From IMG/VR virus record IMGVR_UViG_3300046836_000221, positions 1 to 32,499 of that record: a stretch of 32,499 nucleotides of DNA. One strand, 5' to 3'. Source of the DNA: a virus. Position 1 is the stretch's first letter. Each line of letters begins with the position of its first letter. The notes beneath the pieces are model-generated. The model was not told the origin of the DNA and made no database searches. It saw only the letters and a list, made by a program, of their open reading frames with translations. Made by a program: the position numbers and the translations under genes. Shown one piece after another: positions 1-32,499 of this stretch.

Positions 1-8
1 AGCCCGTA

Positions 9-320
9 ATGGCCCTGCGCACCCTCGGCACCAACGCATCGAACAGCCTGAGCGCGCTCGTCTGGAATGGCATGGCGACGGCCACGGCTGATGTGGCGGC
101 GCTCAATGCCCTCATTCTTGACGACATCAACTCGTCACATCCGGTGGCGCAGATCGGTGGAGTCGGGGGGTTCGTGAAGGAGGGGTTTCTCTATGTGCCC
201 AACCGAGCGGGGCCGTTGGAGTTGCGCCCCGGTGACATCGTGGCGACGGACGGAACGAGCGGCCAGGTCATTCTCTTGACCTCCTACGGCTTGTCCGCCG
301 GACCCTGGACCCTAACGTGA
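9..320 (+). CDS. Conserved phage hypothetical, head-proximal, 103 aa
   Basis: A 103-residue soluble protein opening the window. I do not recognise a named family. The N-terminus (MALRTLGTNA) resembles small proteins I associate with capsid and connector genes of podoviruses of alphaproteobacteria, but that is recollection, not a search. The middle is Gly/Val rich (residues about 46-66), and no TM segment or signal peptide is seen. It is followed 7 nt later by the next gene, and everything downstream to 6.6 kb is structural in character. A minor virion or capsid-decoration role is an inference from position. Upstream context is cut by the window edge, so the start codon (ATG) cannot be checked against an RBS. 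Confidence 0.7.
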   Translation: MALRTLGTNASNSLSALVWNGMATATADVAALNALILDDINSSHPVAQIGGVGGFVKEGFLYVPNRAGPLELRPGDIVATDGTSGQVILLTSYGLSAGPWTLT

Positions 321-327
321 GGATTCA

Positions 328-633
328 ATGGCAAAAGCCAATGTGAGGTTTGTCCATGATTTGACGGTGCCGCCGCCGCTTGGCGCGGATGTCGAGACGG
401 AGACGGGGCCCGTCGAGGTGCTCGTCTTGAATCAGGCCGATCCTTCCGATCCACTTGATACGCTTCTCGTGGTCGCACTCAAGATCGGAAAACGCTGCGG
501 CGCTCGTTGCTCGGTAATTAGAACGGGTGACGCAAGAGCGGACTTGAGAACTGCGGTTGCCGGGATGATTCTGATGGCAATCGATAATGCCGCCGAGATT
601 CGAGACGCAATCGCAATGGAGAAGGCTGTCTGA
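328..633 (+). CDS. Small phage hypothetical, 101 aa
   Basis: Unrecognised 101-aa protein. Residues 5-35 are acidic and proline-containing, and residues 70-101 form an Ala/Ile-rich amphipathic helix. There is no signal peptide or convincing TM segment. The ATG follows a GAGGA-like Shine-Dalgarno sequence (317-325 region), and the TGA shares its last base with the next ATG (TGATG, 631-635), indicating translational coupling. It probably belongs to the same head/connector transcription unit as its neighbours. Function cannot be assigned from sequence. Confidence 0.65.
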   Translation: MAKANVRFVHDLTVPPPLGADVETETGPVEVLVLNQADPSDPLDTLLVVALKIGKRCGARCSVIRTGDARADLRTAVAGMILMAIDNAAEIRDAIAMEKAV

Positions 634-1325
634 TGGCATGGACAGAAGAGATGCGCGCCAAGTCCCGTGCGACTTGGGAGCGTAAGAGGCGCGAGGCCGC
701 TGAGGCGCAGGCTACGGCTGCCGCCGCACCCGAACCGGAGCCGGTGCTTATGCCGGCCGTGCCGCGCGAGGGTGAGGCGCCTCAGCCGATCATCGAGGTC
801 GACGACGGGATTGGGGTTTCCGAGCCGCCGGCGGCCGGTCTTCCCGATCCGTTCGAGGCGTTTCTCGCGGCCCAGGATGCCGATACGCGGGCGGTGCTGA
901 CCGACGCCGAGTTGCGCATCATCTACGAGGTCGAGACCAAGCGCGCCGCGGAAGCGAAGCACGCCGCGGCGAAGAAAGCCGCCGCGCATCGGGCGCAGCG
1001 TCATGCTCAGGCCGTGGCCGGGCTTATCCCTGCCGAGCAGCTTGCCGCGGCAGCCCAGCGAGAGCGGCTTAACCGCAAGGTCTCGTGGGTCGTCAACATG
1101 CCCGAGGCCGGCAATTCGGGGAGACTGATCGACGAGGGCGTGCGAATCGACGGACGCCTCCTCTATCACGGCCAGAAAGTCACTGGCACACTGGCCGAGT
1201 ACGAGAGCTACCGCTCTATCGAGTGGCTGGCCCATCAGAACGAGCTCGATTTCCAGGGGCGCGGGCGGCTATCGCGGCTGCGCCAGACGGCGACCGGCTT
1301 CATCAACAACAGGACATCGGCATGA
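633..1325 (+). CDS. Charged coiled-coil phage protein, 230 aa
   Basis: The N-terminal third is a highly charged Lys/Arg/Glu/Ala helix (residues 1-35) followed by a Pro/Glu-rich linker (about 36-75). A second long helical stretch rich in Lys, Ala and Glu (about 85-145) follows, then a compact C-terminal part with the motif GYES-like YESYRSIEWLA. The composition recalls scaffolding or head-assembly proteins, and the position among structural genes is compatible with that, but no family is recognised. The start overlaps the preceding stop (TGATG), and the stop overlaps the next start (ATGA at 1322), so the gene sits in a coupled string. Confidence 0.7.
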   Translation: MAWTEEMRAKSRATWERKRREAAEAQATAAAAPEPEPVLMPAVPREGEAPQPIIEVDDGIGVSEPPAAGLPDPFEAFLAAQDADTRAVLTDAELRIIYEVETKRAAEAKHAAAKKAAAHRAQRHAQAVAGLIPAEQLAAAAQRERLNRKVSWVVNMPEAGNSGRLIDEGVRIDGRLLYHGQKVTGTLAEYESYRSIEWLAHQNELDFQGRGRLSRLRQTATGFINNRTSA

Positions 1326-1831
1326 GCGGCGAGGACAAAACGGTGGTGCGGCCGGTCGAGATACCGGGGATGCAGATCAGCTTTTCGAGCCCGATTGGCC
1401 CAAGCGGCAAGGGCATGAATTTCGTGCTGTCCGCCGGGGACGACATCGAGTTTGACGACCTGAACAAGAAGCTCGATGTGATTGCCGCCGCCGCGCGTCG
1501 GCAGGACGCCTTCGAGCAGTTGCGCCTCGACCAGAACGCCCTCCTCTCCAATCGCAAGCTGCTTGCCCAGCAAAAGGCGAAGCTGGTCGCAACGCGCAAC
1601 ACGATCGAGTCCAAGGTGGCGAATTTCCCCTCGCGCCGTCGCGAAGTGAACGCAACGCAGGCGGCACCGCAGGAACTCAGTGCGGTTTCGCAGATCGAGG
1701 GGCGCATCTTCGAGATCGAAGCGCAGATCGCCGGTTGCGAGGAGCGCATCCCGTTCTGGAAGAGGCTGCTGCGCGGCGAGGAGCCGCTCGACCTCGATGA
1801 CGATGAGCCATCGAAGATGGCGGCGGAATGA
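1322..1831 (+). CDS. Coiled-coil phage structural-region protein, 169 aa
   Basis: An in-frame ATG exists far upstream at 1085, but ATG 1322 is chosen because it overlaps the preceding stop as ATGA and gives a sensible N-terminus (MSGEDKTVVRP). Residues 45-85 and 110-145 are strongly helical and heptad-like (Leu/Ile with Lys/Glu/Gln), and the C-terminus is acidic (DLDDDEPSK). No catalytic motif is visible. It may be an assembly or chaperone factor for the connector encoded next. This is inference from composition and position only. Confidence 0.65.
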   Translation: MSGEDKTVVRPVEIPGMQISFSSPIGPSGKGMNFVLSAGDDIEFDDLNKKLDVIAAAARRQDAFEQLRLDQNALLSNRKLLAQQKAKLVATRNTIESKVANFPSRRREVNATQAAPQELSAVSQIEGRIFEIEAQIAGCEERIPFWKRLLRGEEPLDLDDDEPSKMAAE

Positions 1832-1834
1832 CCC

Positions 1835-2785
1835 GTGCTCACCGCGGCGGCCATCATCGATCGGGCCAACCAGATTGCCAAGGGCCGCGGCATGGCCCCG
1901 CAGGGTCTCGATGGGCTCAACGCGATCCTGTCCGACCTCTGCGAGGTGCATGACCTCGCGCTTGCGCGCGGCCAGTTCAATTTCAACTTCGACCCGCAAC
2001 TGACCTCGCTGTTCGGCAGCGGTCCCTACTCTCTGCCGCTCGACTACCTCAGAACCTCGGGTTCGTCCGGGGCGCGCGGCGTCACCCGTTCGGCCTGGTA
2101 TCTCTACCCCGCCCCGACCCTGCCGGCGGCGCAGCCGATCTTTATGACGCCGATCGATCTCGCCGAATTCGACCTCTATGCCAAGCTGCCGAGCCAATCG
2201 ACGCCGAATCTCTGGTGTACCGATATGGCGGTCCAGAAAATCATCATCTCGACATCGGCAAACCTGACGGCGGGAAGCACGGCGGGAACGGTTGTCTTGG
2301 CGACGGGCATTCTCAGCGGCATGTCGATCTCGGGCGAGGGTATCGTGCCGGGGACGACGATTACGATCGCGGGCCTCAACATCACGCTTTCCCAGGCGGC
2401 GACGATCACCAACCCGGATTCCAGCGTTTTCTTTGGATACCCGCCGCTTGCCTACGTCTATCCGGCGCCGCTCGGCCCTTACCCGGTGACGGTGCGCTAT
2501 CAGCGCAAGATGCCGCCGATCATCGACGACGGGGTGATCCCGTGGTTTCCCAACGAGGGATTTCTGATCGAGAAGCTGGCCTCGTTCCAGATGCCGATCA
2601 CCGGCGACAGCCGCAAAGACACGATGGAGGCGAGCGCCGACAAGAAGCTCGGCAAGTACCTCGGGCTTTCGGACGACAAGACCAACCGCAGCCAGGCGGT
2701 GCAACTCGATGGCCGGAATTACGGACGCGGCGGCGGTGGCGGGCGTGGGCTCAGGGACACGAAGACGATGGGGTGGGGGTGCTGA
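1835..2785 (+). CDS. Head-tail connector/adaptor-like protein with inserted beta domain, 316 aa
   Basis: GTG start 3 nt after the preceding stop. Residues 1-75 (helical, then a segment with LPLDYLR) and 200-316 (VTVRYQRKMPPI, a run ending in a Gly/Arg-rich tail) resemble the adaptor/head-completion proteins that sit between portal and tail hub in P22-type podoviruses. The placement directly before a gp10-like hub supports this. Residues about 135-200 form a separate beta-rich module with the signature SGEGIVPGTTIT followed by ITLSQAAT. The same module recurs several times in the hub gene at 3253-5967, so it looks like a mobile surface insert. The connector assignment is moderate confidence; an exact family cannot be given without a search. 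Confidence 0.6.
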   Translation: MLTAAAIIDRANQIAKGRGMAPQGLDGLNAILSDLCEVHDLALARGQFNFNFDPQLTSLFGSGPYSLPLDYLRTSGSSGARGVTRSAWYLYPAPTLPAAQPIFMTPIDLAEFDLYAKLPSQSTPNLWCTDMAVQKIIISTSANLTAGSTAGTVVLATGILSGMSISGEGIVPGTTITIAGLNITLSQAATITNPDSSVFFGYPPLAYVYPAPLGPYPVTVRYQRKMPPIIDDGVIPWFPNEGFLIEKLASFQMPITGDSRKDTMEASADKKLGKYLGLSDDKTNRSQAVQLDGRNYGRGGGGGRGLRDTKTMGWGC

Positions 2786-2788
2786 TCT

Positions 2789-3253
2789 GTGCCCGGCTAT
2801 CTCCTCGACCAGCTTGGTTTGTTGCTCAACAGCATTTCTCAGTCAGGCGGTCTGCCGTTTTCAAAGCCGATGCCGCAGCCCTTCGCGCCAACACAATTGA
2901 CGCCTGACCAGGAGACCCGGTTCCAGCAGGAGATGGGGACGGGAGGGTATGGGCAATGGCAGAATAGTTTTAGGCAACGCTTTGGCGAATCACCAAACCT
3001 GAATGATCCACAGTATGATTACCGGGGCGCATGGAAGGGTGGAATTGTGCCACAGCCTTATGCGCCAGATCAGGGATTCCCACATTGGCCGAGCACATTA
3101 CCTAGCGGTCAGCCACTCAAGGCTCCCGATCACCCTACCGCGTGGATGGAGACATTCATGCAGCGGTTCGGGGTCGATCCAAATCTGGCCTCGCCACAGC
3201 TTATTGAGGCAGGGCGGCAACAAGGTATCGTTCCGCCAGGATGGGGCCGCTAA
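2789..3253 (+). CDS. Conserved phage protein with YDYRGAW/HWPS motif, 154 aa
   Basis: GTG start 3 nt after the connector stop. The core QWQNSFRQRFGESPNLNDP...YDYRGAW...HWPS matches a motif arrangement I have repeatedly seen in uncharacterised virion-region proteins of phages (Tyr-Asp-Tyr-Arg-x-Ala-Trp, then His-Trp-Pro-Ser). A second, degenerate copy of the first half appears at residues about 118-154 (WMETFMQRFGVDPNLASPQ), so the protein is an internal duplication. It has no TM segment or signal peptide. The stop is TAATG, overlapping the start of the tail hub. A minor tail or hub-accessory role is inferred. Base composition is slightly more AT-rich than the flanking genes. Confidence 0.65.
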   Translation: MPGYLLDQLGLLLNSISQSGGLPFSKPMPQPFAPTQLTPDQETRFQQEMGTGGYGQWQNSFRQRFGESPNLNDPQYDYRGAWKGGIVPQPYAPDQGFPHWPSTLPSGQPLKAPDHPTAWMETFMQRFGVDPNLASPQLIEAGRQQGIVPPGWGR

Positions 3254-5967
3254 TGCCCTCCTCGATCCCGAATAGCGCACCGATCAAGTGGGTCTTCAAG
3301 GGGCTGACCGACGCGGCTGACGGGACCAACTCGTTCCCGGGCGCGATGTCGGATCTGATAAACCTGATTCCCGACCCTTCGACCGCCGGGGTCTACGTGC
3401 CGCGGCCGGCCGCCAAGATCAAGACCGACTTCACCGGATCGAACGCGCCGATCGGCGCAGGCGTCCTCTCGGCGATGCTGACGATCGGCGATCTCGAATA
3501 CGGCATGGTCGCCTCGACCCTCAACCCCGGCAAGGATGAGCCGTTCTGCTACGACCTGGCGAACGATGTGTTCCTGCCGGTCTCGGGCATCACCAACGCC
3601 AACACGCCGACATCGCCCGCAGCCTCGGGCGATTGGGTGCCGCCGATCATGGCGCAGGTTGCGAGCCGCATCATCGTCTGCCATCCAGGCTTCCCCGGCG
3701 GAGCGATCAAGTTCGGCTGGTTCGATGTCTCCGGTTTCACCGAGACGACGTTCGGCAACACGCACAGCAACACGCTGATCGACGGCAACCCCTCGATCCT
3801 TGGCGTGCAGTCGGGGATGGCGATTACCGGCAGCGGCATCCCGGCCAACACCAGCGTCATCGCGACCGCGGCCGTCGTTGTTGTCCTGCACGGCAATCTC
3901 AGCGGAAACAGCTTCGTCCCCCTGGCCTCGGCCGCCGGCGTCGCGGTCGGGCAGGAGGTGGCAGGCTTCGGGGTTCCGGCCGGGACGACCGTAACCAGCG
4001 TCGTCGAGACGCCGTTCACGACGACCGGCGATACGCACTCGAACAACGTGCTCGACGACCTCGATCCGGCAAACGGTGTTCCGCACATCGGCGACCTGAT
4101 TACGGGCTCGGGCATCCCGGCAAACACAACGATCCTCAGCGTCGTCGACATCAATTTCGGGGCGGTTGGAGCCACCGACACGACGACGACTATCATCGTT
4201 TCCGAGGCGTTCGGCACGATTGCCGCCGGGCAGTTCGTCACCGGAGGGGCCTTCATCGCCGCCGGCACGAAGGTCGTCACGGCGACGCCGTTCAGCCTTT
4301 TCACCTTTGGTGACATCACCGTTGGCTTGCAGACCATCACGAATCTTGCCTCGACGACCGGCGTCGCGGTCGGGATGGCTGTCAATTATCTGGGCATCCC
4401 GGGATTTGGGCTCGTCCTTTCGGTTGACAGCCCGACGCAGGTCACGATCAACCAAGGGGCACCGGGCAGCGCTACCGGAATCCAGGTTTCGTTTTCGGCC
4501 GTGACCGTGGTCGTCAACAACGCGACGACAGGCACGGTCGCCGCCGATCAACTGTTCTTTCGCAGCTTGACCGTGGTTATGAGCAACGACGCCACGGCGA
4601 CGGCGACAGGCGTCTCGATCACCTTCGACACGGTTTCGTTGATAACGCTTTCGGCGGCTTCGCAGGTCGCGCCCGCGACGGTCGACCTCACCTTTACCGG
4701 AGCGACGATCACGCTCTCGCAGAATGCGTCCGCAACGGCTAACGGCGTCAGCCTGTCGATTGCCGGCGGCACCCGGGCCGCGCCGCAGTGGGGGGCCGGG
4801 GATTGCGACCGCAACCCGCTCCCCTCGACGCCTCTTGCCGTCGCGGAAATGAACGGGCGTGCATGGTTCGCCGATGGCCTCGATGGCATCCCGTTCTCGG
4901 ACAGCGGGTTTCCGTGCCGGCGCTCGAACCAGCCGAATGTGCAGGCGCTGACGACCAACGATGGGGTGTCGGTCACGATGATCGCCCCAATCGAACTGAC
5001 CTCCCCCCTCGTTGGCGGCATCGTGGAGGGCCTCATCGCCTTTCAGGGCGAGGCGCAGATGCGCCAGATCACCGGAGACCCCTCGACCAACAATCTTGCG
5101 ATGAACCTCCTGCCGGTCGCAACCGGCACGCTGGCTCCGCTCTCGGTGATCCCGTGCAGCCTTGGCACCGCCTTCATCTCGCCGCAGGGTTTGCGCTTCG
5201 TGCGGCCGGACGGCTCGGTGACGGACCCTATCGGGGTGGACGGGCAGGGCGTGACGCACCCTTTCCAATACGCCAAGTTTCCCTCTCGCATCTGCGCCGA
5301 GGCCAATGTCGCGGTCCTGCGGATCACCGTGCAGCACGGTTCCGATCCGGGCGAGCCGTTTCAGGAGTTCTGGTTCGATCTATCCAGGAAAACGTGGTCG
5401 GGACCGCACAGCTTCCCGGCCCGGCTTATCCAGCATTGGCGCTCGACCTTCGTCATGGCCCCGCTCGCCGTCAATGCGAGCATGTGGCGCAGCAATAGCG
5501 TCGGGCCGCATTACAACGGCGGCTCGCCCTCGGATTTTGTCGAGAACGGGCAGCAACTGTCGTGGGTCGCGGAGACGGTGCTGCTGCCCGACAACGAAGC
5601 GTTGTCGATGAATGCGGTCGTCGAGTCCAACCTGATGTGCGCGGTGGCGATAACCAATCCGATCCAGGTGACGGCTTTCAGCGAGCGGCGCGCGATCATC
5701 AACATACCGCTGCCGCTCACGCCGGCCGCCAGCAACACGAATTTGACGCAGCGGCTGATCGCGTGGACCCGGCCTCTCATCTTCAAGCAGATGTCGGTGA
5801 GAATGACCGGACTCTCGGGTTCCGACGTGCGCCTTGGCAATCTCTACATGCGCTATCAGATTTTGGGCTATAACCTCGATGAGGGGGACGACTTCTTCCT
5901 CCTGTCGTCGCGGGTGCCGTTTCCGATCCTCCTGGCGGACGACGGCACGTCGCTGCTCCCGGGGTGA
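3253..5967 (+). CDS. Tail hub, P22 gp10-like (packaged DNA stabilisation), with large repeat insertion
   Basis: About 904 aa starting at ATG 3253, which overlaps the preceding stop as TAATG; an in-frame ATG at 3241 would lie inside the upstream gene. The N-terminus (residues 1-165: FKGLTDAADGTNSFPGAMSDLINL...) and the C-terminal half (about 515-904, with RFVRPDGSVTDP, FQEFWFDLSRKTW and a closing beta domain) resemble the P22 gp10 tail-hub family, which closes the portal channel and carries the needle. Family members are usually about 470 aa. The extra length is an inserted run (about residues 165-510) of beta repeats with the signature GSGIPANT(S/T)(V/I), at least four recognisable copies. 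TH-S-N motifs appear twice (FGNTHSNTLID, TGDTHSNNVLD). Expect a virion protein exposed at the tail. Confidence 0.65.
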   Translation: MPSSIPNSAPIKWVFKGLTDAADGTNSFPGAMSDLINLIPDPSTAGVYVPRPAAKIKTDFTGSNAPIGAGVLSAMLTIGDLEYGMVASTLNPGKDEPFCYDLANDVFLPVSGITNANTPTSPAASGDWVPPIMAQVASRIIVCHPGFPGGAIKFGWFDVSGFTETTFGNTHSNTLIDGNPSILGVQSGMAITGSGIPANTSVIATAAVVVVLHGNLSGNSFVPLASAAGVAVGQEVAGFGVPAGTTVTSVVETPFTTTGDTHSNNVLDDLDPANGVPHIGDLITGSGIPANTTILSVVDINFGAVGATDTTTTIIVSEAFGTIAAGQFVTGGAFIAAGTKVVTATPFSLFTFGDITVGLQTITNLASTTGVAVGMAVNYLGIPGFGLVLSVDSPTQVTINQGAPGSATGIQVSFSAVTVVVNNATTGTVAADQLFFRSLTVVMSNDATATATGVSITFDTVSLITLSAASQVAPATVDLTFTGATITLSQNASATANGVSLSIAGGTRAAPQWGAGDCDRNPLPSTPLAVAEMNGRAWFADGLDGIPFSDSGFPCRRSNQPNVQALTTNDGVSVTMIAPIELTSPLVGGIVEGLIAFQGEAQMRQITGDPSTNNLAMNLLPVATGTLAPLSVIPCSLGTAFISPQGLRFVRPDGSVTDPIGVDGQGVTHPFQYAKFPSRICAEANVAVLRITVQHGSDPGEPFQEFWFDLSRKTWSGPHSFPARLIQHWRSTFVMAPLAVNASMWRSNSVGPHYNGGSPSDFVENGQQLSWVAETVLLPDNEALSMNAVVESNLMCAVAITNPIQVTAFSERRAIINIPLPLTPAASNTNLTQRLIAWTRPLIFKQMSVRMTGLSGSDVRLGNLYMRYQILGYNLDEGDDFFLLSSRVPFPILLADDGTSLLPG

Positions 5968-5970
5968 GGC

Positions 5971-6600
5971 ATGGCTGACGGCGAACTCTATACGATCTTT
6001 GTCGATGGCAGCCCGGTGCTGCCGCTGCCGTTTCAGCCGACTGACGAGCTCGCCATCGTTCGCGGCGGCGTTACGTTCAAAATCGCCCCGACCGACTTCT
6101 CCGGGGTAGGCAGCGTCACCAGCGTCAGCTTCGCGGGTGACGGCGTGGTGTTCAACAACGTCCCCGGAGCTCCGGTCACGACGACCGGGACGCTGTTTCC
6201 GGTCCTCAACACGCAGCTTGCCAACACCGTCCTGGCTGGCCCGATATCGGGCGGCGCGGCGGAACCGACCTTCCGGTTGCTCACTCCCGCCGACAGCTTT
6301 GGATTTGTGACATACTCGGTTCCGACGACGGGCGCGACGATCACCGCGGCCTCGGGGCAGGGCGCGTTCAGGATCAATCCGGCGGGCGCGCTTGCCGTTC
6401 TCCATGTGGTGCTGCCTCCGATTGTTTCCGACTCGCAGATTTTCGAGGCATCGACGACGCAGGACATCACGGCATTCGATGCGGCGGGGGCCGGGACCGA
6501 CAGCATGATCGGCACCTCGGGGGGGCCATACGTGCTTGCTGCAAACGGCAACGCGAGATGGCAGGCACGGCTTTCCAACACCAGTTGGTATCCAGCCTAG
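5971..6600 (+). CDS. Tail fibre-like protein, 209 aa
   Basis: Residues 40-105 carry the VTSVSFAGDGVVFNN...PVTTTGTLFPVLN...ANTVLAGPISGGAAEPTFRLL pattern, a segment very common in phage tail-fibre proteins, where it precedes a variable tip. Residues 125-209 are a beta-rich C-terminal part ending in ARWQARLSNTSWYPA, possibly the trimeric tip. There is no signal peptide, unlike the following genes. It begins 3 nt after the tail hub stop and was probably co-transcribed with it. Role: part of the adsorption apparatus. Confidence in the class is good; the receptor is unknown. Confidence 0.7.
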   Translation: MADGELYTIFVDGSPVLPLPFQPTDELAIVRGGVTFKIAPTDFSGVGSVTSVSFAGDGVVFNNVPGAPVTTTGTLFPVLNTQLANTVLAGPISGGAAEPTFRLLTPADSFGFVTYSVPTTGATITAASGQGAFRINPAGALAVLHVVLPPIVSDSQIFEASTTQDITAFDAAGAGTDSMIGTSGGPYVLAANGNARWQARLSNTSWYPA

Positions 6601-6608
6601 AGGTTCCG

Positions 6609-7238
6609 ATGAAACGTCTGTTCAATATCCTCGCGGCGCTTCTGCTGGTCGCGACGCCGGTCCTCGCGAACACTACACTCAAGGGGCCGATCACCTTCTC
6701 GACCATATTCAGCGTCACCGGCTCGACGGTCACGATCCCGCAAGCCTCGTCCAGTGTGTTCGGTGTCGCCAAGGTCGACGGCACGACCATCACCGCGTCA
6801 GGTGGGGTTTTTACGGCAGTTGCCGGCGCCGGCGGGATCACCCAGCTAACGGGAGATTGCACGGCCGGCCCGGGCTCGGGCAGCCAGGCCACCACCTGTC
6901 CTGCAAAGGTAACGCCGCTGACGACGGGCACATCGGTCTCGCTCTCGGCTCCGCGTGGCTATTTTGTCTGCACCGGAACCTGCACGATTACGCTCCCCGT
7001 CCCGGCGGCTGGCGATGAATTTTGCGTGCGCAACGACAATAACATTGCAACCGTGATTACCTTCAACAATCCCGGCTCCAGCGTGCAATTCGAGAAGACC
7101 ACCTATGCCTCTTACGGTACGGCGACATCCGGCACGGCGGTTTCGAGTGGAGCGGTCGGCGACAAGCTCTGTCTCGTCGGGCGCGACGCGACGCACTATC
7201 TCGTTGGTTCATATCTCGGCACCTGGACGATGAACTGA
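6609..7238 (+). CDS. Fibre-like beta protein with signal peptide, 209 aa
   Basis: ATG 6609 is preferred over an upstream in-frame ATG at 6558 because it follows the previous stop by 8 nt and opens with a textbook Sec signal (MKRLFNILAALLLVATPVLA, cleavage after ALA at about residue 20). The mature part is Thr/Ser/Gly-rich with FGVAKVDGTTITASGGVFTAV, a motif common in phage fibre and bacteriophage tail proteins. A C-terminal domain follows with Cys pairs (CTGTCTITLPVPAAGDEFCVRND). A signal peptide on a fibre-type protein is unexpected, because virion proteins normally assemble in the cytoplasm. The stop overlaps the next ATG (TGATG). Confidence 0.7.
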   Translation: MKRLFNILAALLLVATPVLANTTLKGPITFSTIFSVTGSTVTIPQASSSVFGVAKVDGTTITASGGVFTAVAGAGGITQLTGDCTAGPGSGSQATTCPAKVTPLTTGTSVSLSAPRGYFVCTGTCTITLPVPAAGDEFCVRNDNNIATVITFNNPGSSVQFEKTTYASYGTATSGTAVSSGAVGDKLCLVGRDATHYLVGSYLGTWTMN

Positions 7239-8398
7239 TGCGCACCTTCGCTGCCGTCTGCGCCTCCCTCTTTCTATGGAGTGCGGGTGCCCTCGCTCAG
7301 ATGCAATCGAATATCCTTTGGGACGTGCCAGCATCACAGCATTTCCAAGGGGTAGGAGACTTTTCGTCGTTCACCGCATGGTATGGCTTGCGCGCTTTCA
7401 GTGCTGCCGTTGCCGCAACAGGCACGCAAAAGGCGCTTGATCTTCGCCGCCCGAGCGATAATGCATCTTGCTCTCCGTTGATCGCAACAAATGGGTCTCT
7501 TGACTTAACGGTCGGGACACCTTGTTCCGGTCCTGCCACCGTGACGGCATGGCTCAATAACGACTCGTCATGCACAGCGTCGATCACGACAACGACGATG
7601 ACCGTTGCATCCTGCACGAAGGGAAATCTCGCAGTTGGGCTACCTATTTCGGGCGCTGCGCCGTTTACATCTATAACAGCAGCCGGAAGCGGTACAGGTG
7701 GCGCCGGCACCTACACAATCGCGCCGTCCCAAACCCTGGGAGCCGGCTCTATAGTAACCGCGCCAGCTTGGGCGTGGATCACAAAAGCATACGACCAAAC
7801 AAACGGAAACGCTTGCTCGGCAGCCTCTTGCGATGCTGTACAGGGAAACGCGACAAAGCAACCTAAGTTGTTGCTTACCGGCTGCGTTGATGGGGGTTCG
7901 TGCATAGTAAGGTCCCAGGGTACAGCGGGATTGACCAGCCTTGTATCGAATAACCAGTTCAATCCTAACGCCAGTAAAATACTATCAATGACCACAGTAG
8001 GCGCAAGAGCGACATCGTCAACAGGATCTGCCGCTTTCATAGAGGCGGAAGGAAATGCTCAAAACGACATTTCCGCAGCGGCGGTAAATTCAATGAAGTG
8101 CGATGGTGGAGGGGGCGCTATATCGGCTTCCGACAATGCTTTTCACGCAGTTAATTGTGCCCTAAACGATGGCACCGGCGGCGGTAGCACTGTCAACATT
8201 GACGGTTCAACCGCGACATATTCGGCGTCTAATCTTCTACAATCAGGAAACCCTACGATATTCGACCCGAATTTTGGAGCAATTATTCTTCAGTTGAAGG
8301 AGACCGGGTTTGTCGATAATTCGCTTTGGTCTGGTGGCACGCTGACCGCACTATGCCACAACCAACGACTCTATTGGGGAACCGGAGGGTCGTGCTGA
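7238..8398 (+). CDS. Secreted/virion protein with interrupted arabinofuranosidase-B-like domain, 386 aa
   Basis: It opens with a probable Sec signal (MRTFAAVCASLFLWSAGALA, cleavage about residue 20). Residues 45-110 (AWYGLRAFSAAV...ALDLRRPSDNAS) and 180-215 (ITKAYDQTNGNACSAASCDAVQ) look like the two halves of the RRSSDN...YDQSGNGN core of the alpha-L-arabinofuranosidase B catalytic-domain-like fold, which is often borrowed by phage fibre proteins. Between them (about 112-178) sits a separate Thr/Gly repeat unit ending SGTGGAGTYTIAPSQTLGAGSIV. The C-terminal part is Asn/Ser/Gly-rich with paired Cys. No catalytic residues could be identified, so binding is as likely as hydrolysis. Base composition is AT-richer than neighbours, suggesting acquisition. 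Confidence 0.6.
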   Translation: MRTFAAVCASLFLWSAGALAQMQSNILWDVPASQHFQGVGDFSSFTAWYGLRAFSAAVAATGTQKALDLRRPSDNASCSPLIATNGSLDLTVGTPCSGPATVTAWLNNDSSCTASITTTTMTVASCTKGNLAVGLPISGAAPFTSITAAGSGTGGAGTYTIAPSQTLGAGSIVTAPAWAWITKAYDQTNGNACSAASCDAVQGNATKQPKLLLTGCVDGGSCIVRSQGTAGLTSLVSNNQFNPNASKILSMTTVGARATSSTGSAAFIEAEGNAQNDISAAAVNSMKCDGGGGAISASDNAFHAVNCALNDGTGGGSTVNIDGSTATYSASNLLQSGNPTIFDPNFGAIILQLKETGFVDNSLWSGGTLTALCHNQRLYWGTGGSC

Positions 8399-8589
8399 TG
8401 AGTCCGTATCGCGACGCTTTCATGCTGTTTGGTCGCATTCTGGCGCGCGTCATTGCGACCGGGCTTGGCGGTATGGGAATATACTGCTTGGTGTGCAGCT
8501 CGCTTCACCCGCATCCAGACGCCGCGCTTATAGCGATTATCACGCTGAGCGGGGCGACGCTGTTGACCCGCGCTCTGGCGGCCCGCTGA
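8398..8589 (+). CDS. Two-TM small membrane protein, 63 aa
   Basis: ATG 8398 overlaps the preceding TGA by one base and is chosen over an upstream in-frame start at 8326 that would lie inside the previous gene. Residues 8-28 (hydrophobic, LFGRILARVIATGLGGMGIY) and 41-60 (AALIAIITLSGATLLTRAL) are probable TM helices joined by a short loop with His-Pro-His-Pro. Size and topology would suit a holin, but it is 6 kb away from the endolysin, so that is only a possibility. No family is recognised. Confidence 0.6.
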   Translation: MSPYRDAFMLFGRILARVIATGLGGMGIYCLVCSSLHPHPDAALIAIITLSGATLLTRALAAR

Positions 8590-8792
8590 TGCGAATCTTC
8601 GCTGCTGTTGCGCTTTTGATCCTTTGCCAAGGGTCGGTGGAGGCCGCGCCTGCCGACGAGCAGATGCTTGCCACCGTGGGGCGCCTCACGGTCGAGGTCG
8701 ACCGGCTGAAAGCTGAGCTTGCCGAAGCGCAGTTGAAGATCGCGGAGACCATCGGCCTCGCGGCATGTGGCAATGCCGCGCCCGCCAAATAG
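8589..8792 (+). CDS. Exported small coiled-coil protein, 67 aa
   Basis: ATG 8589 overlaps the previous TGA (TGATG). Residues 1-19 (MRIFAAVALLILCQGSVEA) form a Sec signal that closely resembles the one at 7238 (both begin MR-FAAV), followed by APADEQ. Residues 24-55 are a strong heptad helix (VGRLTVEVDRLKAELAEAQL). A signal plus periplasmic coiled coil is the layout of an outer-membrane spanin or a small periplasmic adaptor. There is no lipobox Cys at the expected site, so o-spanin is not well supported. Its 3' end overlaps the start of the following membrane-protein gene. Confidence 0.6.
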   Translation: MRIFAAVALLILCQGSVEAAPADEQMLATVGRLTVEVDRLKAELAEAQLKIAETIGLAACGNAAPAK

Positions 8793-9627
8793 CCTCCTCT
8801 GGGCGCTCCTCCTCGCTTCGACGATCCCGACCGCCGTTCCCGTCATCCTTGTTGCCGGGTTCGATTTCACGGTCCAGCCGGCATGGATCATGGCCGGCAT
8901 GGGCTTCCTCGGCATGGCGCACACCGGCTCGACCGGGTTCTTCTATACCGAGGAGCACGACCGCCGCCGGATGATCTGGGTGCCGCTCGGCTTCATTGCG
9001 CTCGCTGCAGCGGTGTTCGCGCTCGATCCTGCCGGGTTCTGGCCCTATCTCGCGGTGCATTACATCTGGCTCATGTGGCACCTGGGGCGGCAGAATTTCG
9101 GGCTCTATGCGCTGGTCGCGGGTGGGGCGAGCGAGGCCGAGCGGTTCTTCTTCGATCTCTTGGCCGTGGCCGCAATGCCGGCGATGCTGACGCTTTACAT
9201 CCCCGACGCGATCGCACTGGACGCCGCGGCCTTCCTGCGCGTCCTTTCGCTGTTGCTAATGGCCTATGCCGTGGTAATCTTCGGCTTCCTCTGTTTCGCA
9301 AACTCGGGCGATTGGCGCAGGCTGGTCGCCCTTTTCCTTGGCTTGGCGTTCTGGCTGCCGACCGTAATCGGCACGAACCCGGCGGTGGCGCTGACGTGGT
9401 TCGCGCATCCGTTCCAATATCTCATCATGGTCGCCTGGGTTTCCGGGCGGCGCGGCTGGGGTGAACTCGCGGTTGCGGCCGGGTATGCGCTCGGGCTGTG
9501 GGCGCTCTTGACCGGACTCTACAGTGCCGGCGCGCTCCTTGCATTCTCGGCTTTGACCTATGGGGTCAGCCAGGCGCACTTCCTGATTGACGGAGAGGTT
9601 TGGAGACGGGGCCGCGCTGTGGTATAG
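8767..9627 (+). CDS. Polytopic membrane protein with conserved-looking His motifs, 286 aa
   Basis: Seven to eight hydrophobic helices cover almost the whole length. His residues sit at membrane edges: H52 (MAHTGSTGFFY), H64 (TEEHDRR), H98 and H105 (VHYIWLMWHLGRQNFG), H214 (FAHPFQYL) and H271 (SQAHFLIDGEVWRR). This spacing suggests a membrane metal centre, as in membrane oxygenases/desaturases or heme-binding proteins. I recall similar HPxxYL and HFxIDGxxWR motifs in uncharacterised bacterial membrane proteins but cannot name the family. The start is GTG 8767, with ATG 8773 as an alternative; neither has a clear RBS, and both overlap the upstream gene. A host-derived envelope-modifying or metabolic cargo gene is inferred. 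Confidence 0.7.
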   Translation: MAMPRPPNSLLWALLLASTIPTAVPVILVAGFDFTVQPAWIMAGMGFLGMAHTGSTGFFYTEEHDRRRMIWVPLGFIALAAAVFALDPAGFWPYLAVHYIWLMWHLGRQNFGLYALVAGGASEAERFFFDLLAVAAMPAMLTLYIPDAIALDAAAFLRVLSLLLMAYAVVIFGFLCFANSGDWRRLVALFLGLAFWLPTVIGTNPAVALTWFAHPFQYLIMVAWVSGRRGWGELAVAAGYALGLWALLTGLYSAGALLAFSALTYGVSQAHFLIDGEVWRRGRAVV

Positions 9628-9652
9628 CGGCATAACCTTGGAGGGCGGTACG

Positions 9653-9970
9653 ATGAAAAACTGGCGGCACCTGGCGATTGGCGCGGCGTTGATGGCGGTG
9701 GGGGGCTTGGCTTATGCGGCGCCGATTACTGGCCCGACCGCGGGGAGTTTCCCCGACTTCGCCGCGGCGCTCAACGCGCGCTTTCTCAACTGGTTCGGCT
9801 TTGTCAGCCAGGGCGAGCTGCAGCTGGTCGGGGGGCAATCCTTCGTCGTGAACAGCAACGTGGCGACCTCGCTCGGGTCAATCGGCCCCGCCGGCTCGCA
9901 CACGACCGTTCAGCGTTGGCTCGTCGTCATCAACCCCGCGGGCACGGTCGGCTATATTCCGGTGTTCTGA
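9653..9970 (+). CDS. Small exported hypothetical protein, 105 aa
   Basis: ATG 9653 lies about 9 nt after a GGAGG Shine-Dalgarno (9640-9645). Residues 1-22 (MKNWRHLAIGAALMAVGGLAYA) form a signal peptide with AYA/A cleavage. The mature part of about 83 residues has hydrophobic beta-type segments (QRWLVVINPAGTVGYIPVF at the C-terminus) and no Cys. The last 93 nt overlap, tail to tail, the 3' end of the O-antigen ligase-like gene on the other strand. Function unknown; it belongs to the cluster of exported proteins from 6.6 to 10 kb. Confidence 0.6.
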   Translation: MKNWRHLAIGAALMAVGGLAYAAPITGPTAGSFPDFAAALNARFLNWFGFVSQGELQLVGGQSFVVNSNVATSLGSIGPAGSHTTVQRWLVVINPAGTVGYIPVF

Positions 9971-10825
9971 GGCGAGGTACGCCAGCACTGTGACGAGCAG
10001 CACGTTCGTCGCGGGGATCGAGAACAGGAACAGGCCCTGCACGAACCACGCGGCGAGGAAGGCTAGAAGCGCATGACCGCTTTCTATTATCTGGGGATCG
10101 GCCTTGGATTTATAGGAATAATGCTCGGCCTGTGTGGCTTGGCGGGTGGCTTCAAAAAGTAGCCACGCCCCAGCCGCGACGCCGAGGATGCCGCTCTCGA
10201 TGAACACCTCCAGCGGGATCGAGTAGAAGACACCGAGCCCGCCGATGACGAGGCCGCCCTGTCCCCAGCCGGTGACGGGGCGCAGCATCGCCGCCTGCCA
10301 GCCTAGCCGCCAAATCTCCCATCGCGCTTCGTCGACACCGGATCGGATTGTAACAGCCGTTAATGTTGCGATGGCTGCGGCGAGAAGCGCCCACCGGGGA
10401 TGCCGTCGCCATAGCATGACCAGCAGTCCCGCGCCGAGGGCGAGGAGCGCGCCGCGGCTCTGGCTGAGCGCAAGGGAGAGGAGGTTGGCCGCGACGGCTA
10501 TAGGCCGGACTTCACCGACTTTATCGCCATTACGCGCTATAGCCAGGAAGAGCATTAGCACGGAATACGCCCCGAGGAAATTGGGACTTGCGAACGGGCC
10601 GCGCGCTCGGGGCATCCACCACATCTGCACGACGGCGAGTACGGCGATGGCGACCGAGAGGGCGAGCGCCGCCGTCAGGAGCCCGCGCCAGGCGCGCGGC
10701 GGCAGCAGCCGAGCGCTGAGGAACCATCCCGTCAGCAGCGCGAGACCGCCCCATTGATGCCCTGGCCCGGCCAGGTCGGCGAGGCCCACGGCGGCGGCGA
10801 AGGCGAGGAAGGCGGCGACGATCAT
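9878..10825 (-). CDS. O-antigen ligase/polymerase-like membrane protein (Wzy_C/WaaL type), 315 aa
   Basis: Around eight TM segments with the family's landmark motifs in order: RGPFASPNFLGAY (75-87), LALSQSRGALLAL (118-130), Arg169 in a non-membrane loop, GWGQGG (186-191) and a P-LEVFIESGILG segment (204-215). In this family they serve transfer or polymerisation of O-antigen at the periplasmic face. At 315 aa it is shorter than typical WaaL (about 400 aa), apparently lacking N-terminal helices. The catalytic-type His that normally precedes the LEV...E-GI-G segment appears as Tyr/Ser here (VFYSIPLE). It is the only - strand gene in the late region, a pattern typical of superinfection-exclusion or serotype-conversion cargo. 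Confidence 0.75.
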   Translation of the reverse strand: MIVAAFLAFAAAVGLADLAGPGHQWGGLALLTGWFLSARLLPPRAWRGLLTAALALSVAIAVLAVVQMWWMPRARGPFASPNFLGAYSVLMLFLAIARNGDKVGEVRPIAVAANLLSLALSQSRGALLALGAGLLVMLWRRHPRWALLAAAIATLTAVTIRSGVDEARWEIWRLGWQAAMLRPVTGWGQGGLVIGGLGVFYSIPLEVFIESGILGVAAGAWLLFEATRQATQAEHYSYKSKADPQIIESGHALLAFLAAWFVQGLFLFSIPATNVLLVTVLAYLASEHRNIADRARGVDDDEPTLNGRVRAGGAD

Positions 10826-10904
10826 TTACAGAACCTACCCCTGCGCGTATAGGAAACCCATGCAAACCTCATCGAGCTTCGCAGGAATCACCGGGAGGCG
10901 GGCC

Positions 10905-11069
10905 GTGCCGCGTAAGAAGGGCAAAGACAAGGTGCGGAAGGTCATGCACGAGTTCAAGGAAGGCTCGCTGCACAGCGGCTCGAAGACCGGACCCAAGGTG
11001 AAGACCCGCAAGCAGGCGGTCGCAATCGCGCTTAGCGAGGCGGGCAAGAGCAAGCGTAAACGCGGATGA
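10905..11069 (+). CDS. DUF6496-type small basic protein, 54 aa
   Basis: The core RKVMHEFKEGSLHSGSK...KVKTRKQAVAIALSEA matches the DUF6496 family, found in phages and bacterial chromosomes (function unknown, very basic, possibly nucleic-acid binding). GTG 10905 is preferred: it has GGGAGG 7 nt upstream and yields the usual MPRKKGKDK start. An in-frame ATG at 10860 would add 15 residues. It is divergent from the O-antigen ligase-like gene, with about 80 bp between start codons, and its stop overlaps the following start (ATGA). Confidence 0.8.
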   Translation: MPRKKGKDKVRKVMHEFKEGSLHSGSKTGPKVKTRKQAVAIALSEAGKSKRKRG

Positions 11070-11404
11070 GCGATCTTCCTCCCGATGTCGTGACCGTCAA
11101 TCTCCGCTTCGGGGTGATGACGACGCTCGGTCTCTACCAAGACACGCTCAGCTTTTCCGAGGACGAATGGGCGAAGCGTGACCCTGACGCGATAGCCAAG
11201 GCAAAGCAGCAACTCGCCGATACGTGGGTGGCCTTTCGTACACCGCAGATCGCCGAGGAGCAGAAGCTAGCTACCCAAGCCGGGATCGACGCCAAGATCG
11301 CAGAATACCAGCAGCAGATAGCTGACCTACAGGTGGCTGTGACGGACCTTCAGGCTGCAGCGGTGGCGGTCACGGCGGTGGCGGCCCCTCTCTCGGTTGC
11401 TTAG
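11066..11404 (+). CDS. Small coiled-coil phage protein, 112 aa
   Basis: The start overlaps the DUF6496 gene as ATGA. The N-terminal 30 residues are beta-type (VVTVNLRFGVMTTLGLYQDTL). Residues 40-100 form a helix with regular Ala/Leu/Gln heptads (EYQQQIADLQVAVTDLQAA). There is no signal peptide. It is followed 2 nt later by the fibre-type gene at 11407, so a structural or chaperone role is plausible but unproven. Confidence 0.65.
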   Translation: MSDLPPDVVTVNLRFGVMTTLGLYQDTLSFSEDEWAKRDPDAIAKAKQQLADTWVAFRTPQIAEEQKLATQAGIDAKIAEYQQQIADLQVAVTDLQAAAVAVTAVAAPLSVA

Positions 11405-11406
11405 CA

Positions 11407-12249
11407 ATGGCAAACCGTTTCTGGTTAGGTGGCACCGGCAACTGGGATGGAACAACGTCCTCGTCTGCCCATTGGGGGACGGCGAGCGGGGGTGGAACAA
11501 CGCCGACGACTGGACCGGGTGTAAACGATGCGGCAATCTTCGATGGCGCGTCGGGAGGCGGTACAGTCACCGTCACCGGAAATATCTCCTGCCAAGCGAT
11601 CACATGCGGAGCATTTACCGGAACGCTGGATTTCAGCGCGAACAACAATAATGTGACGCTAAGTAGTACTACCGGATTTAATGGTTCTGGAACCGCAACT
11701 AGAACAATAAATCTCGGGAACGGCTTATGGACAATAAGCACAAACGGCACCTCTACACCTTGGAACATGGGGACCACGACGGGCCTTACCTTCAATGCTA
11801 ATGGTTCAACGATAAGTTTTACGGGGGTGGGAACGGCTGTTAGAACATTCGCGGGCGGTGGCTTAACCTATAGCACTGTTTCGTTTGGTCCCAATACCTC
11901 CGGGGCCACAGGGGCGGCAATCAGCGGATCTAACACTTTCACGACGCTAACCTTGGTTGCTCCATTTAATTTAACCATAACTCAATCGACAGTGCAAACC
12001 GTTACGGTGCTAAATAGTAATGGATCGCCTGGGAGTGTCAATTTTATAGATGGTAGCAGTGCCGCGCTAGGAGTTATAGCCGGGGCGGGCGGAGCTATTA
12101 CTATGAGTTGGACAGCCATCAGAAATATGTCTTTTGGAGGTGCGGTAACCGTTATAGCGGCGAACTCATTTAACCTTGGTAATAACATTTTTATCACGAT
12201 CACCCCGCCGACGATGACCCGCTCGCGCGGCTGGTCGGGGATGGCGTAG
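11407..12249 (+). CDS. Beta-helix/fibre-type phage protein, 280 aa
   Basis: The N-terminus MANRFWLGGTGNWDGTTSSSAHW...VNDAAIFDG is a recurrent module in phage tail/fibre proteins (an MA-RFWVGGTGTWD...W...PG--D-V-FDG signature). The remainder is a repetitive Ser/Thr/Gly/Asn beta structure without Cys, ending in MTRSRGWSGMA. From about 11640 to 12190 the DNA is clearly AT-richer (runs such as aacaataaat) than the flanking genes, so the fibre shaft/tip was probably acquired separately from the conserved N-terminal anchor. Role: adsorption or virion decoration, inferred. Confidence 0.65.
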   Translation: MANRFWLGGTGNWDGTTSSSAHWGTASGGGTTPTTGPGVNDAAIFDGASGGGTVTVTGNISCQAITCGAFTGTLDFSANNNNVTLSSTTGFNGSGTATRTINLGNGLWTISTNGTSTPWNMGTTTGLTFNANGSTISFTGVGTAVRTFAGGGLTYSTVSFGPNTSGATGAAISGSNTFTTLTLVAPFNLTITQSTVQTVTVLNSNGSPGSVNFIDGSSAALGVIAGAGGAITMSWTAIRNMSFGGAVTVIAANSFNLGNNIFITITPPTMTRSRGWSGMA

Positions 12250-13302
12250 ATGACCCTCCGCATCCCGCAATCGACCAGCTTCGAGCTTGCCTTCAAGGCG
12301 TTCTTGGTGACGACGGGTGCCGAGGCCACCGGCCAGACAATCGCGATGACGATCTCGAAGAAAGGCGCGACTTCGTTCTCGAACTTGAACGTGGGCGCGA
12401 CGAACGCGACCGAGATTGCGAGCGGCTGGTACTTCGTCACCCTCGATACAACGGACATCGGGACGCTCGGGCGCTTGGCGGTGCGTGGTACTGGGCCCAA
12501 CATCAACGATGTCGGTATATTGCTCGAAGTGGTCAGCGCGACGACGGGCGGGGCGACCAATCTCGATGCGGCGATCTCAACCCGCATGGCGACCTATACG
12601 CAGCCGACCGGCTTCCTTTCGGCAACTTTCCCAAGCGGCACGATCGCAAACACGACCAACATCACGGCGGGCACGATCACCAATGTCGGGACGCTGACGA
12701 CATACACCGGCAACACGCCACAGACCGGCGATGCCTTTGCCCGGATCGGTGCGGGCGGAGCCGGATTGACCGCGCTCGGCGACACGCGGATCGCCAATCT
12801 CGATGCGACCGTTTCGAGCCGGTCGACCTTCGCCGGCGGTGTTGTGGCGGGCGTGGCGGCGCGCGTAACGGCAAACACCGACCAGCTTGCCGGACAGACC
12901 GTAACGGCGGCGGCAGGGGTGACATTCCCCTCCTCGGTGGCAAGCCCGACGAACATCACCGCCGGCACGATCACGAATGTCGGCACCGTTACGAGCGTGA
13001 CGGGCCTGACGGCATCAAACCTCGATGCCACCGTATCATCTCGCTTGGCCGCCGCTTCTTACACGACCCCGCCGACTGCCGCGCAGAACGCAACCGAGCT
13101 GTTGGACCAGGCGGCCGGGGTTGAGGCCAACCTGACGGTTCGGCAACAGTTGCGGCTCGCCGCCGCGGCGCTCTATGGGAAGGCTGCCGGCCTCTCTACG
13201 ACAACCGTGACTTTCCGCGATACAAACGATACGGTTGATCGGATTACGGCGACCGTGGATGCGTCGGGCGACCGGACGGCGGTGACGCTGAACTCGACCT
13301 AA
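12250..13302 (+). CDS. Repetitive tail protein, 350 aa
   Basis: It starts at the base after the upstream stop. Residues 1-100 form a beta domain (LVTTGAEATGQTIAMTISKKG). After that the protein is built from repeats: NLDA(A/T)(I/V)S(T/S)R occurs three times, and TNITAGTITNVGT occurs twice at DNA-similar sites near 12655 and 12950. This NLDAAVSSR/TNITAGTIT repeat language is common in phage tail or fibre proteins. The C-terminal 90 residues (AAQNATELLDQAAGVEANLTVRQQLRL...) form a helical then beta cap. No enzymatic motif is seen. Confidence 0.7.
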   Translation: MTLRIPQSTSFELAFKAFLVTTGAEATGQTIAMTISKKGATSFSNLNVGATNATEIASGWYFVTLDTTDIGTLGRLAVRGTGPNINDVGILLEVVSATTGGATNLDAAISTRMATYTQPTGFLSATFPSGTIANTTNITAGTITNVGTLTTYTGNTPQTGDAFARIGAGGAGLTALGDTRIANLDATVSSRSTFAGGVVAGVAARVTANTDQLAGQTVTAAAGVTFPSSVASPTNITAGTITNVGTVTSVTGLTASNLDATVSSRLAAASYTTPPTAAQNATELLDQAAGVEANLTVRQQLRLAAAALYGKAAGLSTTTVTFRDTNDTVDRITATVDASGDRTAVTLNST

Positions 13303-13314
13303 AAGAGGGCGCTG

Positions 13315-13617
13315 ATGGCATCGCTTTACATCTCCGAGTACCGGGCACAGCCCATCGACTACAACGGTTCGGCTGTCCCGGTTGGGCAGGAGCCGTCAAT
13401 CGCGACCCAGAAGATTTCGATCAGCGGGACGAGCGCGCAATCGGCGGCCTTTCAATCGACGACAAGATTCATCCGGGCGCACACCGATGCGATCTGCTCA
13501 GTGGCTTTCGGGCTCAATCCTACGGCGACAGCCAGCGACGCGAGAATGGTCGCGGGACAGACCGAGTTCTGGGGCGTCGCCGCCGGCCAGAAAGTCGCCG
13601 TCATCACGAACACGTAA
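13315..13617 (+). CDS. Conserved small virion-type protein, 100 aa
   Basis: The pattern MASLYISEYRAQP...QEPSIATQ...SAAFQSTTRFIRAHTDAICSVAFGLNPTATA-DARMVAGQTEF-GV is one I associate with a widespread 100-aa phage protein found beside capsid and tail genes; its exact position in the virion is not known to me. It is compact and beta-rich, with no signal peptide. The start lies 12 nt after the previous stop, with AAAGAGGGC acting as a probable RBS. Confidence 0.7.
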   Translation: MASLYISEYRAQPIDYNGSAVPVGQEPSIATQKISISGTSAQSAAFQSTTRFIRAHTDAICSVAFGLNPTATASDARMVAGQTEFWGVAAGQKVAVITNT

Positions 13618-13628
13618 GGAGCGGGCCA

Positions 13629-14132
13629 ATGATGAGCGCAACTGCGCCCCAGGCGGGGGAGATGGACAAGGCCCTATCGCTGCTGGCGACGATTTCCGAT
13701 CCGACCAAAGCCAAGACGGTGCTGGACGAGATCGCCCAGGCTCAGGCTGCGCTCGATGCAAAGGCTGCGAACCTGGATGCACGCGAGGCGGCCGTCAAGA
13801 GCGCCGAGGAAGCGGTAACGGCAAGGGAGGCGGCGGCGGCGGGTCGAGCCGGAGCGGCAGCCGCAGCGCAGGCCAAGGCCGACGCGGCGATGGCATCGGC
13901 AAATGCAGCCGTTGCCGATGCTGGTGTGGCGCGGCAGGCGCTTGCTCAGCGCGAGGCCGCGGTGGCTGCCGCAGAAGCCGCGGTCGAGAAGATGAAGGCA
14001 GCACAAGACGCTCTGAAGACGGGCCTCGATGCGCGAATGGCCTCACTCGATGAGCGCGAGGCGGCGATTTCGAGGGCGGAACGTGCGCTGGCCGATCGGC
14101 AGGCTAGGATTGCGGCGGCAATAGCTGCGTGA
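13629..14132 (+). CDS. Ala-rich coiled-coil protein, 167 aa
   Basis: ATGATG at 13629/13632 gives two possible starts, with GGAGCGGG upstream. Residues 35-165 are almost uninterrupted helix with repeating ALDAKAANLDAREAAVKSAEEAV-type units. DAREAAV/SLDEREAAI/AQREAAV occur at roughly regular spacing. It is likely an extended coiled coil, perhaps a scaffold, a tape-measure-like spacer or an internal protein. The high Ala content partly reflects GC-rich low-complexity DNA, so functional inference is weak. Confidence 0.65.
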   Translation: MMSATAPQAGEMDKALSLLATISDPTKAKTVLDEIAQAQAALDAKAANLDAREAAVKSAEEAVTAREAAAAGRAGAAAAAQAKADAAMASANAAVADAGVARQALAQREAAVAAAEAAVEKMKAAQDALKTGLDARMASLDEREAAISRAERALADRQARIAAAIAA

Positions 14133-14133
14133 T

Positions 14134-14280
14134 GTGTTCGGCCATCGCTATTTTGGCGCGCGATACTTCGGCCCGCGATATTGGGGCCCGGCCGGAGTCG
14201 TGCCCCCGCCGCCGGGAGGCGTTGCGCTCGGCGAGGTCTATTTCATCTGCAACGTCGGACGGATGATGAACCGAGGATAA
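14134..14280 (+). CDS. RY(F/W)G-repeat microprotein, 48 aa
   Basis: A short gene read GTG 14134 to TAA 14278-14280, starting 1 nt after the previous stop. The product begins MFGHRYFGARYFGPRYWGPAG, i.e. three tandem copies of Arg-Tyr-(Phe/Trp)-Gly, then a Pro/Gly linker and a beta-like tail (GEVYFICNVGRMMNRG). I recall such HRYFGPRYWGP microproteins near lysis and tail genes of rhizobial phages. Function unknown. The aromatic/Arg repeat suggests binding to a membrane, glycan or nucleic acid. It is easy to miss because of its size and non-ATG start. Confidence 0.6.
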   Translation: MFGHRYFGARYFGPRYWGPAGVVPPPPGGVALGEVYFICNVGRMMNRG

Positions 14281-14284
14281 GGCG

Positions 14285-14380
14285 ATGTGTTTTCGCCGTC
14301 GGTGGCCGATAGGGGGGCGCTCGATGCGCTTGCGCCGCCGCTTCAACCGCGCGTGGCAGCGGCTATGGGCGTATCCATGA
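14285..14380 (+). CDS. Possible Arg-rich microprotein, 31 aa
   Basis: ATG 14285 to TGA 14378-14380 encodes a 31-residue Arg/Trp-rich peptide (RLRRRFNRAWQRLWAYP at its C-terminal end), 4 nt after the preceding gene and immediately followed by ATG 14381. The tight fit between two coupled genes is the main support; it fills what would otherwise be a 100-nt gap in a gapless operon. It is strongly amphipathic, so it could act on membranes next to the lysis genes, but it may not be translated. Confidence 0.4.
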   Translation: MCFRRRWPIGGRSMRLRRRFNRAWQRLWAYP

Positions 14381-14638
14381 ATGGACTGGCAGGCAGTCAT
14401 AGCGATCGGGGCGTTGCTGGTAGCGGGTATCGGCGTTCTGTCGCGCGCCTTCGACAAATCATTATCGATCCGCGAGCACGAGGAGTTCCGGTCTGCGCTA
14501 CGGGGCGAGATTGACAGGATGCGCAACGACTATAAGCGCGACGACGACCGGCTTGAGGATCGGATCAAGGTTTTGGAATCGACGCGCCCGACGACGGGTG
14601 AGCTTGAGGCGAGATTGAAGGGATCGAATATCCAATGA
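14381..14638 (+). CDS. Membrane-anchored helical protein next to endolysin (possible i-spanin/holin accessory), 85 aa
   Basis: One N-terminal TM helix (residues 4-22, AVIAIGALLVAGIGVLSRA) is followed by a highly charged helical domain (residues 30-80, FRSALRGEIDRMRNDYKRDDDRLEDRIKVLE). This N-in, helix-out layout with a charged coiled coil is that of inner-membrane spanins (Rz-like). It lies directly upstream of, and overlaps (ATGA), the endolysin gene. No partner Rzi lipoprotein is seen nested in it, so a hemolysin XhlA-like or holin-accessory role is an alternative. Confidence 0.6.
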   Translation: MDWQAVIAIGALLVAGIGVLSRAFDKSLSIREHEEFRSALRGEIDRMRNDYKRDDDRLEDRIKVLESTRPTTGELEARLKGSNIQ

Positions 14639-15324
14639 CCCCGGCGAGGATTGTGCTGCCCGGCCCTCCGGCATTCGACATGCCTGACGCATCGCACACC
14701 TGGGAGGAGCGCGGTGGCTGGCTGGTCAAGCGGCTCGCGGCCGACTTCAGCCTCCAGCCGTTTCAGGCCGCGGGGATCGTCGGCAACCTCGGCTTCGAGA
14801 GCGCCGGATTCACCAAGCTCCACGAGATCGGTCAGCCCGAGGGTCTGGGCGGCTATGGCTGGGGGCAATGGACCGGGCCGCGGCGCCGCACCTTTCTCGA
14901 TTATGCGGATCAGAAGGGTCTCGATTGGCGATCCGATGAAGCCAATTATGGCTACCTCATGGCCGAATTGCGGGGCAGCCAGCACAACACGATCCGACAG
15001 GTGAGCCAGACCTCGAACGATGCGGACGCGGCGTTCTCGGTCGGACAGACCTACGAGCGCCCGGGTGGTACGACCTCGACATTCCTCCCCGGCTTTGACG
15101 GGCGGCTGAAGTATGCGCGGCGCGCTCTGGCCGGCGCGGGGGCGGCGGGGCAGGCGGGTACTCCGGTGCCGTTGGGTGCTCCCGCTCCCGCAGCCGTGGT
15201 TGCGGCGATCAAGGCGTTGCAGACCGCGCTCGTGCCCTACGGCTACAACATCGCCGTCGATGGCATCTGGGGCACCGGGACCGAGGCGGCGCTGCAGGCG
15301 TACCTTGACCAGACCGGCGCCTGA
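14635..15324 (+). CDS. Endolysin: phage tail-lysozyme-type domain plus peptidoglycan-binding domain, 229 aa
   Basis: Residues 24-165 match the phage tail lysozyme (Phage_lysozyme2) pattern: WLVKRLAADFSLQPFQAAGIVGNLGFESAGF, with Glu55 as the candidate catalytic acid, then GLGGYGWGQWTGPRR and a late YERPGG. Residues 185-229 (VVAAIKALQTALVPYGY...VDGIWGTGTEAALQAYL) form a PG_binding_1-like cell-wall-binding repeat at the C-terminus. It hydrolyses peptidoglycan glycan strands, presumably for host lysis. The preceding membrane-anchored protein and the small proteins around it form the lysis neighbourhood. There is no signal peptide, so release needs a holin. Confidence 0.8.
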   Translation: MTPARIVLPGPPAFDMPDASHTWEERGGWLVKRLAADFSLQPFQAAGIVGNLGFESAGFTKLHEIGQPEGLGGYGWGQWTGPRRRTFLDYADQKGLDWRSDEANYGYLMAELRGSQHNTIRQVSQTSNDADAAFSVGQTYERPGGTTSTFLPGFDGRLKYARRALAGAGAAGQAGTPVPLGAPAPAAVVAAIKALQTALVPYGYNIAVDGIWGTGTEAALQAYLDQTGA

Positions 15325-15796
15325 CAAGCTGACGTTTGGGTGGGAACGACTCTCGATCCTCCTCAAAGAGCCCAACATCCGCGATCTGCTGACCTCGTAC
15401 TGGCAGGAATTGAGCCCTCTTAAGGGCCATCGCCTCGACATTGATTGGCAACGGCTGCTGCGCCACGAGGCCGAGGGCATCTACCGCATCTGGACGGTGA
15501 GGGTCAACGGCACGCTCGCAGGGTTCGCGGCGTTCTACGTGCAGACGCACATGTATCATAAGGGCGTGCTCGCCGCGGTCGACGGGGGACACTACCTTGC
15601 GCCGGCCTTTCGTGGTAAGGGAATGATCGGGTGGCGCATGTGGCGCTCGGCCAAGGCGGCGCTGATCGAGGAGGGCGTGCAGTTCATCATGGCCCACGAC
15701 AACGCCAAGCGCCCGCTGATGCCGTTCTTCCTTGCCCTTGAGTTCGAGCCCCTGTCAACGATGTGGATCTGGACCGGCGATGCGGATCACGATTGA
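15305..15796 (+). CDS. GNAT-fold acetyltransferase, 163 aa
   Basis: The reading frame opens within the endolysin 3' end. The best start is TTG 15305, overlapping the endolysin stop by 20 nt; no ATG or GTG is suitable before the domain begins. Residues 60-150 show the GNAT core: IYRIWTVRVNGTLAGFAAFYV (beta2-beta3), HYLAPAFRGKGMIGWRMWRSA (motif A, acetyl-CoA pyrophosphate loop R103-G-K-G) and a late FFLALEFEPL (motif B). Similar GNAT proteins are frequent beside phage lysis and virion genes; substrate unknown. The next gene starts inside its 3' end. Confidence 0.75.
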   Translation: MTRPAPDKLTFGWERLSILLKEPNIRDLLTSYWQELSPLKGHRLDIDWQRLLRHEAEGIYRIWTVRVNGTLAGFAAFYVQTHMYHKGVLAAVDGGHYLAPAFRGKGMIGWRMWRSAKAALIEEGVQFIMAHDNAKRPLMPFFLALEFEPLSTMWIWTGDADHD

Positions 15797-16145
15797 GGTC
15801 ATCAAGCACGAGGACCAGAGATATCCTACGGCGGGGGATTGGCTCTGGCCCAACGAGCACAATCTCCTGATCCGCGTCTCGGAGCTTGGCGATTGGCGCA
15901 AGGAGGCAGCGGTCGCGGTGCACGAGCTCGTTGAGGCGATCCTGTGCAAGGCCGATGGCGTGGCCGAGGACGCGGTTGACGCCTTCGACATGTCTCATCT
16001 CGGCCATGCTGAATATGAACCCGGCGATGATCCGGCCGCGCCATATCATCGGCAGCATTGCTTCGCGACGGCGGTTGAGCGGATGCTGATCGCGGCCCTC
16101 GGGGTGGACTGGGCGATCTACGACAAGGCTGTGGAGGCGCTGTGA
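15780..16145 (+). CDS. Conserved phage protein with HELVE motif, 121 aa
   Basis: ATG 15780 overlaps the GNAT gene by 17 nt. It contains AAVAVHELVEAIL (H48-E49-x-x-E52), reminiscent of HExxE/H metal sites, then DAFD (67-70), a conserved-looking GDDPAAPYHRQHCFATAVERML (82-103) and a closing LGVDWAIYDKAVEAL. I recall this arrangement from uncharacterised phage proteins near lysis genes. A metal-dependent peptidase or simply a structural protein are both possible. TGATG coupling links it to the following microgene. Confidence 0.65.
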   Translation: MRITIEVIKHEDQRYPTAGDWLWPNEHNLLIRVSELGDWRKEAAVAVHELVEAILCKADGVAEDAVDAFDMSHLGHAEYEPGDDPAAPYHRQHCFATAVERMLIAALGVDWAIYDKAVEAL

Positions 16146-16315
16146 TGTTTGACGAACTCAGGAAGACCCCGACATTCGAGGAATACGTCGAGATGTGCCG
16201 AGGCGACGTTGAGCCGCCAACTCGTGCGGAATACGACGCCTTTATAAACTCGCCGCCCATCGGCGAGATTGGCGTATGGCGCGGCATGACGTTCATCGAG
16301 AGCAAACGGCGATGA
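16145..16315 (+). CDS. Small phage protein, 56 aa
   Basis: ATG 16145 shares its first base with the preceding TGA, and its own TGA (16313-16315) overlaps the following ATGATG. It encodes a mixed alpha/beta peptide (MFDELRKTPTFEEYVEMCRG...RGMTFIESKRR) with 13 acidic or amidated residues in the first half and a basic tail. It has no TM segment. The tight overlap at both ends makes translation likely. No family recognised. Confidence 0.6.
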   Translation: MFDELRKTPTFEEYVEMCRGDVEPPTRAEYDAFINSPPIGEIGVWRGMTFIESKRR

Positions 16316-17718
16316 TGGGTGGAGCAGCCTCAGGTAGTGGTAGCGGAGCTGGCTCAACCGTCTTCAATCCGGTAGCGCAGCCTGCCGCCAACGCTGCGCT
16401 TGGCAACATCTTCCAGCCGCTCGCCGACCTCTCGGCCAACGCGGGCGCGGGCACGCCGGCGGGCATCAACTACCCGATGGCGCAGAGCGCGGTCTACAAC
16501 GATATCGTCAACAGCCCCTTTGCCAACCAGGCGATCTGGGGCTCGGATCAAGCGGCGCAAAACGCCTTCAACATCGCCGCCCCGCAGGCTTTCGGCGGGG
16601 CACAGGCTCTAGGGGGCGCGGCCCTCGGCGGGCTCCCCTTCGCCGGCCAGGCGCTTTCACAGGGTTTCGATCCGCGTTACGGCGCGGCGATCTCGGGCAT
16701 CGAGAACAATCCCTATTACGGCCAGGCCCTCGGCGGCGCACAGGCGGCGGCGGGGATGGGGGCGCAGGGCGCGAATGCGATCCAGGGCCTCGGCGGACAG
16801 ATCGGCGGTACGGTCGACCCGCTCTTGTCCTCGGGCTTCGATCCTCGGGCGGCGTTGTTCAACCGTACCGAGGGGCGGTTGATGGATCAGACCAACGCGA
16901 TCAACGCGATGTCCGGGGTCGCGGGCACGCCCTACGGCGCGAGCGTGACGGCGAACGCCTTGGGTAATTTCGACATCGACTGGCAGAATCAGCAACTCGC
17001 TCGGCAGGCTCAGGCGACGGGCGCTGCGGGATCGGCGGCGAATACAGCTGGGGGGCTCTATGGCGCCGCTCCCGGTCTCATGGCGTCCAGCGCGGGCCTG
17101 CCGAGCGGGGTCTACACCAGCAACATCGGGCAGATTCTCCAGGCGCTCGACCAGCGCAACAAGGCGGGGGCGCTGGGCGCGGCCGGATTCGGCTCGCTTC
17201 TCGGCTCCGGCGGGCAGGGTCTCGGGCAGGCGAACAATCTCAACCTCTCGGGTGTCGGTGCGCAACAGCAATACGGGGCCGCGCCATACAACACACAGGC
17301 CGGCATCGGGGCGAACGCGCTGTCGGGGCTGACCAACCTGACGAATCTCGGTAACAATCAGTTTGCGTTGCCGCAGCAGTCGATTGGCGACCTGTTGCAG
17401 TATATGGGCTATGGACAAAACGCCTCGGCACTCTCTGGGTCGCTTGGCAACCTTGGCTTCAACCAGACCGCACAGGGTTTAGGGGGCCTTCTGGGCGGAG
17501 CGAACACGCTGTTCGGACAAAACAGCCTCCTCGGCGGCTCTAATGGCATCTTTGGAGCGGGTGGCTTGTTTGGCAGCGGTGCGGGCGCGGGTGCCACCGG
17601 GTTCCTGGGGCCGGCTGTAGATGCCGCTGCCTTTGGTGGCGTCCCGGCTGTCTCGGCTGGTGCTGCTGGATCGACGCTGGCGGACTTCCTTCCTCTCTTG
17701 GGGTTGGGGATTCTCTAG
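16312..17718 (+). CDS. Ejection/internal virion protein, Gly/Ala/Asn-rich, 468 aa
   Basis: The start is ATG 16312 (or 16315), overlapping the preceding stop. Low-complexity Gly/Ala/Gln/Asn-rich throughout. A recognisable core, DPRAALFNRTEGRLMDQTNAINAMSGVAGTPYGA...NFDIDWQNQQLARQ (residues about 180-240), recurs in DNA-ejection or tail-channel proteins of podoviruses, where a small internal protein precedes a muralytic and a long helical one. The hydrophobic Gly-rich C-terminus (FLPLLGLGIL) could insert in membrane. It is the first of three ejection-type genes in a row, matching the P22 gp7/20/16 and T7 gp14/15/16 order principle. Function by analogy. Confidence 0.65.
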   Translation: MMGGAASGSGSGAGSTVFNPVAQPAANAALGNIFQPLADLSANAGAGTPAGINYPMAQSAVYNDIVNSPFANQAIWGSDQAAQNAFNIAAPQAFGGAQALGGAALGGLPFAGQALSQGFDPRYGAAISGIENNPYYGQALGGAQAAAGMGAQGANAIQGLGGQIGGTVDPLLSSGFDPRAALFNRTEGRLMDQTNAINAMSGVAGTPYGASVTANALGNFDIDWQNQQLARQAQATGAAGSAANTAGGLYGAAPGLMASSAGLPSGVYTSNIGQILQALDQRNKAGALGAAGFGSLLGSGGQGLGQANNLNLSGVGAQQQYGAAPYNTQAGIGANALSGLTNLTNLGNNQFALPQQSIGDLLQYMGYGQNASALSGSLGNLGFNQTAQGLGGLLGGANTLFGQNSLLGGSNGIFGAGGLFGSGAGAGATGFLGPAVDAAAFGGVPAVSAGAAGSTLADFLPLLGLGIL

Positions 17719-19881
17719 ATGCCCGGCTTTCCCCTCGCCGCGATTGGTGCTGGCCTCGGGCTGTTCGCGAAGCAGTATCAGGAGCAGCAGGCGGCGGCCG
17801 AGCGCAACAAGATGCTCCAGATGCAGCTGGCGCTGTTCCAGCAGCAGATGCGGGATCGGCAGGGGCAGAATGAGCTTGCCAATTTGGACCTCGGGAATTT
17901 AGCGGGCGGCACTGGTATTCAGCCGACCCCAGGCGGCGCATCGGCGGTGCCACCGATTGGCGGCGGGATGCCGTTTGCCCCGCCTGTTCCGCCGATGAGT
18001 GGCCGTGATCTAGGTGGAGGGTTGCGCGCAGGCGGCGCGCAGGCGAGCGGCGGTAGCGCCGGAGGAGGAAACTGGGAAGTCAGGAACAATAATTTTGCGG
18101 GGATGCGTCGACCCGGTGTTCCCGCTGCCGGTGGTCCGATGACCAATCCGAGCGGCTGGCAGTCGTTCGATACGCCAGAGGCGGGTATCCAGGGGATCGC
18201 TAACCAGCTTGATCGCTATGCGAGCGGGGCGACGACCGGATCGCCGCTCACGACTATCAGGCAGATTGTCTCGACATGGGCACCGCCGAGCGAGAATCCG
18301 ACAGCACAATTGATCGCTCGCGCATCTCAGGTGGTGGGAGTTTCACCCGATCAGCCGCTCGATCTCAGCAATCCCGCCGTGAAGGGCAAGCTGGTTGAGG
18401 CGATGATTCGGGGGGAACAGGGTGGCAATCTGCCGATAGATCAATCCGTAATCACCCGCGCTCTCTCGGGCGGCGGAGGGCCGGCGGCTGGTGCGCCCGC
18501 AAGCGGGCAGCAGATGGCGCAGGCCGGGCCGCAGACTGCGACCGATGCGGGGCCGCAGGACGATCTTCAGGCGCAGATCGCCAGGATCCCGCTGCCATCT
18601 CCGCCGGACCTCCACCTCGATGAGGTCAGGCGGCGGATCAACGCGACAGGTGCTCGTTGGGAAGACAAGGAGCGGATGCTTCAGAACTACATCGCACAGC
18701 ATGGACCGCAAGCAAAGGCGGCATACGATCAGGCGATGGAGCAATACAAGACGCAGGTCGGCGTCGTGACTGAGCAGTTTCAACACGCTCGGAATAGGCG
18801 GGAGAAGCTGAGCGACGAGGAGAGAGCGCCTGGGCCTCTCATTCAGCGTGGGGATCAGACCTATGTTGTCAATCCTCGGAAGCGAACGGCAACTCCTGTT
18901 ATAGACGAAATCACGGGGCAACCGTTGACCGATGCGCAGCGGCTTGGTGGAGGCGGATCGGGAAGCGCGTCGGCTGGTCGCGAGAAGGATATTGTGACCG
19001 AGATCAAACGCCTCGACGACGAATATGCCGAGGCAAATCCGAATGCGACCAAGGCCGAGCGTGACTCAGCGCACTTCGCGAACCGCAAGCGCGCCGAGAA
19101 AGAGTTGACGGCGGCCAAGACCTCCGAGACCCGCTCGACGCTCGCTAACATCGCCATGCGGAAGCTGCGGGACGAGCATCCCGAATGGGATGGCAAGGAT
19201 CTGTTGCGTGAGTCCAGCAAGATCATCGCCCAGCAAACGACCGACCGAAACTTTGCTGGCGGCACGGGCGCGACACAGATGCGCTCGCTCAACACGGTCG
19301 CGGATCATTTGAAGCTGATGCAGGAGTATTCCAAGGCGTTGCGCGATGGTTCTATGCCCTTCACCGATATCCCGAGGCTCAACCAAATCATCCAGTTTCT
19401 CGCCAAAGAGCGGGGAATGCCGGAGGTAACGAATTTCAACGTGGCGCGCGACATTATGGCCGACGAGGTGGTGAGACTGTTGACCTCGACGGGTGGCACC
19501 GAGGCGGATCGTGCGGGGATGCAATCACGGCTGGCTGCGGCGATGTCTGAGTATCAGCAGACCGGCGCACTCACGGCGTTCGAGAAGTTCACGGCGGGAC
19601 GGTTCAAGGGTCTTGAGCAAGGGTATGCACGGAATGATCCTGATCGGATCAAGGACTTCCGCGATAACATGATGACTCCGGAGGCGCGGGCGATCTTCAC
19701 GAAGGGAGAGGGAGCGGGAGCCGTTGAGACGGCAGGGCCGCCTCCCGAGGCAGTGCAGATGCTACGAAACGACAAGTCCCCGGATGCACAAAAGAATTTC
19801 GATGCGATTTTCGGTGTCGGGGCAGCAGCAAAGGCGTTGGGCGGGGGCGCCGTCCCGGCCGCCACGCCGGGCGCGCTGTAA
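17719..19881 (+). CDS. Internal virion protein with PRD1 P5-like muralytic domain, 720 aa
   Basis: The N-terminal helix (residues 10-55, Gln/Met-rich) and a Gly/Pro linker precede a domain at about 118-240 with NNNFAGMR...SFDTPEAGIQGIANQLDRY...TTIRQIVSTWAPPSENPTAQLI...VSPDQPLDL. This is the pattern of the structural protein P5/virion-associated lysozyme-like domain found in phages, usually written NNNPGNIR. Here Pro is Phe, and the adjacent Asn is replaced as well. The rest (260-720) is mostly helical with charged regions, as in long ejection proteins. Inferred role: local peptidoglycan opening and channel formation during DNA entry. It starts at the base after the upstream stop. Confidence 0.7.
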   Translation: MPGFPLAAIGAGLGLFAKQYQEQQAAAERNKMLQMQLALFQQQMRDRQGQNELANLDLGNLAGGTGIQPTPGGASAVPPIGGGMPFAPPVPPMSGRDLGGGLRAGGAQASGGSAGGGNWEVRNNNFAGMRRPGVPAAGGPMTNPSGWQSFDTPEAGIQGIANQLDRYASGATTGSPLTTIRQIVSTWAPPSENPTAQLIARASQVVGVSPDQPLDLSNPAVKGKLVEAMIRGEQGGNLPIDQSVITRALSGGGGPAAGAPASGQQMAQAGPQTATDAGPQDDLQAQIARIPLPSPPDLHLDEVRRRINATGARWEDKERMLQNYIAQHGPQAKAAYDQAMEQYKTQVGVVTEQFQHARNRREKLSDEERAPGPLIQRGDQTYVVNPRKRTATPVIDEITGQPLTDAQRLGGGGSGSASAGREKDIVTEIKRLDDEYAEANPNATKAERDSAHFANRKRAEKELTAAKTSETRSTLANIAMRKLRDEHPEWDGKDLLRESSKIIAQQTTDRNFAGGTGATQMRSLNTVADHLKLMQEYSKALRDGSMPFTDIPRLNQIIQFLAKERGMPEVTNFNVARDIMADEVVRLLTSTGGTEADRAGMQSRLAAAMSEYQQTGALTAFEKFTAGRFKGLEQGYARNDPDRIKDFRDNMMTPEARAIFTKGEGAGAVETAGPPPEAVQMLRNDKSPDAQKNFDAIFGVGAAAKALGGGAVPAATPGAL

Positions 19882-21594
19882 ATGTCCGATCTTCCGGTCG
19901 AGAACCCATACGCGAAGTTCAAGCCCGCGCAAGCGTCTCCGCAATCAGGTAATCCCTATGCGAAGTTCGCTCCCGCCACATCATCGGAAGCGGCGGCACC
20001 CGCGCCAGTCGCGCAGCCTTCGCTCATCGAATCCATGTGGAACACCGTGAAGGGTGTGGTCGGCGCTCCCGCTCGGTTCGGGCAGGGCGTGGCCGAGGGT
20101 GCGGTCGGTATGGGCATCCCCGAGGGTCCCGCGTCGCAGCTTGAGGGCGGCCCCGCGCGTTTCGCTGGGCGGGCGATCGGCACCGGGGGCAAGAGCCTCA
20201 TCGAAAGCATGTGGGATACCGTGAAGGCCCCCGGCCAGATGTGGAGGGGCGAGATGCAGCCGGGGCCGCAGGCCGAGCAGGCGGCGCGTGGCATCGCGAT
20301 GGGAGCCGCCGGCATGGGCGGTTTTGCGCCGGGCCGGGCGCTACCGGGTCTGGCCGAGAGGCCGCCGCGGCTCACACTCGGCGGACAGCCTCCAGCCGCT
20401 CCTGTGGGGCCAGTAGGCGGCAACACGCGGCTGGCGACCGTACAGATGCCCTCGGGGCCGCCGCGCACGGTGCAGTCGCCGCCGCTGACACCGGAGCAGA
20501 TGCCGCCGGGAACGTCCGCTGCGCCCGTGGAGGCTGCGCCGGTCAGGCCGCCGCCGCCGTCAACTCCCGAGCGTGACGCGGCAACGGTTAACCTCTATCG
20601 GCAGGCTGTGCTTCCTCGTATGGGGCGCCGGAGCAGAGATACTCAGGTTAAGGGATATGAGGGTACGGTTACGACCGGCGTTGATGAGATCATCGGCAAT
20701 CAGCCAAACCTGCGCTTGACCGCTCCGAATGGGACGCCGCTCCCGCCTGGGAGCACGGTGCCGCAGACCATGAAGCAGTTTAGCGAGGGTATTGACCAAA
20801 GCAAGACGACGCTGTTTGAACAATGGAACCCGATGACCCAGAAGGCGGGCGAGGCTGGCCTGCGGATCGACCTCGCTCCGGTTGTCAGCGAGTTGCGTTC
20901 GCTCGCGGGCAAGCCCGAGGTCGCCCTGGTCAATCCAGGTGTTGTGTCGCAACTGGAGAAATTCGCCGATCTCTATGAGGGACAGGGGCTTGTTTCTCCT
21001 CTCGAAGCGCAAAAAATGGTTCAGGGCATCAATCTACGGCTCAAGGCCTTCTACGAGAAAGGCGAGGCTGCATCAGGGGCGCCTGCCGAGGTTCTTGAGC
21101 CGGTTGCAAGGATGCTTCGCAAGCAGCTTGACGAGGGGATCGAGGGCGCGGTCGGGTCTGGATGGCAGGAGTTGCGCGACAAGTATGGGGCACTGAGCTC
21201 GATCGAGAAAGACGTGACAAAGGCCGTCGAGCGGCTGGCGAACAGGCCCAGCGGCACGCTTGGCAAGATCGGCAATTTCCTCAGTTCCCGAGAGTTCGCG
21301 CATTCCCTGCTCACGCTGAATCCCGCCGGCATGGCTCGCGCTATGGGGACGAAGGGCGCGGTGGAGCTTCATAAGCTGCTAAACGATCCGAACCGGATGA
21401 TCGAGCAGATGTTCAAGCAGCGCATGAGGCCGCCACGGCCACGGGGCGCGGCTCCGGCAATGCTGAACCCGGCATCAAGGGGATTGCAGGGGGCGATGAG
21501 TTACGGGGTCGCCCAGCCGCCACAATCCGGCGGCTTCCCGCAGCCGAAGCGCGATCCGGACCAGCCGCTCCAGCGTAGCGTGGGCCAGTTCTAG
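19882..21594 (+). CDS. Ejection/internal virion protein with duplicated N-terminal motifs, 570 aa
   Basis: Third member of the ejection-protein series, starting directly after the previous stop. NPYAKF occurs twice (residues 8-13 and 24-29) and SLIESMW(N/D)TVK twice (about 47-57 and 105-115), encoded by similar DNA. A Pro-rich linker (about 150-230) precedes a long helical domain (235-500) with FEQWNPMTQKAGEAGLRIDLAPVV. The tail is Pro/Arg-rich. DPYA/NPYA-type N-terminal peptides are common in phage ejection proteins and could be packaging or localisation tags. No enzyme motif is seen. The stop overlaps the following GTG (TAGTG). Confidence 0.65.
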   Translation: MSDLPVENPYAKFKPAQASPQSGNPYAKFAPATSSEAAAPAPVAQPSLIESMWNTVKGVVGAPARFGQGVAEGAVGMGIPEGPASQLEGGPARFAGRAIGTGGKSLIESMWDTVKAPGQMWRGEMQPGPQAEQAARGIAMGAAGMGGFAPGRALPGLAERPPRLTLGGQPPAAPVGPVGGNTRLATVQMPSGPPRTVQSPPLTPEQMPPGTSAAPVEAAPVRPPPPSTPERDAATVNLYRQAVLPRMGRRSRDTQVKGYEGTVTTGVDEIIGNQPNLRLTAPNGTPLPPGSTVPQTMKQFSEGIDQSKTTLFEQWNPMTQKAGEAGLRIDLAPVVSELRSLAGKPEVALVNPGVVSQLEKFADLYEGQGLVSPLEAQKMVQGINLRLKAFYEKGEAASGAPAEVLEPVARMLRKQLDEGIEGAVGSGWQELRDKYGALSSIEKDVTKAVERLANRPSGTLGKIGNFLSSREFAHSLLTLNPAGMARAMGTKGAVELHKLLNDPNRMIEQMFKQRMRPPRPRGAAPAMLNPASRGLQGAMSYGVAQPPQSGGFPQPKRDPDQPLQRSVGQF

Positions 21595-22883
21595 TGCGCG
21601 TATTGCTGATCGAGGACACGGCGGACGGCCTCCTCGACCTCGCCATGATCGCCCAGCGCAACGGGCATGAATGCAGGTACGCGCTCAGAGCATATGACCC
21701 CGTGAAGTCTCCGGTCGGGCGCGGCCTGGTGCAGCGCGTCGACAACTGGCAGGGCTCGGCCAGGTGGGCGGACCTGATCGTCGTCGGCGGCAACGGCAAA
21801 TGGATGCGCGAGCTCGACGCCTTACGCGCGCAGGGGGTGCCGATCATCGGCGGCTGCGCCGAGGCCGCGGCGTGGGAACTCGACCGCATCGTCGGCATGG
21901 CGGCCTTTAAGCGCGCCGGCATCCCTGTCCCGCCGTTTCGCCAGTGCGGCACGCTCAAAGAGGCGATGGAGTATGTCGAGAAGCGCGACGAAGGGTGCGC
22001 GGTCAAACCTTGCGGTGACATCGCAGACAAGGCCACCAGCGTCGTCGGCAAGGACGCGCGCACGATCCTCTGGCGCCTCGACCGCTGGCGCCGGGAGGGC
22101 AAGAGCTTCCCTGGCGGCCTCATGGTGCAGGACAAGATCGACGGGGTGGAGTTCGCCTGCGGGGCATGGATCGGACCCGACGGGTTCGCTCCGGGTTGGG
22201 AGGAGAACTGGGAAGAGAAGGCGCTGTTCGCCGGGAACCTCGGGCCGGCCACGGGCGAGCAGGGCACGACGATGCGGTTGGTCAAGGAATCGAAGCTCGC
22301 CAAGCAGGTGCTGGCCCCGTTCGAGGATCGCCTGGTGAGCATGGGTTACGTCGGCAATGTGGACGTGAACTGCATCGTCGACGAAGACGGCACGCCTTGG
22401 CCGCTTGAGTTCACGATGCGCCTCGGGTGGCCCGCGTTCAACATCGAGCCGGCGCTGCACTCGGGCGACATTGTGGAGTTCCTGGCCGGGCTCGCTGAGG
22501 GGAAACCGCCCAACACGCGGCGGATGAATGAGGTTGCGGTCGGGGTGGTGATCTCGCTGCCACCGTACCCGCACAGCCATGCGAAGACTGAGGAGGTCGT
22601 CGGGGTGCCGATCTGGGGCATGGTGCCGAGCATCGAGGACCGGGTGCATCTCGTTGCGGCGCAGATGGAAAAGGGCGAGCTCGCGACCGCCGGCGATTAC
22701 GTCTGCGTGGCGACGGGCGTTGGCGACACGGTGCAGGCGGCCCGCAATGCCGTCTACCGCACGGCGCAGCGGCTACAGTTCCCGATCAAGCCCCAAATGC
22801 GCATTGATATAGGCCAGCGGCTCAACCGCGATCTGGACCGGCTACAGGCCCACGGCCTAGCCAAAGGCATGACCTATGCTTGA
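21594..22883 (+). CDS. PurD-like ATP-grasp enzyme, 429 aa
   Basis: GTG start overlapping the preceding TAG. The order of blocks follows phosphoribosylamine-glycine ligase: an N-domain ending VPIIGGCAEAAAWELDRIVGMAAFKRAGIPVPPF (82-115), an ATP-grasp core with Lys138 (AVKPCGD), MVQDKIDGVEFACGAW (177-192), FAGNLGPATGEQGTT (212-226) and the metal-binding LEFTMRLGWPAF (271-282). The C-domain has VAVGVVISLPPYP and a late GDTVQAARNAVY-like segment. In PurD the metal motif reads EFN-R-GDPE; here Asn is Thr, and the Asp-Pro is not kept, so the substrate probably differs. It may serve nucleotide or DNA-base modification; no pathway partner is nearby. Confidence 0.75.
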   Translation: MRVLLIEDTADGLLDLAMIAQRNGHECRYALRAYDPVKSPVGRGLVQRVDNWQGSARWADLIVVGGNGKWMRELDALRAQGVPIIGGCAEAAAWELDRIVGMAAFKRAGIPVPPFRQCGTLKEAMEYVEKRDEGCAVKPCGDIADKATSVVGKDARTILWRLDRWRREGKSFPGGLMVQDKIDGVEFACGAWIGPDGFAPGWEENWEEKALFAGNLGPATGEQGTTMRLVKESKLAKQVLAPFEDRLVSMGYVGNVDVNCIVDEDGTPWPLEFTMRLGWPAFNIEPALHSGDIVEFLAGLAEGKPPNTRRMNEVAVGVVISLPPYPHSHAKTEEVVGVPIWGMVPSIEDRVHLVAAQMEKGELATAGDYVCVATGVGDTVQAARNAVYRTAQRLQFPIKPQMRIDIGQRLNRDLDRLQAHGLAKGMTYA

Positions 22884-23143
22884 TCCTTCAAGCGCTCCTT
22901 GATACGCGACACGGTAGGCGCAGCAATCGGGAACTCCCGCGCAATCCAATCTGCGGGGTAATAGGCGTGCTCTCCATCGAGAATGGCTTGGGTGCCATCA
23001 TACCCCGCGCAAAGGAGCATCTCCATTTCACCTACACCAGCTATCGCGGGCGGAAGATAGATCGTGCCATCCGAGTCGCGCGCAGCCCGACGCATCCATG
23101 CTGGAACGCGGTGGCCTCCTGATGAAACCTCAAACCATTCCAT
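22874..23143 (-). CDS. Small phage protein, 89 aa
   Basis: ATG at 23143 (MEWFEVSSGGHRVPAWMRRAARDSDG...) is preferred over a longer in-frame extension to 23263 that would overlap the exported microprotein gene. Residues 50-89 form a coherent module (YYPADWIAREFPIAAPTVSRIKERLKDQA) whose final helix-turn-helix-like pattern (PTVSRIKERL) may hint at nucleic-acid binding. The 3' end overlaps, tail to tail, the last 10 nt of the ATP-grasp gene, so this is the convergence point of late and leftward transcription. It lies downstream of a putative terminator. Confidence 0.6.
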   Translation of the reverse strand: MEWFEVSSGGHRVPAWMRRAARDSDGTIYLPPAIAGVGEMEMLLCAGYDGTQAILDGEHAYYPADWIAREFPIAAPTVSRIKERLKDQA

Positions 23144-23156
23144 GTCCCGCGTCTCC

Positions 23157-23321
23157 CTAGTTGCAGATCGTCTGGTTGCCGTAGGTCGTGCAGATAACAC
23201 TCGACCCTCCGGCGCTGGTGCAGAATGTCTGATTGCCGTAGGTCGTACACATGGTCTGCGCACGGGCCGGGGCGAGAGCGGCGGCGAGCAGCAACAGGGC
23301 CGCGAAAACGAGCTTCGTCAT
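23157..23321 (-). CDS. Exported Cys-repeat microprotein, 54 aa
   Basis: Below usual size cut-offs. ATG 23321 follows GGAGG by 8 nt. Residues 1-22 form a clear signal peptide (MTKLVFAALLLLAAALAPARA, AxA cleavage). The mature 33 residues are two copies of a CTTYGNQT unit, MCTTYGNQTFC and ICTTYGNQTIC, joined by TSAGGSSV. The repeats are also near-identical at DNA level (about 23174-23195 and 23230-23251). Four Cys in two C-x(8)-C pairs suggest disulfides in the periplasm. Related short Cys/Tyr/Asn repeats occur in alphaproteobacterial small exported proteins. Function unknown. Confidence 0.65.
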   Translation of the reverse strand: MTKLVFAALLLLAAALAPARAQTMCTTYGNQTFCTSAGGSSVICTTYGNQTICN

Positions 23322-23347
23322 TGACCTATCCTCCAGTGTGATGTAGC

Positions 23348-23388
23348 AGAAAAGGCGAGAGCCCGGAGGCGTGAACCTCCGAGCCCTC
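23348..23388 (-). terminator. Intrinsic terminator of the leftward operon
   Basis: Read on the - strand: a 13-bp stem (GAGGGCTCGGAGG with CCTCCGGGCTCTC, two G-U pairs, no mismatches), loop of 6 nt, followed by CCTTTTCT. + strand arms are 23357-23369 and 23376-23388, with the T-run complement at 23348-23355. The stem is strong, but the U-tract is short (4 U). It would stop transcripts from the 28.9-23.5 kb operon; the exported microprotein starts 27 nt beyond it and would need readthrough or its own promoter. Confidence 0.6.
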
Positions 23389-23740
23389 TAAAGGCAGCCA
23401 GTCTGCGGGAACAGTCCCTGGCGCCTTACGGGCAGAAATACGACGACCGACCAGCCCGAACAACCCCAATCTGTTCCCCGCAGTCGCAGCCTCCTGCCCG
23501 TAAAGGCTGAAGTCGCCGGCGCGTGCATGAAAGGGGCGGGAACTCACCGAGAGGGCTCCGACCGCTGGGATGGCCGGCTGCGGCCTACCAGGAAACCGAG
23601 CAATGAATGCCATAGTTCGGGCGTCCGGCGCCCAGGTACAAGCCGGGGCAGGCGTTTGGCCCACGATACGGGTAGCTCGGCTATACCCCTTTCGCGAGCA
23701 GCCTCCGAGGTCCGGAGCCCGCCAACGGCAGGCAGGATAC
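23389..23740 (-). ncRNA. Candidate structured RNA or structured 3' UTR
   Basis: This segment lies just upstream of the terminator on the leftward strand. It contains interleaved inverted repeats: A 23403-23414 pairs with A' 23471-23483 (one-base bulge), and B 23424-23435 pairs with B' 23494-23506 (one-base bulge). Because the order is A-B-A'-B', the two helices can only coexist as a pseudoknot. Further hairpins sit at 23619-23633 (5 bp), 23670-23688 (5 bp or more) and 23717-23733 (7 bp). The 3' part has no convincing gene. GC-rich DNA yields chance hairpins, so only the A/B pair and the terminator are strong. The predicted 102-aa gene below shares part of this interval. Confidence 0.35.
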
Positions 23741-23852
23741 CGGAGGGGGAGTTATGCCTGCGTGTAAACTTGGCGGCCCGCTCCAGCGTCTCGACGCGGC
23801 GCTCCAGGATCTCGATGCGGGTCAGCATGTCGTGCGGGTTCGGATCAGGCAT
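23544..23852 (-). CDS. Small coiled-coil protein, 102 aa; C-terminal two thirds doubtful
   Basis: ATG 23852 overlaps the upstream gene's stop by 8 nt (ATGCCTGA), which supports real initiation. Residues 1-33 (MPDPNPHDMLTRIEILERRVETLERAA...) look like a genuine short coiled coil, as in many small phage proteins. From about residue 34 the sequence becomes Pro/Arg/Ser-rich without structure, exactly where the inverted repeats listed for the structured region begin. A TAA lies in an adjacent frame at about 23752-23754, so a shorter protein could be produced after a frameshift, or the ancestral gene may have been truncated by the structured element. Confidence 0.45.
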   Translation of the reverse strand: MPDPNPHDMLTRIEILERRVETLERAAKFTRRHNSPSGILPAVGGLRTSEAARERGIAELPVSWAKRLPRLVPGRRTPELWHSLLGFLVGRSRPSQRSEPSR

Positions 23853-24249
23853 CGGCTATCTCCGCGTCGTAATGTTCCATGCGCTCGGAAGCGATCTGAT
23901 ATAGGCGGTCGATCAACCGTCCGATGCTGGTCGCGTGCTTCCGACCGCAAAAATGGATCATGCAATCTCTGGAATGGAAATCCCAATTCGAGCAACCGTC
24001 CCATTTGATGAAGCCGGTCAGGAAGGGCTCGGCCGCATCAAAATCAGAGGTCTCGCCGTTTGCCCCGTATAGCCAAGCGCCGGGCATGATGCCTGCCCCT
24101 TCGATGTGTTCTCCGGTGATTTCCTTTACCGTGAAGTCAATCGTGTGCGAATCGGGCTCGGCGACAATACCGTAATCCTCGAATCGCTCGATAATCTTGC
24201 CGTCTCGTGTGCCGTCAAGCAGCATCAGCGGCGGCCCTATTTTATCCAT
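23845..24249 (-). CDS. Phage hypothetical protein, 134 aa
   Basis: A well-formed alpha/beta protein: MDKIGPPLMLLDGTRDGKIIERFEDYGIVAEPDS, then a central segment FIKWDGCSNWDF...CMIHFCGRK with three Cys and two His in about 30 residues (possible metal site), and a C-terminal helix (GRLIDRLYQIASERMEHYD). The start overlaps the preceding gene's stop by 8 nt, and the stop overlaps the following start. I do not recognise the family. It is part of the leftward early operon. Confidence 0.7.
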   Translation of the reverse strand: MDKIGPPLMLLDGTRDGKIIERFEDYGIVAEPDSHTIDFTVKEITGEHIEGAGIMPGAWLYGANGETSDFDAAEPFLTGFIKWDGCSNWDFHSRDCMIHFCGRKHATSIGRLIDRLYQIASERMEHYDAEIADA

Positions 24250-24766
24250 CTGTCTTCCTTTTGAAGTCGATTGTCAGCCAGACGCAGGGGCTGTCACCCA
24301 TGTTGATCGCGCAATGCGGCAGCCGCGGCGAGACGATGGTGAGCCAGCCGACGCCGGGGCTCGCCGGCTCGACGCCGCACACGAACAGCACGCCGGGGCC
24401 GGTGCGCAGCGGTACGATGGCGCGGGACCAGCGCGCGAAGTAGGGATCGGTCTCGGTCGTCCAGTTGAGGGTTGCGCCCGCGTCGAGCATTTCCAGGCTG
24501 ATCTCGCCGAAATCGACCCCGGGCGGCATGTGTGCCTCGGCCCGGCGCTCGATCTCGCCCCGCAGGTTGTCGAGCTCGACCCAGCCGCTCGTCGCCTTGT
24601 AGCGCACAAACTCCTCCGGGCCTTCCTCGGTGCCGGTCTTGACGCCGCGCACGCGCATGATCCGCAGGCCGGGATTGCCGGTCGGCTTGAAGAACCCCCA
24701 CCGCTGCCGGATGCTGCCCGCAAGCTCGAAGGTGTCGAGGTGGGCTACTGCGGCGAACGCTGGCAT
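24242..24766 (-). CDS. Aspartyl/asparaginyl beta-hydroxylase-like (cupin-fold) protein, 174 aa
   Basis: ATG 24766 has AAGGGA 8 nt upstream and is preferred to an in-frame extension to 24850. Residues 88-170 resemble the double-stranded beta-helix of aspartyl/asparaginyl beta-hydroxylase-like proteins: ISLEMLDAGATLNWTTETD, SRAIVPLRTGPGVLFVCG, and PRLPHCAINMGDSPCVWLTIDF with His151. In active members the first strand carries a W-H-x-D type iron ligand; here the position reads W102-T-T-E-T-D107, so one metal ligand seems missing. It may be a degenerate enzyme or a sugar/ligand-binding derivative. Family assignment is tentative. Confidence 0.5.
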   Translation of the reverse strand: MPAFAAVAHLDTFELAGSIRQRWGFFKPTGNPGLRIMRVRGVKTGTEEGPEEFVRYKATSGWVELDNLRGEIERRAEAHMPPGVDFGEISLEMLDAGATLNWTTETDPYFARWSRAIVPLRTGPGVLFVCGVEPASPGVGWLTIVSPRLPHCAINMGDSPCVWLTIDFKRKTDG

Positions 24767-24912
24767 TTCTTTTCCCTTATCCTGCGATAGAGCAGCCACC
24801 AAGCGGTTAGCGAAACAGGCAGAATCAGGCCGGTAATCGGCCCGGGCCAAATCGTTCCAACAATCAAACCTGTGACGGTGGACGCGATCACAATGACGCT
24901 CAACAAAGCCAT
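24745..24912 (-). CDS. Two-TM microprotein, 55 aa
   Basis: ATG 24912 starts 21 nt after the preceding gene's stop. A GTG at 24954 would add 14 residues and overlap that gene; neither has a clear RBS. Residues 2-22 (ALLSVIVIASTVTGLIVGTIW) and 26-42 (ITGLILPVSLTAWWLLY) are TM helices, followed by a very basic tail (RRIREKKCQRSPQ) that should stay cytoplasmic. The 3' end overlaps the hydroxylase-like gene by 22 nt. Possible superinfection-exclusion or holin-like role; unproven. Confidence 0.55.
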   Translation of the reverse strand: MALLSVIVIASTVTGLIVGTIWPGPITGLILPVSLTAWWLLYRRIREKKCQRSPQ

Positions 24913-24932
24913 AACTGACCGGGCGGCGCAGA

Positions 24933-25148
24933 TCACGGGAGCTTCAGCAGACACGCAAGCAAAAATAAATTCACGACGGCGAGGCCCGCGTTAACGAGAG
25001 CGAGCCCGGGGCGCCCCGTGGCGGCGCAATATAAGACAAGCAGAGTCGCGCAGGTGCCGACCAGGATCGTTCCCACCATTACGGATGTTTTCATAATCAC
25101 TCCGCCTCCCGGGCGAATGTGCCATGCGGATGTCGGTTTGGGAACCAT
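24933..25148 (-). CDS. Two-TM microprotein, 71 aa
   Basis: ATG 25148 immediately follows the KTSC gene's TAG (TAGATG) and has AAGGAA 7 nt upstream. A second ATG at 25094 with GGGAGGCGGAG upstream gives a 53-aa form that starts right at the first TM helix and is equally credible. TM helices: MVGTILVGTCATLLVLYCA and GLALVNAGLAVVNLFLLACLL. It is one of several short hydrophobic proteins in this operon. Function unknown. Confidence 0.6.
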   Translation of the reverse strand: MVPKPTSAWHIRPGGGVIMKTSVMVGTILVGTCATLLVLYCAATGRPGLALVNAGLAVVNLFLLACLLKLP

Positions 25149-25364
25149 CTACGCTTTCCTTATTCTATAAATATTTTTTACGTTTCTATTATAGTACGAG
25201 CCGGGCGACGGAGAGGCGACCATCTCCTCCAGCACGCTCTTGTCCACGCTGTCTACGGTGTAGGGGCCCCCAGAGCGGAAGGTGATCGTGCCGGTGCGGG
25301 TCTCGTCATCATGGGTCACGGTAGCGATGTTCGAGGAGTTTGGGGTCTCCCAGGTTTCGATCAC
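25149..25364 (-). CDS. KTSC-domain protein, 71 aa
   Basis: GTG start overlapping the preceding stop as GTGA. Residues 23-69 fit the KTSC domain (named for a lysyl-tRNA synthetase-associated region, also found alone in phages): GTITFRSGGPYTVDSVDKSVLEEMVASPSPGSYYNRNVKNIYRIRKA, with the diagnostic Gly-Ser-Tyr-x-Asn...Ile-x-x-x-Tyr ending. Stand-alone KTSC proteins are frequent in phages; their function is not established. The N-terminal 20 residues include SNIATVTHD, consistent with the usual first beta strand. Confidence 0.75.
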   Translation of the reverse strand: MIETWETPNSSNIATVTHDDETRTGTITFRSGGPYTVDSVDKSVLEEMVASPSPGSYYNRNVKNIYRIRKA

Positions 25365-26002
25365 CCCTCGCCTCCCTCAGACTGCGGCGGGTCGTCAATT
25401 ATCCTCGTCGAACGTAATAGTGCCTTTTGCATTACTCGCTGCTCATCTGGTGTTAAATGCCGCTCCTCGGACTGCGGCGGGGCGGCGGCGAGGGCGCGCT
25501 CCCGCATCTTCGCAATGATCGGCGGGGCAGGAAAATTGTGCGTGATGTGAGTCTCGTCATCGACCATCAGGATTGCCTCGGCCCAAGCCGCCGCGCGGGC
25601 CTCGTGGGCGACAGCCTCTCGTAACGGTGTGCTGTCTACCAGTATCTGCTGCCGGGCATCGTGGGCGCGCCGGTCGCCGTATTCGGTGAGAGCGCGGGCA
25701 ACGGCATGAACATCGGGAAACCGTTGCGGGTCATTGATGATCCAAGCCGGATCGGCTGTGTAGCCCAGCACAACCCGTGCGATCTCCATCACGTCGGCCT
25801 CTGGTGGGGCGCGCAGTCGGGCGACATCGGCTTCGTGCTGCGCCATGTGCGCCGCACCGACCCTGTCATCTTCCTCGACCCGCTCAAGAGCCATCGCGAT
25901 CTGTTGTTCTAATTGTTGACGTTCTCGCTCGGCGTCAGGAGTCGCGTACTTTGCCTGCTCGCTCGGCGTGGGGGTGCAGTCATTCAGTCGGGTGCCCGTC
26001 AT
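25361..26002 (-). CDS. Phage hypothetical protein, helical, 213 aa
   Basis: ATG 26002 overlaps the previous stop as ATGA; an in-frame extension to 26071 is rejected because it lies inside the upstream gene. Residues 15-75 are helical and charged (DAERERQQLEQQIAMALERVEEDD). The middle has DPAWIINDPQRFPDVHAVARAL. The C-terminus carries two short PPQSE segments of unknown significance. It has no catalytic or DNA-binding motif that I can identify. Position suggests an accessory early function. Confidence 0.65.
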   Translation of the reverse strand: MTGTRLNDCTPTPSEQAKYATPDAERERQQLEQQIAMALERVEEDDRVGAAHMAQHEADVARLRAPPEADVMEIARVVLGYTADPAWIINDPQRFPDVHAVARALTEYGDRRAHDARQQILVDSTPLREAVAHEARAAAWAEAILMVDDETHITHNFPAPPIIAKMRERALAAAPPQSEERHLTPDEQRVMQKALLRSTRIIDDPPQSEGGEG

Positions 26003-26610
26003 CGCGGTTCCGCCATCTGATTTGTGTCGACGAGATACTGAGTTTCCATTGCGATAAATGCCCGGTAGCACGCCTCGTCTTCGGCGATCAGCTTGCGGCT
26101 CTCGCCCGCGCAGCAGGTGTCGCGAATGAATTGCTCGGCCTCATATTCGATTGTCGTCATCGGATCGTAGGGATGCGGCTGCCGAGTCATCCATGCGCGA
26201 AACCGTTCATCCTTTGCCAGCAGTGCCGCCCGCGTGCGCGCCCGCTCCATGTCGCTCGCGGAGGCGTAGCGCGCCTTGCCGCGCTCAGAGGCGAGGAAAT
26301 GGTTGGTCCCCGTCGCGGGAATCGAACCCACTGTTCGGCCAAGCCCCGCATCACCCGCCGAAGGAGCGGCCGGCGTGGCTCCTACTCCGGGGTTGTCGAC
26401 GCGGGATAGGTGGCTCTGGTCCACCACGGGGATAGGTTTCTCATCGTCTCCGATGGCCGCCAGCGCGAGCATGTACCGCTGCCCGAGCGGGGCGACGGCG
26501 AGCGCGTCGGGCATATCGTTCGGATGAATGACGAACGAGACCACGAGGCCGTCGCGGCTCTGCCGGTAGGCGATCTTTTTCGCCTCGACGTGGAATGAGG
26601 GGACGGTCAT
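25999..26610 (-). CDS. Phage early hypothetical protein, 203 aa
   Basis: Start and previous stop share one base (TGATG). Residues 5-60 (VEAKKIAYRQSRDGLVVSFVIHPNDMPDALAVAPLGQRYMLALAAIGDDE) form a beta-rich domain I have seen in early regions of rhizobial phages. The central 70-105 region is a Pro/Gly/Ala linker. The C-terminal domain (110-195) contains FRAWMTRQPHPYDPMTTIEYEAEQFIRDTCCAGESRKLIAEDE, compatible with a small helical bundle often seen in phage recombination clusters. Its place just after the Rad52-like gene supports a link to DNA transactions, but function is unknown. Confidence 0.65.
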   Translation of the reverse strand: MTVPSFHVEAKKIAYRQSRDGLVVSFVIHPNDMPDALAVAPLGQRYMLALAAIGDDEKPIPVVDQSHLSRVDNPGVGATPAAPSAGDAGLGRTVGSIPATGTNHFLASERGKARYASASDMERARTRAALLAKDERFRAWMTRQPHPYDPMTTIEYEAEQFIRDTCCAGESRKLIAEDEACYRAFIAMETQYLVDTNQMAEPR

Positions 26611-27395
26611 CAGCCTGTGCTCGCCAATATCTCGGTTTTGAGCCTGCCAGCCAGCGCCATGATGGCTTCGTAGCTTGGCGTATGCAGATCCTTGATCTCC
26701 TCCAGCGCCGCCGAATTTCGCTCGATCACCTCGTCGATGATCGCGGGCGTCCTGGCGACGCCCAGCGCCTCGGTGATGCGCTTGCGGGCCTCGCGGGCGG
26801 CCAATACCTTGCGCTCGCGCTCGGTCGGGTGCGCCGCAGCCTCAGCGGGCGTCAGGGGTTCCCCGGCCGCGCCTGGCCCCGCCCCATTCGTGGCGTTCCT
26901 TTCCTGTTGCTGAGGCGCGGCCGAGGTTCTTGGACGCGAGGCGACTGGCTCGACCTCGGCCTGTGTCTTGTCGTAGAGGGCGAGGCCGAAGGGGTTGCCG
27001 AAGGTCATCAATGCCCGCTTCATAGCGTCCGTCTCGGCCTCTTTCTCGGCGCTCTCGTGCGCCTCGCCGGGGTTATCAGCGAACCCGTGGCCGTGACCGC
27101 TGCCCTCGCGCACGATATCGCCGACCGTCACGCGGACGCGGGCGCGGTAGCTGCACCGAAAGCTGGTCCCGGGCCGTGATCCGCCCCTCTCGTATTCGCC
27201 CGCATAGCAGCACTCGCTCATCACGGTCTCGCGGGTCCATCCATCGTGGCCGAAAATGCGGTTGGCCTCGGTGATGGCGACCCATCCCTCGATGTAGGAG
27301 AGGTTGCGGCCGGCCTGCGAACGGGTCTTGACGTGATCGCGCGCCAGTGGAGCCTTGAGGGCGGTGATCTGTTCTTTGTCGAATATCATCATCAT
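26610..27395 (-). CDS. Rad52-like single-strand annealing protein, 261 aa
   Basis: Start ATG 27395 (with ATGs also at 27392 and 27389) has GGAAGGGGAAGGGA immediately upstream. Residues 5-143 match the Rad52/Rad22 fold: LKAPLARDHVKTRSQAGRNLSYIEGWVAITEANRIFGHDGW...CSYRARVRVTVGD...GSGHGHGFA...AEKEAETDAMKRALMTFGNPFGLALYD. It anneals complementary ssDNA during phage recombination or replication. The C-terminal half is a Pro/Ala linker and a helical tail. The gene sits beside the Gp157-like gene, a frequent pairing with annealases in phages. No exonuclease partner is recognised nearby. Confidence 0.85.
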   Translation of the reverse strand: MMMIFDKEQITALKAPLARDHVKTRSQAGRNLSYIEGWVAITEANRIFGHDGWTRETVMSECCYAGEYERGGSRPGTSFRCSYRARVRVTVGDIVREGSGHGHGFADNPGEAHESAEKEAETDAMKRALMTFGNPFGLALYDKTQAEVEPVASRPRTSAAPQQQERNATNGAGPGAAGEPLTPAEAAAHPTERERKVLAAREARKRITEALGVARTPAIIDEVIERNSAALEEIKDLHTPSYEAIMALAGRLKTEILASTG

Positions 27396-27625
27396 CGTCC
27401 CTTCCCCTTCCAGTACGCTTCCCAAGCCTCGCAGGCGGTCCGCGCGGCGCGGAGATATTTGCGCCGCTCTTCCTTGGGCGTGTTGGCCCACCACCACATT
27501 CCGTCGTAATGCTCAAAGCCTATGAGCACAGGCCGTTGGTCGTAACGTAGCGCCAGCGCGGCGGCGAGGATGCCGGCGTCGTCCTCCGCGAGCTGCGCGA
27601 CGGTCTGTGGGTCAGGCATGTTCAT
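27392..27625 (-). CDS. Small phage protein, 77 aa
   Basis: ATG 27625 (or 27619) overlaps the upstream gene as ATGA, and its stop overlaps the annealase start the same way. It is an acidic helical N-terminus followed by an aromatic core (LIGFEHYDGMWWWANTPKEERRKYLRAARTACEAWEAYWKGKGR). The five Trp in 77 residues are unusual. A short protein coupled between Gp157-like and Rad52-like genes suggests a recombination accessory factor; no family recognised. Confidence 0.65.
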   Translation of the reverse strand: MNMPDPQTVAQLAEDDAGILAAALALRYDQRPVLIGFEHYDGMWWWANTPKEERRKYLRAARTACEAWEAYWKGKGR

Positions 27626-28134
27626 CCCCTATGGATCGTGAGAAACGGCTGCGGGTTGCCGAGCGTAGCGCCAGGGACCGCCTTGCCGTTCTGAAGAGCG
27701 GCGGCGATCAGCGTCTTCGATGGCTCGCGTGTGATGCGGCAGAGCGGGAAAGGAATAGCCTCCGCGTCGGTGATGACGACCTTCGGCTTGCCGCGCCCGA
27801 CCGACACGCTCATGTCGATGGCCTTAATGCTTGGCAGCCCCGCCTCGGTCATCGCCTGCAGCGCTGCCGCCCGCAGCGACTTCGCCCCATCCTCAAGCCG
27901 GTGGGCGCGATAGAGCAGCCGGGCGATCAGCTCGTCCTTGATCGCCTTCGCCTGCGCCTCGCGTTCGAGCGCGGCACGCAGCACGGCCACGATGGCGTCC
28001 GGAAGATCGCTCTCGCCGGCAATCGTATCGGCGAGCGTGTCCTGATCCTCCTCGGGAAACATCGCGCTCACCTGTTCCACGATGGCGCGGTGGGCGGGGA
28101 CGAGAGAGCGGAGATCGGTCAAAATGGCCTCCAT
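27622..28134 (-). CDS. Gp157-like protein, 170 aa
   Basis: ATG 28134 is chosen over an in-frame extension to 28203. The layout matches the siphovirus Gp157 family: a helical N-terminus (residues 30-110, LADTIAGESDLPDAIVAVLRAALEREAQAKAIKDELIARLLYRAHRLEDGAKSLRAAALQAMTEAGL), then the beta part SVSVGRGKPKVVITDAEAIPFPL and a final AALQNGKAVPGATLGNPQPFLTI. Gp157 proteins commonly accompany annealases; their biochemical function is unsettled (first noted in a Streptococcus phage-resistance context). Confidence 0.8.
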   Translation of the reverse strand: MEAILTDLRSLVPAHRAIVEQVSAMFPEEDQDTLADTIAGESDLPDAIVAVLRAALEREAQAKAIKDELIARLLYRAHRLEDGAKSLRAAALQAMTEAGLPSIKAIDMSVSVGRGKPKVVITDAEAIPFPLCRITREPSKTLIAAALQNGKAVPGATLGNPQPFLTIHRG

Positions 28135-28292
28135 ACGATGAAATAAATGCCCCACCAAGGGAGCACGGCCAGGAGAAATGAACAGGCCAATGACGCTAAC
28201 CATCCCACCCTGTTGTTTTCACTATAAGCAAGTGATGCGGGGATCAACCAAACGGCGGGGGTTATCAAAAGCCAGCCGACGATTACGCTCAT
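28119..28292 (-). CDS. Two-TM microprotein, 57 aa
   Basis: ATG 28292 has GAGGG about 8 nt upstream and overlaps the preceding 31-aa gene as ATGA. TM helices: MSVIVGWLLITPAVWLIPASLA (1-22) and LASLACSFLLAVLPWWGIYFIVW (about 32-54). It is rich in Trp and Pro. Its stop lies inside the start of the Gp157-like gene (16-nt overlap). It may be an inner-membrane exclusion or lysis-timing factor. Function not known. Confidence 0.55.
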   Translation of the reverse strand: MSVIVGWLLITPAVWLIPASLAYSENNRVGWLASLACSFLLAVLPWWGIYFIVWRPF

Positions 28293-28384
28293 CGCAGCAC
28301 CCTCTCGATCCACGGCCAGAAAAGCACCAGTACCACGCAGGCCATCGTGAAGCCGGCGAACAGCGAGCCGAGGCGGTCGATCAT
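28289..28384 (-). CDS. Single-TM microprotein, 31 aa
   Basis: ATG 28384 overlaps the upstream gene's stop as ATGA, and its own TGA (28289-28291) overlaps the next ATG in the same way. The product is one hydrophobic helix of about 20 residues flanked by charges (MIDRLGSLFAGFTMACVVLV...WPWIERVLR). Double ATGA coupling on both sides is the main evidence that it is a real gene. It is easy to lose at standard length thresholds. Confidence 0.55.
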   Translation of the reverse strand: MIDRLGSLFAGFTMACVVLVLFWPWIERVLR

Positions 28385-28638
28385 TTCAGCCCCGCTATCC
28401 GGTCGAGCGCGGTCTGCGCCGCCTGACGCATTGCCTTCTCCATCGCGCTCTCTAGTCCGGGCGATCTGCCCGCGGACATCGCCAGCGCTTCCAGCGCCAC
28501 GATTGCGATGCGCAGCTTACGCGAGCACCGGTTGGCCTCGTCGCCAGCCGCCCGCACGCCGTCCGCAAAGGCGCGGGCCGGGGCGGTCATCATGTCGAGC
28601 ACGTCGAGCGGGTCGCGCGCCTTGCTGAAATCAGGCAT
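28381..28638 (-). CDS. Small helical phage protein, 85 aa
   Basis: ATG 28638 with a full AAGGAGG 7 nt upstream, one of the best ribosome sites in the window, so it may be strongly expressed. The protein is helical with Ala-rich amphipathic stretches (AGDEANRCSRKLRIAIVALEALAMSAGRS) and a positively charged middle. No domain recognised. It is the second gene of the leftward operon, after the Cys-containing protein. Confidence 0.65.
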   Translation of the reverse strand: MPDFSKARDPLDVLDMMTAPARAFADGVRAAGDEANRCSRKLRIAIVALEALAMSAGRSPGLESAMEKAMRQAAQTALDRIAGLK

Positions 28639-28650
28639 GTCGTCCTCCTT

Positions 28651-28869
28651 TTAGGTTACGCGCCAGCGTCGGGGTATTTGAACCGGCAGGTTCGCTAGCG
28701 GTTCCTTGCGGTCAAGCATGAGGCGCGTGAGAGCTGCCTGGGCGTGCGCAGCGCAGCAAAATTTGGCTTGCTTCTCCTCGTCAAAGGTCGGCGTTCGTAA
28801 GGTGACGATGATGCCGAGATCGCCAATCTCTTCGAGGCAATCGCCAAATTGGCAGGTTTTTGTGGACAT
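28651..28869 (-). CDS. Small Cys-containing protein, possible zinc finger, 72 aa
   Basis: First gene of the leftward operon. ATG 28869, with AGAGGA 7 nt upstream. Potential metal ligands are Cys6, Cys11, Cys38, Cys39 and His42 (TCQFGDCLEEIGD; AKFCCAAHAQAAL), a treble-clef-like arrangement that would suit a small zinc-binding regulator. The C-terminus is basic (QIPRRWRVT). First position after the switch would also suit an early regulator, but neither family nor function can be assigned. Confidence 0.65.
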   Translation of the reverse strand: MSTKTCQFGDCLEEIGDLGIIVTLRTPTFDEEKQAKFCCAAHAQAALTRLMLDRKEPLANLPVQIPRRWRVT

Positions 28870-28897
28870 TAATAATTCCTCTCCCTTGGCCGGGCAG

Positions 28898-28968
28898 AGG
28901 ATGCCGATATTTTCGGCGGCCTGTCAACCGATATTTTCGTTGACGCCGATTTTCTCGTGCGCTAGGGT
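28898..28968. promoter_or_regulatory. Divergent early promoter/operator switch
   Basis: Between the start codons of the leftward (28869) and rightward (28975) operons. Palindrome GTCAAC-N10-GTTGAC spans 28923-28944. Its left half continues into TGTCAA (28922-28927), which is a consensus -35 TTGACA on the - strand; its right half continues as TTGACG (28940-28945), a -35 on the + strand. Candidate -10 boxes: CATCCT (- strand, 28898-28903, 18-bp spacer) and TAGGGT (+, 28963-28968, 17-bp spacer). CCGATATTTTCG occurs at 28904-28915 and 28928-28939, with a variant at 28946-28957. One bound repressor could shut both promoters. The -10 matches are weak. Confidence 0.55.
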
Positions 28969-28974
28969 CCACCT

Positions 28975-29268
28975 ATGAAAGACGCACCAGCTATCGCCGC
29001 GAGGCGCATTATTCAGAAGTTTGGCGGCCCGGCCACGCTTGCACGCTATCTCTCGATAGATGGCAATTCGGTTCCGGCGTCGACCGTTCAGAGTTGGCAA
29101 AATGCGGGCATCCCAGTCAAATGGCATCATCCTGTAGTCCTGGCAGGAGCCAGGGCGGCGGTGCCGATCGAGCCCGAAGATTTTTTTGAGCCCATTCACG
29201 ATCCTCTGGCGACCGCCGTGCCCGCGGAAGCGGTACGCGGCATCTTGCGAGAGCGCGCCGATGGCTGA
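28975..29268 (+). CDS. HTH regulator, carph-isopro/YdaS-like (Cro/CI-type), 97 aa
   Basis: Residues 8-60 fit the carph-isopro/YdaS-like DNA-binding pattern: AARRIIQKFGGPATLARYLSIDGNSVPASTVQSWQNAGIPVKWHHPVVLAGA, with the helix-turn-helix at TLARYL...TVQSWQ and the typical WHH-P-VL downstream. The C-terminus is acidic and Pro-rich (IEPEDFFEPIHD). It is the first gene of the rightward operon, directly beside the palindromic switch, so it is a strong candidate for the autoregulator that binds it. Predicted mRNA starts only a few nt before the ATG (near-leaderless). Confidence 0.75.
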   Translation: MKDAPAIAARRIIQKFGGPATLARYLSIDGNSVPASTVQSWQNAGIPVKWHHPVVLAGARAAVPIEPEDFFEPIHDPLATAVPAEAVRGILRERADG

Positions 29269-29273
29269 CGAGC
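29253..29273 (+). repeat. 21-nt direct repeat, copy 1
   Basis: Identical over 21 nt to 29552-29572. It spans the end of the HTH gene and the ATG of the next gene (..CGATGGCTGACGAGC). The two copies are 299 nt apart and bracket the 94-aa gene at 29261-29545. Confidence 0.85.
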
Positions 29274-29545
29274 AAGGCGCAATTATATTTGCAGCAATGC
29301 GTGATGCCGAGACTAAGGCATGGGAAGGATTGCGTGGGTACAAGTTCTGGATGTTTGGCTATCATGCAGCACGTTGGGTAAATTACAACCAGCTTTTACC
29401 TCCGTCTCGTCGGTTTCGCAGTCCATTCAAATCTCTCGTTGAAATTGCTGATCGCAAGATTGAAGTTGCACAACAAGAACTTCCTCTCATGGAATTGAAC
29501 GGGACGCTATCACTGCCGTTGGCATCGGAAGGAGACGGGGCGTGA
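29261..29545 (+). CDS. Phage hypothetical protein, probable recent insertion, 94 aa
   Basis: ATG 29261 overlaps the HTH gene's stop by 8 nt (ATGGCTGA). The protein has an aromatic segment (GLRGYKFWMFGYHAARWVNYNQLLPPSRRFRSPFKSLVEIADRKI) and no known domain. The DNA is less GC-rich than its neighbours. It is flanked by a perfect 21-nt direct repeat that also supplies its start codon and first residues (MADE, as in the following nuclease), which points to insertion of this gene at the start of the nuclease gene. Function unknown. Confidence 0.6.
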   Translation: MADEQGAIIFAAMRDAETKAWEGLRGYKFWMFGYHAARWVNYNQLLPPSRRFRSPFKSLVEIADRKIEVAQQELPLMELNGTLSLPLASEGDGA

Positions 29546-29976
29546 CCCGTCGCGCGCCGATGGCTGACGAGCGCGACGCGGATTTCGACCACCTCTATCT
29601 ACATCCGAAACCTAAACGGCGCGCCCCCGAACAGGCGTTGCAGCGGCAGATCGCGCAGTTCCTCGATGCGGCGCTCGCCGGCAACGCCTGGTACAGCACG
29701 ATCCCGCTCGGCGGCGGCGGCAGGGTGCGCGGGGCGATCCTGCGCGGCATGGGGGTCAAGGCCGGTGTGCCCGATATGGTCGTGGTCGACGCCGGCCGCG
29801 CGATATGGCTGGAGCTGAAAGCACGGAAGGGCCGGGTCTCGGATGAGCAGACCGCGTGTCACAAGGCGCTGCGTCGCGCCGGGTGCGCGGTCTACGTGAT
29901 CCGCTCGCTCGATGAGGCGATTATCGCGCTGCGGGAATGCGGCGTACCGCTGCGGATAGCGGAGGCGGTTGGATGA
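29542..29976 (+). CDS. VRR-NUC domain nuclease, 144 aa
   Basis: GTG 29542 follows GAAGGAG by 8 nt; ATG 29560 inside the direct repeat is the likely ancestral start. Residues 28-115 show the VRR-NUC/PD-(D/E)XK layout: APEQALQRQIAQFLD, a Gly-rich loop, GVKAGVPD78MVVV, WLE91LK93ARKGRVSDEQ103 and a final helix-strand (ALRRAGCAVYVIRSLDEAIIAL). Stand-alone VRR-NUC proteins are structure-specific or Holliday-type nucleases common in phages. It may serve recombination or resolution during replication. Confidence 0.85.
   Translation: MTRRAPMADERDADFDHLYLHPKPKRRAPEQALQRQIAQFLDAALAGNAWYSTIPLGGGGRVRGAILRGMGVKAGVPDMVVVDAGRAIWLELKARKGRVSDEQTACHKALRRAGCAVYVIRSLDEAIIALRECGVPLRIAEAVG
29552..29572 (+). repeat. 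21-nt direct repeat, copy 2
   Basis: Second perfect copy of the repeat at 29253-29273. It lies just inside the 5' end of the VRR-NUC gene and contains ATG 29560. Confidence 0.85.
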
Positions 29977-30323
29977 CGGACCTGCTCGATACGCCGCTGA
30001 GCCGAGTCGAAATCGACTCACTTCCGAGTCGATTGCGTTGGCGATATTGGGCGGGGGAGATCGGCGAGGGGGTTCCCAATCTATCAGCGATCAAGAGCAT
30101 CGATGCGCGGCATGAGTGCCGGTCCTGGTTGACGTGGCAGCGCAATCTATCGGTCGGCGCCCGAGCGCGTTATGTCGGGATCGCTGCGGCACTTCAAGGA
30201 AAGGCGTGCGAGGTCCGTGATCCCTCTGTTTTGGTCGACGGGCTCGGGGATTTGGTGTCCATTGTCGTCCCTGGGTTGCCCGATAGCTTTCTTGTCGCTC
30301 GGATTGAATTGGAGCAGCCATGA
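29973..30323 (+). CDS. Phage early hypothetical protein, 116 aa
   Basis: ATG 29973 overlaps the nuclease stop as ATGA; an earlier in-frame ATG at 29937 lies well inside the nuclease gene. Residues 20-60 carry a Trp-rich charged segment (PSRLRWRYWAGEIGEGVPNLSAIKSIDARHECRSWLTWQRN), and the C-terminal half is beta/hydrophobic (LVDGLGDLVSIVVPGLPDSFLVARIEL). Function unknown. ATGA coupling continues to the next gene. Confidence 0.6.
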   Translation: MTDLLDTPLSRVEIDSLPSRLRWRYWAGEIGEGVPNLSAIKSIDARHECRSWLTWQRNLSVGARARYVGIAAALQGKACEVRDPSVLVDGLGDLVSIVVPGLPDSFLVARIELEQP

Positions 30324-30508
30324 CCAGATCCCGCTTCCCGTTCGACCACCTTACCCTCGCCGAGGTCGCCGAGGTCGAGGCGCTGTCGCTGGTGATCGTG
30401 GGCGAGATGCCGGTATGGGGCCGGCAGGGTCGCTCCGCGCGTCTCGCCGAGCTGCTGGCGCGCAGGGTGCGGCCGCTGTACGAAGATAAACCAACGGACG
30501 CAGCATGA
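30320..30508 (+). CDS. Small phage protein, 62 aa
   Basis: Coupled to both neighbours by ATGA-type overlaps. Short helical protein (DHLTLAEVAEVEALSLVIVGEMPVWGRQGRSARLAELLARRVRPLYED) with a Leu/Val-rich core and basic C-terminal half. No family recognised. Confidence 0.6.
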   Translation: MTRSRFPFDHLTLAEVAEVEALSLVIVGEMPVWGRQGRSARLAELLARRVRPLYEDKPTDAA

Positions 30509-30687
30509 TGCCGGGCGATGTTAAAGAGGCGCGCGAGGTCGCCGAGGAGATGATCCGATCCTGGAAGTATTGGGACGTAAGTGCCCGCGACGCCTCGGTT
30601 GCGCTCGGGTACACGACGCATCGGCGGGGGTGGGAGCGGGTGCGCAAGGCGCTGGTGCGCTGGTGGAGGGAACACGGTGAGCCTTGA
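30505..30687 (+). CDS. Small phage protein, 60 aa, possible DNA-binding
   Basis: ATGATG start overlapping the previous stop. Charged helical protein with the segment DVSARDASVALGYTTHRRGWERVRKALVRWWREHG, whose LGYTTHRRGWERVRKAL part could be a helix-turn-helix followed by a basic helix. The -35 box of the first tandem promoter (TTGAGA, 30684-30689) overlaps its stop codon, so this gene ends exactly where a new regulatory module begins. Confidence 0.6.
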   Translation: MMPGDVKEAREVAEEMIRSWKYWDVSARDASVALGYTTHRRGWERVRKALVRWWREHGEP

Positions 30688-30712
30688 GATCGCCGACCGC
30701 ATCCCATATAAT
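30684..30712 (+). promoter_or_regulatory. Promoter P1 (near-consensus sigma70)
   Basis: TTGAGA at 30684-30689, exactly 17 bp, TATAAT at 30707-30712. The -10 is perfect, and the -35 matches 5 of 6. Expected start near 30719. The -10 region lies inside a 23-nt direct repeat shared with P2. Confidence 0.7.
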
Positions 30713-30721
30713 CGCCGACGA
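30699..30721 (+). repeat. 23-nt direct repeat, copy 1 (promoter core)
   Basis: Contains CCCATATAATCGCC, i.e. the -10 box and probable transcription start of P1. Identical copy at 30815-30837, offset 116 nt. Confidence 0.85.
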
Positions 30722-30725
30722 AATA

Positions 30726-30787
30726 AACCCCGGAGAGGGGTTGCGAAATCTCAGCGACCCTCAGGAATCCGTCCTGAGCGCAACCCC
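30726..30787 (+). promoter_or_regulatory. Mutually exclusive hairpins (attenuator-like RNA element)
   Basis: GGGGTTGCG (30737-30745) can pair with AACCCC just upstream (30726-30731, loop GGAGA) or with CGCAACCCC downstream (30779-30787), but not both. The downstream option is extended by CTCAGGA/TCCTGAG (30760-30766 and 30772-30778), stacked on the same 3' strand. Alternatives of this kind are typical of attenuators or structured small RNAs. It starts about 7 nt after the predicted P1 start. Confidence 0.5.
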
Positions 30788-30799
30788 GTCCGAGGTTCC

Positions 30800-30828
30800 T
30801 TGAACAACAATCAAGCATCCCATATAAT
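30800..30828 (+). promoter_or_regulatory. Promoter P2 (near-consensus sigma70)
   Basis: TTGAAC at 30800-30805, 17-bp spacer, TATAAT at 30823-30828. Same -10 and spacing as P1, 116 bp downstream, with the -10 in the second copy of the 23-nt repeat. Expected start near 30835. Confidence 0.7.
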
Positions 30829-30837
30829 CGCCGACGA
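30815..30837 (+). repeat. 23-nt direct repeat, copy 2 (promoter core)
   Basis: Identical to 30699-30721. Contains the -10 box and the probable transcription start of P2. Confidence 0.85.
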
Positions 30838-30930
30838 GCGCGGGCCCGCCACGGAGTCATGACCGAGGCGTAAACCCGTCCACAGCCGACCAGCAGCCCG
30901 GCCTTTGGGTCGGTCCGCGCTCGTTTCTCT
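30835..30930 (+). ncRNA. Candidate small RNA, about 96 nt, ends paired
   Basis: The predicted 5' end from P2 begins CGAGCGCGG (30835-30843), which is perfectly complementary to CCGCGCTCG at 30915-30923, followed at once by TTTCTCTC (30924-30931). This gives a closed RNA with a terminator-like tail. Inside, CCGACC (about 30886-30891) pairs with GGTCGG (about 30908-30913), and CGG-AGTCATGA-CCG forms a short hairpin (about 30852-30865), suggesting a three-way junction. It is not recognised as 4.5S, tmRNA or tRNA. The U-tract is interrupted by C, so termination is uncertain. There is no credible gene in the 267-bp interval 30688-30954. Confidence 0.45.
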
Positions 30931-30954
30931 CCCGGCTGCCAAGGCTGCTGTGCA

Positions 30955-31479
30955 ATGGACGATTGTCTACGCAAGATAGCGAATATCGCTAATGATTTCG
31001 CGGCGCTCTCTCGTGACACATTCATGTCGGACCTCGATACCATCTGCAATATGGAAGGCAGCCCGATAGAGATTTTGTTTGGTGCTGCATTAATCTTTGC
31101 CTTAAAGGAACAGATACCAGAATTTTCATTTGAGTTTATGGAAGATGCGAGCGATCTTATAGATGGAAAAGAATATTATTCTAATTTTGTATTAAGCCAA
31201 AAGAAGATAGGAGCATATACGGTTGATTTTTATCTGTTTGCCAAGACCGCATGTAGTGGACCACTACGGATCGTCATAGAATGTGACGGGCACGATTTCC
31301 ACGAAAGAACCAAACAACAGGCGGCGCATGATAGGCGCAAGGATCGCTGGCTACAATCTCAGGGGTTTATCGTCATGCGATACACCGGATCGGAGATATG
31401 GGCCGATGCTGTAGGATGCGCTCGGCAGGTAGCCAAGCTGGCAAGCGATCGTATCTTTTCCCTGGTCGCCGCGCAATGA
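30955..31479 (+). CDS. DUF559/Vsr-like PD-(D/E)XK endonuclease-type protein, 174 aa
   Basis: Residues 36-50 (SPIEILFGAALIFAL) and 85-150 (GAYTVDFYLFAK...LRIVIECDGHDFHERTKQQAAHDRRKDRWLQSQGFIVMRYTGSEIW) follow the DUF559/very-short-patch-repair-like nuclease pattern, with E39, D91, E109-x-D111 and H113 as candidate active-site residues. The N-terminal two thirds (31020-31240) is clearly AT-richer than the rest of the window, suggesting recent transfer. It begins about 25 nt after the structured RNA interval. Possible roles: mobility, anti-host attack, or defence against other phages. Confidence 0.75.
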   Translation: MDDCLRKIANIANDFAALSRDTFMSDLDTICNMEGSPIEILFGAALIFALKEQIPEFSFEFMEDASDLIDGKEYYSNFVLSQKKIGAYTVDFYLFAKTACSGPLRIVIECDGHDFHERTKQQAAHDRRKDRWLQSQGFIVMRYTGSEIWADAVGCARQVAKLASDRIFSLVAAQ

Positions 31480-32249
31480 CCCGCATCTGTCTCCCCGAGA
31501 GAGCATTCAATGACCGGCGCATCCGCGGGACACATCTGCGATTGCTGGCCGCCATCGCGGCGCTTGGTGAGGGTGTGCTGTCACTTCGGCAGATGAGTGG
31601 TCAGAGTGGCATCAGCGATCGTGACCTGCGGAGACAACTTCGCGAGCTTGAGGATTTCGGCTACCTTGTTACCACACCAAACCCGGGCTCTGAATCATCA
31701 TATGTTATAGATTTCAATGACATTGATGGGGGGGAAGAAAACTCCCCCCAGGGTGAGAAAAAACACACACCGTCGGTTCCCCCCTTGCATGTCCCCCTCC
31801 CTTCCCCCTCTGGACTCCTCCTTCTCTCCCCCCTTAATCCCCCCTCCCTCCCGCCAGAAAAGCGCGCGCGCGCGACAAGGCTCGCCGATGATTGGCGACC
31901 GAGCTCTGCGAGCATCCTTTACGCCGAAAGCAAGGGTTTTTCCGGCGATGATCTCGATAGACAGATTGAGGATTTTCGCGATTATTGGCAGCCGAAATCG
32001 GGACAGAACGCCACTAAACTCGACTGGTCGAAAACATGGGCGACCTGGATTAGGAAAGCGGCCGATTGGCGCGGTCGACAGCAAATCAACGGCCATGCCG
32101 CTAAGGCTCCGAACGGCTTAATGAACTACGACGAGCCTTGGCCGCAACGGGTCCGCAGCTGGAAGCGCGATGGGGTGTGGATGTTCGATCAGTGGGGGCC
32201 GCGGCCAGGCGAGCCTGGCTGTCGTGCGCCACCGGAGTTGGTGGCTTGA
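31476..32249 (+). CDS. O-like replication initiator (winged HTH plus DnaT-like C-terminal domain), 257 aa
   Basis: ATG 31476 overlaps the nuclease stop as ATGA. Residues 1-85 are a winged-helix domain (RGTHLRLLAAIAALGEGVLSLRQMSGQSGISDRDLRRQLRELEDFGYLVT). Residues about 85-140 are a low-complexity Pro/Ser/Lys linker. Residues 140-195 (RLADDWRPSSASILYAESKGFSGDDLDRQIEDFRDYWQ...LDWSKTWATWIRKA) fit the DnaT-like/replication-protein C-terminal domain that recruits helicase loaders. As in lambda O, the linker DNA looks like the origin itself. It should start theta or sigma replication on its own gene. Confidence 0.75.
   Translation: MTRICLPERAFNDRRIRGTHLRLLAAIAALGEGVLSLRQMSGQSGISDRDLRRQLRELEDFGYLVTTPNPGSESSYVIDFNDIDGGEENSPQGEKKHTPSVPPLHVPLPSPSGLLLLSPLNPPSLPPEKRARATRLADDWRPSSASILYAESKGFSGDDLDRQIEDFRDYWQPKSGQNATKLDWSKTWATWIRKAADWRGRQQINGHAAKAPNGLMNYDEPWPQRVRSWKRDGVWMFDQWGPRPGEPGCRAPPELVA
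31690..31874 (+). other. Putative replication origin inside the O-like gene
   Basis: Order of elements: an AT-rich block (31691-31727), a G7/C6 inverted repeat (31728-31734 with 31744-31749), a roughly 80-nt almost pure pyrimidine tract (31777-31855) and an alternating (GC)6G run (31862-31874). It encodes only the linker of the initiator. By analogy with lambdoid phages, where the origin lies in the O linker, this is the best origin candidate. No clean iterons were found by eye. Confidence 0.45.
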
Positions 32250-32407
32250 GGAACCGCCGGCACGGTGAGTCCGCGATGGATCTGCGCCCACGAGAAGCCC
32301 GGGAACAGCGGCAGCAGCGATCGGATCGCCTCGCGCTCGGCCATGCGCTTGTCGACCGCGGCGAGGGCCTCCTGCAGGATCGCGGCGAACTGCGCTTGCG
32401 GGATCAT
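32189..32407 (-). CDS. Small helical protein, 72 aa
   Basis: ATG 32407 (MIPQAQFAAILQEALAAVDKRMAEREAIRSLLPLFPGF) with a good amphipathic N-terminal helix. The C-terminal 25 residues are Pro/Gly-rich and overlap the 3' end of the O-like gene by 61 nt on the other strand. An in-frame upstream ATG at 32434 would add nine residues. It is convergent with the rightward early genes. No family recognised; overlap makes it less certain. Confidence 0.45.
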   Translation of the reverse strand: MIPQAQFAAILQEALAAVDKRMAEREAIRSLLPLFPGFSWAQIHRGLTVPAVPQATNSGGARQPGSPGRGPH

Positions 32408-32499
32408 GGCCGGGTTTCTCCTACGATGGCTCAAAATGCCCCAAATTCGAGGCGTGAGTGCAGGGAAGGGCCGGGGAGCATGTCGAGAACCCCCCGGAC

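Follow-up and report, generated by a model that had tools for sequence, protein, structure and literature searches.

Some translational riboswitches, e.g. SAM-II, form a pseudoknot where the ribosome would bind ahead of the downstream gene. In the case of ColIb-P9 repZ, a pseudoknot, blocked by an antisense RNA, is needed for translation. Phage pseudoknot leader RNAs controlling replication genes are nearly unknown outside T4 gene 32, the leader of which was described in 2010 as possibly the sole viral pseudoknot in translational autoregulation (PMC3014915); there the pseudoknot lies 67 nt upstream of the start codon and is bound by gp32. A folded nascent RNA of another kind is HK022 put: putL is located just downstream of PL and comprises two stem-loops of ~70 nt (PMC9378689), which act on RNA polymerase without any pairing to a ribosome-binding site.

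Here we describe an element in 32,499 nt of viral DNA (IMG/VR record IMGVR_UViG_3300046836_000221), this whole stretch being termed the window below. It resembles the T4 gene 32 mRNA leader in being a phage pseudoknot leader that would control the translation of a replication protein, but the partner of its loop lies within the ribosome-binding region and the genes that follow vary. Like HK022 put (PMC9378689), it would be a folded nascent RNA just past an early-type phage promoter, whatever genes follow; however, the fold is a three-way junction with a pseudoknot. It differs from ColIb-P9 repZ in its two rival copies of the loop complement, the downstream one of which is in the position of the ribosome-binding site, in the three-way junction, in the phage setting and in the non-homologous genes; further, a consensus scan, which sees sigma-70-like sites only, finds no antisense promoter, i.e. 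none on the minus strand near 30.7-31.1 kb. In contrast to riboswitches of the SAM-II type, it has no Rfam match, no conserved ligand pocket and two alternative partners. Two rival partners for one loop are found in none of ColIb-P9 repZ, T4 gene 32 and HK022 put as described in the sources.

Distribution of the element

Part of the promoter, used as an exact pattern against IMG/VR, recovered 10 contigs, and the two arms of the stem as a pattern added further ones, with chance matches discarded; a covariance model built from five relatives picks up all other members as well as the window. Together these comprise 15 distinct relatives in 18 contigs (L002-L011, L093, L094, L095, L098, L100, L103, L105 and L107, where L011 is a duplicate of L006, L008 of L007 and L010 of L009), and the alignments contain the window and one row for each of the 15. 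Every member comes from a contig in the IMG/VR virus collection. A search of the whole window against Rfam 15 returned no family at the gathering score, and at permissive E-values the leader regions of the window, L105 and L095 gave chance-level matches or none. No similar DNA was found in annotated phages and plasmids, the stem pattern had no true member among the matches listed for cellular genomes, and in the family of G001, where 398 genomes were searched, its one match is due to chance. Loci fetched via homologous replication proteins yielded no further copies, bar a second window on L004. Related replication proteins, of about 28-45% identity, are found on a Caenibius plasmid and in phages of Roseobacter, Rhizobium and Caulobacter; the element is absent both from the Caenibius plasmid, which has a related helicase, and from the DnaB locus of a Caulobacter phage. 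There are weak hints in the sequences that the host might belong to the Alphaproteobacteria.

Table 1. Features of the leader and its surroundings in the window
Feature	Position	Strand	Remarks
Upstream promoter: TTGAGA, 17 nt, TATAAT	30684-30712	+	same as leader promoter of relatives
Leader promoter P2: TTGAAC, 17 nt, TATAAT	30800-30828	+	sigma-70-like promoter scan
P1 5' arm CGAGCGCGGGCC	30835-30846	+	pairs with GGTCCGCGCTCG; sequence-invariant in relatives
P2 hairpin CGCCACGG / AGTCATGA / CCGAGGCG	30847-30870	+	predicted fold; helix covaries
P3	30874-30910	+	outer ACCCG 30874-30878 with TGGGT 30906-30910; inner GCCG 30885-30888 with CGGC 30899-30902
P3 loop CAGCAGCC, pseudoknot strand	30891-30898	+	C-rich; complementary to both copies
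P1 3' arm GGTCCGCGCTCG	30912-30923	+	pairs with CGAGCGCGGGCC
Linker TTTCTCTCCC, P1 to copy 1	30924-30933	+	pyrimidine-rich in several relatives; no U tract in most
Copy 1 of loop complement, GGCTGC	30934-30939	+	6 bp with loop
Copy 2 of loop complement, GGCTGCTG	30943-30950	+	8 bp with loop; ends 4 nt before ATG
First gene after leader: DUF559/MTES_1575-type endonuclease	30955-31479	+	
Next gene: DnaT-like replication initiator (phrog_1408/3992)	31398-32249	+	

A three-way junction at the predicted transcription start

The TATAAT of promoter P2 ends 6 nt ahead of C30835, which places the expected +1 at about 30835, the first base of helix P1. This phasing is shared by the relatives: the -10 element sits 6-7 nt ahead of GAGCGCGG, and a promoter that sets +1 at the start of P1 is present in all 15 distinct relatives. 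Thus, the claim of an earlier note, made from the letters of the window, that the RNA has its own promoter and pairs its ends from the predicted +1 is borne out.

Comparison of the sequences strongly supports a three-way junction for the RNA from about 30835, made up of P1, the P2 hairpin and the P3 hairpin. The 97-nt stretch has a predicted minimum free energy of -44.9 kcal/mol (z -2.9), with an equally good fold in 1 of 200 shuffles. P1 comprises 12 bp including one G-U and is invariant in sequence, except for a change from G-C to G-U in one row group and for the outermost pair in two rows; consequently, it offers no covariation evidence of its own. Scans in which either half of P1 was relaxed, with TATAAT still required, returned no new members, so that the invariance is not only an effect of the search pattern. 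The earlier note had proposed a 9-bp helix between these ends: its arms are placed correctly and its length is too short. The end pairing is real, yet it is merely the base of a larger element.

Among the helices of the junction, the evidence from covariation is clearest for P2. On a hand alignment used for counting, which is padded with N and fitted to the structure, 10 of its 11 pairs changed on both sides, 93% of cells are paired, none of 500 shuffles was as good, and a shift by one column lowers pairing to less than 47%; on the model-fitted alignment the corresponding count is 9 of 10 pairs. A sequence-only MAFFT alignment misplaced P2 and P3 and revealed only P1 and P3b. The support for P3 is weaker, with outer pairs that vary among A-U, G-C and G-U and 72% of cells pairing, while P3b (GCC/GGC) is almost invariant. 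The inner helix proposed previously, CCGACC/GGTCGG (30886-30891/30908-30913), can be drawn in the window; however, it takes two bases of P1, most relatives do not preserve it, and it was rejected in favor of the conserved inner helices ACCCG/TGGGT and GCCG/CGGC. Beyond the helices there is next to no sequence conservation, and the P1-to-P1 lengths of the relatives vary by steps not divisible by three, indicating that the stretch is not coding. The earlier note had proposed covariation in homologues as a check: the helices change with compensation and, with no match in Rfam, its suggestion of an undescribed structured phage RNA stands.

A loop with two alternative downstream partners

The P3 loop is complementary to two sites that lie in tandem after P1 and ahead of the start codon. 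The loop strand of other members reads CTTCAGCCC, TGTCCCC, TGACCCC, CCTCCCC or CGGTCCCC, with both copies altered to match, i.e. the loop has evolved in concert with both of its tandem partners. The loop pairs with copy 1 in 92% of cells (covariation 0.689 versus 0.150 shuffled; 0 of 500 shuffles) and with copy 2 in 94.6% (0.805 versus 0.181; 0 of 500), figures to be read in the light of the rows being related and falling into six loop classes, such that the cells counted far outnumber the independent changes and the shuffle counts overstate independence. At several central columns, 16 of 16 rows pair with copy 1 and likewise with copy 2, and each such column shows two or three types of pair. 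When loop and tail come from the same member, two sites are present in 12 of 12 cases; when they are swapped between loop classes, this holds for 13 of 100 pairs, and 7 bp is reached in 2 of 100; a control with dinucleotide-shuffled tails is weak for single members (P 0.0075-0.30). L003 and L095 have unlike loops despite 87% identity of their initiators over 124 aa, both tail copies again being altered to match. That the loop motif does not track the initiator speaks for RNA pairing within the molecule rather than for repeats bound by a protein.

Copy 2 occupies the usual Shine-Dalgarno place, its end being 3-7 nt from the start codon (11 nt in L105), and most members have AAGG or a better match there; in the commonest loop class the Shine-Dalgarno-like sequence is weak, with AAGG only. 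In the window this AAGG (30941-30944) lies at the 5' edge of copy 2. By predicted duplex energy, the pairings of the loop to copy 1 and to copy 2 are at most ~4.3 kcal/mol apart, and the stronger of the two pairings differs by lineage, neither being always ahead. The start codon follows P1 by 29-40 nt in all rows.

Gene context

In all 15 distinct relatives the gene next after the leader belongs to the replication region. These downstream genes are unrelated to each other and encode HTH_36 initiators, DUF1376 proteins, a small ORF before DnaB, AAA_25 helicases, a T5orf172 nuclease and a small protein before Prim-Pol. Thus, one element heads several unrelated first genes, and one and the same motif class precedes HTH, DUF1376, nuclease and helicase genes alike. 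Among the members found, it is only in the window and in the relative closest to it (L006/L011) that a DUF559/MTES_1575-type endonuclease separates the leader from the initiator. Elsewhere an unrelated gene of the replication region comes first, and the earlier suggestion of an RNA aimed at this nuclease or at host RNAs is not supported.

In 1-22883 of the window, 8 of 10 large ORFs tested lack a PHROG match, and the main recognisable structural gene of that part encodes a 720-aa protein with a lytic-transglycosylase-like part. Two further proteins encoded there, of 480 aa and 570 aa, had no tblastn match in 50,697 phage records. The window has no tRNA, and a predicted phage tRNA-Ser(act) is present at L003:6872-6948.

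Mechanistic interpretation

Judged by sequence and covariation, the element combines conserved helices, a loop with two conserved rival partners, a fixed spacing, a promoter at +1 and a position at the head of a replication operon. With both covarying helices and a covarying loop pairing to the ribosome-binding region of the next gene present, we consider it probable that the element is a structured 5' leader of the replication-region mRNA, which controls the translation of the first gene in cis. Transcription would begin at P1 and the RNA would fold into the P1/P2/P3 three-way junction. The lengths of the junction strands, near zero between P1 and P2, suggest that P1 stacks on P2 and that P3 folds back along P1, which would bring the loop near the 3' tail. 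There it could pair with one or the other copy upstream of the start codon. A duplex with copy 2 is predicted to hide the ribosome-binding region and hence to be the off state; a duplex with copy 1, the earlier of the two to be transcribed, would leave that region free and constitute the on state. We infer that control of translation lies in an alternation between these pairings, the balance of which might be set by a putative factor, possibly one that reads the invariant P1.

More tentatively, these leaders could represent an undescribed class of phage RNA, namely a transplantable, gene-independent bistable switch, in which the loop chooses either the ribosome-binding region or a decoy upstream of it, the whole being placed at the head of unrelated replication modules. 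If such a switch is true, mosaic phages would hold the control of replication constant while exchanging the replication genes themselves. The two rival pairings constitute a direct prediction, open to simple reporter mutants.

The irrelevance of the next gene could also be accounted for by a cis-acting antitermination or RNA-polymerase-modifying leader comparable to HK022 put, where the RNA folded at +1 lets the polymerase pass downstream terminators. A place right at the +1 of an early-type promoter, with unrelated operons behind it, and a P1 sequence as invariant as though one partner reads it, would fit; yet neither two copies near the start codon that covary with the loop nor a spacing fixed at 29-40 nt would be needed for such a leader, and a three-way junction with a pseudoknot is unlike the put fold, for which reasons we regard this as unlikely. 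Somewhat less likely still is a riboswitch-like element in which binding of a ligand or protein sets the state of the pseudoknot: a three-way junction with a loop-to-ribosome-binding-site pseudoknot does recall translational riboswitches and the invariant P1 could be a binding site, but the near lack of sequence conservation outside the helices is unlike a typical ligand pocket, and no candidate ligand presents itself.

The discrete ~96-nt trans-acting RNA favored by the earlier note, with transcription ending past P1 at a U-rich stretch, appears improbable to us. The element is end-paired, GC-rich and has its own promoter, and there are leaders predicted also to give rise to a small RNA by termination, e.g. 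that of the metZ SAM-II riboswitch (PMC9373788). TTTCTCTC (30924-30931) directly follows P1 on its 3' side, as that note had it. However, a terminator scan calls no plus-strand terminator-like site after P1, the linker is not U-rich in most relatives, and the conserved pairing extends beyond the proposed end of the RNA, into the ribosome-binding region of the next gene. To an element acting at the DNA level, in which a phage protein binds the inverted arms of P1 and the motif in its one inverted and two direct copies, be it as operator or as iterons, we assign the lowest probability of all. It would draw on the invariance of the P1 arms, the repeated motif and the adjoining replication genes; but P2, which is not a repeated motif, covaries with G-U pairs, the motif does not track the initiator in L003 and L095 and is of one class before genes of four unlike kinds, and the 5' leader position and the +1 phasing are left unexplained. 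Replication iterons in particular were rejected, as the repeat should then follow the DNA-binding domain of the initiator, and here initiators of 87% identity over 124 aa have different motifs and the same motif accompanies unrelated genes.

Further copies of the promoter

The upstream promoter of the window shares a 23-nt exact repeat with promoter P2 (30699-30721/30815-30837). Within 30684-30816, it is predicted to drive a different, strongly folded stretch (z -5.1) with the pairings GGGGTTGCG/CGCAACCCC and CTCAGGA/TCCTGAG, which is flanked by the two copies of the repeat and is lacking in the near relative L006/L012. An extra copy of the leader promoter, aimed at a phage tRNA-Asn(GTT), is also found at L004:12769-12884 (promoter on the minus strand) and at L008:6921-7037. 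The tRNA-Asn(GTT) sequences of these two phages are not the same. In both, the extra copy, with its +1 near the 3' end of the tRNA, would transcribe straight into the exact antisense of the tRNA gene and produce a putative antisense tRNA.
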